From NCBI GenBank assembly GCA_022843955.1, contig JALHMQ010000007.1, positions 62,001 through 126,000 of the forward strand: DNA of 64,000 nucleotides. Direction: 5' to 3'. The notes under the pieces are model-generated. The model was not told the DNA's origin, searched no databases, and worked only from the letters and a program-made list of their open reading frames with translations. This DNA comes from Burkholderiaceae bacterium. Lineage in GTDB: Bacteria; Pseudomonadota; Gammaproteobacteria; Burkholderiales; Burkholderiaceae_F. Made by a program: the position numbers and the translations under genes. Below, one piece after another: positions 1 to 64,000 of the stretch (its first letter is position 1; each line of letters opens with the position of its first letter).

Positions 1-99
1 AGCAGCTCGGCTGCGAAGCTTTGCGCAACAAATTGGTTTGGCAGCCAGCAGGGCGCGGCAAGACTGCGAACCCCTTTCCACTGCCCGCAGACCAACACC

Positions 100-1137
100 A
101 TGACGTCAGTACGCTTTTCCCGCCGCGCCACCCTCGGCGCCGCCCTCGCCACCGCGATCACGGCCATCGCGCCCGCCGCGCTGGCGCAACCGGCACCAGT
201 CACCCTGCTCAACGTCTCGTACGACCCGACGCGCGAGCTCTACCAAGACCTGAACAAGGCGTTCGCCGCACAATGGCAAAGCAAGACCGGACAGAGCGTC
301 AGCATCAAGCAGTCGCATGGTGGCTCCGGCCGGCAGGCGCGCTCGGTGATCGACGGCCTCGACGCCGATGTGGTGACGCTGGCCCTGGCCTACGACATCG
401 ACGAGATCGTCAACAAGGCCAAGCTGCTGCCCACGGACTGGCAGCGCAGGCTGCCGCTGAACAGCTCGCCCTACACCTCGACCATCGTGTTCCTGGTGCG
501 CAAGGGCAATCCGAAGGGTGTGAAGGACTGGAACGATCTGGTCAAGCCGGGCATCAGCGTGATCACGCCGAACCCGAAGACCTCCGGCGGCGCGCGCTGG
601 AACTACCTCGCCGCGTGGGGCTACGCGTTGAAGCAGCCCAGCGGCAACGAGGCCAAGGCGCGCGAGTTCGTGCAGCAGCTGTACCGCAACGTGCCGGTAC
701 TCGACACCGGTGCCCGCGGCTCGCTCACCACCTTTACCGAGCGCGGCATCGGCGACGTTTTCCTGTCCTGGGAAAACGAAGCCTTGCTGGCGATTAAAGA
801 ATTGGGCCCGGACAAGTTCGACATCGTGGTGCCGTCGCTGTCGATCCTGGCCGAGCCGCCGGTCGCAGTCGTCGACCGCAATGTCGACAAGAAGGGCACG
901 CGCGCCGTGGCGCAGGCCTACCTCGAGTTCCTCTATTCCCCGCAGGCGCAGGAGATCATCGCGCAGAACTACTACCGCCCGACCGACAAGAACGTTGCCG
1001 CCAAGTACGCCAAGCAGCTCGTGCCGGTGAAGCTGTTCACGATCGACGACGTGTTCGGCGGCTGGTCCCGGGTGCAGAACGCGCACTTCGGCGACGGCGG
1101 CGTGTTCGACCAGATCTATCAGCCCAGCCGCAAGTAG
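100..1137 (+). CDS. sbp: Periplasmic sulfate-binding protein of the sulfate ABC transporter
   Basis: Binds sulfate in the periplasm and delivers it to the CysTWA permease. The 345-residue protein starts with a signal peptide ending near ALAQ (about residue 30). The mature part begins [14 protein letters not shown] and contains [26 protein letters not shown] and [12 protein letters not shown]. The last two are the signatures of true sulfate-binding Sbp proteins rather than thiosulfate-binding CysP. Length is normal for the family. It is separated from cysT by an alpha/beta hydrolase and an opposite-strand EAL-like gene, so it probably has its own promoter. The paralogue at 2914 carries CysP-type motifs, so the two likely divide sulfate and thiosulfate between them; that division is inference. 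Confidence 0.93.
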
Positions 1138-1153
1138 CCCTTTGCGATAAGTG

Positions 1154-1795
1154 ATGTCGATGCTTTACCTCGACGAAATCGCGGTAGGCGCGGGCGAGCA
1201 CGTGGAACTCGAGTCCGACGCCGCCCCAACGCCGGTCGAGGTGCTGATCGTGCCCGGCTGGCGCAACTCAGGTCACGACCATTGGCAGACGCACTGGCAG
1301 CAGCGGCTGCGGGCGCGGCGCGTGCAGCAGCGCGACTGGACGTCGCCACGGCGGGACGACTGGATCGCCGGCCTGCAGGACGCCATGCAGGCGGCCGCCG
1401 CGCCGGTGGTGCTGGTGGCGCACAGCCTGGGCTGCATCGCCATCGCGCACTGGGTGCTCGGCGGCGCGAGTGCGTGGCACCTGCGGCCGCGGATTCGCGG
1501 CGCACTCCTCGTGGCGCCGGCCGACGTCGAGCGCAGCGAGGCTGCCGAGCCGTTGCGCGACTTCGCGCCGGTACCGCGCCTGCGCCTGCCGTTTCCGGCG
1601 CTGGTGGTGGCCAGCAGCAACGATCCCTATTGCAGCTTCGAGCGCGCCGCGCGCTTTGCGCAGGATTGGGGCGCGGGCCTGCTCGCGCTGTCCAACGCCG
1701 GACACATCAATGCAGATTCGGGCCACCAGCGCTGGGACGACGGCCCGGCGTTGCTGAACACCTTCGATCCGCTTGGCGCCGCCGACTCGTGTTGA
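1154..1795 (+). CDS. Serine alpha/beta hydrolase of the RBBP9/YdeN family
   Basis: A 213-residue putative serine hydrolase without a signal peptide. The fold is suggested by VLIVPGWRNSGHDHWQ near the N terminus, the nucleophile elbow AHSLGC (about residue 95), an acid in SSNDPYC and a C-terminal histidine in NAGHINADSGH. These are hallmarks of RBBP9/YdeN proteins, whose substrates are mostly unknown. It starts 17 bp after the sbp stop, so it may be co-transcribed with sbp. An in-frame GTG three bases upstream of the ATG is an alternative start. Its role in sulfur metabolism, if any, cannot be read from sequence. Confidence 0.85.
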   Translation: MSMLYLDEIAVGAGEHVELESDAAPTPVEVLIVPGWRNSGHDHWQTHWQQRLRARRVQQRDWTSPRRDDWIAGLQDAMQAAAAPVVLVAHSLGCIAIAHWVLGGASAWHLRPRIRGALLVAPADVERSEAAEPLRDFAPVPRLRLPFPALVVASSNDPYCSFERAARFAQDWGAGLLALSNAGHINADSGHQRWDDGPALLNTFDPLGAADSC

Positions 1796-1846
1796 CGCGG
1801 CCGATCGCCCCGCAGCGCCGCGTCGAGCTGACGCAGCGTCTACGGC

Positions 1847-2647
1847 TCAGGCGGCCACTGACGCCGCCATCGCGTGAGCCGCCGGTCGAGCCAGTAGCCA
1901 CCCCTGCCAATGTGTGGCGCCAAGCGCAAGCGCGTGCCGCTGCGTCGCGTCGTCCTCGACCCGCGTCACATGTACCTGCGCCTGCTGCCGGCGCGCCTCG
2001 TCGATCGCCTCGGCCCAGCCGCTGCGTGTCAGATGACGCGCATCGATGCGCACGATGTCGGTCGGAATGCGCGCCAGCAACGCCCGCAATTCGAGCGGCT
2101 GGTCGCCGGTGACCGCAACGCGGAATCCGTTCAGCCTGAAGCTCGCCAGCACGTTGCTGTGCAGATCGAGGCGCTCGGCGGTCAGCGGCGGCAGGATGAT
2201 GACGACGCGCCGCACCGGAATCGCCAGGCCATCGAGCACGCGCCGGAACGCGCGCCCGTGGTCGCTCGTCACCGCCGACAGCAGCCGATCGTGCACGTTG
2301 AGCAGCAGGTCCGATTCGAGTTCCGGCGTCGAGAAGAAGTTCAGCGTGTGCACCACCCGGCAGCGCCGGTCGAGCAGCACCAAGTCGTCGTCGCTGGCGG
2401 CGCGCGTGAACAGGTTCCACGGCGACAACTCGGCGCCTGTCTCCGAATGAACGCGTGCCAGCGCCTGGAAGGCGACGATCCGCGCCGCAGTCCCGGCCGC
2501 GGCCAGTTCCGCGACCGGCTGGAAGGCGCTGTCGATCTCGGCGCGCAAGAAGCGGCCGACGATGCGGCCACCTGCGGTCACCCGCAGGTCGTCGCGCAGC
2601 GGATCGCGCGCGAGGGAGTCGATGTAGGCACGTACGGCAGCGGTCAT
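1847..2647 (-). CDS. Degenerate EAL-domain protein, probably not a phosphodiesterase
   Basis: About 266 residues from the ATG at 2647. An in-frame start at 2836 would add 63 residues that look like non-domain sequence. The EAL fold is recognisable from FQPVAEL, the AFQALAR segment in place of the EAL motif, DIVRIDARHL and the terminal ALGATHWQGWLLARP. The EAL glutamate and the DDFGTG metal-binding loop are absent; the corresponding stretch reads VAVTGDQPLEL. It therefore probably cannot hydrolyse cyclic di-GMP and may be a ligand-binding or scaffold module. It is transcribed opposite to, and between, the sbp and cysP genes, sharing the upstream region of cysP. Confidence 0.7.
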   Translation of the reverse strand: MTAAVRAYIDSLARDPLRDDLRVTAGGRIVGRFLRAEIDSAFQPVAELAAAGTAARIVAFQALARVHSETGAELSPWNLFTRAASDDDLVLLDRRCRVVHTLNFFSTPELESDLLLNVHDRLLSAVTSDHGRAFRRVLDGLAIPVRRVVIILPPLTAERLDLHSNVLASFRLNGFRVAVTGDQPLELRALLARIPTDIVRIDARHLTRSGWAEAIDEARRQQAQVHVTRVEDDATQRHALALGATHWQGWLLARPAAHAMAASVAA

Positions 2648-2913
2648 GGTGGCGAGGTCCTGGGCGCGGACCGCGGTCCGCCGGTGGCGGAATTGCAGCA
2701 GCCTGCGCAATACAAGACAAGCCGGATGACCGCATATGGACATGCCGGCGACACATGCCGACAGCACAAGCCAGCGGCCGATAGCGACGCACGCTGCCGG
2801 CACGCCGGCAAGCTTAGAACCGATGGTGCTGATCAAACACGCAATCGATATGAGGCCGCGGCCGACACGCTCCTAACCTGCGCGACCTGTCGACAACCTT
2901 TCGCGCAAACTCC

Positions 2914-3939
2914 ATGACACCGATTCGTACCCTGCTCGCCGGGCTCACTGCGGTCACCGCGCTCACCGGCTTGGCGGTGACGCAGCCGGCGGCCGCGCAG
3001 ACCACGCTGCTCAATGTCAGCTACGACGTGATGCGCGACTTCTACAAGGATCTGAACCCGGCGTTCCAGAAATACTGGAAGGCCAAGAGCGGGCAGGACC
3101 TCACGATCCAGATGTCGCATGGCGGCTCCAGCCGGCAGGCGCGCGCGGTGGTGGACGGCCTCGAGGCCGACGTCATCACGATGAACCAGCACAACGACAT
3201 CGACCTGCTCGCCGCGCGCGGCGCGCTGGTGCCGGCCGACTGGGCCAAGCGGCTGCCTGCCAACAGCGCGCCGTTCACCTCGGCCACCGTATTCATCGTG
3301 CGCAAAGGCAATGCCAAGGGCATCAAGGACTGGCCGGATCTCGTGCGCGACGGCGTGCAGGTCATCGTTCCCAATCCGAAGACCTCGGGCAACGGCCGCT
3401 ACACGTACCTGAACGCCTGGGCCTTCGCCCAGCGGCAGCCGGGCGGCAGCGCCGCCAAGGCCGAGGAGTTCGTCACGCGCCTGTTCCGCAACGTGCCGGT
3501 GCTCGATACCGGCGGCCGCGGCGCCACCAGCACCTTCATCCAGCGCAACATCGGCGACGTCCTGGTCACGTTCGAGAACGAGGCCGAGCTGATCGCCAAG
3601 GAGTTCGGCCGCGGCGGCTTCGAGGTGGTGTATCCGTCGCTCACCTTCCTGGTCGAGCCGCCGGTGGCGATCGTCGACAAGGTGGTCGACAAGAAGGGCA
3701 CGCGCGCCGTGGCGCAGGCCTACCTCGAGTTCATCTATGCGCCCGAGGGCCAGGAGATCGCCGCGCAGAACTACCTGCGGCCACGCAACGCCGACCTGCT
3801 GAAGAAGTACGCGAGCCAGTTCCCGGTGCTCAAGACGGTCGCCATCGACGAGTTCGGCGGCTGGCAGCAGGCACAGAAGACCCACTTCGACGATGGCGGC
3901 ATCTACGACCGCGTGATCGCGGCGGCCGGGAAGAAGTGA
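2914..3939 (+). CDS. cysP: Periplasmic thiosulfate/sulfate-binding protein, CysP type
   Basis: A 341-residue binding protein with a signal peptide ending around AAAQ (residue 29). It is paralogous to the sbp product at 100. At the ligand loops it carries DVITMNQHNDID and NPKTSGNGRYTY, plus GGRGATSTF. These resemble E. coli CysP (thiosulfate) rather than Sbp, which has TLALAYD and GGARWNY. It is followed 34 bp later by cysT and is the operon-proximal binding protein for CysTWA. Thiosulfate preference is inferred from these residues; overlap with sulfate binding is known for the family. Confidence 0.85.
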   Translation: MTPIRTLLAGLTAVTALTGLAVTQPAAAQTTLLNVSYDVMRDFYKDLNPAFQKYWKAKSGQDLTIQMSHGGSSRQARAVVDGLEADVITMNQHNDIDLLAARGALVPADWAKRLPANSAPFTSATVFIVRKGNAKGIKDWPDLVRDGVQVIVPNPKTSGNGRYTYLNAWAFAQRQPGGSAAKAEEFVTRLFRNVPVLDTGGRGATSTFIQRNIGDVLVTFENEAELIAKEFGRGGFEVVYPSLTFLVEPPVAIVDKVVDKKGTRAVAQAYLEFIYAPEGQEIAAQNYLRPRNADLLKKYASQFPVLKTVAIDEFGGWQQAQKTHFDDGGIYDRVIAAAGKK

Positions 3940-3973
3940 TGCGACATCGGCTTGCCGCTGCACGGAGTCGGGC

Positions 3974-4813
3974 GTGAGCTCGGTGCTCGCCTGGGCCAGC
4001 CCGCGGCGCTCGGTCCTGCCGGGCTTCGGCCCGGCGATGGGCTACACGCTGTTCTACCTCAGCCTGATCGTGCTGATTCCGCTGGCGGCGCTGGCGGTGA
4101 AGACATCGACGCTGAGTTGGGCGGCGTTCTGGGAGACCGTGACGGCACCACGCGTGGTGGCCTCGTATCAGCTGACCTTCGGCGCCTCGCTGATCGCCGC
4201 GCTTATCAACCTGGTCGCCGGCGTGATCGTCGCCTGGGTGCTGGTCCGCTATGACTTCCCGGGCAAGCGGCTGATCGATGCGCTGGTCGACCTGCCGTTC
4301 GCGCTGCCCACCGCGGTGGCCGGCATCGCACTGACCGCGCTGTACGCGCCCAACGGCTGGATCGGCGAACCCCTGGCCGCGCTCGGCATCAAGGTGGCGT
4401 TCACGCCGCTCGGAGTGCTGGTGGCCTTGATCTTCATCGGCCTGCCGTTTGTCGTGCGCACGGTGCAGCCGGTGCTCGAAGACCTGGACCGCGAACTGGA
4501 GGAAGCCGCCGCCTCGCTCGGCGCCTCGCGCTGGCAGGCGCTCGTCAAGGTGGTGTTGCCGCTGCTGCTGCCGGCGATTCTCACCGGCTTCGTTCTGGCG
4601 CTGTCGCGCGCCATCGGCGAGTACGGCTCGGTGATCTTCATTGCCGGCAACATGCCGTTCGTCTCGGAAATCACGCCGCTCCTGATCATTACCAAGCTGG
4701 AGCAGTACGACTACGCCGGCGCGACCGCGATCGCCTCGGTCATGCTGATCATCTCGTTCGCGATGATCCTGACCATCAATTTGCTGCAGAAGTGGCAGCA
4801 ACGCCGGTCATGA
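3974..4813 (+). CDS. cysT: Sulfate/thiosulfate ABC transporter inner-membrane permease CysT
   Basis: A 279-residue membrane protein (CysT, also called CysU) forming half of the sulfate channel. It has about six hydrophobic segments and the permease loop [20 protein letters not shown] that contacts the CysA ATPase. [12 protein letters not shown] near the end is typical of CysT/CysW proteins. Translation starts at a GTG; the next in-frame ATG (4039) would remove N-terminal residues including part of the first hydrophobic region. The stop codon overlaps the cysW start in an ATGA arrangement, which indicates translational coupling. Confidence 0.94.
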
Positions 4814-5736
4814 AGCCAACCCCGCTGCTGGCGCCGACACGCACCACCACCGAGCCGGTGTGGGTGCGCCTGCTGCTCACCGCGATCGCGCTCGCCTTCA
4901 TCGGCCTGTTCATCGTGCTGCCGCTGATCTCGGTGTTCGTCGAGGCGTTTCGCAAGGGCTTTGATGCGTATTTCACCGCCATCGCCGAGCCCGACGCGGT
5001 GGCGGCAATCCGCCTGACGCTGCTGGCGGCCGCGATCGCGGTGCCTCTGAACCTCGTGTTCGGGGTCGCCGCCGCCTGGGCGATCACCAAGTTCGAGTTT
5101 CGCGGCAAGCAGTTCCTGATCACGCTGATCGACCTGCCGTTCTCGGTGTCGCCGGTGGTGGCGGGCCTCATCTACGTGCTGGTGTTCGGCGCGCAGGGCT
5201 GGTTCGGGCCGTGGCTGCAGGCCAACGACATCAAGGTGGTGTTCGCGCTGCCCGGGATCGTGCTGGCGACGATCTTCGTCACCTTTCCGTTCGTGGCGCG
5301 CGAGCTGATCCCGCTGATGCAGTCGCAGGGCACGGAAGAAGAGGAAGCCGCGCTGACGCTGGGCGCCTCCGGCCTGCGCACATTCTGGAAAGTGACGCTG
5401 CCCAACATCAAGTGGGGCCTGCTTTATGGCGTGATCCTGTGCAACGCGCGGGCGATGGGAGAGTTCGGCGCGGTGAGCGTGGTCTCCGGCCACATCCGTG
5501 GCGAGACCAACACGATCCCGCTGCACGTCGAGATCCTCTACAACGAGTACCAGTTCGCGGCGGCCTTCGCGGTCGCCTCGATCCTCGCCTTCCTCGCCCT
5601 CGTCACGCTGACCATCAAGAGCTTCATCGAGTGGCGCGAGGAGCGCGCCCGCGATTGGGCCCAACGCAGCGCCGTGGCCGACGACAGCGAGCGCCTGCGC
5701 GCGCGCGCCGCAGCCGCCGCGCCGGCCGCCGCCTGA
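4810..5736 (+). CDS. cysW: Sulfate/thiosulfate ABC transporter inner-membrane permease CysW
   Basis: The second permease subunit, 308 residues from the ATG at 4810, which overlaps the cysT stop as ATGA. A GTG at 4792 in the same frame would add six residues but lies inside cysT. Hydrophobic helices begin at [19 protein letters not shown]. The ATPase-contact loop reads [20 protein letters not shown] and is followed by [20 protein letters not shown], typical of CysW. The C-terminal tail is alanine- and arginine-rich and looks cytoplasmic. It pairs with CysT and is energised by CysA 31 bp downstream. Confidence 0.94.
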
Positions 5737-5767
5737 CCCTGCTCTGCAAAGCATCCGAGAGATCGCC

Positions 5768-6841
5768 ATGTCCATCGAAGTCCGCAACCTGGCCAAACGC
5801 TTCGGCACCTTCACCGCGCTCGACGATGTCTCGCTCGACATCGACAACGGCGAGCTGGTAGCGCTGCTGGGCCCCTCCGGCTGCGGCAAGACGACGCTGT
5901 TGCGGGTCATCGCCGGGCTGGAGACGCCCGACGCCGGCCATGTGGTGGTGCATGGGGAAGACGCCACGCGCCTGGCGGTGCAGCGGCGCCAGGTCGGCTT
6001 CGTGTTCCAGCACTACGCGCTGTTTCGCCACATGACGGTGTTCGACAACGTTGCCTTCGGCCTGCGCGTGAAGCCGCGCCGCGAGCGGCGCAGCGAGGCC
6101 GACATCCGCGCGCGCGTCAAGCAGTTGCTGCAGCTGGTGCAGCTGGACTGGCTGGGCGATCGTTACCCCAACCAGCTGTCCGGCGGCCAGCGCCAGCGCA
6201 TCGCGCTGGCCCGTGCGCTCGCCGTGGAGCCCAAGGTGCTGCTGCTCGACGAGCCGTTCGGCGCGCTCGACGCCAAGGTGCGCAAGGAGCTGCGGCGCTG
6301 GCTGCGCCGGCTGCACGACGAACTGCACGTGACCAGCGTGTTCGTCACCCACGACCAGGAAGAGGCGCTCGAGGTGGCCGACCGCGTGGTGGTGATGAAT
6401 CATGGCCGCATCGAGCAGGTGGGCACGCCCGACCACGTCTACACCCATCCGGCCAACGCCTTCGTCTACGGCTTTCTCGGCACCGTCAATCGGTTCCACG
6501 GCAACACGCTGGGCGGCACCTTCACCGGCGACGGCCTGCAGATGGCGCTGGCTCAGGATGCCGCCAGCGAAGGGGCCTCGATCGCGTTCGCGCGGCCGCA
6601 TGATCTCGACGTCGAGCGCTACTCGCCCGGTGCCGACGGCGTGGCCGCCGATCTGGTGCGCCAGTATCTGCGCGGCGCCAGCGTGCTGCTCGAGCTCGAG
6701 CGGCACGGCGGCTCGGGCAGCGAGCCGATCGAGGTCGAGGTCAGCCGCTCGGCGTTCGACAAGCTCGGCCTGAAGCTCGGCGAGACGCTCGTGGTGCGAC
6801 CGAAGTCGCTGCGCGTGTTTGCCACCGGAGCCACGCCTTGA
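5768..6841 (+). CDS. cysA: Sulfate/thiosulfate ABC transporter ATPase CysA
   Basis: The ATPase subunit, 357 residues, working at the cytoplasmic face of CysTW. It has Walker [10 protein letters not shown] (near residue 37), the Q-loop in VFQHYALF, the signature LSGGQRQR, Walker [13 protein letters not shown] and the H-loop in [12 protein letters not shown]. The C-terminal third is the TOBE-like regulatory domain usual in CysA, containing [15 protein letters not shown]. Length matches the family. Its stop TGA overlaps a TTG start of the rhodanese gene, so cysTWA, rhodanese and the LysR gene probably form one transcript. Confidence 0.95.
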
Positions 6842-7365
6842 ACGATCTGTCGCCGCGCGCGCACGTCCTGCCGCCTTCCGCCACGGAGGCAACCTCAGGC
6901 GTGACGGCAGAAGCGGGAGCAAAGGCGGATGCGGCCGCCATCGTCGCGCGGGCGCGCGCCCGCCGTCTGGGCGACTGGACCTACGCTGGCGCCGTCACGC
7001 CGCCCGAGGCGTGGCAACTGTTCCTTGACGGCGCTGCCAAGCTGGTCGACGTGCGCACCGCGGCGGAACTGCGCTACGTCGGCCGCGTGCCAGGTGCGGC
7101 GCACGCCGAGTGGCACGGCAGCGAGTACGCGCAGGCGCAACGCTTCGTCGCCACGTTGCAAACGCTTGCCGCACCCGAGGACATCGTGCTGCTGCTGTGC
7201 CGCAGCGCGGTGCGCTCGCATCATGCGGCGGCGGTCGCCGCCGCGGTCGGCTACACGCGCGTGTTCAACATCCTCGAAGGCTTCGAAGGCCAGCGCAACC
7301 ATGAGCAGCAGCGCGGGCTGATCGACGGCTGGCGCCATCACCGCCTGCCGTGGCTGCAGGAGTGA
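6838..7365 (+). CDS. Rhodanese-domain protein in the sulfate operon
   Basis: A 175-residue cytoplasmic protein beginning at a TTG that overlaps the cysA stop; no downstream ATG retains the domain intact. The rhodanese core runs from about residue 50, with [20 protein letters not shown], the active-site loop [14 protein letters not shown] and ILEGFEGQ. The loop cysteine would carry a persulfide, so sulfurtransferase activity is plausible. The placement between cysA and a CysB-type regulator suggests handling of thiosulfate-derived sulfane sulfur after import. That role is inferred from context only. Confidence 0.85.
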
Positions 7366-7371
7366 CGACGA

Positions 7372-8316
7372 ATGAACCTGCAACAGCTGCGCATCGTCCA
7401 GGAAGCGGTGCGGCGCCGCTTCAACCTGACCGAGGTGGCGGCCGCGCTCTACACCTCGCAGTCAGGCGTCAGCAAGCACCTGATCGATCTGGAAGACGAA
7501 CTGGGCGTGCAGCTGTTCATGCGCCGGGGCAAGCGCCTCACCGGCCTGACCGAGCCCGGGCGCGAACTGTCGCCGATGGTCGACCGCCTGCTGCTGGAGC
7601 TGGGCAACATCCGCCGCCTCGCCGATCACTTCACGCAGCGCGACGAAGGCACCCTGCGCATCGGCACCACGCACACGCAGGCGCGCTACGCGCTGCCGAA
7701 GATCATCGCCGCGTTCCAGGCCGACTATCCGCGTGTGAGCCTGCTGCTTCATCAAGGCGCGCCGGCCGAGATCGTGGCGATGCTGCTGGCCGACGAGGTC
7801 GACATCGGCGTGGCGACCGAGGCGCTGGCGGCCGAGGCGCAGTTGGCGTCCTACGCCTTCTACCGCTGGCACCACGCGGTGGTGGTGCCGCGCGATCATC
7901 CGCTGACGCGGCTCGAGTCGTTGTCGCTGGCCGATCTGGCGGCGTATCCGCTGGTCACGTATCACGCCGGTTTCACCGGCCGCAGCCGGGTCGATGCCGC
8001 ATTTGTGCGCGCTGGGCTCAGCCATCGCGTGGTCCTGTCGGCACTCGACAGCGACGTCCTCAAAGCCTATGTCGAACTCGGCCTGGGCATCGGCGTGATC
8101 GCCCCGACCGCGTTCGACACCCGGCGCGACAGTGGCCTCGCGCTGCTGCCGGCCGATCACCTGTTCGAAGAGAACACCACGGTGGTGGCGGTGCGCCGCG
8201 ACCGCTTCCTGCGCGGCTATGCGCGCGACTTCTTGTGCCGATGCTGCCCGGATGCCGCGGCGCAAACGCACATGTCCACCGCAGCGATGCCACCCGTCGA
8301 GACCGCCGGCGCCTGA
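7372..8316 (+). CDS. cysB: CysB/Cbl-type LysR transcriptional regulator of sulfur assimilation
   Basis: A 314-residue LysR regulator. The N-terminal winged helix-turn-helix (residues 1-60) reads NLTEVAAALYTSQSGVSKHL, a signature of the CysB/Cbl branch. The effector domain follows from LRIGTTHTQARYALPKII, and TTHTQARY matches the part of CysB that senses sulfate or O-acetylserine-type ligands. It starts 7 bp after the rhodanese stop, so it is the last gene of the sulfate operon and likely regulates it. CysB and Cbl are hard to separate without alignment. The last 30 residues after LCRCCPDAAA look unstructured. Confidence 0.88.
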   Translation: MNLQQLRIVQEAVRRRFNLTEVAAALYTSQSGVSKHLIDLEDELGVQLFMRRGKRLTGLTEPGRELSPMVDRLLLELGNIRRLADHFTQRDEGTLRIGTTHTQARYALPKIIAAFQADYPRVSLLLHQGAPAEIVAMLLADEVDIGVATEALAAEAQLASYAFYRWHHAVVVPRDHPLTRLESLSLADLAAYPLVTYHAGFTGRSRVDAAFVRAGLSHRVVLSALDSDVLKAYVELGLGIGVIAPTAFDTRRDSGLALLPADHLFEENTTVVAVRRDRFLRGYARDFLCRCCPDAAAQTHMSTAAMPPVETAGA

Positions 8317-8799
8317 CCTGATGTTGCCGCGGGGTTTCGCAGCTCGACCGCGCGACCGACGGCACCCGCTTGGATCGCATTGCCGAGGTCGAGCGAGCCA
8401 GGACTCGCGAGCGATTGCCCGGACCGGCGCTGCTCCGTCCAACCCTCACACGCGCCTGGCTGCATTCTTGAATGCCGCTTGATGCCAACCGCCGTCGGCC
8501 GGCGATGCGAGGCGCACTCGGGCAGGCACGACTCGCCTTGCCAACCTCCCGACCCTGCCGACCTGGCTCGCCGTCTCACTGTGCACACAGCGCGCTGAGG
8601 GACTCGCAAGCAATGTCGCCGGCCCTGCTTGCCTAGCGGCGGCGCCTGCGCAGCACAGCGTTCACTTCACGCAGGGTTCACTTCACGCAGCGTTCACACA
8701 AGCCGCTGCGTCCCTTCTAACGCACTTCTCACCCGCGTCCGACAGTTCGCCCCGTGATCAACCCGCCGCATGCATCGCGGCACCACGAGGAGAACCACG
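8317..8799. other. Intergenic region upstream of the exosortase locus
   Basis: A 483-bp stretch between cysB and the secreted accessory gene at 8800. No convincing coding sequence was seen on either strand. It holds the 16-bp tandem repeats listed separately at 8661-8698, close to the downstream gene, and probably carries the promoter of the exosortase cluster. A ribosome-binding site (GAGGAGAA) lies just before the 8800 start. Confidence 0.6.
8661..8698 (+). repeat. Tandem 16-bp direct repeats in a promoter region
   Basis: TTCACTTCACGCAG occurs at 8661-8674 and again at 8677-8690, followed by a partial third unit (TTCACAC) at 8693. The period is 16 bp. It ends about 100 bp before the gene at 8800, in the only gap that could hold the promoter of the exosortase cluster. 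A regulator-binding function is inference. Confidence 0.6.
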
Positions 8800-9645
8800 A
8801 TGTCGGCCACGAAAGCCTTGCCCCGCGCCACCCGGATCGTCCCGCTGCTGTGCGCGCCCGTGCTGGCGCTGAGCGCGCTCGCCCCGGCCGCCGCCCAGCT
8901 GCCGCGCCTGCCGCCGGTGATCATCACCGCGCCGGCGCCGGTGCAGCTCGACACCGGCATCGACAGCTCGCCACTGACGCTGCTCGCCAACCATGTGGAC
9001 GTGCGCGTGATCGGCGGCGCCGCGCGGGTGCGCACCACGCTCACCTGGCGCAACGACGGCGTCCAGCCGGTGCGCGCGCAGCTGCCGGTGCCCTTGCCCT
9101 CGGCGCTGGCCACCGTGCAGCAGGTGATCCTCGAGCCGGTCGACGGCTGCGGTGACGATCTGGATGCACTGATGGCGTCGCTCGACGCGGACGAGGAGCG
9201 TGTCGACCCCGAGTTCATCGAGGTCGGCGAGCGACCCGCCACGCGCGGCCACAGCGAGGTGGTGCTGGCCCCCGGCGAGGAAGTGACGGTGGTGGTCGAG
9301 CGCGACACCGAATTGCTCACGCGCGGCGATCGTCACCGGCTGGTGTTGCCGTTGCTGACCCAGCGCCACGGCATGTTCACGCCGCAGTTTTCGGCCGCGG
9401 TGTGGATCGATGCGGCGCGACCGATCGTCGAGCTGGCCTCTGCCACCCACGCGGGTGAGATCAGCGGCATCGGCGACACCCACGCGCAACTGCTCGTCCC
9501 CAGCGGCCGAGTCCACGAAGGGCAGTTCCTGGCGATCGACTTCACGCTCGGCGGCGAGCTCGCACCGCCGCCCAGCGTGGCAGTCGACGACGGCCGGCGC
9601 TGGGGCGGCGAAGCGCGCCTGCGTGCGCTGGTGGCATCGCGCTGA
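8800..9645 (+). CDS. Secreted VIT-like accessory protein of the exosortase locus
   Basis: A protein of 281 residues from the ATG at 8800, which has a good GAGGAGAA ribosome-binding site; a start at 8770 lacks one. An N-terminal signal peptide ends near AAAQ. The mature region contains VDVRVIGGAARVRTTLTWRN and PVRAQLPVPLPSALATVQ. These resemble the beta-strand pattern of VIT (vault/inter-alpha-trypsin) domains, but there is no von Willebrand A domain and no sorting tail. It is followed 24 bp later by the VIT-vWA gene. I do not recognise a named family; it may be a secreted partner of the VIT-vWA protein. Confidence 0.6.
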   Translation: MSATKALPRATRIVPLLCAPVLALSALAPAAAQLPRLPPVIITAPAPVQLDTGIDSSPLTLLANHVDVRVIGGAARVRTTLTWRNDGVQPVRAQLPVPLPSALATVQQVILEPVDGCGDDLDALMASLDADEERVDPEFIEVGERPATRGHSEVVLAPGEEVTVVVERDTELLTRGDRHRLVLPLLTQRHGMFTPQFSAAVWIDAARPIVELASATHAGEISGIGDTHAQLLVPSGRVHEGQFLAIDFTLGGELAPPPSVAVDDGRRWGGEARLRALVASR

Positions 9646-9669
9646 CGCTGACGCCCGCCGGAGCCCGCC

Positions 9670-12081
9670 ATGACGCATCCGCTCGATCTCGCCAAGCACC
9701 CCATGCCGCCGCGCCGCGCGGCCGCCTGGCCCGCCGTGCCGTGCACGCTCAAGCGCGGCGCGCTGCGCACCGCGCTGAGCTGGCTCGCGGCCATGGGCGC
9801 GCTCGTGCTGCTGACCGCCGCCGCCACCTTCGTGCTGTGGGCCGGCGCGCTCGGCAGCGCGCGCGCCGCCGCGCCGGACACCAGCCGCACGCTGGCGCCG
9901 TACTTCGTGGTCGACCAGGCCGAGCCTGGCGTGGAGGCGCTGCCGCTCAAGCACACGCGGGCGGACGTCACCATCAGCGGCGTGATCGCCGACGTGCGCG
10001 TGACGCAGGTGTATCGCAACGAGGGCAGCGTGCCGATCGACGCGCGCTACGTGTTCCCGGCCTCGTCGCGGGCGGCGGTGCACGCGCTGCGGCTGCGCGT
10101 GGGCGAGCGCGCGGTGGACGCCGTGATCCGCGAGAAGAAGCAGGCGCGCGCCGAGTTTGCGCAGGCGCGGCGCGAGGGCAAGAGTGCGGCGCTGCTCGAA
10201 CAGCAGCGGCCCAACGTGTTCACGATGGCGATCGCCAACGTGATGCCGGGCGACGAGATCGCGGTCGACCTGCGCTACACCGAGACCATCGTCCCCACCG
10301 ACGGCACCTACCGCTTCGTCTTTCCCACCGTGGTCGGGCCGCGCTACAACGGCGGCACCTCCGATGTGTCGCCCTCCCCCGCGAGCGGGGGCGTAGGCGG
10401 GGTTTCGGCGAGTGCCCTGCGGCACTCGCCGCCGCCGGAGCCGGGCGCGCTTGCCAGCGCGCCCGTGGGCGGGATGGAGAGGGGGCGCGATGCAGTGGGT
10501 TCACGGGCCGACGCCCGGCCGCACGAAGGCGGTCCGTCTGACTTGACCGCCGAGGGTGCACGTGCGAGCGCGCAGCGCTCGCGTACACCCGAGGCGCATG
10601 CCGACAGCTGGATCGCGCAGCCGATCCTGCGTGCCGGCACGCCCGCCAGGCACACGTTCGAGCTGGCGGCGCGCATCGTCGCCCCGATGCCGATCACGAG
10701 CGTCGCTTCGCCGTCGCACGGGCTGACGATCGACGGCACCGGCTCGCGCGAGGCGCGGATCACGCTGCCGGCCGCCGCCGCCCACGCCAACCGCGACGTG
10801 GTGATCGAGTACCGGCTCGCCGGCACGGGCATCGGCACGGGTCTCCTGGTGCAGCCCGGCCGCAACGCCGACGACGAGCACTTCTTCCTGCTGATGGCCG
10901 AGCCGCCGGCCCGCGTGGCCGCCAGCGAGGTGCTGCCGCGCGACTACGTGTTCATCGTCGACGTGTCGGGCTCGATGCACGGCTTTCCGCTGAACGTCAC
11001 CAAGGCGTTGCTGCGCGACCTGATCGGTCGCCTGCGGCCGAGCGACACCTTCAATGTGATCCCGTTTGCCGGCGGCCACTCGCTGCTGCACCCGCAGTCG
11101 CTGCCGGCGTCGGAAGAGAACATCGCCCGCGCGATCCGCTTCATCAACGGCCAGACCGGCGGCGGCGGCACTGAGCTGCTGCCGGCGCTGCGCCGCGCGC
11201 TCGATCTGCCGACCGATGTCGGCCGCGCCCGCAGCTTCATCGTCGTCACCGATGGCTACGTCACCATCGAGAAGGAGGCGTTCGACCTGGTGCGCAACCG
11301 CGCCGGCCAGGCCAATCTGTTCGCCTTCGGCATCGGTTCGTCGATCAACCGCTTCCTGATCGAGGGGCTGGCGCGCGCCGGCAAGGGCGAGCCGTTCTTC
11401 GTGCTCGACGAATCGCACGCCGAGCAGGAAGCGCAGCGCTTTCGCAAGATGATCGAGCAGCCGGTGCTCACGCGCATCCGTGTGTCCTTCCCCGAGGGTG
11501 CGGCCGGCGAGGTATTCGAAGCGTATGACCTCGATGCGCCGCAGCTGCCGGATCTGTTCGCCCAGCGCCCGCTGGTGCTGATGGGCAAGTTCCGCGGCCC
11601 GCTTGCCGGCACCATTCAGATCGAAGGTCTCGCTGCCGGTGGCCGCGTGCAGCTGCCGCTGGACTTGGCGCAGGCGGTGCAGACCAGCCAACGTGAGAAC
11701 CCTGCCGGCGCCCCCACGCAGGGTCTGAAGTACCTGTGGGCGCGCAGTCGCATCGCGCAACTGGGCGACTACACCAAGCTGGGGGCCGACGACGCGCTGG
11801 TGCGCGAGATCACCGCGCTCGGCCTCAAGTACAACCTGCTCACCGACTACACGTCGTTCATCGCGATCGACAAGGTGGTGCGCAACCCGGTGGCGCCGGC
11901 GCGCAGCGTCGACCAGCCCAGCCCGCTGCCCGACGGCGTGAGTGAGCTGGCCGTGGGCGAGGCGCCCGCCACGCCGGAACCGGAGTTCGCGCTGCTGGCG
12001 GCGTTGGCCGGCGGGCTCACCTGGTGGATGCGCCGGCGGCAGCGCGCGCAGGCCGCACGGCAGGAGGCCCGTCGTGGCTGA
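9670..12081 (+). CDS. VIT and vWA domain surface protein with PEP-CTERM-like sorting tail
   Basis: An 803-residue exported protein. The N terminus has a hydrophobic segment (about residues 35-65). A VIT domain (about 75-225) includes VRVTQVYRNEGSVPIDARYV and RYTETIVPTDGTYRFVFP. Next comes an 85-residue low-complexity insert that coincides with palindromic repeat DNA. A vWA domain (about 425-600) has an intact MIDAS: DVSGSM, the GGTELL threonine and VVTDGY. The C terminus is a sorting signal: TPEPEF, a hydrophobic stretch ALLAALAGGLTWWM, then RRRQR. This matches PEP-CTERM logic, and the exosortase gene starts inside its last codons. It is the probable sole substrate of that enzyme. Confidence 0.85.
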   Translation: MTHPLDLAKHPMPPRRAAAWPAVPCTLKRGALRTALSWLAAMGALVLLTAAATFVLWAGALGSARAAAPDTSRTLAPYFVVDQAEPGVEALPLKHTRADVTISGVIADVRVTQVYRNEGSVPIDARYVFPASSRAAVHALRLRVGERAVDAVIREKKQARAEFAQARREGKSAALLEQQRPNVFTMAIANVMPGDEIAVDLRYTETIVPTDGTYRFVFPTVVGPRYNGGTSDVSPSPASGGVGGVSASALRHSPPPEPGALASAPVGGMERGRDAVGSRADARPHEGGPSDLTAEGARASAQRSRTPEAHADSWIAQPILRAGTPARHTFELAARIVAPMPITSVASPSHGLTIDGTGSREARITLPAAAAHANRDVVIEYRLAGTGIGTGLLVQPGRNADDEHFFLLMAEPPARVAASEVLPRDYVFIVDVSGSMHGFPLNVTKALLRDLIGRLRPSDTFNVIPFAGGHSLLHPQSLPASEENIARAIRFINGQTGGGGTELLPALRRALDLPTDVGRARSFIVVTDGYVTIEKEAFDLVRNRAGQANLFAFGIGSSINRFLIEGLARAGKGEPFFVLDESHAEQEAQRFRKMIEQPVLTRIRVSFPEGAAGEVFEAYDLDAPQLPDLFAQRPLVLMGKFRGPLAGTIQIEGLAAGGRVQLPLDLAQAVQTSQRENPAGAPTQGLKYLWARSRIAQLGDYTKLGADDALVREITALGLKYNLLTDYTSFIAIDKVVRNPVAPARSVDQPSPLPDGVSELAVGEAPATPEPEFALLAALAGGLTWWMRRRQRAQAARQEARRG
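10372..10606. repeat. Palindromic repeat cluster inside the VIT-vWA coding sequence
   Basis: Four consecutive inverted repeats lie in frame within the gene at 9670: CCCTCCCCCGC with GCGGGGGCG, GGCGAGTGCC with GGCACTCGCC, GGGCGCGCT with AGCGCGCCC, and a GTGTAC-family hairpin (core 10551-10592, minus orientation). The encoded residues are low-complexity (Ser, Pro, Ala, Gly, Arg). Similar palindromes otherwise sit between genes in this window. Confidence 0.7.
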
Positions 12082-13909
12082 GCCGCTGCACGCTCGTATC
12101 GGTCGCACCCAGGCCAGCCCGTTGTTCGGCGCGCTGGTGCCGCTGGGGCCGCTGTCGCCCGACCACCCCGCCGGTGCCCGTGGCAGCGACGGCCGCGGTG
12201 AACCAAGGCACGGGTCGCCACGCTCGCTGCATGGGCTGCATGCGCTGCGTGCGTTTCGTTCGTTGCGTGCGACATGCGCGCTGCGCGCCGCGCGTGTGAT
12301 GTGCCTGCTACGCGCTGCGCTCACCGCGTGCCGCACCCGCGTGTCAAGCAGCGACACCGCGCCGCTGCGCCACACTGGCGTGCTGCTCGGCGTGCTGCTG
12401 CTGGCGCTGTGGCCGCATCTGGCGTGGATCGCGCGGCGGCTCACCGATGGCTCCGACGAACCCTGGGGCGTGCTGGCGCTGGCCACCGTGCTGGTGCTGC
12501 TGGTGCGCGATCGGGCCGCACTGGTGACACCGTCACCGCGCGCGCTGGCCCTGAGCGCCGTGCTCGCACTGGGCGCCACCGCGGCGCTCTGGTGGCTGCC
12601 GGCGCTGCTGGCAGCGGCTCTGGCCATGCTTTCGCTCGCGGTGTTCATCACCGCCGCGCTGCCGGCACGGCCGGCCGCACCGATGGCGACGCTGCTGCTG
12701 CTGTCGCTGCCGCTGATCGCCTCGCTGCAGTTCTATCTCGGCTTTCCGCTGCGGGTGGCCACCGCGCACGCCGCCGCGCCGCTGCTCGCGCTCGTCGGCA
12801 TCACGGCCGCCCCGGCGGGCGCCTCGCTGGTGTTCGGCGCCACCACCGTGCTGATCGACGCGCCGTGCGCCGGCATCGGCATGTTGTGGGTCGGCTCGTT
12901 CACCGCGGCGCTGCTGTCGTACCTGAACGGTGCCGACGCGCGGCGCACGCTGGCCAACGGCGCCGCGGCGGCGCTGATCGTGTTCGCCGCCAACGTGCTG
13001 CGCAATGTCGCGCTGTTCTTTCCTGAAGCCGGTTTGATCGAAGCGCCCGCCCTCACCCACGACGCCGTGGGTCTGGCCGCGTTTGCGCTGGCGCTGGTGC
13101 CGATCCTCTGGCTGACGCGGTGGCGCGCCGCCACGCCATCCACCGCTGCCACCCCTCGTTCCGTGCCGCCTGCCGTCAGCCCGCTGACCGCACGCATGCG
13201 CGCTCCCTACGTCGGCGCTTGTCTGGCCGCGGCCGTGGTGCCGCTCGCCGTGTCCGTGCTTGCACGCGACGCGGCGGGCGCGACGCCGGTTCGATCTGCT
13301 GCGCAGGCAGCGATCGACTGGCCCACCACGTTCCGCGGCCAGCCGCTGGCCCAATTGGCGCTCACGCCGCTGGAGGCGCGCTTCGCGCAGCGCTTTCCCG
13401 GCGTGATCGCCCGCTTTGCCGCCGGCCGCGAGGTCCTGGTGCTGCGCCACGTCACGCAGCCGACGCGGCAGCTGCACCCGGCCGTGGACTGCTTCCGCGC
13501 CGCCGGCTTTGTCACCGGCGCGCCGCGCGCCAGCACCGCCGACGACGGCCGCGCCTGGAGCTGCTTCATCGCCACCCGTGACGGCGAGCGGCTGCGGGTG
13601 TGCGAGCGCATAGCTCGCGCCATCGGTGCGCAAGCTTCAAATGCGAAAGCTATCAATTCGCACGCCATCCATCCGCAAGCCATCGACGCGCAAGCCATCG
13701 ATGCGCAAGTCACGGAGGCGCAGGGCAACAGTGCGCAGGGCAACCGTACGCAGGTCGCCGATCCGCTGGCCAACGACGCGCAGGCCTGGACCGACGTCTC
13801 GGCCTGGTACTGGGCGGCACTACGCGCACCGGCTGGGCCATGGTGGGCGATCACGGTGATCACGCCGCTGCCGACGGTTGAGGCGGCGGCACGCGTGCCG
13901 TCTGTCTGA
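12074..13909 (+). CDS. Exosortase with fused C-terminal periplasmic domain
   Basis: An integral-membrane cysteine transpeptidase of the exosortase family, 611 residues from a GTG overlapping the VIT-vWA stop; an ATG at 12299 would remove an odd arginine-rich N terminus. About eight transmembrane segments are seen. Catalytic residues are Cys265 in LIDAPCAGIGMLWV, Arg310 in ANVLRNVALFF and His329 in THDAVG. After residue 385 a soluble EpsI-like domain follows, ending in SAWYWAALRAP and interrupted by ten degenerate pentapeptide repeats (AQAID type). The family cuts PEP-CTERM-like tails in the inner membrane. The neighbouring VIT-vWA protein is the obvious target. I cannot assign the subclass (XrtT-like is possible) without a profile search. 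Confidence 0.82.
   Translation: MAEPLHARIGRTQASPLFGALVPLGPLSPDHPAGARGSDGRGEPRHGSPRSLHGLHALRAFRSLRATCALRAARVMCLLRAALTACRTRVSSSDTAPLRHTGVLLGVLLLALWPHLAWIARRLTDGSDEPWGVLALATVLVLLVRDRAALVTPSPRALALSAVLALGATAALWWLPALLAAALAMLSLAVFITAALPARPAAPMATLLLLSLPLIASLQFYLGFPLRVATAHAAAPLLALVGITAAPAGASLVFGATTVLIDAPCAGIGMLWVGSFTAALLSYLNGADARRTLANGAAAALIVFAANVLRNVALFFPEAGLIEAPALTHDAVGLAAFALALVPILWLTRWRAATPSTAATPRSVPPAVSPLTARMRAPYVGACLAAAVVPLAVSVLARDAAGATPVRSAAQAAIDWPTTFRGQPLAQLALTPLEARFAQRFPGVIARFAAGREVLVLRHVTQPTRQLHPAVDCFRAAGFVTGAPRASTADDGRAWSCFIATRDGERLRVCERIARAIGAQASNAKAINSHAIHPQAIDAQAIDAQVTEAQGNSAQGNRTQVADPLANDAQAWTDVSAWYWAALRAPAGPWWAITVITPLPTVEAAARVPSV
13628..13777 (+). repeat. Ten degenerate 15-bp tandem repeats within the exosortase gene
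   Basis: In-frame 15-bp units, consensus GCGCAAGCCATCGAT, encode pentapeptides such as AQASN, AKAIN, PQAID, AQAID and AQGNS. Divergence increases toward both ends. The array separates WSCFIATRDGERLRVCERI from the terminal AWTDVSAWYWAALRAP of the EpsI-like domain. Confidence 0.75.
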
Positions 13910-13929
13910 CTTTGCGACCGGAGCAGGCC

Positions 13930-15450
13930 ATGCACGTCGAGATCACCCGCGATCGCCCCCGGGCGCGGTGGCGCCTGCTGCTGCGCATCGCCGGCGCCAC
14001 GGCGCTCGGCACGGCATTGCTGCTCGCCACGCTCGGCGTCATCATCGCCACCAGCGGCGTGTTCGACCGCCGCGCCGGCGCCTGGACGGTGCCGCTGTCG
14101 CCGCTGCCGGGCGTGACGATCGAGGCCAACGTCGCCGGCCTGGCGCGGCTGGCCACGTCACCGATCGGCTTGCGTGTGCTCGATGGACAGGCGCGCACCA
14201 CCCGTCTGGGTCATCTGCGCCTCGCCCGCGAGCACGACACGCTGGTGCTGCACTGCGCGCCCTGCCGGTTGACCGATCCGCGCATCGCCACCCGCACCGT
14301 GGCGCTGCCCGCGGTCGAGCTGCGCGTCACGCGCCGCACCGGCATCGAGAGCAACAACCTGATCGACCTGCGCGTGAGCGCGCTCGACGTGCAGGCCAGC
14401 GCCGTCGCCACGCTGGCGCCCACCGGCATCACGCTTGCGTGGACGCTGCCCACGGTGCCGGTGGCGGCGCTGTATCGGGTGCTCGCCGATGCGGTGCCGG
14501 AGGCGCGCCTGGCGCGCATCGAAGGCCAGCTGCAGGCGCGGGGCACGCTGGCGCTGCCGACGCTGCGCGCCCGCAGCGACGTACGCATCGACGGTTTCGA
14601 GGTCGGCGGCCTCACCACCGAGCGGCTGCAGTCGGGCTGGTTCACCTTCAGCTGCCGCGCCGCCGATGGCAGCGCGCGCAGCGTGATGAGCGGCGACGGC
14701 GAGTCCGGCTGGCTCGACGAGGCCGCGCTCGGCACGCTGCTGCCCGCCGCGGTGCTGGCCGCCGAGGACCAGCGCTTCCTGCAGCACGCCGGCTTTGATC
14801 CGGTGGAGCTGACGCAGGTCCTTGCGCGCACCGATGGCGACGATGCGCCCGGCGCCGCGCTGCGCGGCGCCAGCACCGTCACCCAGCAGCTGGCGCGCAC
14901 GCTTTACACCGGTCCCGAGCGCACGCTGGCGCGCAAGCTGCGCGAGCTGCTGTACGCGGTGGAAATGGAGCGCACGCTGGGCAAGGCGCGCATCCTACAG
15001 CTGTACCTGAACACAGTGGATTGGGGGCCAGGCCTGTGCGGTGCGCGGGCGGCCGCGCGCACCTACTTCAACAAACGGGTGACGCAGCTGTCGCCGCTGG
15101 AGGCGGCGTGGCTGGCCGGCGTGCTGCGGGCGCCGCACGCGGCGCACGAGCGCCAGTTTCGCGCCGGTCAGGCCGACCCCGCGCGCGCGCAGTGGGTGCT
15201 GATGCAGATGCGCGAGCTGCCACGCGCGCAGCGTGAACGCGCTGCGCGCCAGGCGCTCGCCTTCGCGGCCCCGGTTCGGCCGCGGGCCGGCAGCAGCACC
15301 ACTCACCTGACGGGTCGGGCGACCGCGCCAGCGGAGCTGGCCCGCGTTGCACCCAGGCCGCCACCCCAGCCGGCAGCAGCGCTGGCACCCACATCCGCAC
15401 CAACGCCCCCACCCGCGCCGGCGCTGGCGGTCCATGCCGCGGCGTTGTGA
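13930..15450 (+). CDS. Monofunctional GT51 peptidoglycan transglycosylase
   Basis: A membrane-anchored lipid II polymerase, 506 residues from the ATG at 13930, which has GGAGCAGG upstream. One transmembrane segment lies at about residues 15-40. A long divergent region follows. The GT51 catalytic domain (about 260-430) has AAEDQRFLQHAGFD with the catalytic Glu279, GASTVTQQLARTLY, and ARKLRELLYAVEMERTLGK with LYLNTVDWGPGLCGARAAA. No transpeptidase domain follows, only a Pro/Ala-rich tail. It begins 20 bp after the exosortase stop, so a role in placing or tethering the surface protein at the cell wall can be proposed. It is longer than the usual MtgA (about 240 residues), mainly because of the 200-residue N-terminal region. 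Confidence 0.85.
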   Translation: MHVEITRDRPRARWRLLLRIAGATALGTALLLATLGVIIATSGVFDRRAGAWTVPLSPLPGVTIEANVAGLARLATSPIGLRVLDGQARTTRLGHLRLAREHDTLVLHCAPCRLTDPRIATRTVALPAVELRVTRRTGIESNNLIDLRVSALDVQASAVATLAPTGITLAWTLPTVPVAALYRVLADAVPEARLARIEGQLQARGTLALPTLRARSDVRIDGFEVGGLTTERLQSGWFTFSCRAADGSARSVMSGDGESGWLDEAALGTLLPAAVLAAEDQRFLQHAGFDPVELTQVLARTDGDDAPGAALRGASTVTQQLARTLYTGPERTLARKLRELLYAVEMERTLGKARILQLYLNTVDWGPGLCGARAAARTYFNKRVTQLSPLEAAWLAGVLRAPHAAHERQFRAGQADPARAQWVLMQMRELPRAQRERAARQALAFAAPVRPRAGSSTTHLTGRATAPAELARVAPRPPPQPAAALAPTSAPTPPPAPALAVHAAAL

Positions 15451-15610
15451 CGCCTTGCACTCGGCTGCGCGGCCCATTCACGCGCGCCGAACCGCGAGCC
15501 ACGCCGCAGTCGCTCGAAATGCAAGGTCCAGACCGGGCTGTCGCAGGCTTTGCCCGGGGCAAGCCGAAGGTAAGGTGCTTACCCGATCCACCGCTATCAG
15601 AAACCCCACC

Positions 15611-17164
15611 GTGTCGGACAACTCCGTTGCCGCCCTGCTCAGTCCGTTCCAGGCGGTCGATGCCACCGTGCACGCGCCGCTGGCCGGCGTGCGCGTGTTG
15701 ATGGTCGACCCCTTCGACGCTTCGCGCAGTGTCTTGCGCCAGACCATCGGCCAGCTCGGCTGCAAGGGCTTCAACACCGCCTCCACCTATGCGGATGCGA
15801 TGCGCGTGCTGCGCCGTGCTGAGGGCACGGTCGACCTGATCTTCTGCGAATACAACCTCAACGGCACGCGCGATGGCCAGCAGCTGCTGGAAGAGCTGCG
15901 CAGCGAGCGGCTGGTGTCGCTGCGCACCGCGTTCTTCATGGTGACCGGCGAATCGAGCTACAAGAGCGTGGTCTCGGTGGCCGAGTTCGCGCCCGACGAC
16001 TACCTGATCAAGCCCTACTCGACCGACATCCTGCACCGGCGCCTGAGCCGCACGCTGTACAAGAAGCGCATCCTGGCGCCGGCGTACGAGCTGATCGAGT
16101 CGGGCGCCACCAAGGCCGCGGTCGAGGCCTGCCTGACGATCGGCCAGGCGCACAAGGTGTTCCTGGCCGACTGCTGGCGCATGGCGATCGATGTGCTGAT
16201 CGGCTCCGGCGAGGACAAGCGCGCCGAACAGCTGCTGCAACGCCTGCTGGCACTCAAGGCCGTGCCCTGGGCGATCCTCGGCCTGGCCGGCGTGAAGTCG
16301 CGCGCCGGCGATCTCGGCAGTGCGGCCAACATGCTCGAGAAGCTGCTTGCCGACCACCCGGATTTCCTGCGCGTGCACGACGTGCTCGCCGACATCAAGA
16401 TCAAGCAGGGCCAGCAGGAAGAAGCCATGCGGGTGTTGCAGATGGCGGCCTCCAAGTCGAGCGCCAACGTGCACCGCATGCGCCGCGTCGGCGCGCTGGC
16501 CGAGGCACTAGGTGACGTCGAGACCGCCGAGCGCGCGTTCTCGCAGGTGCTCGACCGCACGCGCGATTCGGCGATGCTCAGCGGCGAGGACTACGGCAAC
16601 CTGTCGCGCCTTCTGGTGGCGCAAGGCAAGAACGACCTCGCCGAACAGCTCGCCGGCGACCAGCGGCGCATGATGAAGGGCCACAAGGACCTCGACATGT
16701 CGACCGCGATGCTGGCGTTCCATCGCGCGCTGCAGGAAGACGAGGCGGCGATCGAAGTGGCGATTCAGAAGATGATCGAGATCGAGGCGCGCGACGTCGC
16801 CGCCGAGGTCAGTCCGCGCCTGGTGGTGCAGGTGATCCGCGCCTGCTTGGACCACGGCCACGACGAGCCCGGCTTCCAGATCGCCAGTCGCCTGGCCAAG
16901 CGCGCCGGACTCGACGCCGCGGTGCTGCACGACGTGCGCGAGATCCTCGACCAGCATCGTGCGCAGCAAAAGCGCCAGCGGCCGTTTTCCGCTGACGAGC
17001 TCGATGCCGCCGTCAAGGCGGTCTACGACACCGGCTTCGACGAGGAGATGCGCCTGCGCATCGAACGCTCGCTCGCTGTGCTGATGCGCAGAGGCCCCGA
17101 CGTCCACGTCGAGGCGATTGCCAAGCTGTGGGCGGCCACCCGCACCAAGTACGGCATCGCCTGA
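15611..17164 (+). CDS. Receiver-TPR signalling protein with Glu at the phosphorylation site
   Basis: A soluble protein of 517 residues from the GTG at 15611; no clear ribosome-binding site is seen and longer in-frame extensions lack domain sequence. Residues 25-145 form a receiver domain with VLMVDPFDASRSV, FFMVTGES and DDYLIKPYS. The expected phospho-acceptor position is occupied by Glu80 in LIFCEYNLNG (codon GAA). The remainder is helical repeats of TPR type, including NMLEKLLADHPDFLRVHDVL and ALAEALGDVETAERAFSQVL. Such proteins pass signals by protein contacts rather than DNA binding. Glu in place of Asp may mimic permanent phosphorylation. Confidence 0.8.
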   Translation: MSDNSVAALLSPFQAVDATVHAPLAGVRVLMVDPFDASRSVLRQTIGQLGCKGFNTASTYADAMRVLRRAEGTVDLIFCEYNLNGTRDGQQLLEELRSERLVSLRTAFFMVTGESSYKSVVSVAEFAPDDYLIKPYSTDILHRRLSRTLYKKRILAPAYELIESGATKAAVEACLTIGQAHKVFLADCWRMAIDVLIGSGEDKRAEQLLQRLLALKAVPWAILGLAGVKSRAGDLGSAANMLEKLLADHPDFLRVHDVLADIKIKQGQQEEAMRVLQMAASKSSANVHRMRRVGALAEALGDVETAERAFSQVLDRTRDSAMLSGEDYGNLSRLLVAQGKNDLAEQLAGDQRRMMKGHKDLDMSTAMLAFHRALQEDEAAIEVAIQKMIEIEARDVAAEVSPRLVVQVIRACLDHGHDEPGFQIASRLAKRAGLDAAVLHDVREILDQHRAQQKRQRPFSADELDAAVKAVYDTGFDEEMRLRIERSLAVLMRRGPDVHVEAIAKLWAATRTKYGIA

Positions 17165-17259
17165 GGAGCGCGGCGCCCATGGCGCGCCGTGCGGCCTCGC
17201 CCATCCAGCCTCCCTGATCCCCTGATGCCGCACTGCGGCAACGGTGCTACGGTCCGCGC

Positions 17260-18216
17260 ATGTTCGCGCGCCTGCTCCTGCTGCTTGCCCGCCTGCGTAC
17301 CTGGCTGCAGGTGCGCCTGGGCCTGTGGCGCGGCCAGTGGCGACGCCGCCAGGTCAGCGTACCGAGCGCACGGCTGTTCCCCGGCCCGCTCGCCAGCGCG
17401 GCGTGGAGCTATGGCCTGTACTGCCCGGCGGGCCTGCGCGATGACAGCCCGGCGCCGCTGGTGGTGCTGCTGCATGGCTGCCGCCAGCGCGCGCTCGGCT
17501 TTGCGGTGGCCAGTGGCTTCACGCACGCCGCCGGAGCGCAGCGCTTTCGCCTGCTGTGCCCGCAGCAGCGCCGCCGCGCCAACCTGTGGCGCTGCTGGAA
17601 CTGGTTCACGCCGGCAGCGCAGCGCGGTGCCGGCGAGCTCGATGTGGTGCGCGCGATGCTCGACGATGTGACATCGAACGCAGGCGTCGCGGTCAGCGCG
17701 GTGGGCGTGGTGGGACTGTCGGCCGGTGGTGCGCTGGCTGCGCTGCTGGCGTTCCATGCGGCCGACCGCGTGGCGGCGGTGGTGGTGGTGGCCACGCCGC
17801 CCCTGCTCGGCAGGTTGAACATGCAGGACCCGCGTGACGTGATGAAGCGCGGGCTGGCGGTGCCGCCGGTGCTGGCGCTGAGCGGCCAGGCGGCACGTGC
17901 GCCATTGATGGTGGTGCAAGGCCGCGCCGACACGGTGGTGGCGCCCATTTGCGGCGAGCAACTGGTGGAGCAGGCCTGTCGCGCAAGCGAACGCAGCGGC
18001 GCCACCCTGCAGGCAAGCGCGCCGCAGTTCGAGCCGGGCGCGCAGGTGACCGATCATCGCGTCGGCGAAACGCTGGCGCTGCGCGTGGTGTGGATCGAGG
18101 CGCTCGGCCACGCGTGGAGCGGCGCGCAGGGCGGCCATCCGTATGTCGAGCAGGAGGGCGACCGCCTGACCGAGCGGGCGCTGCAGTTCCTGCGAGACAC
18201 GCACGTGCTGGGCTGA
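17260..18216 (+). CDS. PHB-depolymerase-type alpha/beta hydrolase (esterase)
   Basis: A 318-residue hydrolase of the esterase PHB depolymerase family. An N-terminal hydrophobic, arginine-rich segment is followed by LVVLLHGCRQRALGFAVASG, typical of this family's oxyanion region. The nucleophile is in GLSAGGALAALLAF (about residue 155), the acid in VVQGRADTVVAP and the histidine in ALGHAWSGAQGGHPY. The substrate could be a polyester or a small ester. It has its own upstream gap (95 bp) and no operon partner. Confidence 0.85.
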   Translation: MFARLLLLLARLRTWLQVRLGLWRGQWRRRQVSVPSARLFPGPLASAAWSYGLYCPAGLRDDSPAPLVVLLHGCRQRALGFAVASGFTHAAGAQRFRLLCPQQRRRANLWRCWNWFTPAAQRGAGELDVVRAMLDDVTSNAGVAVSAVGVVGLSAGGALAALLAFHAADRVAAVVVVATPPLLGRLNMQDPRDVMKRGLAVPPVLALSGQAARAPLMVVQGRADTVVAPICGEQLVEQACRASERSGATLQASAPQFEPGAQVTDHRVGETLALRVVWIEALGHAWSGAQGGHPYVEQEGDRLTERALQFLRDTHVLG

Positions 18217-18445
18217 GTCGACCCGGCATCGGCGGGCCGTTCGGCAGCCTGCGACACCGACGAGGCGACGCATCGACCGAAACGCGACGGCGCTCCGAAC
18301 GGCTCGAACCGGCAGCGTCGTTCAACCTGGCAGATGCGCCTGCGCTGCCAAGCACGGGCAAGTTTTCCGCCGTGGGCAGCCAGCGCGACAACGCCGCTTG
18401 CCACCGCGTCGTGCATGACGCGGCAACAATCCGCCGCAGCGTGGA

Positions 18446-19198
18446 CTAGCGCCTGCCCAGCACCGTGCGCGCCGGCTCGCGCGCGTCGGCCTTGCCGGCG
18501 TCGCTGTCGGTGCGCAGACGACTGAATGCCTGCACGGCGCTCTGCAGATTGGTGCCAGACGCTTCCACCCGCACGACCGCGCGAGCGCGGTGGGCTGCGC
18601 CCGCTAGCGCGGCGCCGGTGAGCAGGAAGCCGAGCGCGTTGCATGGAATCTCCGCCCCGGGTGCGGGGACTGCGCTCTGGCTTAACGCCACGCGCGGCTC
18701 GACACTGACGGCGTCGGTGACCACGCCGGTGCGCAACACGAAGTAATTGACGCCGCTGCCGGCGATCGCGTCTTCTGCTGCCGCCTTCAGCTCGCGCCAG
18801 CGCGCCTCGGCCCAGGTGGTGCCGCCGCGCTGCTCGACGCCGCTGTAGCCGACGTAGATCCAGCGGCCCGGCAGGTCGGAGCGTCGCGCCATTTCCAGCC
18901 CGGCCGACAGCGTTTCGACTTCCAGTTGCCAGGCGCCGGGTGACAGGCTGCGGCGATCGCCGCCGGCCAGGTAGATCACGTGGGCAGCGCGCTCGATCAG
19001 CGGTGCCAATGTGTGGGGATGCTCGAGGTTGGCCACCGCGACCTCGACCGACGCCGCGCGCGGTTCGGGCAGGCGGTCGGCGCGCCGCACGCAAGCGATC
19101 ACTGGCACCGAGGCTGCGCTCAGGTAGCGCAGCACCGCGCGGCCGGTGCGCCCGCTTGCGCCGACCAGAAGAACCGATTCCCTGAATCCAGTTGCCAT
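18446..19198 (-). CDS. NAD(P)-binding Rossmann-fold protein, NmrA/SDR-like
   Basis: A 250-residue protein from the ATG at 19198; an upstream in-frame GTG at 19234 is possible but gives no domain sequence. It opens with the dinucleotide-binding loop VLLVGASGRTGRAVLRYL. A YVGYSGVEQRGGTTWAEARW segment stands where the SDR Tyr-Lys pair would be, without a clear YxxxK. VNYFVLRTGVVTD follows. This pattern fits atypical SDR or NmrA-like proteins that act as redox sensors, ubiquinone-pathway chaperones or reductases. Substrate unknown. Confidence 0.75.
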   Translation of the reverse strand: MATGFRESVLLVGASGRTGRAVLRYLSAASVPVIACVRRADRLPEPRAASVEVAVANLEHPHTLAPLIERAAHVIYLAGGDRRSLSPGAWQLEVETLSAGLEMARRSDLPGRWIYVGYSGVEQRGGTTWAEARWRELKAAAEDAIAGSGVNYFVLRTGVVTDAVSVEPRVALSQSAVPAPGAEIPCNALGFLLTGAALAGAAHRARAVVRVEASGTNLQSAVQAFSRLRTDSDAGKADAREPARTVLGRR

Positions 19199-19468
19199 GT
19201 GCTGCCCATCCGAATGCGTCACCGCGCGAACCACTTACGCATGTCCCATCAGTAGTGACGAGAATAAGCGAAGCCTATCGACGGTTCTGGGGTTGCCCAG
19301 ACCTGAATTCGGGGGGGTACCCAACGATGCGGTACGCCAGTGATGACAGAGTTTCGCCACCCGCTGCCGCAGGAGCGACCCAGCATCTGAATGAGGCGGC
19401 CTGTTGGATTACCGCATTTGCGCTATCGGCCCGGGTAGCGAGGTGGGTCGGTCAGCGCCGGGCAGCGG

Positions 19469-19948
19469 CTACAGGCCTTCGCGCCACTCGGCGTTGAACA
19501 CCTGCCAGCGACCATCGACGCGGCGCCAGGCGGACTCGAACTCCCAGGTCTGGCCGCGCTCGGGAATCAGTCCACCGGCGCGCGCACCAGTGGCGAGCAC
19601 GCGCAGGGTCACCCGCGCGCGGTCGCCGCTCACCTGCAGGTCGGTGACGACCGCCGACAGCACGATCTTCTCGTTGCGCAGGAGCACGCCGGCGAGCAGG
19701 CGTCGCGCCTCCTGCTTGCCGAAGACGCCGGAGTCGCGCGTGAAGTCGTCGGCCAGCGCGTCGAGGAAGTCGCCGGGCTGGTGTTGCTCGATCGCGCGCG
19801 CCATGCGTTCGATGGTGGCGCGCAGCTCGCGCTCCGGATCGCTGCGACGGCAGCCGGCCAGCCACGCAGCCGGCAGCGCCGCCGCCACTGCCGCGCGTGA
19901 GAGCCAGGCCCGGCGGGCGGAGGCCACGGGTGGGCGGCTACGCGCCAC
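19469..19948 (-). CDS. Small lipoprotein with NTF2-like domain
   Basis: A 159-residue protein starting at GTG (19948), overlapping the upstream gene by 11 bp. The N terminus is a lipoprotein signal with lipobox LAGC near residue 32. The rest resembles an NTF2-like fold: an opening helix RATIERMARAIEQHQPGDFL, then DFTRDSGVFG, and a closing WEFESAWRRVDGRWQVFNAEW. Such domains bind small ligands or are non-enzymatic. It is co-transcribed with the gene at 19938-20594 and the HAD hydrolase. Confidence 0.7.
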   Translation of the reverse strand: MARSRPPVASARRAWLSRAAVAAALPAAWLAGCRRSDPERELRATIERMARAIEQHQPGDFLDALADDFTRDSGVFGKQEARRLLAGVLLRNEKIVLSAVVTDLQVSGDRARVTLRVLATGARAGGLIPERGQTWEFESAWRRVDGRWQVFNAEWREGL

Positions 19949-20594
19949 GCTGGTGTCCGATCAGTTCATGCAGCGCATCACGCGCCGGCGAGCCATCGGG
20001 GCCGACGACGGCGTACTCGGCGCGCACGAAGAGCCGCACCGCCGGCGCGTAATGCAGCGTCTCCAGATTGCGCCAGACCAGCGACTGCACGTCGCCTGCG
20101 GTGGTGACCTCGGCCTCGTAGCGCACCGGCAGCGTGTCGAACCCACCGGCGGCTACACCGATGCGCTGCATCGGCAGCACGCGCGCGACATAGCGATGCA
20201 CGTTGGTGGTCTCGGTCGCGCTGTTGGTGACGCGCGCGGTGCCGCGCCACGACTTGCCGGGCGCCAGTGGAAAGCGAAACTGCGGATACGCAGGACGCCA
20301 GCGCCACTGGCCGATGTCTTCCGGCAGGTCGCCCGCCTGCGCCAGCGCCGGGCGCGAGACCAGGTTCCACTGGCGCGTGTAGATGAAGCGGCCACGCGCG
20401 AAGCCCGGGTCGGTGGAGTCGACCACGCAGACGATCTGGTCGCGGGTCACCGCCAGCACGCGACGCGTTTCTTCGCTGCGGATCGACGTGAGGCGATTGG
20501 TGACGGCGTAGCGCCAGGTGTCGCCCACCCGCAGGTCAGGTCGCGCCGCGTAGGCCAGCGCGGCGGTGCGTTGCGACGTCGGCGCCTCAGTCAT
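19938..20594 (-). CDS. Conserved protein of unknown function
   Basis: A 218-residue protein without transmembrane segments or a clear signal peptide. It looks beta-rich, with LRVGDTWRYAVTNRLTS, RFIYTRQWNLVSRP and FRFPLAPGKSWRGTARVTNS, a pattern seen in uncharacterised proteins that read like lipocalin- or LolA-type sheets. I do not recognise a family. It overlaps the HAD gene upstream by 8 bp and the lipoprotein gene downstream by 11 bp, so the three are likely translationally coupled. Confidence 0.65.
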   Translation of the reverse strand: MTEAPTSQRTAALAYAARPDLRVGDTWRYAVTNRLTSIRSEETRRVLAVTRDQIVCVVDSTDPGFARGRFIYTRQWNLVSRPALAQAGDLPEDIGQWRWRPAYPQFRFPLAPGKSWRGTARVTNSATETTNVHRYVARVLPMQRIGVAAGGFDTLPVRYEAEVTTAGDVQSLVWRNLETLHYAPAVRLFVRAEYAVVGPDGSPARDALHELIGHQRGA

Positions 20595-21198
20595 CGAGCC
20601 ACTTTAGCGCGCGCAGCCGGATGACGAGCGCGTCGAAGCCGTCGACATGGTGCGCCTGCATGCCAGCGGCAGCCGCGGCCTCGACATTGGCGCGCAGGTC
20701 ATCGAAGTAACCGACCTCGTGCGCCGGTGCGCCCAAGCGCGCGAGCGCGGCGGCGAAGATCGCCGGCTCCGGCTTGCGCAGCTTCAGTTCGTGCGATGAC
20801 AGCGCCACGTCGAGCGTGCGCTGCAGCCAGCGCATCGGCTCGCAGCGCTCCCAGTGGGCGATATTGGAGTTGCTCAGGCAGGCGAGCCGAAAGTCCGCGT
20901 GCAAGCGTGTCAACAGTCCACCCGCGCCCGGGTACAGCCCGCGCAGCCAGTCGACGTAGCGTTGCAGGAACTGATCGGGCGGCAGCGCCACCTGCCAGTC
21001 GCGCACGAAGCGCTCGGCAAAGGCCTCCGGAGCGATTGCGCCGCGCTCGAAGGCATCGGTGGCCGCGCAGTGCGCCATCTTCAGGCGCAGGTCGCCGTCG
21101 GCTGGCGCTGTCAGCAGCGCGGGCAGCTCGCGCGGGCCGGCGAAGTCGACCAGCACGCCGCCGAGGTCGAACAGCAGCCAGGTGGGGCGGGCGTTCAT
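20587..21198 (-). CDS. HAD-superfamily hydrolase (phosphatase-like)
   Basis: A 203-residue cytoplasmic HAD protein from the ATG at 21198. Motif I is WLLFDLGGVLVDF; the second aspartate is replaced by Gly (DxG instead of DxD), as in some HAD proteins such as the YihX-like group. LACLSNSNIAHWE supplies motif II, KPEPAIFAAAL the lysine of motif III, and EVGYFDDLRANVEAAAAAGM motif IV. Probable substrates are small sugar phosphates or nucleotides. Its ATGA start overlaps the DUF6968-like gene. Confidence 0.85.
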   Translation of the reverse strand: MNARPTWLLFDLGGVLVDFAGPRELPALLTAPADGDLRLKMAHCAATDAFERGAIAPEAFAERFVRDWQVALPPDQFLQRYVDWLRGLYPGAGGLLTRLHADFRLACLSNSNIAHWERCEPMRWLQRTLDVALSSHELKLRKPEPAIFAAALARLGAPAHEVGYFDDLRANVEAAAAAGMQAHHVDGFDALVIRLRALKWLDD

Positions 21199-21538
21199 GC
21201 CTGGCCCGCCGACGATGCGCCGCGCGCGTAGCGACCACCACCGGTCCATTCGATCGCGCCGCCTTCGGCACGTGCGATCAGATCGAGGTCGATGTCAGCG
21301 GCGCGATGCGCCAGCTCCAATGCCTGCACCGCGTCGACGCCAGCAATGACGCGCACGGGTCCCGCCCGTCCTTCGACCACGACCTGCAATGGGCACCAGC
21401 AATCGTCGGCGAGCGTGCCGCCTGGGTCCATCGGTACCGGTCGACCCATACGCACCACGACTTCGCGCGGTGTCTTGCCAGCGATGACCAGCTGCAGCCG
21501 GCGTTCGGCCACCGCCTCGCCGAGCTGGGTTGGCCGCA

Positions 21539-21539
<1 letters not shown>
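21195..21539 (-). CDS. Small conserved protein, DUF6968-like
   Basis: A 114-residue protein whose ATG at 21539 overlaps the metH stop (TGATG), so it is probably translated from the metH message. Visible features are VVVRMGRPVPMDPGG, DDCWCPLQVVVEG and GVDAVQALELAHRAADIDLD. That arrangement recalls small uncharacterised DUF6968-type proteins; the family call is from memory. Function unknown. Confidence 0.6.
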
Positions 21540-25336
<3,797 letters not shown>

Positions 25337-25503
25337 CGCGGGCCTTCGGGAGCGGGAGTGCGATTCTAGGCGAGTGGCTCTAGTGCTCGCACTGGAGGCA
25401 GGTCAACAAGGCTGCGGGCGCACGGCGCTATGGTCTTCGGTCACGCGTTGTGCTTGCTTGTGCTCGACGCATTGACACCCGCAACACTCCTCGGAGCAGC
25501 ACG

Positions 25504-26655
25504 ATGAAACACCCGATTCGCACATTCGCCTGCCTGGCCAGCGCCGCCCTCGTCGCTGGCGCTGTCCAGGCCCAGACACCGGCCGGCGTCACGCTGTTCG
25601 GCGTGGCCGACCTCGGCTATCTCGACTCTCGACCGGACGCAGTGCCCGGGCGCGCGGCGACACCTGCCGCCACCCGCGGTCTGGAAGACGGTATCCAGAC
25701 GCCCTCGCGCGTCGGCCTGTACGGCACCGAGGCGCTGGGGGGCGGCATCAACGCGAAATTCTGGCTCGAACATGGCTTTGCGGCCGACACCGGCATCTCG
25801 CAGCAGGGCGGACGCATGTGGGGACGCCAGGCCTGGGTGGCGCTGCAGTCGGCGGCCGGCGAGTTGCGGCTCGGCCGGCAGCACGGCGTCGGCTACGAGT
25901 TGTTCATCACGGGCGTCTCGCCGTTCGGCGTCACGTTCCGCGATGCCGGCATGGGCGGCGTGTTCTCGTCGGCTTCGGGCCGGCTGATTCTCGACAACGT
26001 GGTCGAGTACCGGACGCCGAACCTGGCCGGTTTCAGCGGCGCCATCGGCTATTCGTTCAACGCGGCGGCGGCCGAAGTGCCGGGCGGCGGCAACAACACC
26101 AGCGTGCTGACCACGGGCGCGCAGTACCGCAGCGGGCCGGTGGTGGCAGTGGTGAGCTACGAGTCGATCAACTGCCCGGGCAATACGACGACCATCGTAT
26201 CGAACACCTGCAACGGCCTGCGCAAGGAGGACCAGACCCATCTGCAGGTGGGTGGCTCGTTCGACTTCAAGGTCGCGCGCGTGTACGCCGCGTGGGCGCA
26301 GGAACAGAACCAGTTCACGCTGACCGCGATCACGCCATCGAAGGACTCGACGTTGATGATGCTCGGCGCCAGTGCCAAGCTGCTCGGCGGCGAGGTGCTC
26401 GCCTCGTGGCAAAGCCGCGACGACAAGGCCTACGGCGCCGATCTGCGCGTGTGGGCGCTCGGCTACACCTATGCGATGTCGGCCCGCACCAACCTGTACG
26501 GTTTCTATTCGGACACCCGCGCCAATGACACGCCCCAGGCGCAGACGGTCACTGCCGGTGTGATCACGACCGAGGGCTACACCGCGGCACAGACCGGCGC
26601 CTACTGGGACCGCAACCGCGCCCAGTTCGGCATCGGACTTCGGCACCGCTTCTAG
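25504..26655 (+). CDS. Gram-negative trimeric porin
   Basis: A 383-residue outer-membrane beta-barrel from the ATG at 25504. The signal peptide ends at AVQAQ (about residue 23). VTLFGVADLGYLDS opens the first strand, as in Burkholderiales general porins of the OmpC-like type. GRQAWVALQSAAGELRLGRQ is the conserved region before the constriction loop, and the chain ends in IGLRHRF with the terminal Phe needed for barrel assembly. It stands alone just upstream of the urea uptake genes and might let small solutes, including urea, cross the outer membrane; the link is positional only. Confidence 0.93.
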   Translation: MKHPIRTFACLASAALVAGAVQAQTPAGVTLFGVADLGYLDSRPDAVPGRAATPAATRGLEDGIQTPSRVGLYGTEALGGGINAKFWLEHGFAADTGISQQGGRMWGRQAWVALQSAAGELRLGRQHGVGYELFITGVSPFGVTFRDAGMGGVFSSASGRLILDNVVEYRTPNLAGFSGAIGYSFNAAAAEVPGGGNNTSVLTTGAQYRSGPVVAVVSYESINCPGNTTTIVSNTCNGLRKEDQTHLQVGGSFDFKVARVYAAWAQEQNQFTLTAITPSKDSTLMMLGASAKLLGGEVLASWQSRDDKAYGADLRVWALGYTYAMSARTNLYGFYSDTRANDTPQAQTVTAGVITTEGYTAAQTGAYWDRNRAQFGIGLRHRF

Positions 26656-26675
26656 GCCAGCAATATCCACCGCGA

Positions 26676-26692
26676 CCGTGCGCAAGGCACGG
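26676..26692 (+). terminator. Hairpin after the porin gene
   Basis: CCGTGC and GCACGG form a short stem around a GCAAG loop, 20 bp after the porin stop. No T-run follows, so it may be a weak or factor-assisted terminator. Confidence 0.35.
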
Positions 26693-26784
26693 CCGTGGTG
26701 CAGCCGACGACGGGAACGCCTGATCGCGGTGCGTAATGCGTCCGGTTCGAATGCGTATTGCGCGATCCGGCACCGCAATCGCAC

Positions 26785-26798
26785 GGCACAGTTCTTGT
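26785..26798 (+). promoter_or_regulatory. Sigma54-like promoter upstream of urtA
   Basis: GGCACAGTTCTTGT keeps the -24/-12 spacing of the RpoN consensus (GGCAC, five bases, TTGC), with the final C changed to T. It lies 56 bp before the urtA start. An inverted repeat (ATTGCG at about 26757, CGCAAT at about 26774) overlaps its upstream edge. NtrC/RpoN control of urea uptake is known in many proteobacteria; here it is inferred. Confidence 0.45.
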
Positions 26799-26853
26799 AC
26801 TGACTCTCCCCTGCGCGCCGACATTGGCGCGAGCCCTCGGAGGGGAAGAACCC

Positions 26854-28116
26854 ATGACCATGAATCGCAGGCAAGTCCTGCAGGCGGGCGGTGCCGTCGC
26901 GCTTTCCTGCAGCAGCATCTCAACCGCTTTCTCGCAGGCAAAGACGCCGATCAAGGTCGGCATCCTGCATTCGCTGTCGGGCACGATGGCGATCAGCGAA
27001 TCGGCGCTGAAGGAAACCGCGCTGATGACGATCGCCCAGATCAACGCCAAGGGCGGCGTGATGGGCCGTCCGCTCGAGGCGGTGGTGGTCGACCCCGCGT
27101 CCAACTGGCCGCTGTTCGCCGAGAAGGCCCGCCAGCTGATCACCCAGGACAAGGTGAGCGTGGTGTTCGGCTGCTGGACCAGCGTGTCGCGCAAGAGCGT
27201 GCTGCCGGTGTTCAAGGAGCTGAATCACCTGCTCTTCTACCCGGTGCAGTACGAGGGCGAAGAGCTGGAGAAGAACGTGTTCTACACGGGCGCCGCACCC
27301 AACCAGCAGGCGATCCCGGCCACCGAGTACCTGATGTCCAAGGAAGGCGGCGCGGCCAAACGCTTCTTCCTGCTCGGCACCGACTATGTGTACCCGCGCA
27401 CCACCAACAAGATCCTGCGCGCCTTCCTCAAGAGCAAGGGTGTCGCCGAAAAGGACATCGAGGAGATCTACACGCCCTTCGGTCACGCCGACTACCAGAC
27501 CATCGTCGCCAACGTGAAGAAGTTCGCCGGCGGCGGCAAGACCTGCGTCATATCGACCATCAATGGCGACTCCAACGTGCCGTTCTACAAGGAGCTGGGC
27601 AACGCGGGCCTCAAGGCCAAGGACGTGCCGGTGGTGGCGTTCTCGGTCGGTGAGGAAGAACTGCGCGGCGTCGACACCAAGCCGCTGGTCGGTCACCTGG
27701 CGGCGTGGAACTACTTCATGTCGTTGAAGAATCCGCAGAACGACGCCTTCATCAAGATGTACAAGGATTGGGCGGTGAAAGCCAAGCTGCCCAACGCCGA
27801 CAAGGCGGTGACCAACGATCCGATGGAAGCCACCTACATCGGCATGCACCTGTGGAAGCAGGGCGTGGAAAAGGCCAAGACCACCGACATCGATCCGGTG
27901 ATCAAGGCAGTCGAGGGACAGAGCATCGACGCGCCCTGCGGCTTCAAGGTCAAAATGGACGAGAAGAACCATCACCTGCATCGCCCGGTCTTCATCGGCG
28001 AGGTGCGGGCCGACGGCCAGTTCAACGTCGTGTGGCGCACCAAGGGACCGGTCCGCGCGCAGCCGTGGAGCCCGTTCATCCCCGGCAACGACAAGAAGCC
28101 GGACAGCCCGGCGTAA
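26854..28116 (+). CDS. urtA: Urea ABC transporter substrate-binding protein
   Basis: Periplasmic urea receptor, 420 residues from the ATG at 26854, which follows an AGGGGAAG ribosome-binding site. The N terminus MNRRQVLQAGGA is a twin-arginine-type signal. The mature protein begins IKVGILHSLSGTMAISE and contains FGCWTSVSRKSVLPVF, FYPVQYEGEE and TDYVYPRTTN, all characteristic of UrtA rather than amino-acid-binding relatives. First gene of the urt-ure island, under a sigma54-like promoter. Followed by a 212-bp gap with strong hairpins before urtB, which may let urtA be expressed above the membrane subunits. Confidence 0.96.
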   Translation: MTMNRRQVLQAGGAVALSCSSISTAFSQAKTPIKVGILHSLSGTMAISESALKETALMTIAQINAKGGVMGRPLEAVVVDPASNWPLFAEKARQLITQDKVSVVFGCWTSVSRKSVLPVFKELNHLLFYPVQYEGEELEKNVFYTGAAPNQQAIPATEYLMSKEGGAAKRFFLLGTDYVYPRTTNKILRAFLKSKGVAEKDIEEIYTPFGHADYQTIVANVKKFAGGGKTCVISTINGDSNVPFYKELGNAGLKAKDVPVVAFSVGEEELRGVDTKPLVGHLAAWNYFMSLKNPQNDAFIKMYKDWAVKAKLPNADKAVTNDPMEATYIGMHLWKQGVEKAKTTDIDPVIKAVEGQSIDAPCGFKVKMDEKNHHLHRPVFIGEVRADGQFNVVWRTKGPVRAQPWSPFIPGNDKKPDSPA

Positions 28117-28123
28117 GCCGTGA

Positions 28124-28172
28124 CGCTTTCGGTGTACGCGATCGCTTCGCGATCGCACGTGCACCGAAAGCG
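28124..28172 (+). repeat. GTGTAC-family hairpin after urtA
   Basis: 5' arm 28124-28145 and 3' arm 28149-28172 close on a TTC loop. The stem is continuous except for a G-T wobble and an extra AC on the 3' side: GGTGTAC GCGATCGC / GCGATCGC ACGTGCACC. There is no T-run. The same asymmetric core recurs at 10551, 47411 and 47695. Confidence 0.8.
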
Positions 28173-28243
28173 ATTAGCTAGGCGGCGGCCTTCGGGCGGC
28201 CGGGCGGCCGCCGCATTTCAACTGCACGCGCCCCCTCCCCGGC

Positions 28244-28265
28244 CCTCCCCCGCTCGCGGGGGAGG
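28244..28265. repeat. CCTCCCCC palindrome in the urtA-urtB gap
   Basis: CCTCCCCC and GGGGGAGG flank GCTCGC. A close relative (CCCTCCCCCGC/GCGGGGGCG) lies at 10372 inside the VIT-vWA gene, and a CCCTCTCCCC-type version sits in the loop of the inverted repeat near 33285-33310. Confidence 0.6.
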
Positions 28266-28328
28266 ATGGGGAAGGCGCTTCGCTTCCGCGATTCTTCTGC
28301 GATCGCAGCAACACTGGGTCCTGTCTAC

Positions 28329-29942
28329 ATGCGTGCACTGATCGTCCGCCTGCTTGCCGTGCTGCTGCTGGCGCTGCATGTGCCTGCGCACGCTGCGCTC
28401 GAGCCGGCGTTGGTGTTGCAGCTGGGGGCGGAGGAATCGGACACGCGGATCGAGGCGATTCGCAAGTTGGTGGCGACTGAAGATGCGCGCGCGCTCGTCG
28501 TGCTGCAGGCGATGAGCGACGATGCGCTGGCACTCGTCGACGGCGGCAAGCGCGCGGTGATCGTCGCCGACGGCAAGATCAGCGATGCCACCACCGGCGA
28601 GGCACTGGGCGACGCCCCGGCCGACGCCGACAGCGTGATCATCAACAACCGGCTGCGCGGTGAACTGGGTGCGGCGCTGGCGGCACTCAAGCTCAGCAGC
28701 CCGGACAGCGGCGTGCGTCTGGCCGCCGCGAGAGAACTGCAGGGCTCCGACAACGAGGACGCGCTGCCGATCCTCGAGCGCGCGCTGGCCAAGGAGTCGG
28801 ATGCCGACGTCAAGTCGATCCTGCTGCTGGCGGCCGCATCGCTCGGCCTGAAGAGCCCCGACGCAGGCAAACGGCTGCAGGCCGCCAAGGCGTTGGCCGA
28901 CAGCAGCGACCCGCAGGTGCGCCAGCTGCTCGCCACCATGGTCACGCGGCAGAAGGACGGCAGCTACGCCGAGCCCGACGAGGGCGTACGCGCGACCGCC
29001 GCCGCCTCGCTCAACGAGATCAACAACCGGCTGCGCACCACCGAGATGATGCTGGCGCTGTTCTCCGGCCTGAGCCTGGGATCCATCTTGCTGCTGGCCG
29101 CACTGGGACTGGCCATCACCTACGGGCTGATGGGCATCATCAACATGGCGCACGGCGAGTTCCTGATGATCGGCGCCTATGCGACCTGGGTCGTGCAGGG
29201 CATCTTCCGCACCCACTTTCCCGGCGCGTTCGACTGGTACATCGTGGCCGCGCTGCCGGTGGCGTTCGTGGTGACCGCGGTGATCGGCATGGCGCTCGAG
29301 CGCGGCGTGCTGCGCTGGCTGTACGGCCGGCCGCTCGAGACGCTGCTCACCACCTGGGGGGTGAGCCTGCTGCTGATCCAGACCTGCCGCACGCTGTTCG
29401 GCGCGCAGAACGTCGAGGTCGAGAACCCGTCGTGGCTGTCGGGCGGCATCGCGCTCGCCGGCGGCTACGTGATGCCGTACAACCGCATCGTCATCATCTT
29501 CTTCGCGCTCGCGGTGCTGTTCGCCGTGTGGGCGGCGATCAACCGCACGCGAATGGGCCTGTTCGTGCGCGGCGTGACGCAGAACCGTGCGATGGCCAGC
29601 TGCACGGGCGTGCCCACCCACCGCGTCGACATGATGACCTTCGGACTCGGCTCCGGCGTGGCCGGGCTCGGCGGCGTGGCGCTGTCGCAGATCGGCAATG
29701 TCGGGCCGGACCTTGGCCAGACCTACATCGTGGACAGCTTCATGGTGGTGGTGCTGGGCGGCGTCGGCCAGCTGGCCGGCACCGTGATCGCCGCGCTGGG
29801 GCTCGGCTCGATCGCCAAGTTCCTCGAGCCGTGGTCGGGCGCGGTGCTGGCGAAAATCATGGTGCTGGTGTTCATCATCCTGTTCATCCAGAAAAGACCG
29901 CAAGGCCTGTTCGCGTTGAAGGGAAGGAGTGCTGAGGCATGA
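28329..29942 (+). CDS. urtB: Urea ABC transporter permease UrtB
   Basis: Inner-membrane permease, 537 residues from the ATG at 28329; the GTG-initiated extension to 28266 runs through palindromic DNA and is unlikely. It has a signal-like first segment, then a roughly 200-residue periplasmic helical-repeat region specific to UrtB (ALPILERALAKESDADVKSI). A LivH-type permease domain of about eight membrane segments follows, starting GLSLGSILLLAALGLAITYG and including GIINMAHGEFLMIGAYATW. Forms the channel with UrtC. It is followed by a stem-loop at 30001 and a LysE-type gene before urtC. Confidence 0.95.
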   Translation: MRALIVRLLAVLLLALHVPAHAALEPALVLQLGAEESDTRIEAIRKLVATEDARALVVLQAMSDDALALVDGGKRAVIVADGKISDATTGEALGDAPADADSVIINNRLRGELGAALAALKLSSPDSGVRLAAARELQGSDNEDALPILERALAKESDADVKSILLLAAASLGLKSPDAGKRLQAAKALADSSDPQVRQLLATMVTRQKDGSYAEPDEGVRATAAASLNEINNRLRTTEMMLALFSGLSLGSILLLAALGLAITYGLMGIINMAHGEFLMIGAYATWVVQGIFRTHFPGAFDWYIVAALPVAFVVTAVIGMALERGVLRWLYGRPLETLLTTWGVSLLLIQTCRTLFGAQNVEVENPSWLSGGIALAGGYVMPYNRIVIIFFALAVLFAVWAAINRTRMGLFVRGVTQNRAMASCTGVPTHRVDMMTFGLGSGVAGLGGVALSQIGNVGPDLGQTYIVDSFMVVVLGGVGQLAGTVIAALGLGSIAKFLEPWSGAVLAKIMVLVFIILFIQKRPQGLFALKGRSAEA

Positions 29943-30000
29943 GAGTTCGCTACGAAGCACTGGCTCGCCTCGCCGCCGCGGCCTTGGGCTCATGGACGAA

Positions 30001-30025
30001 CGAGGGGGCTAGGTTGGCCCCCTCG
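30001..30025 (+). terminator. Stem-loop between urtB and the LysE-type gene
   Basis: CGAGGGGGC and GCCCCCTCG form a perfect 9-bp stem around a 7-base loop, 58 bp after the urtB stop. No T-run follows. It may attenuate read-through or protect the upstream message. Confidence 0.5.
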
Positions 30026-30125
30026 TGCTCCCCCAACCAAGGTAAAGATGAGAACTCCGTAGGCCTCGTTGTGCCGGGCGCGCTCTGCGCGCGCGGGTGA
30101 TGCATGTGGCCGTTACAGTGAGCCA

Positions 30126-30809
30126 ATGACCCCCGACCACCTCACCCTGTTTCTCACGGCGCTCGGCCTGGGCTTCGTCTTCAACGCGGCGCCCGGCGCG
30201 GTGTTCGTCGAGACCGTGCGCCAAGGCGTGCGCGGCGGGTTTCGGCCGGCGTTCGCGGTGCAGGTGGGTTCGCTGGTCGGCGACACGCTGTGGGCGCTGA
30301 TCGGACTGGCGGGTGTGGCGCTGCTGTTGAGCCTGGAGGCGCTGCGGGTGCCGATAGGCGTGGTGGGCGTGCTGTACCTGCTGTGGCTGGCGCGCGATGC
30401 CTGGCGCACGGCGCACCGCGAGTTCGCCGTCGATGGCACGGCGCCACCCGCGCATCCGGGCCATGCGCTGCGCGCGGGGGTGCTGCTGTCTGTCACCAAC
30501 CCGCAGAACATCGCCTACTTCGCGGCGATCGGCACCGGCATGGCGGCGGTAGTTGCGGCACGACCCACGGTGACCGACTATGCGGTCTTCTTTGCTGGAC
30601 TCATGCTGGCCTCGCTGGCCTGGAGCGTGATCTGCGCGGCGCTGGTCGACCGCGTGTTTCGCAACGCCTCGCTGCGCTGGGCGCAGCTGACCTATCGCGC
30701 GTGCGCGGTGCTGTTCCTGGCGCTGGCGCTGTCGTCGCTGCGCGAACTGGTTCGCACGGATGTCACGTCGGCGCGAAGCACCGCGCCGGCTATCCACGGC
30801 AAACCCTGA
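30126..30809 (+). CDS. LysE/RhtB-family exporter inside the urt operon
   Basis: A 227-residue inner-membrane protein from the ATG at 30126 with about six hydrophobic segments. The family signature is visible in GFVFNAAPGAVFVETVRQGV near the N terminus (the usual PGP appears as PGA), in GVLYLLWLARDAWR and in LLSVTNPQNIAYFAAIGTGM. LysE-type proteins export amino acids or related small compounds. It separates urtB from urtC, leaving 7 bp to the urtC start, so it is almost certainly co-transcribed. Substrate unknown; export of an amino acid or a urea-derived product is speculation. Confidence 0.88.
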   Translation: MTPDHLTLFLTALGLGFVFNAAPGAVFVETVRQGVRGGFRPAFAVQVGSLVGDTLWALIGLAGVALLLSLEALRVPIGVVGVLYLLWLARDAWRTAHREFAVDGTAPPAHPGHALRAGVLLSVTNPQNIAYFAAIGTGMAAVVAARPTVTDYAVFFAGLMLASLAWSVICAALVDRVFRNASLRWAQLTYRACAVLFLALALSSLRELVRTDVTSARSTAPAIHGKP

Positions 30810-30816
30810 GCACGCG

Positions 30817-32001
30817 ATGGACGGCGCCGCTTCATCGACCGCTCTGCTGACGCCGACCCAGGCGGGCGGCCCGCGCCTGTTCACGATCCGCACCTGGACC
30901 GCGATCATGGGGGTCACCGCGGTGCTGCTGGTGGTGCTGCCGGTGCTGCATCTGGCGCTGCCAGCCGATCACGCGCTTCACGTGTCGAGCTTCTGGATCA
31001 CGTTGTTCGGCAAGTTCATGTGCTACGCGGTGGTGGCGCTGGCGATGGATCTGATCTGGGGCTACACCGGCATCCTGTCACTCGGCCAGGGCCTGTTCTT
31101 CGCACTCGGCGGCTACGCCTTCGGCATGTACCTGATGCGGCAGATCGGGACCGACGGCGTCTACAAGAGCGATCTGCCCGATTTCATGGTGTTCCTCGAC
31201 TGGAAGGAGTTCCCCTGGTACTGGGCCGGCAGCGACTCGCTGCTGTGGTCGCTGATCCTTGTGATCGCGGTGCCGGGCGTGCTCGCCTTCGTGTTCGGCT
31301 TCTTCGCCTTCCGCTCGCGCATCAAGGGCGTGTACTTCTCGATCATCACGCAGGCGCTGACCTTCGCCGCGATGCTGGCGTTCTTCCGCAACGACATGGG
31401 CTTCGGCGGCAACAACGGCTTCACCGACTTCAAGCGCATCGCCGGCTACGCGATCACCGCGCCCGAGATGCGCACGCTGCTGTACGTGCTCTCGGGCCTG
31501 TACCTGCTCGGCGCGCTCTGCCTGGCGCGCTGGATCGTGCAGAGCAAGCTCGGCCGCGTGCTCACCGCGATCCGCGACCAGGAGTCGCGACTGCTGTTCC
31601 TCGGCTACCGCACGCTGTGGTTCAAGCTCTTCATCTGGACGCTGGCGGCCGTGATGAGCGGCATCGCCGGTGCGCTCTATGTGCCGCAGGTGGGCATCAT
31701 CAACCCGAGCGAGATGAGCCCGGCCAACTCGATCGAGATCGCGATCTGGGCCGCGGTCGGCGGGCGCGCGTCGCTGTTCGGGCCGATCATCGGCGCCTTC
31801 GCGGTCAATGGCGCGAAGAGCTGGTTCACCGTCGCCTACCCCGAGTACTGGCTGTTCTTCCTCGGCGCACTGTTCGTGCTGGTGACGCTGCTGATGCCGC
31901 GCGGGATCATGGGTGTCTGGGCGCAACTGCGGGCGCGCCGGGCGGCGCGTCAATCGATCGAGCCGGCCGCGCCGACGCCGCTGCCGCGCGAGGCCGAGTG
32001 A
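30817..32001 (+). CDS. urtC: Urea ABC transporter permease UrtC
   Basis: Second permease, 394 residues from the ATG at 30817. LivM-type membrane segments begin at IMGVTAVLLVVLPVLHLAL. MDLIWGYTGILSLGQGLFFA, the conserved FFRNDMGFGGNNGFTDFK and YRTLWFKLFIWTLAAVMSGI are diagnostic of UrtC. Its stop overlaps the urtD start (TGATG). Works with UrtB in the inner membrane. Confidence 0.95.
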   Translation: MDGAASSTALLTPTQAGGPRLFTIRTWTAIMGVTAVLLVVLPVLHLALPADHALHVSSFWITLFGKFMCYAVVALAMDLIWGYTGILSLGQGLFFALGGYAFGMYLMRQIGTDGVYKSDLPDFMVFLDWKEFPWYWAGSDSLLWSLILVIAVPGVLAFVFGFFAFRSRIKGVYFSIITQALTFAAMLAFFRNDMGFGGNNGFTDFKRIAGYAITAPEMRTLLYVLSGLYLLGALCLARWIVQSKLGRVLTAIRDQESRLLFLGYRTLWFKLFIWTLAAVMSGIAGALYVPQVGIINPSEMSPANSIEIAIWAAVGGRASLFGPIIGAFAVNGAKSWFTVAYPEYWLFFLGALFVLVTLLMPRGIMGVWAQLRARRAARQSIEPAAPTPLPREAE

Positions 32002-32828
32002 TGGACGCGCCCGCCATTCACGACATCAGCGCCAGCGCCACCGCCACCTACGGGCACCGTCCGGTCGACCCCGACAAGGTCGACACCTCGCACGGCCCGA
32101 TCCTGTATCTCGATGACATCACCGTCAGCTTCGACGGCTTCAAGGCGCTCAACAAGCTCACCCTCACCATCGATCGCGGCGAACTGCGCTGCATCATCGG
32201 CCCCAACGGAGCCGGCAAGACGACGATGATGGACGTCATCACCGGCAAGACGCGACCGGACGCCGGCACCGCGTTCTTCGGCCAGACCTTCGACCTGCGG
32301 CGCCTGCCCGACACCGAGATCGCGCGCCTGGGGATCGGCCGCAAGTTCCAGAAGCCCACCGTATTCGAGCAGCACACGGTGTTCGAGAACCTGGAACTGG
32401 CGATGAAGACCGACAAGCGTGTGCGCCCGACGCTGCTGGCGCGGCTGTCGGCCGCGCAGCGCGACCTGATCGCCCGCACGTTGAAGACGATCCGCCTCGA
32501 CGGCAGCGAATCACGGCTGGCGGGTGCGCTGTCGCACGGCCAGAAACAGTGGCTGGAGATCGGCATGCTGCTGGTGCAGGAACCGGAACTGATCCTGCTC
32601 GACGAGCCGGTCGCCGGCATGACCGACGCCGAGACCGAGCGCACCGCCGAGCTGATCCTCGAACTGGCAGGCTCGCACTCGATCATGGTGGTCGAGCACG
32701 ACATGGACTTCGTCAACAAGATCGCCCGCAAGGTGACCGTGCTGCACGAAGGCAGCGTGCTGGCGGAAGGGCCGATGAACGTGGTGCAGAACAACGAGCG
32801 GGTGATCGAGGTGTACCTTGGGCGGTGA
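32001..32828 (+). CDS. urtD: Urea ABC transporter ATPase UrtD
   Basis: A 275-residue ATPase. After a roughly 35-residue N-terminal extension come Walker A GPNGAGKTT, the Q-loop GRKFQKPTVFEQHTVFENLE, a signature motif reading LSHGQKQWLEIGMLL (normal for LivG/UrtD, where LSGGQ is altered), Walker B LILLDEPVAGMTD and the switch histidine in VVEHDMDFV. Starts on the urtC stop. The next urt gene, urtE, is 957 bp away across repeat DNA. Confidence 0.95.
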   Translation: MDAPAIHDISASATATYGHRPVDPDKVDTSHGPILYLDDITVSFDGFKALNKLTLTIDRGELRCIIGPNGAGKTTMMDVITGKTRPDAGTAFFGQTFDLRRLPDTEIARLGIGRKFQKPTVFEQHTVFENLELAMKTDKRVRPTLLARLSAAQRDLIARTLKTIRLDGSESRLAGALSHGQKQWLEIGMLLVQEPELILLDEPVAGMTDAETERTAELILELAGSHSIMVVEHDMDFVNKIARKVTVLHEGSVLAEGPMNVVQNNERVIEVYLGR

Positions 32829-32903
32829 GTCCTCGATGTGCGGGGTGCACATCGAGACACGAGTGCATCGCGGCGCCGCGACCTTCGCGCGGAGTGACTC
32901 GTC

Positions 32904-32976
32904 GTCCCCGCGAAGGCGGGGACCCAGTGTCTTCGCTTCGCCGGGGCTACTCAGTCGCCCCGGCGAAGGCCGGGGC
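32904..32976. repeat. Two small palindromes (GAAG loop) downstream of urtD
   Basis: GTCCCCGC/GCGGGGAC (32904-32923) and GCCCCGGC/GCCGGGGC (32957-32976) each close on GAAG. They are 33 bp apart and look like dispersed REP-type units. Confidence 0.6.
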
Positions 32977-33032
32977 CCAAGTTTCTGCTTGCAGTGCGCT
33001 CGCCAACGCGTTGCACCGTCTGGTGCGCGTCT

Positions 33033-33583
33033 CCCGCTTCATGGCCGCGGGGCCAGTCACTTTCTTTGTCTTGCCAAAGAAAGTAACCAAAGAAACGCGC
33101 GCCCGCGAAGACGGCCGCTACGCGGCTGCCCTGTGCTGCTCAGGTCGGCCGGCCGGCGCCCTAACTCGCACGATCGCGCTGCGCGCGCCACGTGCTTCGG
33201 ACAGAGGGCGCCTGAATTCCCGGCCGCCCTTGCGCTGCTCGGCGTCTTCGAGGGCAGGCAAGACAACTGCTCACCCCTCTCCCTGACCCTCTCCCCGTCC
33301 GGGGAGAGGGGATCGCCCACTGCCCACCGGTCGGTTGACCTTGCCCTTGACCTGCCTGCCCTCGAAGACGCCGAGCAGCGCAGGGCAGGCCGGGGGGGTC
33401 GGTCGCACACTGTCCGAAGCACGTGGCGCCGCGCAGCGGCGATCGTGCGAGTTTGTGCGACCGCCGGCCTGACCGAGCAGCACAGGGGTCCGCCGCAGGC
33501 GGCGTCTTCGCGGGCGCGCCTTTCTTTGGTTACTTTCTTTGGCAAGACAAAGAAAGTGACCGGCCCCGCGGCCGTGAAGCGGG
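33033..33583. repeat. 551-bp imperfect inverted repeat between urtD and urtE
   Basis: Arms 33033-33258 and 33354-33583 are inverted copies. The outer ends are CCCGCTTC/GAAGCGGG. Near them lie matching TTTCTTTG and CTTTGGTTAC blocks. The inner ends are CTCGGCGTCTTCGAGGGCAG and its complement. The arms are best conserved at both ends and drift in the middle. The roughly 95-bp loop contains a CCCTCTCCCC palindrome. Overlapping open frames are repeats read through, not genes. No transposase is present. Confidence 0.75.
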
Positions 33584-33659
33584 TGGTGCCACGAAGTGCG
33601 GCCCGCAAACCGCGATGCGAAGAGCGCACATCAGAAGACGCAAAGGCAGAGACGCTGGG

Positions 33660-33714
33660 TTCCCGCCTGCGCGGGAACGACGATGCGCTGGATTCCCGCC
33701 TGCGCGGGAATGAC
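33660..33714. repeat. Two copies of a TTCCCGCCTGCGCGGGAA palindrome
   Basis: TTCCCGCCTGCGCGGGAA occurs at 33660-33677 and again within ATTCCCGCC...GGGAATGAC at 33692-33714, 15 bp apart. It is the type of short dispersed palindrome common between genes in high-GC betaproteobacteria. Ends 70 bp before urtE. Confidence 0.65.
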
Positions 33715-33785
33715 ACATCACTTCGCTCATCGCGCTCGCCGACCCAGTCGTCCCTGCGCGGCAAGACAAGCACATCGGCATCCCC

Positions 33786-34499
33786 ATGCTGACCATCACC
33801 CAACTCAACCAGTACTACGGCGGCAGCCACATCCTGCGCGACGTCTCGCTCACCGTGAGCGCCGGCGCCTGCACCGTGCTGCTCGGCCGCAACGGCGTGG
33901 GCAAGACCACGCTGCTGAAGACCACCATGGGCCTGGTGCCCTCGCGCTCGGGCAGCATCACGCTCGACGGCCAGGACATCACGCGGCTGGCACCGCACGA
34001 GCGGGTGAGGCTGGGCATCGGCTACGTGCCGCAGGGGCGCGAGATCTTCAACCGGCTGACGGTGGAGGAGAACCTGCTGATGGGGCTGGCGCCAATCTCG
34101 GGGCGCGCCGCGCGCAAGGTGCCCGAGCACATCCTCGAGACCTTTCCGGTGCTCAAGCAGATGCTGCGCCGCCGAGGCGGCGACCTCTCCGGCGGGCAGC
34201 AGCAGCAGCTGGCGATCGGGCGCGCGCTGGCGGCCGGTCCGCGGGTGCTGATCCTGGATGAACCGACCGAGGGGATCCAGCCGTCGATCATCAAGGAGAT
34301 CGGCACCGTGATCCGCCGTCTGGTGACCACCACCCAGGGCAGCGGCCAGGCAATGGCGGTGCTGCTGGTCGAGCAGTACTACGACTTCGCCGAGTCGCTG
34401 GCTGACTCGTATGCGGTGATGGCGCGCGGCCAGATCACGCATGCCGGGCCGGGCAGCGAGATGCAGCCGAACAACGTGCGCAACCTGATTTCGATCTAG
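33786..34499 (+). CDS. urtE: Urea ABC transporter ATPase UrtE
   Basis: A 237-residue LivF-type ATPase. It begins MLTITQLNQYYGGSHILRDV, diagnostic of UrtE. Walker A is LGRNGVGKTT; the Q-loop region reads IGYVPQGREIFNRLTVEENL; the signature is LSGGQQQQLAIGRAL; Walker B is LILDEPTEGIQPSI and the switch histidine is replaced in LLVEQYYDFAESLADSYAVM, as in other UrtE/LivF proteins. It is separated from urtD by the inverted-repeat region but is 11 bp from ureD, so it may depend on a promoter in that region. Confidence 0.95.
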   Translation: MLTITQLNQYYGGSHILRDVSLTVSAGACTVLLGRNGVGKTTLLKTTMGLVPSRSGSITLDGQDITRLAPHERVRLGIGYVPQGREIFNRLTVEENLLMGLAPISGRAARKVPEHILETFPVLKQMLRRRGGDLSGGQQQQLAIGRALAAGPRVLILDEPTEGIQPSIIKEIGTVIRRLVTTTQGSGQAMAVLLVEQYYDFAESLADSYAVMARGQITHAGPGSEMQPNNVRNLISI

Positions 34500-34509
34500 C
34501 CTGTCGCCC

Positions 34510-35328
34510 GTGACGTGGCATGCGCAACTCTCCCTGGACTACCGGCACGAGGCGGGTACGGGCCGCACCGTGCTCGCCCGCAGCCACTGCGGACCGCTGC
34601 AGGTGCAGAAGGCGCTGTATCCGGAAGGCGCGGCGCTGTGCCACACCCTGATCGTGCATCCGCCCGGCGGCATTGCGGGCGGTGACGCGCTTGCGATCGA
34701 CGCCCGCGTCGGCCCGGGAGCACAAGCGCTGATCACCACGCCGGGTGCGACCAAGTGGTACAAGGCCAACGGCCGCACGGCGTCGCAGCAGGTGACGTTG
34801 AAGATCGCCGGCGGCATGGAGTGGCTGCCGCAGGAGGCGATCGTGTTCAATGCCGCCGACGTGCGCTCCGCCATCGACATCGATCTGGCCGACGATGACG
34901 CCGCCACGCTCGGCTGGGACATCGTGGCCCTCGGTCGCGCGGCTGCCGGCGAGTCTTTCGACACCGGCCGCTTCTCGCAGACCATCCGCCTGCGCGATGG
35001 CGGCCAGTTGCAGTGGGTCGAACGCAGCCGCATCGACGGTGGCGACGCGCTGCTCGCGTCGCCGATCGGCCTGGCGGGTCATCACGTGTTCGGCTGCCTG
35101 TGGGCGGCCGGGCCGCGCTGGACCGATGCCGTGCTCGAGGCGCTGCGTGAGCAACTGCCCGCGCACGCCGCGGCGATCACGCGCGTGGCGCCGCGGCTGC
35201 TGCTGGCGCGCGTGCTCGCGCACCGTACGCCGGCGGCGCGCCACGCGCTGACGGCGGTGTGGCAGGCACTGCGGCCGCTGGTGTTCGGCGGGCGGATCGC
35301 GCAACCGCCGCGCATCTGGGCGACCTGA
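34510..35328 (+). CDS. ureD: Urease accessory protein UreD
   Basis: Scaffold protein (UreD, UreH) that with UreF and UreG docks onto apo-urease for nickel insertion; 272 residues from a GTG 11 bp after urtE. Visible UreD features are [29 protein letters not shown], the conserved [20 protein letters not shown], and [17 protein letters not shown]. The normal length and position before ureA match betaproteobacterial urease operons. Confidence 0.94.
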
Positions 35329-35354
35329 GTACAGAAAAAGAGGAGAGACGAAAC

Positions 35355-35657
<303 letters not shown>

Positions 35658-35665
35658 GCCGCATC

Positions 35666-36202
35666 ATGGTCACCATCGAACGTATCGATTCATCGACCTT
35701 CGCCGCGCAGCGCGAAGCGCTGATCGACCTGTTGATCGACACCGTGGAGAACGGCTCGTCGGTCGGCTTCGTGCTGCCGCTGACGCGCGACGAGGCGGGC
35801 CGCTACTGGGACGACCTGCTGCCGTCGATCACGCAGGGCAGCCGGCTGCTGTGGATTGCGCGCGACGGCACCGGCGCGCTCGGCACGGTGCAGTTGGAAC
35901 TGGTGATGAAGAAAAACGGCATCAATCGCGCCGAGGTGCAGAAGCTGCTGGTGCACACGCGCGCGCGCCGCCTGGGCGTGGCCCGCGCGCTGATGCAGAC
36001 GCTGGAGACGCGCGCGCGCGAGCTGCGCCGCGGCCTCGTCTACCTGGATACCGAGGCGGGGTCGGTGGCCGAGCAGTTCTATCGGTCGCTCGACTACGTC
36101 TGCGTCGGCGGCCTGCCGGAGTACGCGTGCAGCCCGCAGGGCGAGTGGCGCGCCAATGCGATCTACTACAAGACACTGTTCCTGCGGGGAGGGACACCAT
36201 GA
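35666..36202 (+). CDS. GNAT-family N-acetyltransferase between ureA and ureB
   Basis: A 178-residue acetyltransferase. The acetyl-CoA-binding motif appears as [20 protein letters not shown] (R/Q-x-x-G-x-A type), followed by [20 protein letters not shown] and a terminal AIYYKTL. It sits 8 bp after ureA, and its stop overlaps the ureB start (ATGA), so it is embedded in the urease operon. A GNAT gene at this place is, to my knowledge, seen in other Burkholderiales urease clusters; its substrate is unknown. Lysine residues of the UreB tail are a possible but untested target. Confidence 0.9.
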
Positions 36203-36672
36203 CGAGCGCACTGATCCCGGGCGAGCTGCTGGCCGCCGCGGGCGAGATCGAACTGAACGCCGGCCGCGCCACCTGCCGGCTGACGGTGGCCAACGCCGGC
36301 GATCGGCCGATCCAGGTCGGCTCGCACTTTCATTTCTCCGAAACCAATTCCGCGCTGCGTTTCGACCGCGCGGCGGCGCGCGGCTTTCGGCTCAACATCG
36401 CCGCCGGCACCGCGGTGCGCTTCGAGCCCGGGCAGGAGCGTGAGGTCGAGCTGGTGGCGCTGGCGGGGGATCGGATCGTCTACGGTTTCAACGGCGCCGT
36501 CATGGGTCCGCTCGACGCTCCGAGGCGAGGGTCGGGCCTGAGGTCGCGCGCGAGACAGGCTGCGGCGAAGAAAAAACCCATCCCTGCGAAGAAGGCAGTA
36601 AAGAAGGTGGCGAAGAAGACCGCGACAAAGATTGCGAAAAAGCCTGCCGCCAAGAAAGCGAGCCGCACATGA
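36199..36672 (+). CDS. ureB: Urease beta subunit with a lysine-rich C-terminal extension
   Basis: Structural subunit of urease. Residues 1-107 match UreB fully: [40 protein letters not shown] and [20 protein letters not shown], ending VMGPLD. The normal protein stops there at about 101-106 residues. This one continues for 50 residues to 157, with 14 lysines in the last 37 ([19 protein letters not shown] and so on). The tail resembles histone-H1/AlgP-type sequence and is A-rich against the GC-rich background. Start overlaps the GNAT stop; the ureC start overlaps its stop (ATGA), so the tail is in the native frame. Confidence 0.95.
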
Positions 36673-38381
36673 AGATCGCACGTCAGGCCTATGCCGAGAT
36701 GTACGGCCCCACGCTGGGCGACCGGATCCGCCTGGCCGACACCGCGCTGATCGCGCAGGTGGAAAAGGACTTCACGATCTACGGCGAGGAGGTGAAGTTC
36801 GGCGGCGGCAAGGTGATCCGTGACGGCATGGGCCAGAGCCAGCGCATGACGAAAGACTGCGCCGACACCGTGATCACCAACGCGCTGATCATCGACCACT
36901 GGGGCATTGTCAAGGCCGACATTGCATTGAAGGGCGGGCGCATCAGCGGCATCGGCAAGGCCGGTAACCCCGACATCCAACCCGGGGTGACGATCGTCAT
37001 TGGCCCGGGCACCGAGATCATCGCCGGTGAGGGGATGATCGTCACCGCGGGCGGCATCGACAGCCACATCCATTTCATCTGCCCGCAGCAGATCGACGAT
37101 GCGCTGTACTCCGGCATCACCACCATGCTGGGCGGCGGCACCGGGCCGGCGACCGGCACCTTTGCCACCACCTGCACACCGGGACCGTGGCATATCGCGC
37201 GCATGCTGCAGGCGGCCGATGCATTCCCGATAAACCTCGGCTTCCTCGGCAAGGGCAATGCAGCGCTGGTGCCGCCGCTGGTGGAGCAGATCAAGGCCGG
37301 CGCCATCGGCCTGAAGCTGCACGAGGACTGGGGCACCACGCCGGCGGCGATCGATGCCGCACTCACCGCCGCCGAGCAGACCGACACCCAGGTCGCGATC
37401 CACACCGACACGCTGAACGAAGCCGGCTTCGTCGAGAGCACCGTGAAGGCGATCAAGGGCCGCAGCATCGCCACCTTTCACACCGAAGGCGCCGGCGGCG
37501 GCCACGCGCCGGACATCATCCGGCTGGCGGGCGAGGCGAACGTGCTGCCGTCGTCGACCAACCCGACGATGCCCTACACCGTCAACACGCTCGACGAGCA
37601 TCTGGACATGCTGATGGTGTGCCATCACCTGGACAGCGCCATTGCCGAGGACGTGGCGTTTGCCGAGAGCCGCATCCGCAAGGAGACCATTGCCGCCGAG
37701 GACATCCTGCACGACTTGGGCGCATTTTCGATGATGAGTTCCGACAGCCAGGCAATGGGCCGGGTGGGCGAGGTCATCACCCGCACCTGGCAGGCCGCGC
37801 ACAAGATGAAGGTGCAGCGCGGCTCGCTGTCCGAGCCGGGATATTCGGACCCGAAGGAGCACGACAACGCGCGCATCAAGCGCTACGTGGCCAAGTACAC
37901 GATCAACCCGGCGATCACGCACGGCATCGCCCACGAGGTGGGCTCGGTCGAGCTCGGCAAGTGGGCCGATCTGGTGCTGTGGAAGCCGGCGTTCTTCGGC
38001 GTCAAGCCGTTCCTGATCCTGAAGGGCGGCACGATCGCCGCCGCGGCGATGGGTGACCCGAACGCGTCGATCCCCACACCGCAGCCGGTGCACTACCGAC
38101 CGCAGTTCGGCGCCTTCGGCGGCTCGCTCGCGAAAAGCTCATTCACCTTCATCTCGCAGGCCGCATTCAAGGCCAAGCTGCCCGACCAGCTCGGCCTTCA
38201 GAAACAGATCGCGGTGGTCAAGGGCATCCGCAAGATCGGCAAGCGCGACATGGTGCACAACAGCCTGACGCCCCGGATCACGGTGGATCCTGAGACCTAC
38301 CAGGTGCACGCCGACGGCGTGCTGCTCGACTGCGAGCCGGCGTCCGAGTTGCCGCTGGCGCAGCGTTACTTCCTGTTCTGA
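36669..38381 (+). CDS. ureC: Urease alpha subunit (catalytic)
   Basis: The nickel enzyme subunit that hydrolyses urea to ammonia and carbamate, 570 residues. Nickel ligands are visible: His133 and His135 in DSHIHF, the carbamylated Lys216 in GLKLHEDWG, and histidines in AIHTDTLNE and [16 protein letters not shown]. The mobile flap is [20 protein letters not shown] with Cys318 and His319. [19 protein letters not shown] is present. All key residues appear intact, so the enzyme should be active. Starts on the ureB stop with an ATGA overlap. Confidence 0.97.
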
Positions 38382-38395
38382 TCGGCCGCCGCACG

Positions 38396-38959
38396 ATGAT
38401 CCGCCTGACGTCGATCGTCACCGGCGAGCTGACGCCGACGCAACGTGCCGTGGCGGTCACGCTCTGGCTGCCGTACGACGAGCGGGTGCGGCAGCGCCTG
38501 GCCACCGTGGTGACTGACGGACCGCAACGCGGCAGCGCGGTGGCGTTGATGCTCGACGCGCCGCGCGGCAGCGTGCTGCGCGACGGCACCGTGCTCGGCG
38601 GCCCCGACGGTGCGCTGGCGATCGTGCGCGCAGCGCCGCAGCCGGTGGCGCGCGTGACTGCGCCCGACGCCCTGACGCTGCTGCGCGCCGTCTACCACCT
38701 GGCCAATCGGCACGTGCCGGCGCAGCTCGCGCTCGATGCCGTGCTGATCGAGCGCGACCCGGTGCTCGAGCGGATGCTGGGGGCGCTGGGGGCGCAGGTC
38801 ACGCACCTCGAGGCGCCGTTCAATCCGGAACCCGGCGCCTATGGCGGCGGCCATCGTCACGCCAGCGATCACGGCGACAATGCCGGCGACGATCCCGGCG
38901 CCACCATCGGCGAGCAGTTGTCGATCGCCGCGCATCGCGCGCGGGAGGGCACCTCTTGA
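38396..38959 (+). CDS. ureE: Urease accessory nickel chaperone UreE
   Basis: Delivers Ni2+ to UreG and apo-urease; 187 residues. The N-terminal peptide-binding half includes LTPTQRAVAVTLWLPYDERV, and the metal-binding half LLRAVYHLANRHVPAQLALD with its conserved NRHV histidine. The C terminus has a modest histidine cluster, GGGHRHASDHGDN, shorter than the poly-His tails of Klebsiella. It ends with TGA overlapping the TTG start of ureF. Confidence 0.94.
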   Translation: MIRLTSIVTGELTPTQRAVAVTLWLPYDERVRQRLATVVTDGPQRGSAVALMLDAPRGSVLRDGTVLGGPDGALAIVRAAPQPVARVTAPDALTLLRAVYHLANRHVPAQLALDAVLIERDPVLERMLGALGAQVTHLEAPFNPEPGAYGGGHRHASDHGDNAGDDPGATIGEQLSIAAHRAREGTS

Positions 38960-39648
38960 ACCCCAAGGACGCCACGCTCGGTCGCGACAGCCGGCTGCGC
39001 CCGCTGCTGGCAGTGCTGCAGCTCGCCAGCCCTGGCCTGCCGGTGGGCGGGTTTGCCTATTCGCAGGGGCTGGAGCAGGCGATCGACGCCGGTCTTGTGC
39101 ACGACGCCGCGACTGCCCAGCGCTGGATCGACGACCTGCTGCGCCTGTCGCTGGCGCGGCTGGAGGCGCCGCTGTGGCTGCGCGCGTTCGATGCCTGCGC
39201 GCGCGGCGACGCCGCCGACTTCGCTCGCTGGAACAACGAGCTGATCGCCTCGCGCGAGACCGCCGAGCTGCGCGCCGAGTCGCTGCAGATGGGCGCATCG
39301 CTGGCGCGGCTGCTGCCGGCCCTCGGTCTGCCGCCACCGCCCGTGACTCCGCTTGCCTACGCCGCCGGGTTCGCCGCCGCGAGCGTGGGCCTGGGCATTG
39401 ACCGTGAGGCAGCGCTGGCGGCCTACCTGTGGGCCTGGGCCGAGAACCAGGTGCTGGTGGCGGTGAAGACGATCCCGCTCGGCCAGCAGGCCGGCCAGTC
39501 GATGCTGTTCGCGCTGCATGGGTCGCTCGCAGCCGCGATCGCCACCGCGGTCACCCTGCCTGATGACGAACTGGGCAGCGCCGCCGTGCAGGCGGCACGG
39601 GTCAGCGCGCGTCACGAAGGCCAGTACTCCCGCCTCTTTCGCTCGTGA
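38956..39648 (+). CDS. ureF: Urease accessory protein UreF
   Basis: All-helical activation factor that forms the UreD-UreF-UreG complex and gates nickel delivery; 230 residues. Starts with TTG overlapping the ureE stop, and no nearby ATG precedes the domain. Typical segments are [20 protein letters not shown] and [20 protein letters not shown], followed by [28 protein letters not shown] and a C-terminal QYSRLFRS. Confidence 0.94.
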
Positions 39649-39707
39649 CTTTCCCGCCTGACTTTCCTCCTGACATCCCTCTCAACGCTTGCTCCCAGCC
39701 TTCACTC

Positions 39708-40352
39708 ATGACACCGACCGTGACTTCAGCTTCACCCCGCACCACAGGACCCTTGCGCGTCGGCGTCGGCGGCCCGGTCGGTTCAGGCAAGACCACCCTG
39801 GTCGAGGTGCTGTGCAAGCTCATGCGCGACCAGTACCGGCTCGCGGTGGTGACCAACGATATCTACACCAAGGAAGACGAGCGGCTGCTGGTCGCTGCGC
39901 AGGCACTGGCGCCCGATCGCATCATGGGGGTGGAAACCGGCGGCTGCCCGCACACCGCGATCCGTGAGGACGCCAGCATCAACCTCGAAGCGGTCGACCG
40001 CATGTGCGCGCGCTTTCCCGACCTGCAACTCATTTTCATCGAGAGCGGCGGCGACAACCTGGCCGCCACCTTCAGCCCCGAGCTGTCCGACCTGACCATC
40101 TACGTGATCGACGTCGCCGGCGGCGAGAAGATTCCGCGCAAGGGTGGCCCCGGCATCACCAAGAGCGACCTGCTGGTCATCAACAAGACCGACCTGGCGC
40201 CCTACGTGGGCGCCAGTTTGGAGGTGATGCGGCACGACACCGAACGCATGCGCGGCACGCGGCCGTATGTGATGACCAACCTGAAGACGCGCGACGGGGT
40301 GGACCGCGTGATCGAGTTCATCGTCGCGCGCGGGCTGCTGGCGGCGGCGTAG
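39708..40352 (+). CDS. ureG: Urease accessory GTPase UreG
   Basis: GTPase that powers nickel insertion; 214 residues from the ATG at 39708 (an upstream in-frame ATG at 39645 would add a proline-rich segment and is unlikely). P-loop [18 protein letters not shown], nickel-binding CPH in [33 protein letters not shown] and the guanine-specificity motif [13 protein letters not shown] are all present. Last gene of the urea island; a G/C-rich hairpin region follows before the convergent XRE gene. Confidence 0.96.
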
Positions 40353-40477
40353 CTGCACTGCGTTTTCCACCCCCCCTTCACCGAGGGAGGTCGGGAGGGG
40401 GAGCGGTTGATGAGGCGCCCAGATCCCAGTTGCACCCCGACCCTCGGGAGCTGCGCAATCAACCTGCCGAGGGCCGC

Positions 40478-40696
40478 TCAGTCGTCGTACTGGAACACTT
40501 GCTCCAGCGGCACGTTGAACACCCGCGCGATGCGGAACGCGACCTCCAGCGACGGCGAGTACTTGTTCCCTTCGATCGCGTTGACCGTCTGCCGGGTGAT
40601 GCCCACCTGGTCGGCGAGCGCCTGCTGCGTCATTTCGCCATGAAGAAATCGCTGCGTGCGCAGGTCGTTGGTGATGACGCCGGCGCGCTTGCCCAT
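40478..40696 (-). CDS. XRE-family helix-turn-helix regulator
   Basis: A 72-residue DNA-binding protein from the ATG at 40696, overlapping the stop of the upstream membrane gene (TGATG). The HTH reads MTQQALADQVGITRQTVNAI, followed by EGNKYSPSLEVAFRIARVFN. This is the YozG-like small Cro/cI type. With the membrane protein it forms a regulator/membrane pair probably controlled from the direct repeats at 41152-41185. Confidence 0.88.
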   Translation of the reverse strand: MGKRAGVITNDLRTQRFLHGEMTQQALADQVGITRQTVNAIEGNKYSPSLEVAFRIARVFNVPLEQVFQYDD

Positions 40697-41109
40697 CAAG
40701 CTCCCCGCCGCTGCAGCAGCAGCTGCGAGACGATCTCCACCACCTGCGCCAGCACCCATGCACCGAGCAGCACATGGATGACGACGAAGTTGCCCTTCGT
40801 CAGCATCGCGGCACACAGCGCGCTAAACACGCCAGTGGCGAGCACGTAGGCCGCGTTGCGGATGCCTTTCAGCTCGATCAGCCGGTCGCGCTCGTCCTCG
40901 CCCGCGCGTCGATCGACCAACGCGATCACGATGTGGCCAGCCACCTGCATGATCACCAGCACCACCACCGCCACAGCGAAGGGCGCGATGTGCTCGGGCC
41001 CGAGGTGCGCCGCGCTGCTGGGCAGCACGGTGGCGAAGTAGAAGCCGAAGACGGCCAGCAGACTCAGCAGCATCAGCCACAGGCTGCGCTCACGAAAAGA
41101 CAGATCCAT
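40696..41109 (-). CDS. Four-helix membrane protein paired with the XRE regulator, DUF2178-like
   Basis: A 137-residue protein with four predicted membrane segments (about residues 9-30, 44-65, 90-108 and 112-132). A charged linker, VDRRAGEDERDRLIELKGIR, lies in the middle. This arrangement and the paired HTH gene are typical of small DUF2178-type proteins of unknown function. Promoter elements are in the AT-richer gap upstream. Confidence 0.75.
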   Translation of the reverse strand: MDLSFRERSLWLMLLSLLAVFGFYFATVLPSSAAHLGPEHIAPFAVAVVVLVIMQVAGHIVIALVDRRAGEDERDRLIELKGIRNAAYVLATGVFSALCAAMLTKGNFVVIHVLLGAWVLAQVVEIVSQLLLQRRGA

Positions 41110-41151
41110 CGATGCTCCCTCGGTCGATCAGACGGTCAGGTGGCGTCTATC

Positions 41152-41185
41152 AAACAAACTGGACTTTATGTAAAACAAACCCGAC
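41152..41185 (-). promoter_or_regulatory. 21-bp spaced direct repeats, candidate operator
   Basis: AAACAAACTGGAC (41152-41164) and AAACAAACCCGAC (41173-41185) start exactly 21 bp apart, two helical turns. They lie 43 bp upstream of the membrane-protein start, in the least GC-rich spot of the area. TTTACA on the minus strand between them could be part of a -35. Auto-regulation by the adjacent XRE protein is inference. Confidence 0.5.
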
Positions 41186-41284
41186 ATTTGCAGTCTGCTG
41201 ACCACGCGAAGTCATGTCAAGTTTTTTTGACCCAAGCCGATTCCGGCGCGCAACCCCGCTCGCCCGCTCGGCGACAATCGCCCC

Positions 41285-41665
41285 ATGAGCAACGCTGCCT
41301 TCACCGCGGACGACGGCGCCGAGGCCTGGACCGTGGCCTGCCTGTGCGCCGGGTGGTGCCGCGCCTGCGAGTCGTTTCGTCCGATCTTTGATCAACACGC
41401 GGCCGCTGCGCCGCAGGCGGTGCACCGCTGGGTCGACGTCGAGGACGACGCCGATTCGATCGGCGATCTCGACATCGAGACTTTCCCGACCCTGTTGATC
41501 GCGCGTGGCGGCACGCCGCTGTTCTTCGGGCCGGTGCTGCCGCAGGCCGCCAGCATCAGCAAGCTGCTTGCTTCACTCGGGGCTGACGCCAGTGCGCGCA
41601 CGCTGCTTGACGCCAACGTCCTGGCGCCCCTGCTCGCACATCTGGGCTGCACCGGCAACGACTGA
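41285..41665 (+). CDS. Thioredoxin-like protein with a CRAC active site
   Basis: A 126-residue cytoplasmic protein of thioredoxin fold. VACLCAGWCRACESFRPIFD carries the active-site pair as WCRAC instead of WCGPC. The cis-proline is in IETFPTLLIARGG. The altered dipeptide between the cysteines should change redox potential or partner choice. It is followed 48 bp later by a rhodanese gene in the same direction, a pairing that suggests persulfide handling. Confidence 0.83.
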   Translation: MSNAAFTADDGAEAWTVACLCAGWCRACESFRPIFDQHAAAAPQAVHRWVDVEDDADSIGDLDIETFPTLLIARGGTPLFFGPVLPQAASISKLLASLGADASARTLLDANVLAPLLAHLGCTGND

Positions 41666-41713
41666 CGAAAACGCGAAACACCGGAACGCAAAAGCGCCGC
41701 GATAATCGCGGCC

Positions 41714-42103
41714 ATGAAACACCTGACGCCCGCCGAAGCCCATGACGAGCTGCAGCGCAATCCCGATGCGCTGCTGGTCGATTGCCGCACCGAGATCGAG
41801 TTCTACTACGTCGGCCATCCGATAGGCGCGGTGAACATCGAGTGGCAGGTGGCGCCCGAGTTCACCGTCAATCCGACGTTCGTGGACGAGGTGCTGCGCG
41901 AGGCCGGTTCGACCGCGCGGCCGGTGCTGCTGATCTGTCGCTCCGGCCAGCGCACGCTCGATGCCGGCGCCGCGCTGGAGGCTGCCGGCTTCAAGGACGT
42001 GACCAACGTGCTCGACGGCTTCGAGGGCAATCTCGACGCCAGTTTTCATCGCGGCACGCTGGGCGGCTGGCGCAAGGCCGGCTTGCCGTGGGAGCAGATG
42101 TAG
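41714..42103 (+). CDS. Single-domain rhodanese
   Basis: A 129-residue rhodanese homologue. LLVDCRTEIEFYYVGHPIGA leads into the catalytic loop LLICRSGQRTLDAG, with the persulfide cysteine, and VLDGFEGNLDA. The last residues include GWRKAGLPW, typical for bacterial single-domain enzymes. Likely co-expressed with the thioredoxin-like gene. Physiological acceptor unknown. Confidence 0.87.
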   Translation: MKHLTPAEAHDELQRNPDALLVDCRTEIEFYYVGHPIGAVNIEWQVAPEFTVNPTFVDEVLREAGSTARPVLLICRSGQRTLDAGAALEAAGFKDVTNVLDGFEGNLDASFHRGTLGGWRKAGLPWEQM

Positions 42104-42176
42104 CGCGCTGGGCCTGCGCTGACTTGCGCTGAACCGGCGCGGGTCGGCGCGTACGGCAACCGGCTGACGACACGTT

Positions 42177-43148
42177 TCAGCCTGCGAGCCAGACCGCGAC
42201 CTGGTAGTACAGCGGCAGCCCCAGCAGCAGGTTGAACGGCAGCGTGACGCCGAGCGATGCGGTGAGGTAGATGCCGGGGTTGGCCCGTGGCAAGGAAGCG
42301 CGGCACGCCGCCGGCGCGTCGATGAACGACGCGCTGGCGCAAATGGCGCCGAACACGAACGCGCCGCCCACCGACAACCCGGCGAAATGGCCCAGGGTGA
42401 CGCCGGCCACGCCGTTGACGATCGGCATCAGCACGCCGAAGGCGACCATGAAGCCGCCGACCTCGCGGAACGCGCGCGCCTGGCGGGCCGCGGTGATCCC
42501 CATTTCCAGCAGGAACAGCATCAGCATGCCGCGGAACAGGCCCTCGTAGAACGGCTGGATCTGCTGCCACTGCGGCTCGGTGGCCACGGCGCCGATCAGC
42601 ATGCCGCCGCCCAGCAGCAGGATGCCGCGACCGCGGACCACGCTCAGCAGCAGTTCGCCGACGCGCACACCACCGGCCACGCGGCCCTGCGCAACGCGCG
42701 CGATGATGAGCGCGTAGATCACGCCGAACTCCATCAACGCGACCATCGCGGCGAGCACGCCTTCGCTCGGGGTGTTCATCGCCGCCGCGAAGGCCACCGA
42801 GGCAAAGAACGTGGCGGTCGACACCGAGCCGTAGTGGGCGGCGATCGCGGCCGCGTTCTCGATGTCGAACCGGCCCAGGCGCCGCGTCACCAGGTACGCC
42901 ACGGTGGGGATTGCCAGCACCATCAGCCCGGTGGCAGCCAGCAGCGGCAGCAGCGCGGTCACGTCTGCCTTGGCCAGCTCTCGACCGCCGCCCAGGCCGA
43001 GCGAAAACAGCAGATAGATCGCCAGCAGCTTGATCACCGCCTCGGGCAGCTCCAGCTCGCTGCGCAGCCAGCCGGCCAGCGCGCCGAGCAGGAACGCCAG
43101 CACGATCGGCTGCAGCAGGTTGGTGAACAACAGATCGACGCCCGGCAT
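42177..43148 (-). CDS. SbtA-like sodium-dependent bicarbonate transporter family permease
   Basis: A 323-residue integral membrane protein with about ten hydrophobic segments. It begins FTNLLQPIVLAFLLGALAGW. The family hallmark CASASFIDAPAACRASLPRA is followed by NPGIYLTASLGVTLPFN, both shared with cyanobacterial SbtA and DUF897 proteins. Bicarbonate transport is proven only for cyanobacterial members, so the substrate here is uncertain. It is divergent from a LysR gene 107 bp away, its likely regulator. Confidence 0.85.
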   Translation of the reverse strand: MPGVDLLFTNLLQPIVLAFLLGALAGWLRSELELPEAVIKLLAIYLLFSLGLGGGRELAKADVTALLPLLAATGLMVLAIPTVAYLVTRRLGRFDIENAAAIAAHYGSVSTATFFASVAFAAAMNTPSEGVLAAMVALMEFGVIYALIIARVAQGRVAGGVRVGELLLSVVRGRGILLLGGGMLIGAVATEPQWQQIQPFYEGLFRGMLMLFLLEMGITAARQARAFREVGGFMVAFGVLMPIVNGVAGVTLGHFAGLSVGGAFVFGAICASASFIDAPAACRASLPRANPGIYLTASLGVTLPFNLLLGLPLYYQVAVWLAG

Positions 43149-43255
43149 GGCTTGCCTTCGATTGGATGCAGACGGGACGGCATCCTAGGAACCGGCTGGC
43201 CTGCCGACAAATTCAACGATTCAAGCCTTTCGTTCTTTTTGGTTAAAGTATCGGC

Positions 43256-44155
43256 ATGGCTGCGCTCAACTACCACCACCTGCGCTACTTCTGGGCGATC
43301 GCGCAGCAGCGCAGCCTGACCAAGGCGGCGCAGCAGCTGCACGTGTCGCAATCGGCGCTGTCGATCCAGCTCAAGCAACTGGAGGAGCGCCTGGGCCAGG
43401 CCTTGTTCGAGCGACGCAACCGGCAGCTGGTACTGACCGAGGCCGGACGCATCGCGCTGGCGTATGCGGATTCGATCTTCAAGGCCGGCGACGAGCTGGT
43501 CGCCACGCTGCGTGACCGGGCGCCGCTGCCGCGGCAGTCGCTGAGGGTGGGCGCGGTGACGACCTTGTCGCGCAACTTTCAGATGGAGTTCCTGCGGCCG
43601 CTGCTGGCGCGGCATGACGTGGACCTGGTGATCCACTCGGGCTCGCTGCGCGAGTTGCTGGCGCAACTGGCCGCGCACACGCTCGACCTGGTGCTGTCCA
43701 ACCAGCCGGCACCGCGCGACGCGCACACCAGCTGGCACAGCCACCTGCTGGCCCAGCAGCCGGCCAGCCTGGTGAGCCGCCCGGACGTCGGCACCACGCG
43801 GCTGAAGTTTCCGCAGGCGCTGCAGGACCTGCCGGTGGTGCTGCCCAGCAGCGCGAGCAGCCTGCGCACTGCGTTCGACGTGGCGCTGGATCGGGCCGGT
43901 ATCCGACCCATTGTGCTGGCCGAGGTGGACGACATGGCGATGCTGCGCCTGGTGGCGCGCGCCTCGCCCGGCATCACGCTGGTGCCGCCGGTGGTGGTGC
44001 GCGACGAGCTGAAGGCCGGGTTGCTGGTGGAGCGCTGCCGGATCGCCAGCATCCACGAGAGCTTTTACGCGGTCTCACCCAGCCGGCGCTTTCCCAACCC
44101 GCTGGTGCGCGAACTGATCGCGCGGCCGCTGGCGATGCGCGCACCGCGGCGCTGA
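43256..44155 (+). CDS. LysR-family regulator, NhaR-like
   Basis: A 299-residue regulator. The N-terminal HTH contains HHLRYFWAIAQQRSLTKAAQ and QSALSIQLKQLEERLGQALF, which is the NhaR/cation-antiporter regulator type. The effector domain begins LRVGAVTTLSRNFQMEFLRP. Divergent from the SbtA-like transporter; the shared 107-bp gap includes AT-rich sequence next to its start. Ligand likely relates to sodium or bicarbonate, but this is inference. Confidence 0.87.
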   Translation: MAALNYHHLRYFWAIAQQRSLTKAAQQLHVSQSALSIQLKQLEERLGQALFERRNRQLVLTEAGRIALAYADSIFKAGDELVATLRDRAPLPRQSLRVGAVTTLSRNFQMEFLRPLLARHDVDLVIHSGSLRELLAQLAAHTLDLVLSNQPAPRDAHTSWHSHLLAQQPASLVSRPDVGTTRLKFPQALQDLPVVLPSSASSLRTAFDVALDRAGIRPIVLAEVDDMAMLRLVARASPGITLVPPVVVRDELKAGLLVERCRIASIHESFYAVSPSRRFPNPLVRELIARPLAMRAPRR

Positions 44156-44177
44156 CCGCACGAGATCGATCGCCCGC

Positions 44178-45791
44178 TCAGCCGGCGCCGCGATCGCGAA
44201 TCAGGTCGCTGGCGCGTTCGGCGATCATCACTGTCGGCGCGCTGGTGTTGCCGGAAACGAGCGTGGGCATCACCGAGGCGTCGATCACCCGCAACCCGGT
44301 CACGCCGCGCACGCGCAGTTGCGGGTCGACCACCGCGGCAGCATCGCTGCCCATGCGGCAGGTGCCCACCGGGTGATAGATGGTGTCGGCGCGGCGGCGA
44401 ATCGCGGCGCGGATCTCCTCGTCGGTACGCACCTGCGAGTCGTACAGCTCGCGCGCGAGGCTGCCGCCGTCGAACGGCGCGAACGCCGGCTGCGCGAAGA
44501 TGCGGCGGACGAGCTTGAAGCCGCGCACCAGCGTGGCGAGGTCGTCATCGTGCGCAAGGAAGTTGGGGTCGATCAGCGGCATGCTGCGCGGATCGGCACT
44601 CGCGAGCGTGAGCTGGCCGCGGCTCTTCGGGCGCAGCGGGCAAGAATGGCAGCTCATGCCGTGGCCCCAGTGCAGGCTGCGTGCGTGGTTGTCGACCATG
44701 CCGATCACGAAGTGCAGCTGCAGGTCGGGGCGGTCAATATCGGGCAGCGTGCGCACGAACGCGCCGGCCTCGGCGAAGTTGGAGGTCAACACGCCGCGCC
44801 GCTCGCGCCGCCAGCGGCTGATCGCGCGTACCAGCTTGACGCCGCCGGTCATCGACAGACCCAGCAGGTCGCTGTCATCGACGCGCCGGTTGATGATGAT
44901 GTCCAGATGGTCCTGCAGGTTCTGTCCGACCTGCGGTGCGGCGGCCACCAACGGAATGCCGAGAGCCTGCAGGTGGTTCGGTGGGCCGACGCCCGAGGTC
45001 ATCAGAAGCTGCGGCGACTGCAGCGCGCCGGCTGCCAGCAGCACCTCGCGCCGCGCGCGCACCACGCGCTCGATGCCCGCCTGCGCATAGCGCACGCCCA
45101 CGGCCCGCGTGCCTTCGAACTGGATCTGCAAGGCTTGGGCGTCGGTGAGGATCGACAGGTTGCTGCGCCCGCGCGCCGGGTCCAGGTAGGCGCGCGCGAC
45201 CGACCAGCGCTCGCCGTTCTTCTGCGTCACCTGGTACCAGCCCACGCCCTCCTGCACCTCGCCCGAAAAGTCGTCGTTGGCGGGCAGTCCAGCCTGCTGC
45301 GCGGCCTCGATGAACAGGCGTGCGAACGGATGCGGCGAGCGCAGGTCGGCCACGTTGAGCGGACCGCCGCGGCCGTGCAGCTCGGGCGACAGGCCGGCGC
45401 GCTCGTTGTTCTCGGCGCGCTTGAAGTACGGCAGCACGTCGTGCCAGCCCCAGCCGATGGCACCGGCGGCAGCCCAGTCGTCGTAGTCCTGGCGCTGACC
45501 GCGCAGGTAGATCATGGCGTTGATCGCCGACGATCCGCCCAAACCGCGGCCGCGCGGCTGGTAGCCGCGGCGGCCATTCAGGCCGGGCTGCGGCACCGTC
45601 TCGAATGCCCAGTTGCAGTCATTGGCGCGCAGGATGTGCACCGCTGCCCCGGTGGGCACGACGTTGAGGACGCGATCATTGCTGCCACCGGCTTCCAGCA
45701 GCGCCACCGAGACGGCCGGATCCTCGGACAGCCGCGCCGCCAGCACGCAACCGGCCGAGCCTGCGCCGATCACGACATAGTCGAACTCCAC
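44178..45791 (-). CDS. GMC-family FAD oxidoreductase (choline/alcohol dehydrogenase type)
   Basis: A 537-residue flavoenzyme from the GTG at 45791, which has a GGGAG ribosome-binding site; the longer frame to 45890 adds non-conserved sequence. FAD-binding opens with FDYVVIGAGSAGCVLAARLS, followed by GRGLGGSSAINAMIYLRGQR, the GMC signature. The catalytic C-terminal histidine lies in YHPVGTCRMGSDAAAVVDPQ. Electron acceptor and substrate cannot be determined; short- and medium-chain alcohols are common for this group. Confidence 0.92.
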   Translation of the reverse strand: MEFDYVVIGAGSAGCVLAARLSEDPAVSVALLEAGGSNDRVLNVVPTGAAVHILRANDCNWAFETVPQPGLNGRRGYQPRGRGLGGSSAINAMIYLRGQRQDYDDWAAAGAIGWGWHDVLPYFKRAENNERAGLSPELHGRGGPLNVADLRSPHPFARLFIEAAQQAGLPANDDFSGEVQEGVGWYQVTQKNGERWSVARAYLDPARGRSNLSILTDAQALQIQFEGTRAVGVRYAQAGIERVVRARREVLLAAGALQSPQLLMTSGVGPPNHLQALGIPLVAAAPQVGQNLQDHLDIIINRRVDDSDLLGLSMTGGVKLVRAISRWRRERRGVLTSNFAEAGAFVRTLPDIDRPDLQLHFVIGMVDNHARSLHWGHGMSCHSCPLRPKSRGQLTLASADPRSMPLIDPNFLAHDDDLATLVRGFKLVRRIFAQPAFAPFDGGSLARELYDSQVRTDEEIRAAIRRRADTIYHPVGTCRMGSDAAAVVDPQLRVRGVTGLRVIDASVMPTLVSGNTSAPTVMIAERASDLIRDRGAG

Positions 45792-46120
45792 GTGGTCTCC
45801 CTGGCCGGTTGCGGACGCAGGTGCGCTTTGACGCGCGCCGCCGACCGGCCGCCGATCCGTGTCTTGTACGTGCCTAGCACGCAATGGCACATTGTCGCCA
45901 ACCGCGTCGGTCGGCGGCGGCGCCGACGGACGCTCCGACTAGAGTGCCCGCTCCATTGCACGGTGCACCGGGCCCTCGTGGCTGTGCCCGCGCCGCCTGC
46001 CGGCCCGTCATCGCGGTCCTTACAATCCACGCCTCGCCGTTGCTCCTCGCGTCGCGTCTGGCCGCGCCGCTTGCCTCTGCCGGCCCGCAACCTGCGCGCT
46101 CACTGCGCCCGCCGACCCCG

Positions 46121-47416
46121 ATGCAATTTCCTCCGTTACGCCTGAGCTATCTGGTCTGGGGCCTGGCGGCGACGTTCTACCTGTTTGGCTTCTTCCAGCG
46201 CGTCACGCCGGCCTCGCTGGCGAACGACCTGATGCGCGACTTCGGCCTGAGCGCGGCCGGCCTCGGCAATCTCGCCGGCTTCTACTACTACGCCTACGCG
46301 GCGATGCAGATCCCGACCGGCGTGATGGTCGACCGCTGGGGGCCGAGCCGGCTGTTCCTGGCCGGCAGCGTGCTGGCGGGCCTGGGCGCGCTGCTGTTCG
46401 GGCTGGCCGAGACGGTGCTGGTGGCGGGCCTGGGCCGCGCGCTGATCGGCGCTGCGCATGGCATGGCCTGGGTGTCGATGCTGAAGCTGGTGGCGCACTG
46501 GTTCCCGCAGTCGCGCTTCGGGATGATGTCCGGTCTGTCGCTGGCGGTCGGCACCGCGGGCGCGGTGATGGCCGGCCCGCCGCTGCGCATGCTGGCCGAT
46601 GCATTCGGCTGGCGCCCGGTGATCGCGGTGTCGGGCGGTGCCGCGCTGCTGTTGGCGGTGGCGATCTGGCGCCTGATGCGCGACGACCCGCTGGACCGTC
46701 GCTTCATGACCTACGCGCCGCCAGGTGCCCACGCGGCCGTGCGACACGCGGCCGCCGGCCGTCACGACCCGATGCTGCGTTCGGTCGCGCAGGTGTTCGC
46801 CTATCGCAACACGTGGCTGCTGTTCGGCGTGAACTCCGGCATCTGCGGCTGCTTTCTCGCCTTCACCGGCCTGTGGGGCGTGCCGTTCTTCGTCCAGCAC
46901 CACGGCTTGACCGTCAAGGAAGCCGCGCTCATCACCTCGACGATGCTAGTGCTGTTTGCCGCGGGCGGCCCGTTGATGGGCGGCCTGTCGGACCGCTGGC
47001 GACTGCGCAAGCGACCGTTCGCCCTGGGCGCCGGCGTTGCGGTAGCAAGTTTCGCCGTGCTGAGCGTGGCGCCCGGGGCACCGCTGCCCGTGCTGGTGGG
47101 AGTGCTGTCGCTCGGCAGCCTCGGCGCCGGCGCGATGGCGATTTCGTTCGGCTACGCGAAGGAGTCGGTGCCGCTGCCGCTGCAGGGCACGGTGACTGGC
47201 GTGGTGAACGCCGGCGTCATGCTGGGCGCTTTGACGCTGATGCCACTGATCGGCGCGATCCTCGACTGGCAGTGGCAGGGCGCCACGCTCAACGGCGTGC
47301 GTCAGTACGGGCTGGAGGCATTCCAGTCGGCCTGGCTGCTGCTGGTGAGCTGGATGACCGTGTCGTTCGTGCTGCTGCTGCTGACGCGGGAGACGCACGC
47401 AACGCAGAGCACTTGA
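46121..47416 (+). CDS. Major facilitator superfamily transporter
   Basis: A 431-residue permease from the ATG at 46121 with twelve predicted helices. It starts YLVWGLAATFYLFGFFQRVT. The MFS signature loop between helices 2 and 3 is PTGVMVDRWGPSRLFLAGSV, with the second copy GLSDRWRLRKRPFALGAGV in the other half. Similar to organophosphate:anion symporter-like proteins, but the substrate is not readable. Followed by a GTGTAC-family hairpin two bases before its stop codon end. Confidence 0.9.
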   Translation: MQFPPLRLSYLVWGLAATFYLFGFFQRVTPASLANDLMRDFGLSAAGLGNLAGFYYYAYAAMQIPTGVMVDRWGPSRLFLAGSVLAGLGALLFGLAETVLVAGLGRALIGAAHGMAWVSMLKLVAHWFPQSRFGMMSGLSLAVGTAGAVMAGPPLRMLADAFGWRPVIAVSGGAALLLAVAIWRLMRDDPLDRRFMTYAPPGAHAAVRHAAAGRHDPMLRSVAQVFAYRNTWLLFGVNSGICGCFLAFTGLWGVPFFVQHHGLTVKEAALITSTMLVLFAAGGPLMGGLSDRWRLRKRPFALGAGVAVASFAVLSVAPGAPLPVLVGVLSLGSLGAGAMAISFGYAKESVPLPLQGTVTGVVNAGVMLGALTLMPLIGAILDWQWQGATLNGVRQYGLEAFQSAWLLLVSWMTVSFVLLLLTRETHATQST

Positions 47417-47455
47417 TGTGTACGCGCGGCTGCGCCGCGCACGTGCACATCAAGT
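47411..47455 (+). repeat. GTGTAC-family hairpin at the end of the MFS gene
   Basis: 5' arm 47411-47430 and 3' arm 47434-47455, loop TGC. The core reads GTGTAC GCGCGGC / GCCGCGC ACGTGCAC with outer stem ACTTGAT/ATCAAGT. It overlaps the last codons of the MFS gene and may end its transcription. Confidence 0.8.
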
Positions 47456-47459
47456 GACT

Positions 47460-47649
47460 AATCAGAGGGCTTCGCTCCGGAGCGGCCGCGCGCTGCGCCC
47501 CCATTCAAAGGGCTACGCAAAAGCGCCGGCGCGGGTCTTTACTTCGTTGATGCGGCAAATGCTGTGCGGGAAACAGTCGGCGTCAGGGATTTTTCGTCGT
47601 TGATCCAGGGGCGCAGAGCGCGGCCGCCCGGAGCGAAGCCCCTCTGATT
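47460..47649. repeat. 42-bp inverted repeat around a roughly 105-bp spacer
   Basis: Arms 47460-47501 and 47608-47649 are near-perfect complements. Each arm carries AATCAGAGGGCTTCGCTCCG or its complement and CTGCGCCCC. The spacer has no gene and is somewhat less GC-rich. Confidence 0.75.
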
Positions 47650-47694
47650 GATCAGTTCACGTGAACCGGCGCGGCGGCGCCGCGCCTGATCAGT

Positions 47695-47743
47695 CGCTTT
47701 GCAAGCACGTGCGAGCCCAACGGGCTCGCGTACATGCAAAGCG
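47695..47743 (-). repeat. GTGTAC-family hairpin downstream of DUF3567
   Basis: Read on the minus strand: CGCTTTGC ATGTAC GCGAGCCC, loop GTT, GGGCTCGC ACGTGC TTGCAAAGCG. One T-T mismatch distinguishes it from the other copies. It ends 6 bp after the DUF3567 stop. Confidence 0.75.
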
Positions 47744-47748
47744 CAGCA

Positions 47749-48006
47749 TCAATGCAGAGTCAACGGCTGCGTCATCAGCGCCGAGTAGCGGTGCAGAAAG
47801 GCGTCCACGTCCTCGTGCGAGGGTTCGCTGTCGATCAGTTCGGCCACCTGCTCGCGGAAGCGCTCGGCTTCTTCGCCGCCGAGAAAGATCTCGCGCCGCA
47901 TCGACTTGTCCATGATCTCGAAACCGCCTGAGGCGTGCGTGTCGGCACCGCCGTAGTCGGTGAACTCGACCACGCAGAAGTGGGGGCTGTTGTAGATCAT
48001 GTTCAT
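47749..48006 (-). CDS. DUF3567-family small protein
   Basis: An 85-residue cytoplasmic protein, starting MNMIYNSPHFCVVEFTDYGG and continuing SGGFEIMDKSMRREIFLGGE. This is the DUF3567 family, found mainly in Burkholderiales, with no known function. Complete and well conserved in length. It stands alone, with hairpins after it and a 286-bp upstream gap in which no gene was seen. Confidence 0.88.
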   Translation of the reverse strand: MNMIYNSPHFCVVEFTDYGGADTHASGGFEIMDKSMRREIFLGGEEAERFREQVAELIDSEPSHEDVDAFLHRYSALMTQPLTLH

Positions 48007-48292
48007 GTGGGTTCCAACGCGTGAGCGGTGCGGTCAGTTCACCTGTGTGGCGAAGTTGAAGGGTCAGGGCCCTCGCCACCCATGCAGCGGAACCACCCCA
48101 TAACGGCAATTTCGGTGCCCCGGCGCGAATCTCAAGGGGGCAGCGGTCTTAAAACGTACGTAGGTCCGGCCCGCAACCTGGCCGGCGGCAGGGCCATCGG
48201 GGCGCGCAGGAGCATTCTGACCACTGTGACCGACGTCGGCGGACGACGTTCGGCGCAACGACGGCAGGCTCGGCGAGGTTCGGCCGAGCGGA
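48007..48292. other. Intergenic region between DUF3567 and the alpha/beta hydrolase
   Basis: A 286-bp gap upstream of DUF3567 and downstream of the hydrolase. I see no gene and no clear terminator; it must carry the DUF3567 promoter. Confidence 0.5.
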
Positions 48293-49105
48293 TCAGCCAG
48301 CGCGCAGGAATGCGCGCAGCGCGGCGTCAAACCGCGCGGGCTGCTCGAGGTTGGACAGATGCGCCGCCGCGTCGATCACCACCAGCGTGGCGCCGCCGAT
48401 TGCGCGGGCAATTGCCTCGGCCATGGCGGGGGTGGTGGCGACATCCTCGCGCCCGACGATCACCAGCACCGGGCAGGTGATCCGGTGAAGCTGGTCGGTC
48501 AGGTCGATGTTCACCACGGCATGGGCGCAACCGATGTAGCCGTTTACCGGCGTGCTGCCGACGATCGCGCCGATGCGCGCGACCTGTGCCGGCGCGCTGG
48601 CGCGAAACGCCGGCGTGAACCAGCGCTCAAGCGTGGCGTCGACGATCGCGTGCATGCCCTTCGGTCCACGCACGCTGGCGATGCGCTGGTCCCAGATCTC
48701 GCGCGCCCCCGGTCCCTGGCAGCTGGTGGTGTCGGCGAGCGTCAGCGACCGAAAGCGGTCGGGCTGCCGCAGCGCGGCCTGCTGCCCGACCATGCCGCCG
48801 AGCGACAGTCCGATGAAGTGGCAGTGCCTGATGCCCTGGGCATCGAGCAACGCCAGCAGGTCGTCCGCCAGCGTGGGCAACGGATAGTCGCCGGCCGGCG
48901 CGCTGCTGCCACCATGGCCGCGCAAGTCGTAAGCGAGCAGCGAATAGTCGTCGGCGAAGGCGTCGAGTTGCGGCTGCCACATGGTGTGGTCGCAGGCGAG
49001 CGAATGAGCGAACACCAGCCAGGGGCGCGTCGGGTTCGGATGCGGGCGGCGCAGGAAGGCAATGTCGATGCCGTTCGCATGTGTACGTTGCATGGGCAGA
49101 CTCAC
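48293..49105 (-). CDS. Alpha/beta hydrolase of the enol-lactonase (PcaD) type
   Basis: A 270-residue hydrolase. A GTG at 49105 overlaps the stop of the upstream gene (GTGA); an ATG at 49093 is an alternative. LVFAHSLACDHTMWQPQLDA is the oxyanion region, LAYDLRGHGGSSAPAGDYPL the conserved strand-turn, the nucleophile lies in FIGLSLGGMVGQQAALR, the acid in VIVGREDVATT and the histidine in IDAAAHLSNLEQP. The pattern is that of 3-oxoadipate enol-lactonases, but no other protocatechuate gene is nearby, so the substrate is unsure. Confidence 0.85.
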   Translation of the reverse strand: MSLPMQRTHANGIDIAFLRRPHPNPTRPWLVFAHSLACDHTMWQPQLDAFADDYSLLAYDLRGHGGSSAPAGDYPLPTLADDLLALLDAQGIRHCHFIGLSLGGMVGQQAALRQPDRFRSLTLADTTSCQGPGAREIWDQRIASVRGPKGMHAIVDATLERWFTPAFRASAPAQVARIGAIVGSTPVNGYIGCAHAVVNIDLTDQLHRITCPVLVIVGREDVATTPAMAEAIARAIGGATLVVIDAAAHLSNLEQPARFDAALRAFLRAG

Positions 49106-49521
49106 TTGGCCGACGTGCTGAAGAGGGTCACACCGCTCGGCACGGCGCCGGCGGCAGCGGGCTCGATGAGTTCCAGTGCGCCCAGGTCGCCGCTGGCAAG
49201 CAGCGCGCGCAGGCGCGGCAGGTGCTCATCGCTGTCCACGATCAACAGCAACGACTGCGGGCGCACGCTGCGCAGCAGCCGGGTCAGGCTCACGCGCAAG
49301 GGCACCAGTCCAAGGCAGCAGACGCACCCGGCCGCCAGCCGGACCACGCTGACATCGGCAGGCGCATCGACCCCGAACAGCGCGCCTTCGGCGATCACCG
49401 CGCGCGGCGCCGCGTGCGGACTCCCCAGCCAGCCAGCCAGTGCCTGCTGCGCCGCTGCGCCGCGGGCGCACACCAGGGTGACCCGCACGGGTTGCGCATC
49501 GATCGAGGATGACTGCGACAC
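49102..49521 (-). CDS. CobW-like fragment with CxCC motif and no P-loop
   Basis: A 139-residue protein starting at GTG (49521), 8 bp after trkH. The central part, RLAAGCVCCLGLVPLRVSLT and RLLRSVRPQSLLLIVDSDEH, resembles the CxCC segment and following helix of COG0523/CobW metal-chaperone GTPases. The Walker A and NKxD motifs are missing. It may be a remnant or a stand-alone metal-binding module. Complete in frame; overlaps the downstream hydrolase by 4 bp. Confidence 0.6.
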   Translation of the reverse strand: MSQSSSIDAQPVRVTLVCARGAAAQQALAGWLGSPHAAPRAVIAEGALFGVDAPADVSVVRLAAGCVCCLGLVPLRVSLTRLLRSVRPQSLLLIVDSDEHLPRLRALLASGDLGALELIEPAAAGAVPSGVTLFSTSAK

Positions 49522-49528
49522 GTACGCC

Positions 49529-50998
49529 TTACTTGCGCCAGAACGCCGGCGTGAACAGCACCAGCACGGCCAGCAGCTCCAGGCGGCCGATCAGCATGGC
49601 GAAGGTGCAGACCCAGATCTCGAAGTCACGCAGCGTGGCGTAGGTACTGGACGGCCCCACCTGGCTCAGACCCGGACCGACGTTGTTGAGGCTGGCGACG
49701 ACCGCAGTGAACGCGGTGACCACGTCCACGCCGGAAAACAGCAGCAGCATGGTGCAGGCGGTGATCGATGCGCCGTAGATCAGCATGAAGGCGAGGATCG
49801 CGAAGATCACGTTGTTCTCGATCACCCGCCCGCTCACAGTGACCGGGTTGATCACGCGCGGGTGCAGGATGCGCGTGAACTCGCGCGCGGCCTGCTTCAT
49901 CAGGATCAGCGAACGGATCATCTTCACGCCACCGCCGGTGGACCCGGCCGCGCTGGTGAAGCCCGCCAGGAACAGCATCAGGATCGGCGCGAACACCGGC
50001 CATTGCCCGTAGTCCGCGGTGGCATACCCGGTGGTGGTTGCGATCGACACCACGTTGAACACCGCAAAGCGCAGCGAGTCGTCCCAGTTCGGGTAGATCT
50101 CGAAGAACCACAGGTGGAACGTCACCACCAGGCAGGCCACGATGAGCGTGATCGCGATCGCCTTGGTTTCGGCATCCGCCGCGTACACCCGCAGCGAGCG
50201 CCGGCGCCAGGCGATAAAGTGCACCGAGAAGTTCAGCGCCGCCAACACCATGAAGACCACGGCGATGTTCTCCAGCACGCGCGAGTCGAAATGACCGAAG
50301 CTGGCGTCGTACGACGAGAACCCGCCGATCGACACCGTGGAGCACATATGCATGAAGGCGTCGTTCCAGCCCATGCCGCCGAACCGATAGGCGAGAAAGC
50401 AGGCCAGCGACATGGCGAAGTAGATCGCATACAGCGCCTTGGCGGTGTCGGCAATGCGCGGGGTGAGCTTGGCTTCCTTCATCGGTCCGGCGGTCTCGGC
50501 CTTGAACGCCTGCGCGCCGCCGACGCCGAGCATCGGCAGGATCGCGACCGCCAGCACCAGGATGCCCATGCCGCCCATCCACTGCAGCAGATGGCGCCAG
50601 ATGTTGATCGACAGCGGCAGATGGTCGAGGCCACTGAGCACCGTGCTGCCGGTGGTGGTCAAGCCTGACATCGTCTCGAAGTACGCGTGCGTGAACGACA
50701 GATTTGTCAGGTGCAACATCAGCGGCAGGGTGGCGAACGCCGGCAGCACCGTCCACACGAGGGTCACCAGCAGGAATCCGTCGCGCGGCAGCAGTTCGCG
50801 CTTGAAGCGGCGCGTCGCCACGAACAGCACGCCGCCCGACAGCAGCGTGACGACAAGGGCGTTGGCGTGCGCTTTCAGCGCTGCATCGGGACCGAAAAAA
50901 GCGAAGGCCAGCGGCACCAGCATCGTGATCGCGAAGATCATGACGATGGCGCCCAGGACGTTGAGGACGGGAAACAGCGAACGCGCAAGCGCGGTCAT
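49529..50998 (-). CDS. trkH: Potassium uptake protein TrkH
   Basis: Potassium-translocating subunit of the Trk system, 489 residues, about ten membrane segments. Selectivity-filter glycines are visible in four repeats: GLTTTGSTVLSG, STVSIGGFSSYD, SAAGSTGGGVKM and LNNVGPGLSQVG. Works with the TrkA regulator, whose gene here is 4.4 kb upstream on the same strand, with a TRAP transporter in between. In related genomes trkA and trkH are often adjacent. Confidence 0.95.
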   Translation of the reverse strand: MTALARSLFPVLNVLGAIVMIFAITMLVPLAFAFFGPDAALKAHANALVVTLLSGGVLFVATRRFKRELLPRDGFLLVTLVWTVLPAFATLPLMLHLTNLSFTHAYFETMSGLTTTGSTVLSGLDHLPLSINIWRHLLQWMGGMGILVLAVAILPMLGVGGAQAFKAETAGPMKEAKLTPRIADTAKALYAIYFAMSLACFLAYRFGGMGWNDAFMHMCSTVSIGGFSSYDASFGHFDSRVLENIAVVFMVLAALNFSVHFIAWRRRSLRVYAADAETKAIAITLIVACLVVTFHLWFFEIYPNWDDSLRFAVFNVVSIATTTGYATADYGQWPVFAPILMLFLAGFTSAAGSTGGGVKMIRSLILMKQAAREFTRILHPRVINPVTVSGRVIENNVIFAILAFMLIYGASITACTMLLLFSGVDVVTAFTAVVASLNNVGPGLSQVGPSSTYATLRDFEIWVCTFAMLIGRLELLAVLVLFTPAFWRK

Positions 50999-51136
50999 CG
51001 ACGGTCGCCGCAGGGCCGGCGCAGGCGGGAAGGCGGCGCATTATCGCCCCGCCGCGGGCGCGCCAACCGCGCTGCGCTGGCAGGCTGGCAAGCGCGAGGC
51101 GGGGCGGCCACGCGCACGCCCAGCCTCATTGGCACA

Positions 51137-53338
51137 TCAGCGGCCGTACAGCACGCCCGGCAACCACAAGCCAATCTGCGGCCACGTATACAGCAGCACG
51201 ATGGCGATGATCTGGATGCCCATGAACGGCAGCATTCCCGCGAAGATCTGGTTCAGCGTCACGTGCGGTGGTGATACGCCCTTCAGGTAGAACGCCGCCA
51301 TCGCCACCGGCGGCGACAGGAACGCCGTCTGCAGGTTAAGCGCCACCAGCAGGCCGAAGAACAACGGATCGATGCCGAAGTTGTCGAGCAGCGGAACGAA
51401 GATCGGCATGAAGATGACGATGATCTCGGTCCACTCCAGCGGCCAACCCAGGATGAAGATGATGACCTGCGCCAGCACCAGGAACTGGGTGGGCGTCAGG
51501 CCGAGCGACAGGACCCACTGCTCCACCAAATTCTGCCCCCCCAGCAGCGCAAACGCGGCCGAGAAGATCGACGAGCCGACGAACAGCCAGCACACCATCG
51601 CGCTCGTCTTGCCGGTGAGGAACGACGACTCCTTCAGCGTGTTGAACAACCCCGACTGCCTGACCGCGATCAGCGACCAGATCGCCACGCAGAAGACGGC
51701 CACGACGCCAACCCAATCGGGCACCGGGCCGCCGAAGAACTCGGGGAAACGAAACCATGAGACCGAAATGAAGAACGGAATCCACAGCGGGATCCAGATC
51801 ATCAACGCGCGCCGCACATGGTCGCTGGGGAAGTTCAGCAGCAGGTAGAGCGCTGCCAGCACATAGCCACCAAAGGCGCCGACCGCGGCCGCCTCGGTCG
51901 GCGTCGCCAGCCCGAACACGATCGAGCCGAGCACGGAGAGGATCAGCACCAGCAGCGGGAAGAACGATGCCAGCAGCATCTTGAAGATCTCGAGCCGCTG
52001 GAAGGTGAGGAACCACGCATAGAACGCGACCAGCAGCGCAGCGCCCACCCCGAGCGCGATCCAGAATGCCATCGGCAGCGGCCGATCCTGGGCAGCGGCA
52101 TCGGCCGGCGCCTCCAGCGGCGGCGGCTCGGCCACCCCACCTGATGGCGGCGTGGCGACTGCCTTTCCGTCAGCGGCGGGCGGCTCCTGCACGCCGTCAG
52201 CCGGCGGTTCTTGAACGCCATTGGCTGGAGGTACTTGCGCCCCTTCGGCCGGCGGCTCCTGTACGCCGCGGGCGAGCGGTTGCTCGGCCTCCTCGGTGCC
52301 GGGCGGCTCGGACAGGCTGCCGGCGGAACTCGCAGCGTCGCTGCTCTGGCCCCCGCCCATCACTTCCAGGCCGACGGTGGACTCGGCCACCGCGGCCGGG
52401 CGCGTGAGCACGACATACGTCTCGAACATGATCACGCTGAACATCACCACCGGCACCAGGGTGACGACCAGCTGGCCGACCAAGTACCGGGTCGGCACCG
52501 TTTCGTTGGTGCGGCCCTTGAGCGCCATCAGCAGCCCGGGCAGCGCGTGCCGCGAGAGCGTTTCCGAGATGCGCTTGGACATCGGAGGCAGCTCGACGTG
52601 ACGCTGCTCGGCGGTCAGCGGCGGCGCCCACTCGGGCTTGACCCAGGCGACGATCATCACGTAGCCGATGTACAGGCCGGCCAGCATGATGCCGGGGAAG
52701 AATGCACCGGCATACAGCTGCACCACCGATACGCCGGCGGTCGCGCCATAGACGATCAGCATCACCGACGGCGGGATCAGGATGCCGAGGCAGCCACCCG
52801 CGGTGATCGCGCCGGCACCGAGCTTGACGTTGTAGCCGGCCTTGATCATCTGCGGAAAGGCGAGCAGGCCCATCAGCGTCACCACCGCGCCGACGATGCC
52901 GGTCGCCGTGGCAAACACCGCGCAGGTGAAAACCGTGGCGACCGCCAGCGAACCGGGCACGCGTGCGAGCGACAGGTGCAGCGACTTGAACAGCTTGTCG
53001 ATCAGGTTGGCGCGTTCGACCAGGTAGCCCATGAAGACGAACAGCGGGATCGAGATCAGCACGTCGTTGGCCATCACCTTGTAGGTCGACTGCACCATCA
53101 GGTCGAGCGTGCGGTTGATGTCGCGGTCGTAGGCAATGAAGGTGAAGATCATCCCCATGCCCATCAGCGTGAAGGCGGTGGGAAAGCCCAGCATGATCGC
53201 CACCACGACGAGGGAGAGCATCAGCAAACCCAGGTGGCCAGACGTGATGGTCTCGGCCGAGGCCAGCACGTAGACCGCGCCGGCGATGATCAGCCCCATG
53301 ATGGTGAAGCCGAACCACAGTTCCTTGCGAATCTGCAT
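51137..53338 (-). CDS. dctM: TRAP transporter large permease DctM with a proline-rich repeat insert
   Basis: Large membrane subunit of a tripartite (TRAP) secondary transporter, 733 residues from the ATG at 53338. The first half carries DctM helices with GIVGAVVTLMGLLAFPQMIK and GGCLGILIPPSVMLIVYGAT. A long hydrophilic insert (about residues 335-425) follows, with imperfect repeats of VQEPPADG/VQEPPAEG. Additional helices and the conserved LSPPVAMAAFYLKGVSPPHV end it. Typical DctM has about 430 residues; large versions occur with mannitol/chloroaromatic-type systems. The insert itself is unusual. Confidence 0.9.
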   Translation of the reverse strand: MQIRKELWFGFTIMGLIIAGAVYVLASAETITSGHLGLLMLSLVVVAIMLGFPTAFTLMGMGMIFTFIAYDRDINRTLDLMVQSTYKVMANDVLISIPLFVFMGYLVERANLIDKLFKSLHLSLARVPGSLAVATVFTCAVFATATGIVGAVVTLMGLLAFPQMIKAGYNVKLGAGAITAGGCLGILIPPSVMLIVYGATAGVSVVQLYAGAFFPGIMLAGLYIGYVMIVAWVKPEWAPPLTAEQRHVELPPMSKRISETLSRHALPGLLMALKGRTNETVPTRYLVGQLVVTLVPVVMFSVIMFETYVVLTRPAAVAESTVGLEVMGGGQSSDAASSAGSLSEPPGTEEAEQPLARGVQEPPAEGAQVPPANGVQEPPADGVQEPPAADGKAVATPPSGGVAEPPPLEAPADAAAQDRPLPMAFWIALGVGAALLVAFYAWFLTFQRLEIFKMLLASFFPLLVLILSVLGSIVFGLATPTEAAAVGAFGGYVLAALYLLLNFPSDHVRRALMIWIPLWIPFFISVSWFRFPEFFGGPVPDWVGVVAVFCVAIWSLIAVRQSGLFNTLKESSFLTGKTSAMVCWLFVGSSIFSAAFALLGGQNLVEQWVLSLGLTPTQFLVLAQVIIFILGWPLEWTEIIVIFMPIFVPLLDNFGIDPLFFGLLVALNLQTAFLSPPVAMAAFYLKGVSPPHVTLNQIFAGMLPFMGIQIIAIVLLYTWPQIGLWLPGVLYGR

Positions 53339-53348
53339 GGTCGGCTCC

Positions 53349-53969
53349 TCAGTGCGACTTGTCGCGCGCGACGACAATGCGGTCGGCGGCGAGGATGTCC
53401 TCGTCCTTCACGTGCACCATGGCCTTGAGCTTGTCGACATCGACCTCTTCGACGTCCTCCTCGCGGCTCGGCCAGGCGCCTACCTTGATGCACTGGATGC
53501 AGCGCACGATCTCGACGATCCCCTGCAGCGACAGCAGCAAGCCGGCCAGCGGAATCATGAACTTGAACGGATAGAGCGGCAGCGCGTCGGCCGAGAACGT
53601 CTGCTCGCGGATCGCGGCCGATTCGGATGCGTAGTTCCACCCAGCGTAGGTGAGCGCGGTGATGCCGGGGATGAAGAACGCGACGTAAAGGATCAGGTCG
53701 AGCGTGGCCTGCGTGCGCGGGCGGAAGAAACCATAGAGCACGTCACCGCGCACGTGGCCGTTCTTGGCCAGCGTGTAGGCGCCGGCCAGCATGAACAACG
53801 TGCCGTACAGCATGATCTGGACATCCAGCGCCCAAGCGTGCGGCTTGTTCAGTATGTAGCGGGAGTAAACCTCCCAGGTGATGAGCGCCGTGAGCGCCAG
53901 GATCAGCCACGAGAACAGGTGGCCCATGAAGGTCGACAGCTTGTCGATCGCAAGCAGGAGGCGCTGCAT
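53349..53969 (-). CDS. dctQ: TRAP transporter small permease DctQ
   Basis: Four-helix small membrane subunit, 206 residues. Helices include HLFSWLILALTALITWEVYS and IMLYGTLFMLAGAYTLAKNG; HVRGDVLYGFFRPRTQATLD is a conserved TRAP small-subunit loop. The C-terminal tail is acidic and cytoplasmic. It begins 123 bp after dctP across a terminator, and dctM follows after 10 bp. Confidence 0.92.
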   Translation of the reverse strand: MQRLLLAIDKLSTFMGHLFSWLILALTALITWEVYSRYILNKPHAWALDVQIMLYGTLFMLAGAYTLAKNGHVRGDVLYGFFRPRTQATLDLILYVAFFIPGITALTYAGWNYASESAAIREQTFSADALPLYPFKFMIPLAGLLLSLQGIVEIVRCIQCIKVGAWPSREEDVEEVDVDKLKAMVHVKDEDILAADRIVVARDKSH

Positions 53970-54024
53970 CGATGTCTTTCCAGAAGATGAACCGGGTCGT
54001 CAACGCGAGCACGTGGTCATCGAG

Positions 54025-54054
54025 AAAAAACACGCCCCTCGTGGAAGAGGGGCG
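54025..54054 (-). terminator. Intrinsic terminator between dctP and dctQ
   Basis: On the minus strand CGCCCCTC and GAGGGGCG pair around a 6-base loop, followed by TGTTTTTT. This is a textbook rho-independent terminator after dctP; partial read-through would keep the binding protein more abundant than its permeases. Confidence 0.8.
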
Positions 54055-54091
54055 CGCATGTAGTGCAATGACGGAACGGACTACCTGACCA

Positions 54092-55273
54092 TCACGCCTT
54101 CTTCGCCGGGGTGGCGGGGCGGCCGAAGTAGTGGTTGTAGGCCATGCGCAAGTCGACGTTGGTGTCGAAGTTCCAGCTGCCCACCCGCTCGGCAAAGGCG
54201 CGCTGCGAATCCAGGACCCGCTTGAAGAATGCGTTCTCGCCGGACTTCTTGGCAATGACCTTGTCCCAGGCGGCCAGCTGCGCGCGCAGGATCGGATCAG
54301 GCGTCTTGTAGAAATTGACCTTGTCCTTGGTGCGCAACTCGATGTAGTCCTGGCTGTAACGGTGCACTGCCTTCCAGCTCATGTCGGCGCTGGCCGCCTG
54401 CACCGCATAGTCGATGATCGACTTCAGCTCGGTGGGCAGGGCGTCGTACTTGGGCTTGTTGAAGAGCACCTCGAACTGCTCGCCCGACTGGTGGAAGCTC
54501 TGCAGCATGCAGTTCTTGGCGACGTCCGGGAAGCCGAGAATGCGGTCGGACGTGGCGTTGTTGAACTCGGCTGCGTCAAGCAGGCCGCGGTCCAGCGCCG
54601 GCACGATCTCGCCGCCGGGCAGCGGATTGACCGCCGTGCCGAGCTCCGTGAAGATGTCCACGGCAAGGCCCACGGTGCGGAACTTCAGGCCTTTCATGTC
54701 GGCGACGGTGCGCACCGGCTTCTTGAACCAGCCGAGCGGCTGCGTCGGCATCGGGCCATACAGGAACGACTGCACCGGCAGATTCAGGCTGGTGTAGATC
54801 TCGTCGAGGATCTGCTTGCCACCACCGTAGTAGTGCCAGGCCAGAACCTGGTTGGCGTCCATGCCGAAGGCCGGACCCGACCCCCACAACGCCACGGCCG
54901 AGTTCTTGCCGTACCAGTAGGCGACCACGCCATGGCCGCCGTCGAGCGTGCCCTTGGCGACCGCGTCCAGCAGGTCGAACGCACGCACCACGGCACCGGC
55001 AGGCAGCACCTCGATCCTCAGGCGGCCACCCGCCATGTCGTTCACCTTCTTGGCGAAGTCATTGGCGTACTCGTGGAAGATATCCTTCGCCGGCCAGGTG
55101 GACTGGAAGCGGAAGCTGACGGTCTGCGCGCGCGACACCATCGGCACGCCCAGCGCGGCGGCGCCGGCCGTGGCCGCGGCGGCACGACTGAAGAACTTGC
55201 GGCGTGTGCCTGATGTCTCAGCGGTCGCGACGGTCGGCGAGGCGGCCGCCTCCTTGGGCTTGAACAACTGCAT
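54092..55273 (-). CDS. dctP: TRAP transporter periplasmic substrate-binding protein DctP
   Basis: A 393-residue receptor from the ATG at 55273, preceded by AGGAGA. The N terminus has a twin-arginine signal (GTRRKFFSRAAAA) ending near MVSRAQ. The mature protein includes FQSTWPAKDIFHEYANDFAK, VNPLPGGEIVPALDRGLLDA and AAEFNNATSDRILGFPDVAK. These match the TakP-like branch for 2-oxo or other monocarboxylic acids, and related halobenzoate systems. Exact substrate unknown. First gene of the dctPQM set. Confidence 0.9.
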   Translation of the reverse strand: MQLFKPKEAAASPTVATAETSGTRRKFFSRAAAATAGAAALGVPMVSRAQTVSFRFQSTWPAKDIFHEYANDFAKKVNDMAGGRLRIEVLPAGAVVRAFDLLDAVAKGTLDGGHGVVAYWYGKNSAVALWGSGPAFGMDANQVLAWHYYGGGKQILDEIYTSLNLPVQSFLYGPMPTQPLGWFKKPVRTVADMKGLKFRTVGLAVDIFTELGTAVNPLPGGEIVPALDRGLLDAAEFNNATSDRILGFPDVAKNCMLQSFHQSGEQFEVLFNKPKYDALPTELKSIIDYAVQAASADMSWKAVHRYSQDYIELRTKDKVNFYKTPDPILRAQLAAWDKVIAKKSGENAFFKRVLDSQRAFAERVGSWNFDTNVDLRMAYNHYFGRPATPAKKA

Positions 55274-55432
55274 ATCTGTCTCCTTGGTGAGTCTTTGATC
55301 GATCCAGAGGAAAAGGGTCATGCGGGCGTGCGGCTGCGGATCGTTTGTGGGTGGCCGCGGTGAAGCGAAAGACGCCTTGAATCGATTGTAGGACGATGCC
55401 GACCCCGCGTGCCAGTCGGGCAGACGCCGGTG

Positions 55433-56848
55433 TCAGAAGAAGCCCACGCCGACCTGGAACAGCTTCTCCACGCGCGGGATCAGGCGCTTGTTGGCAACGA
55501 ACAGGATGAGATGGTCGCCGGCCTCGATCTTGGTGTCGTGGTGCGCCATCATCACCTGTGCCGTCTCGCCCTGGCCGCGCACCACGGCGCCGATGGTGGC
55601 ACCGCGCGGCAGCTCGATTTCCTCGATCCGCCGGCCGACCACGCGCGAATGTCGGGGATCCCCATGCGCAATGATCTCGAGCGCTTCTGCCGCACCGCGG
55701 CGAAGACTGTGCGCCGCGACCACGTCACCGCGCCGCACGTGCTTGAGCAGGTTCGACAGCGTGGCATGCGACGGCGAAATGGCGATGTCGATCTGCCCGC
55801 CCTGCATCAGTTCGCCATAGCTCTTGCGGTTGATCAGCGCAATGGTGCGCCGCGCTCCCATGCGCTTGGCGAGCAGCGCGCTCATGATGTTGTTCTCGTC
55901 GTCGTTGGTCAACGCGCAGAACAGATCGCACTCTTCCACGCCTTCGTCGCTGAGCAGATCCTCGTCGGTGGCGTCGCCGTGCAGCACCAGCACGCGCGAA
56001 GACAGCTGGCTCGCCAGCAGCTCGCACCGGCGCTTGTTGAACTCGATGATCTTGATGTTGTAGCCGCCCGCCCAGTTGTCGATGCCTTCACCGGTATCGA
56101 GCGCGCGAGCCAGGCGCAGGCCGATGTTGCCGCCGCCCGCCAGCAGCACGCGCCGCACCGGCTTGTCCATCCGCCGCAGTTCGCTCATCACGCTGCGGAT
56201 GTGCTCGCTGGCAGCAAGGAAAAACACCTCGTCGCCCGGCTGCACCATGGTCGTGCCATCGCACTGGATGCTGCGGTCATTACGGAAGATGGCGACGATG
56301 CGGGTGTCGATGTTCGGGATGTGCTTGCGCAGGTCCTGGATCGGATGCGATACCAGCGGTCCGCCGGCAAACGCCCGCACGGCGATCAGGCTGGCGGCAC
56401 CACCGGCGAACTCCAGCACCTGCAGCGCCTCGGGAAACTCCACCAGACGCAGCAGGTAGTCGGTGACGCTCTGCTCGGGCCAGATGATGTGGGTGGCGCG
56501 AAAGCCCTGTTCTCCGGTGAGTTCCGGATGCTCCTGCAGTTCGGTGTTGCGCACGCGTGCGATGCGCGTCGGCACGTTGAACAGATCAGCGGCGATCTTG
56601 CAGGTGACGAGGTTGGTCTCGTCGGTGCTCGTCACCGCGATCAGCATGTCGCAGTCGTCGGCGCCGGCTTCTTTGAGGATCGACGGCAGCGTCGCATTGC
56701 CGACCAGGCCGCGCAGGTCAAAGCGCTCCTGCAGTTCCGCCACGCGCGGGCCGTCGGTGTCGATGACGGTGATGTCGTTGGCCTCGGAGACCAGGCTCTC
56801 CGCGACCGAGGTTCCGACGCGGCCGGCGCCGAGGATGATGATTTTCAT
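55433..56848 (-). CDS. trkA: Trk potassium system NAD-binding regulatory protein TrkA
   Basis: A 471-residue peripheral protein that gates TrkH. It contains two tandem RCK units: the first opens MKIIILGAGRVGTSVAESLV, the second RVLLAGGGNIGLRLARALDT. Each is followed by a TrkA-C domain, the last containing LPRGATIGAVVRGQGETAQV. Length matches E. coli TrkA (458). Starts 41 bp after the NtrX-like gene, so it belongs to the fmt-rsmB-ntrYX transcription unit. Confidence 0.96.
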   Translation of the reverse strand: MKIIILGAGRVGTSVAESLVSEANDITVIDTDGPRVAELQERFDLRGLVGNATLPSILKEAGADDCDMLIAVTSTDETNLVTCKIAADLFNVPTRIARVRNTELQEHPELTGEQGFRATHIIWPEQSVTDYLLRLVEFPEALQVLEFAGGAASLIAVRAFAGGPLVSHPIQDLRKHIPNIDTRIVAIFRNDRSIQCDGTTMVQPGDEVFFLAASEHIRSVMSELRRMDKPVRRVLLAGGGNIGLRLARALDTGEGIDNWAGGYNIKIIEFNKRRCELLASQLSSRVLVLHGDATDEDLLSDEGVEECDLFCALTNDDENNIMSALLAKRMGARRTIALINRKSYGELMQGGQIDIAISPSHATLSNLLKHVRRGDVVAAHSLRRGAAEALEIIAHGDPRHSRVVGRRIEEIELPRGATIGAVVRGQGETAQVMMAHHDTKIEAGDHLILFVANKRLIPRVEKLFQVGVGFF

Positions 56849-56889
56849 GCGGAGTGACGATCAGCCGCGGCGAGCGGCCTCAGAGAGCA

Positions 56890-57651
56890 TCAGGCGGCGT
56901 CAGGCACATCGCGCGGGTCACGCAGTTCGATTGCGGCGCGCGCCTCGGCGTCGGGCACGTTGCCGACGCGACGACCACCGCGGGCCAGTTCCACGCCGAG
57001 CTGCTTGAGCTTGCGATACAGGTGGGTGCGCTCCAGCCCGGCGCGATCAGCCACGCGCGTCATGCTGAAGTTCTCGCGCGCCAGGTGGTACTCGAAGTAC
57101 ACGCGCTCGAACTGATCGCGCGCGTCGCGCAGCGGCTGGTCCAGGCTCACGCCGGCGCTGGACGAGGCGGGAGCAGCTGGACGGACGCGCGACTCGTCGG
57201 CGCCGTCGGCGGCCGCTTCCGGCAATCGCGCTGGCAGCGGCGTCGGCATCGACAGCGAGCCGGCAGCGCGCAGCGTGCGCATCAGCCGGCCGCGCTCCAG
57301 TCCGCTCTTCACGGCATTGAGCAGGCGCGCCAGGGCTATCGGCTTTTCCAGGAAGTCGAGCGCGCCGAAGCGGGTCGCTTCGACCGCGGTGTCGATGGTG
57401 GCATGGCCGGACATCATGATCACCGGCATCGACAGCGTGCCGGCGGCCGACCACTCCTTGAGCAGCGTGACGCCGTCGGTGTCCGGCATCCAGATGTCCA
57501 GCAGCACGAGATCAGGCGGCTCCTGCTGGCGCAGGCGCCGCGCCGCGGCCGCGTTCTCGGCGGCCATGACGACATGACCTTCGTCGGACAGGATCTCGGA
57601 CAACAGCTCGCGAATGCCGACTTCGTCGTCGACGACGAGGATGGTCGCCAT
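56890..57651 (-). CDS. NtrX-like response regulator without AAA+ domain
   Basis: A 253-residue regulator. The receiver domain (1-120) has Asp8/Asp9 in LVVDDEVG, phospho-acceptor Asp52 in LVLLDIWMPDTDG, VIMMSGHATIDTAVEATRFG and the lysine in ALDFLEKPIALA. After an Ala/Pro-rich linker there is a short Fis-type HTH (LDQPLRDARDQFERVYFEYH, then RVADRAGLERTHLYRKLKQL). Genuine NtrX has a sigma54-binding AAA+ domain between these; here it is missing. That makes it an unusual, RegA-like form, although the neighbouring kinase is NtrY-like. Confidence 0.88.
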   Translation of the reverse strand: MATILVVDDEVGIRELLSEILSDEGHVVMAAENAAAARRLRQQEPPDLVLLDIWMPDTDGVTLLKEWSAAGTLSMPVIMMSGHATIDTAVEATRFGALDFLEKPIALARLLNAVKSGLERGRLMRTLRAAGSLSMPTPLPARLPEAAADGADESRVRPAAPASSSAGVSLDQPLRDARDQFERVYFEYHLARENFSMTRVADRAGLERTHLYRKLKQLGVELARGGRRVGNVPDAEARAAIELRDPRDVPDAA

Positions 57652-57745
57652 CAGTCAGTGCTCGAGCGCGGCGGCCGCAGTGCCACGTGGGCAGCGGCTC
57701 GGCAGGTAGGTGAACGTTGCTGACAAGAATCAACTCCTCTGCTGC

Positions 57746-60115
57746 TCAGGCGACACGGCGATGTTCGGCCGGACCGGTGCCCGACGCTTGCTGCGCCAGG
57801 CGGCGGAACAAGATCGTCACGGTCGCGCCGCCTGCCGACCCCACGTTGCGGTTGACGAGCTCGATGCGCGCACCATGCTCATCGACGATCTTCTTCACCA
57901 TCGCCAAGCCGAGTCCGGTGCCGCTCGGCTTGGTGGTGACGTATGGCTCGAAAGCTCGCCTCAGTATATTCGTCGGGAACCCCGGGCCATTGTCCTCGAC
58001 GGCGAAGCGTACGCCAGTGGCGGACCCCGCTCCAACGCTGCCCCCTTCCTCGACGCTGACGGGCTCGGTTCGCACCACGATGCGCGGCCGGTCGGTCACT
58101 TCGTCGCCGCCGTCGGCGCGCGCCGCGCGGGCGCTGTCGATGGCTTCCTGCGCGTTGGATATCAGGTTGTGGATCACCTGCCGCAGCTGGCCGGCGTCAC
58201 CGAGTATCGGCGGCACCGCCGCCCCGAGCTTGAGGTCGATCTGTGCGCCGGCGGTCCCGTACAGGCCAGCCACCTCCTCGATCAGCGTGTTCAAGTCGAG
58301 CGGCGCCAGGCGGGCGGGCGGCACCCGCGCATAGTCGCGGAAGTCATCCACCATCCGCTTCATCGCCGCCACCTGGCTGACGATGGTGGCCGCACCGCGC
58401 ATCAGCACGTCGGCCTGCTCAGGCGGCAGGCGCGGCGACAGCTTCATCTGCAATCGCTCCGCGGCCAGCTGGATCGGCGTCAGCGGGTTCTTGATCTCGT
58501 GCGCCAGGCGCCGGGCCACTTCGCCCCAGGCGACCGCGCGCTGCGCCGAGATGACCTGCGTGATGTCGTCGAACACGACCACATAACCGGGCCCGTCGTC
58601 CAGCGGCAGCCGCGAGCCGCGCACCAGCAGCGCGAGCGGCTCGGCGCCCGGCACGCTGCCGGCGCGCGGCACCTCGATCTGCTGCTGCCACGAGTCCTTC
58701 GGCGTGGCACTGAGCGCCTGGTCCTCGAAGGCGCTGGCGAGCTTCTCCGCCAACGCCGGCACCAGCTGATGCAGCCGCTCTCCCGCGCGCGGTGCCAACG
58801 GCAGGCCAAGGATGCGGCTGGCGCCATAGTTGGCCGTCACCAGTTGCCAGTCCTGATTGGCCACGATCACGCCGGCCGACAGATTGCCCAGCACGCGCTC
58901 GAGATACGCCTTGGCGTTCTCCAGTTCCCGTTGCTTGGCCTCCACCGCATCGCGCGCCTGGCCGAGCTGCGTCGTCATCGCGTTGAACGAGCGCGCCAGC
59001 ACGTTCAGTTCATCGTTGCCGCGGAACTCGCGCACGCGTCGCCGGTAATCGCCTTCGGCCACCGCACGCGTGCCCTCGGCCACGTGGAGCAGCGGGGCCG
59101 TCATCGAACTGGCCAGCAGTACCGCTGAGGCCATGGCGGCGAACACCGCCAGCAGCAACGTGAGCGTCAGCGTGAGCGTGTAGATCTTGCGCAGGCCGGT
59201 GCGCGACAGCGACAGCTCCTGATACTCGCGGTAGCCGTCCTGCAGCGCCTGCGCGTTGGCCGCCACCGACGGCGGCACGCGCTGCACCAGCTGCAGGAAA
59301 CGACGCTCGCCACGCACCTCGGGCGCTGCGGGCGGCGGCGGCACCAGGAACGGCCGGCGAGTTTCGCTGGTCGGCAGCGGCGGCGCTTCCACCGCCGGTG
59401 CCGAGGGCAATGGGATCGGCACGATCACCCGGGTGCGCAGTCCGAGCCTGGGGTCCGTCGACAGCGGATCGCCCTCGATGAGCGCCACGCTGCGCTGCGC
59501 CCGCGCCTGTCGCAACACCGACGGCGCCGGCACGTCGGGCGCGAGCGCGGTGCCGCGCGCGCTGCTGGTGCCGACCAGATTGCCACTGGCGGTGACGAGC
59601 AGCGCCTCGTGCACGCCGGCACGGTCGCGCGCGCGGTCGAGTGCGGCAAGCTGGCCGCTCTCCGACGTGTCTGCGAGTTCGAGCGCGATCGAGCGGCCCT
59701 TGACGTTGAGATCGGCCAACTGCGCCTCCAGCGCCGCCCGGCCCAGCGTCAAGCCCGATTCCAGCGCGCGGTCGACGCGCACGTCGAACCAGCTTTCGAT
59801 CGACCGCGACAGGAACTCGACCGAGACGACGTAGATCAGCAGGCCGGGCAGCACGCCGACCAGGGCAAAGGCGACCGCGAAGCGCGCCATCAGGCGCGCC
59901 CCGAAGCGACGCTGGCGCATGCGCCGCACCAGGCGCGCCACCAGCAGCACCACCAGCACGGCCAGCGCCAGCGCCACCGCACCGTTGATCGCGAGCAGCA
60001 GCGGATAGTTGCGCTCGAAGGCGGCCGTGTTGCCGCTGGCCGCCGCCAGCAGGTACAGCAGCACCCCGCCCAGCGCGAGCGCGATCAGGAAGCCGTAGCG
60101 CAGCGAACGGGACAT
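57746..60115 (-). CDS. NtrY-like sensor histidine kinase
   Basis: A 789-residue membrane kinase from the ATG at 60115. Three membrane segments lie in the first 100 residues, then a periplasmic domain, a fourth segment LTLTLTLLLAVFAAMASAVL and a HAMP region EGTRAVAEGDYRRRVREF. A PAS domain contains YLERVLGNLSAGVIVANQDW. The phosphorylated His539 is in RRLAHEIKNPLTP. ATPase boxes are NLISNAQEAIDSA, VEDNGPGFP and GTGLGLAMVKKI. Partner of the regulator downstream (94 bp gap). The signal is likely nitrogen- or respiration-linked, by analogy with NtrY. Confidence 0.93.
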   Translation of the reverse strand: MSRSLRYGFLIALALGGVLLYLLAAASGNTAAFERNYPLLLAINGAVALALAVLVVLLVARLVRRMRQRRFGARLMARFAVAFALVGVLPGLLIYVVSVEFLSRSIESWFDVRVDRALESGLTLGRAALEAQLADLNVKGRSIALELADTSESGQLAALDRARDRAGVHEALLVTASGNLVGTSSARGTALAPDVPAPSVLRQARAQRSVALIEGDPLSTDPRLGLRTRVIVPIPLPSAPAVEAPPLPTSETRRPFLVPPPPAAPEVRGERRFLQLVQRVPPSVAANAQALQDGYREYQELSLSRTGLRKIYTLTLTLTLLLAVFAAMASAVLLASSMTAPLLHVAEGTRAVAEGDYRRRVREFRGNDELNVLARSFNAMTTQLGQARDAVEAKQRELENAKAYLERVLGNLSAGVIVANQDWQLVTANYGASRILGLPLAPRAGERLHQLVPALAEKLASAFEDQALSATPKDSWQQQIEVPRAGSVPGAEPLALLVRGSRLPLDDGPGYVVVFDDITQVISAQRAVAWGEVARRLAHEIKNPLTPIQLAAERLQMKLSPRLPPEQADVLMRGAATIVSQVAAMKRMVDDFRDYARVPPARLAPLDLNTLIEEVAGLYGTAGAQIDLKLGAAVPPILGDAGQLRQVIHNLISNAQEAIDSARAARADGGDEVTDRPRIVVRTEPVSVEEGGSVGAGSATGVRFAVEDNGPGFPTNILRRAFEPYVTTKPSGTGLGLAMVKKIVDEHGARIELVNRNVGSAGGATVTILFRRLAQQASGTGPAEHRRVA

Positions 60116-60285
60116 GTCAGAGGCGGGCGCCAGGAACGCCGGAAAGAGCGTCGGTCCAGCATCGCTGCGGCCCGGATGCAATGCGCATGCGATGCCTCCT
60201 CCCGGACGTCGCCCGCGCCCGGTCGGGGCAGGCATCGATGGATAAGCTTTGCGGGTCAGTCATGGCCACCGGACTGCCCCGACCG

Positions 60286-60915
60286 TCAACGCGTCAGGTC
60301 TGCGGAAACGTTGACGTTGCGCCAATCCGAGGCCAGCGTCCAGTCGCGGTTGGTAAGCGCGTTGATCTGGAACGGCTTAGGCAGCTGGCTGGTGTCCAGC
60401 CGCATGCGCAACTGCGCCCGGTAGTCCTCGTCGGGGCGCAGGGTGCCGCGTTCGAGCACTTTCCAGCCACGCACACGGCGCATTGTCGCCAGCGCCTCGG
60501 CCAGCGTGTCGAACGGCAGCGCAAGGCTGCCGCGCGCGAGTCGGTACTGGCGCGTGAGCGCGCTGTAGGTGAGCCGGTAGGTCAGGGTCCGCTGTGCGAG
60601 CTGGCGATCGAACCAGTACCAGCGCTCGCGATACAACTCGAAGTCGACCACGAAGTACAAGGCGATGCCGCGGTTGACCGCATCTTCCAGCACATAGGGC
60701 AGTTCGAAATCGAAGTCGGCGTCGAGCGTGACGCCGGGCTCGCCGCCCTCGACCACCAGCGCCAACTGGGCGCTGGTGACGTCGATACGGTCAGCCGCGA
60801 ATGCCGGCGCGCGCCAGGCCAGCAGGAAAATGGTGGCCGCCAACAGGGCGAGCAGCGCCCGGCGCCTCCGACTGCCCGGGGCGCGTACTGCGAGATTCCG
60901 GGCCGCGCACTGCAT
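60286..60915 (-). CDS. DUF4390-family exported protein
   Basis: A 209-residue protein with an N-terminal membrane/signal segment (RALLALLAATIFLLAWRAPA) and a DUF4390 body: LEDAVNRGIALYFVVDFELY, RERWYWFDRQLAQRTLTYRL and SALTRQYRLARGSLALPFDT. The family is conserved in betaproteobacteria next to ntrYX and rsmB; function unknown. Starts 12 bp after rsmB. Confidence 0.88.
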   Translation of the reverse strand: MQCAARNLAVRAPGSRRRRALLALLAATIFLLAWRAPAFAADRIDVTSAQLALVVEGGEPGVTLDADFDFELPYVLEDAVNRGIALYFVVDFELYRERWYWFDRQLAQRTLTYRLTYSALTRQYRLARGSLALPFDTLAEALATMRRVRGWKVLERGTLRPDEDYRAQLRMRLDTSQLPKPFQINALTNRDWTLASDWRNVNVSADLTR

Positions 60916-60927
60916 GGTCGGGGTAAG

Positions 60928-62322
60928 TCAGCTTTGTTTTTCGAGCAGCGCGTAGAAGAAGCCGTCGTGCACGCCGGGCCAGCCTTCCGCCGTGCCTGCA
61001 TCGGTTTCGGCGGGGACAAGTTGCACGGTCGGCTCTGCGAGCCGACCGCTGCCGCCGCGCACCGGCAGCGGGATCAGGCGCGCGCCGGGTGTACGGGCGA
61101 CAAACCTTTGAATCTGCTGGCTTCCTTCCTCGGAAAACACCGAGCAGACCGCGAAAAGCAATCTACCAGCGGGTGCCAGCAGCGGCCACAGCGCATCCAG
61201 CAATCGCGCCTGCTGCGTTGGTAATTGCGCAACATCTTCCGGGCGTCGCAACCACGGGATGTCCGGATGCCGCCGGACGATGCCGCTGGCGGTGCAAGGC
61301 GCATCGAGCAGGATGCGGTCGTAGTGATCCGGAGGCAGGCGACCTTCGCGGGCGGCGCGCAGCACGTCGGTCACCAGCACGCGCACGGTGGCGCCCGCAT
61401 GCTTGCCCAGTCGTGCGAGGTTCTGATCGATGCGCTGCGCGCGCTCGGCGTCGATGTCCACCGCGGTCAGGTCGATGGCCGCCAGCGCCGCCAGGTGCGC
61501 GGTCTTGCCGCCCGGCGCGGCACAGGCATCGAGGACGGCCATGCCGTCGGCCAGGTCGAGCCACTCGGCGGCCAGCTGGGCACCGGCGTCCTGCACCGTG
61601 ACCTCGCCCGCGGTGAACCCCGGAATCCGCTCGACCGGGCAGGCCTGATGCAGCCAGACGCCCGCGGTGCCGACGGCGGTGGCATCGAGCTGCGCCTGCG
61701 CCAGCCGCTCCAGATAGGCCGCGCGCGTGGTGCGCAGCAAATTGACGCGCAGCACGAGCGGCGGCGGTTCGCGCTGCAGTTCGGCGATCGCCTGCCAGTG
61801 CTGCGGATAGTCGCGCTGCAGCCGCTGCAGCCACCAGCTCGGCAGGTTGTGGCGCACCGCGTCGTCGCGTTCGGCTTCATCGACGAGCGCATCGAACTGG
61901 CGCAGCGCATTGCGCAGCACGGCGTTGATGAAACCCGCGGCGCCTTCGGTGGCCCCGTCCTGCTTGGCCGCCTGCACCGCCTGGTCGACCACCGCATAGG
62001 CGGCGTGACGCGCGGTGGCCAGCTGTGCCAGAGCGACGCCCAGCAGCGCCGCCACCGGCTCCGATGGCGGCCGCGTCGCCAGCCGGGCGATCAACGCGTC
62101 GGTCAGCGCGCGATGTCGGGCCGCCGTGAACGCGATGTCCTTGGCGGCAGCGGCGGCCCGTGGGTGCATCCTGCGGCCGCCGATCTGCGCGGAGATGCGC
62201 TCGTGCGCCAGCGCCAGGCCGCGCTCCAGCGGCATCCCTTCGCGCAGCCGCGCACTGGCGACGGCGGCAATCCACATCGCCTGGGCCAGCGGCGGCGCAC
62301 CGATCTCCGCAGCATCGTTCAT
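60928..62322 (-). CDS. rsmB: 16S rRNA (cytosine967-C5)-methyltransferase RsmB
   Basis: Methylates C967 of 16S rRNA; 464 residues from the ATG at 62322. An NusB-like N-terminal domain has AVVDQAVQAAKQDGATEGAA and GFINAVLRNALRQFD. The SAM-dependent half contains LDACAAPGGKTAHLAAL, DRILLDAPCTASGIVRRHPD with the catalytic cysteine, and FAVCSVFSEEG with the second cysteine. The longer frame to 63708 runs through the fmt gene and is not the start. The gap to fmt holds a 35-bp direct repeat. Confidence 0.95.
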   Translation of the reverse strand: MNDAAEIGAPPLAQAMWIAAVASARLREGMPLERGLALAHERISAQIGGRRMHPRAAAAAKDIAFTAARHRALTDALIARLATRPPSEPVAALLGVALAQLATARHAAYAVVDQAVQAAKQDGATEGAAGFINAVLRNALRQFDALVDEAERDDAVRHNLPSWWLQRLQRDYPQHWQAIAELQREPPPLVLRVNLLRTTRAAYLERLAQAQLDATAVGTAGVWLHQACPVERIPGFTAGEVTVQDAGAQLAAEWLDLADGMAVLDACAAPGGKTAHLAALAAIDLTAVDIDAERAQRIDQNLARLGKHAGATVRVLVTDVLRAAREGRLPPDHYDRILLDAPCTASGIVRRHPDIPWLRRPEDVAQLPTQQARLLDALWPLLAPAGRLLFAVCSVFSEEGSQQIQRFVARTPGARLIPLPVRGGSGRLAEPTVQLVPAETDAGTAEGWPGVHDGFFYALLEKQS

Positions 62323-62342
62323 TGGACTACCTTCGCGTGGTT

Positions 62343-62437
62343 CGCTCCGGGATTCGCCCTTGGGGCGGCCCGGCGGGCCGACGGGACGACCCTCGCGCTG
62401 CGCGCTCCGGGATTCGCCCTTGGGGCGGCCCGGCGGG
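62343..62437 (-). repeat. Two identical 35-bp direct repeats, 60-bp period, between fmt and rsmB
   Basis: A 35-bp unit beginning CGCTCCGGGATTCGCCCTTG is present at 62343-62377 and identically at 62403-62437. In one reading frame each encodes PPGRPKGESRS, a peptide seen as a spurious translation in betaproteobacterial genomes. The repeat is outside both genes and ends one base before the fmt stop codon. Confidence 0.85.
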
Positions 62438-62438
62438 C

Positions 62439-63455
62439 TCATGGCAACGCCTGCGCCGTTGGCGGTGAAACCACCACGGCCCCCGACGCAATCGGGCAGC
62501 CGGCGAGAAACTCGCGCGCCGGCAGCCGCTTGCCGCCGGCACGCTGCATCTCGGTCACGCGCAGCACCCCGGCACCGGTGGCGATGCACAGGCCGGCCGC
62601 ATCGGCGGCGAGCACGGTGCCGGGCGCCGCATCGAACGTTGCCGCATCGGCTTGCGCCGCCCACACGCGAATCACGTCGTCGCCCCACCGCAAGCTGGCG
62701 ACCGGGAACGGGTCGAAGGCACGCACCTGGCGCGCCAGTTCGGCCGCACTTCGGCGTGGATCGAGCCAGCTCTCGTGCTTGGCAAGCTTGTTCGCGTAGG
62801 TGACGCCCGCCTCCGGCTGCACGCGCGCGGTCAACTCGCCGCGCCCGGCGCGCCGCAGGGCGTCGACGATCAGGCGCGCGCCCAGTGCCGCCAGTGCTGC
62901 CGTGAGGCTCGCCGTGGTGTGATCGGCGGCGATCGCGATCTGGTCTTCCAGCAGCATCGGGCCGGTATCCAGGCCGGCTTCCATCTGCATGATGGTGACG
63001 CCCGTGTACGTGTCCCCGGCTTCGATCGCCCGCGCGATCGGTGCGGCGCCGCGCCAGCGCGGCAACAGTGACGCGTGGATGTTGATGGCCCCCAGTTGTG
63101 AGCCGTCGTGCTGGCGCAGGCCGGCCGGAATGTCGAGCACCGCCTGCGGCAGGATCAGCCCATAGGCGGCCACGACGAGCACGTCCGGTCGCGCCGCGCG
63201 CAGCGCGTCGTGCTCGGCCTGCGCCGCTTCGCCACCGCGCTTGAGGCTCAGGGTCAGCGGCGTGCGGGTCTCGATACCGTGCGCCTGCGCCAGCTGGCGC
63301 ACCGGCGAGGCGAGCAGCTTCATCCCGCGACCGGCCGGGCGGTCGGGCTGGGTCAGAACCAGGGGGATGGACCAGCCGGCGGTGGGGGCCGCCTCGATCA
63401 GGCGGGCCAGGGCCGCCGCCGCAAACTCGGGCGTGCCGGCGAAGACGATGCGCAT
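62439..63455 (-). CDS. fmt: Methionyl-tRNA formyltransferase
   Basis: Formylates initiator Met-tRNA; 338 residues. [20 protein letters not shown] is the conserved start. The catalytic Asn-His pair appears in [20 protein letters not shown] with the loop [20 protein letters not shown]. The C-terminal OB-fold domain ends at residue 338. Standard partner of def and rsmB in bacterial gene clusters; here rsmB follows across the direct repeat, and a LytTR regulator lies upstream instead of def. Confidence 0.96.
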
Positions 63456-63500
63456 GCGGCCGATTGTAGGGGCGCGCCGCCGCGCACCGGCGGCCGCCGT

Positions 63501-64000
63501 CTACATCTGGCGGAACAGGTGCACGTACTGCCGCGCCACCGGCAGCTCGCGCGCGTACTCGCGCATGCGCACGAAGAGCTTGCCGGCGATGTCGCGGCGG
63601 GTGCCGGCCACCGCATGCAGGTTGACGATCACCGACCGATGGATCTGCGCGAATTCGGCCGGATCGAGCTGCGCCGCCAGATCCGACAGCGGCACCCGGA
63701 TCAGCCACTCGCGCAGCTCCTTGCCATCGCGCGCATACACGCAGGTGTACTTGTCGTCGGCCTGGATATAGACCACGTCGGCGACCGAAATCTGCTCGGT
63801 GATCTCGCCGTCGCCGTTCTTCTTGCTGGCGCGGATCCAGCGCAGATGATGGCGCGACGACCCCTGCAGATGCTGTGCGAGCTGCGCCAGCAGGCCGTCG
63901 AGCGGCGGCGCCGGCATCTGCGCTGCCTGCGCGGCGCGCAACTTCTCGACGGTGCGCGCCAGTCGCTCATCGTTGACGGGCTTGAGCAGGTAGTCCACAG
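63501..64000 (-). CDS. LytTR response regulator, 5' part cut by the window end
   Basis: The last 165 residues of an AlgR/LytR-type regulator. The first visible residues (VDYLLKPVNDERLARTVEKL) are the end of a receiver domain with its conserved lysine. The LytTR DNA-binding domain follows, with VADVVYIQADDKYTCVYARD, LREWLIRVPLSDLAAQLDPA and FAQIHRSVIVNLHAVAGTRR, diagnostic of this fold. The start and phosphorylation site lie beyond position 64000. The end is 45 bp before fmt, a separate gene with an independent start. Confidence 0.9.
   Translation of the reverse strand, partial: VDYLLKPVNDERLARTVEKLRAAQAAQMPAPPLDGLLAQLAQHLQGSSRHHLRWIRASKKNGDGEITEQISVADVVYIQADDKYTCVYARDGKELREWLIRVPLSDLAAQLDPAEFAQIHRSVIVNLHAVAGTRRDIAGKLFVRMREYARELPVARQYVHLFRQM

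What the first reader, a model, noticed from the sequence alone, without database searches (positions are those of the whole stretch)
8800..15450. Compact exosortase system with one apparent substrate and a cell-wall polymerase
Four genes run in one direction with short gaps or overlaps: a secreted VIT-like protein, a VIT-vWA protein ending in a PEP-motif, a hydrophobic span and RRRQR, an exosortase with intact Cys265, Arg310 and His329, and a monofunctional GT51 transglycosylase. Classical exosortases serve many PEP-CTERM proteins and sit beside exopolysaccharide genes. Here no polysaccharide gene and no second tail is seen, and the enzyme starts on its substrate's stop codon. The transglycosylase suggests cell-wall coupling. 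The architecture looks like a dedicated single-substrate surface display device.
Basis: partly seen in the sequence, partly recalled or inferred. Interest (0 to 1): 0.78.

Follow-up and report, generated by a model that had tools for sequence, protein, structure and literature searches.

The report
Dedicated exosortase cassette with wall synthase
A short gene cluster in a proteobacterium (order probably Burkholderiales) encodes one membrane sorting enzyme and the single surface-type protein it most likely processes, a known kind of arrangement, but here a distinctive cell-wall polymerase belongs to the cluster in nearly all close relatives.

Summary
In detail: four co-directional genes (8800-15450) encode a VIT-like secreted protein, a VIT-vWA protein with a TPEP/hydrophobic/Arg tail, an exosortase with Cys265/Arg310/His329, and a monofunctional GT51. 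The genome also holds XrtA and XrtB in polysaccharide loci and nine ordinary PEP-CTERM tails, so this is not the only exosortase system; but the XrtQ-type tail occurs once (69 bits; next 22, an ordinary tail). VIT-vWA, exosortase, EpsI-like and GT51 genes stay together in about eight genera. Homologous VIT-vWA proteins elsewhere carry LPQTA-like tails beside class GN sortases: same scaffold, different enzyme, matching tail. That swap and 'dedicated' systems were published in 2011 (PMC3237569). Less familiar is the GT51: it carries a beta-rich CxxC domain that, in samples of 369 and 250 genomes, occurs only in XrtQ/VIT-vWA loci, bar one marginal partial match. Best reading: a dedicated exosortase system, new variant of a known kind; the acceptor and the GT51's role are inferred, not shown.

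The parts
8800..9645 (+). Secreted VIT-like protein (signal peptide, one beta-sandwich region, no sorting tail)
   Evidence: translation; homologues only in loci of the same family; AlphaFold model pLDDT 60, Foldseek best match ITI heavy chain 1, VIA Z about 11 to several beta-sandwich domains incl. ITI heavy chain 1
9670..12081 (+). VIT-vWA protein, proposed substrate (VIT about 9946-10278, vWA about 10948-11388)
   Evidence: PF08487, PF13768; TIGR03788 424.7 bits, below its cut-off 551.65
11968..12078 (+). C-terminal sorting tail: TPEP motif, hydrophobic span, Arg cluster
   Evidence: P, TPEP and Arg invariant in 11 aligned tails
12074..13909 (+). XrtQ-type exosortase with fused EpsI-like C-terminal domain (transmembrane core about 12392-13123)
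   Evidence: NF012182 189.6 bits, cut-off 270; PF09721 81.1 bits; catalytic Cys 12866-12868, Arg 13001-13003, His 13058-13060
13220..13909 (+). EpsI-like periplasmic domain; separate downstream gene in most relatives, fused in this genus
   Evidence: invariant LHP..DC motif in 17 sequences; similarity to EpsI only at motif level
13619..13754 (+). In-frame 15-nt tandem repeat inserted in the EpsI-like domain, absent in relatives
13930..15450 (+). Monofunctional GT51 peptidoglycan glycosyltransferase with membrane anchor; catalytic domain about 14716-15210
   Evidence: PF00912 146.7 bits; motifs AAEDQRF..H.G and GASTVTQQ conserved; VIA Z 17 to peptidoglycan glycosyltransferases
14086..14694 (+). 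Extra N-terminal beta-rich domain of the GT51 with conserved CxxC
   Evidence: profile occurs only in XrtQ/VIT-vWA loci in sampled genomes, apart from one marginal partial match

Best explanation
This is a dedicated exosortase system. The VIT-vWA protein is exported by Sec through its N-terminal signal and held in the inner membrane by its C-terminal hydrophobic span. The XrtQ-type exosortase recognises the TPEP tail, cleaves it with its Cys/Arg/His triad and passes the protein to an acceptor, releasing it from the membrane for display in the envelope or at the surface. The EpsI-like domain assists the enzyme on the periplasmic side. The VIT-like protein is a lineage-specific secreted partner. 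The GT51 is an accessory that polymerises lipid II where the protein is processed, so display and wall growth are coupled. Shown here: gene linkage, catalytic residues, the match between tail type and enzyme type, and uniqueness of the tail in the genome. Inferred: cleavage, the acceptor, the final location, and the roles of the EpsI-like domain, the VIT-like protein and the GT51.
For: Tail and enzyme change together: 12 XrtQ-linked VIT-vWA proteins end in TPEP tails, and 14 class GN sortase-linked homologues end in LPQTA-like tails, none with TPEP. On a tree the GN-linked proteins form one side of a branch (98/95); the XrtQ-linked group is consistent with one origin, with weaker support (64/89). 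The XrtQ tail profile finds its own substrate at 69.4 bits and the next tail at 22.1 bits, which is an ordinary PEP-CTERM tail. No class GN sortase in the genome. Catalytic Cys, Arg, His invariant. A second XrtQ branch also pairs with a VIT-domain protein with a PEP tail. GT51 directly downstream in window, L024, L028, L029, L053, L054, L055, L091, L092, plus L052, L056 and cut-off L051; none beside 14 GN sortases.
Against: XrtA and XrtB are also in the cell and could act on this tail, or XrtQ on the nine other tails; sequence cannot exclude cross-talk. Two XrtQ/VIT-vWA loci (L094, L129) lack the GT51, so it is not part of the minimal device. Score below the curated XrtQ cut-off. No experimental work on XrtQ was found in the papers held.
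Confidence: 0.74

Rival explanations
1. The exosortase is not dedicated: it shares the nine ordinary PEP-CTERM proteins with XrtA and XrtB, and adjacency merely reflects co-regulation.
For: Nine canonical tails and two other exosortases in the same genome; the shared PEP core gives weak cross-matches of the XrtQ tail profile to some of them (E 8.7e-4 and weaker).
Against: Those tails score at most 22 bits on the XrtQ profile against 69 for the neighbour, and the PF07589 search does not list the neighbour's tail. Three of the nine tails lie on the XrtB contig C23, none near the XrtQ gene.
Confidence: 0.14
2. The GT51 is a passenger: an ordinary extra wall polymerase that happens to sit in the operon and has nothing to do with sorting.
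For: Absent in L094 and L129 and from the VIT-membrane-protein branch; the genome has two other GT51 genes.
Against: Retained in about eight genera of several families, directly downstream in the same direction, with its own conserved N-terminal domain that in 369 and 250 sampled genomes occurs only in these loci, bar a partial 23-bit match in G073.
Confidence: 0.3
3. The enzyme only trims the tail (a protease), releasing the VIT-vWA protein into the periplasm or medium with no covalent acceptor.
For: No acceptor has been identified here; the catalytic triad allows hydrolysis as well as transfer (family knowledge).
Against: By analogy, sortase is a transpeptidase and the same was proposed for EpsH (PMC1569441); archaeosortase substrates are lipid-anchored (PMC7157517, title and abstract only).
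Confidence: 0.25

Closest known systems
Exosortase Q (XrtQ, NCBIfam NF012182)
   Same: Best-scoring exosortase model by far (189.6 bits, next XrtT 88); an above-cut-off XrtQ (G171, 366 bits) sits in the same VIT-vWA/EpsI-like/GT51 order
   Different: Window protein is below the curated cut-off of 270 and is fused to its EpsI-like partner
Proteobacterial dedicated sortase system (class GN sortase TIGR03784 with target TIGR03788)
   Same: One VIT-vWA target next to its own sorting enzyme; targets are homologous
   Different: Unrelated enzyme and different tail (LPQTA-like); no GT51 in those loci
XrtN / XrtN-system VIT-domain protein (TIGR04476/TIGR04477)
   Same: An exosortase paired with a VIT-domain target by name; the second XrtQ branch carries a TIGR04477-like partner (106-111 bits, cut-off 250)
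   Different: Window target is VIT-vWA, not the multi-span VIT protein; the enzyme scores only 49.5 bits on XrtN
Canonical PEP-CTERM/EpsH (XrtA, XrtB) systems
   Same: Tripartite tail with Pro-Glu-Pro and an EpsI-type partner (PMC1569441)
   Different: Those serve many tails and sit in polysaccharide loci; both are present elsewhere in this genome
Dedicated systems and tail swapping in VIT-vWA proteins (PMC3237569, 2011)
   Same: Already reported that VIT-vWA homologues carry GlyGly-CTERM, PEP-CTERM or LPXTG tails according to the enzyme, and defined 'dedicated system'
   Different: Does not describe XrtQ in Burkholderiales or the GT51 linkage, in the sections read

Membership tests
Exosortase superfamily | PF09721 / TIGR04178 above cut-off | tested here: met
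   81.1 bits vs 25.7; 46.1 vs 23
Exosortase superfamily | Catalytic Cys, Arg, His | tested here: met
   Cys265, Arg310, His329; invariant in 15 sequences
XrtQ (NF012182) | Score above curated cut-off (270 bits) | tested here: not met
   189.6 bits; called XrtQ-type, not filed as XrtQ
[quoted passage not shown]
   XrtQ-type tail found once, 69.4 bits vs 22.1 for the next; based on sequence only
Canonical PEP-CTERM (PF07589) | Tail matches PF07589 | tested here: not met
   Window tail not among nine hits at E <= 0.1
EpsI (TIGR02914 / DUF3485) | Model match of the C-terminal domain | tested here: inconclusive
   No Pfam or TIGR02914 match; hhalign aligns only the H....C motif, not significant
Monofunctional GT51 (MtgA, TIGR02070) | Score above cut-off 182.65 | tested here: not met
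   130.2 bits; GT51 fold and Pfam cut-off are met
Class GN sortase target (TIGR03788) | Score above cut-off and adjacent sortase | tested here: not met
   424.7 vs 551.65; no class GN sortase in genome

The most novel reading that the evidence does not exclude
XrtQ uses lipid II or nascent glycan as its acceptor, and the dedicated GT51 with its own CxxC domain polymerises the loaded precursor, so an exosortase would anchor a protein covalently to peptidoglycan in a Gram-negative cell, as sortase does in Gram-positives.
Probability: 0.12. Interest if true: 0.8.

Novelty: new variant of a known kind. Interest (0 to 1): 0.42.

Why it matters
What bacterial exosortases attach their substrates to was described as unknown when the system was proposed (PMC1569441), and no later answer was found in the papers held. 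A system with one enzyme and one target, next to a wall polymerase, reduces that question to four genes. The existence of homologous targets served by an unrelated sortase gives a natural comparison of what the tail and enzyme contribute.

Tried and rejected
The idea that it is the genome's only exosortase system: rejected. XrtN, XrtT or XrtO assignment: much lower scores. EpsI membership of the fused domain: no significant profile match. Known fold for the GT51 N-terminal domain: only middling matches (Z at most 6.8) to lipocalin-like and other beta proteins, so no assignment; a Pfam scan gave one DUF748 hit at E 0.06 in one member. The plasmid search for VIT-vWA found class GN sortase targets in Rhizobium and Novosphingobium; the 49% match on a Pontibacter plasmid lies under a gene annotated as SusC/RagA and was not pursued. 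Promoter scan: nothing above chance. Literature: no study of XrtQ or class GN sortase function found; the archaeosortase/exosortase paper in J Bacteriol is not held.

Full report
What is there. The four genes lie on the + strand at 8800-9645, 9670-12081, 12074-13909 and 13930-15450. The spacings are a 24-nt gap, an 8-nt overlap and a 20-nt gap. Upstream lie cysTWA-like sulfate transporter genes and a CysB-type regulator, and downstream a response regulator/TPR gene; in the related loci examined the genes beyond the cassette look different, so the unit is these four genes.

The substrate. The 803-residue protein has a signal sequence, VIT (108.7 bits) and vWA (67.4 bits) domains, and a tail that begins ATPEPEFALLAALAGGLTWWMRRRQR. 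It matches TIGR03788, the target of the dedicated proteobacterial sortase, at 424.7 bits, below the cut-off of 551.65.

The enzyme. The exosortase matches NF012182 (XrtQ) at 189.6 bits, well above any other subfamily but below its cut-off of 270. Cys265, Arg310 and His329 are confirmed and invariant in an alignment of 15. Residues beyond about 400 form a domain that in most relatives is the next gene, with an invariant LHPxxDC motif. It is fused in the window's genus (window, G285, G284). It resembles EpsI, which is known to be fused or adjacent to exosortases (PMC1569441), but the relationship is only motif-deep in my tests.

Genome context. Two other exosortases are XrtA (322 bits) and XrtB (303 bits), in loci with glycosyltransferase-like and polysaccharide chain-length/export-like proteins (the neighbours were judged from their sequences, not by profile search). 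Nine canonical PEP-CTERM tails exist. A profile of XrtQ-type tails finds the window tail at 69.4 bits and nothing else above 22.1 bits. There is no class GN sortase.

Relatives. tblastn and ORF calls on loci from other genomes show VIT-vWA, XrtQ-type enzyme, EpsI-like and GT51 in the same order in L024, L028, L029, L053, L054, L055 (the same record as L023), L091 and L092, with partial contigs L051 and L056 in agreement (for L056 the VIT-vWA gene is on another contig). In G284 (L052) exosortase/EpsI-like and GT51 are present but no full VIT-vWA gene was found in that draft genome. L094 and L129 have VIT-vWA, exosortase and EpsI-like without a GT51. The VIT-like first gene was found only in the window's family (L051, L053, L054, L055). 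A second XrtQ branch (L026, L027, L030, L031, L130, L131, and by its tail L025) pairs with a different VIT-domain membrane protein ending in a PEP tail.

Enzyme swap. In 398 sampled Pseudomonadota genomes 45 carry a TIGR03788-type protein. Of the loci I opened, 14 (12 genomic and two plasmid) sit beside a class GN sortase and end in LPQTA-like tails, and none has a GT51. The 12 XrtQ-linked proteins, including the window's, all have TPEP tails. A tree keeps the GN group together (98/95), while one origin of the XrtQ group is likely but weakly supported (64/89). This extends a 2011 report that VIT-vWA proteins carry GlyGly-CTERM, PEP-CTERM or LPXTG tails according to the cognate enzyme, which also defined 'dedicated system' (PMC3237569). 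The concept is therefore not new.

The GT51. The catalytic domain is typical, with conserved motifs and Z about 17 to solved peptidoglycan glycosyltransferases. In front lies a membrane helix and a beta-rich domain of about 200 residues with a conserved CxxC. Its profile was found in 1 of 369 class genomes and 4 of 250 order genomes. The strong hits are the window's genome, G171 and G182, all beside XrtQ; G073 is a partial 23-bit match. The genome has two further GT51 genes. This specific, conserved linkage is the most unusual feature. It suggests, but does not show, that lipid II or glycan synthesis is tied to display of the VIT-vWA protein.

Verdict. A dedicated exosortase system, a new variant of a known kind. 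Mechanistic steps after recognition are inferred. The order assignment (Burkholderiales) is indirect, from a named relative, L024.

Noticed in passing
10370-10630: The VIT-vWA gene has an in-frame, low-complexity linker between VIT and vWA with two perfect short hairpins (10406-10431, 10442-10465); it looks like a repeat element inserted in the gene. No second copy of its first 25 bases in the window.
   Followed up: partly
13619-13754: A 15-nt tandem repeat in the EpsI-like domain adds about 45 residues not present in the aligned relatives.
   Followed up: partly
L026 (JAAYEK010000035.1) 5578-9259: An XrtQ, EpsI-like and VIT-domain cassette in a contig labelled Bacillota MAG; either misbinned, or an exosortase in a lineage where an outer membrane would be unexpected.
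   Followed up: no
L093 (G556) 6893-10602: A VIT-vWA protein with an SAPEPEG motif near its end beside a distant exosortase with a C-terminal extension (possibly XrtT-like), a third enzyme pairing for the same scaffold.
   Followed up: partly
L097 (G457:C3) 6900-9389: A VIT-vWA protein close to the XrtQ-linked group with neither exosortase nor sortase nearby and no sorting tail; the same genome has a separate class GN sortase/VIT-vWA pair (L096).
   Followed up: no
L130 11034-13417, L131 5912-8358, L093 4433-6829: What look like response regulator and histidine kinase genes lie next to the VIT gene in both XrtQ/VIT-membrane-protein loci and in L093 (judged from ORF sequences only).
   Followed up: no
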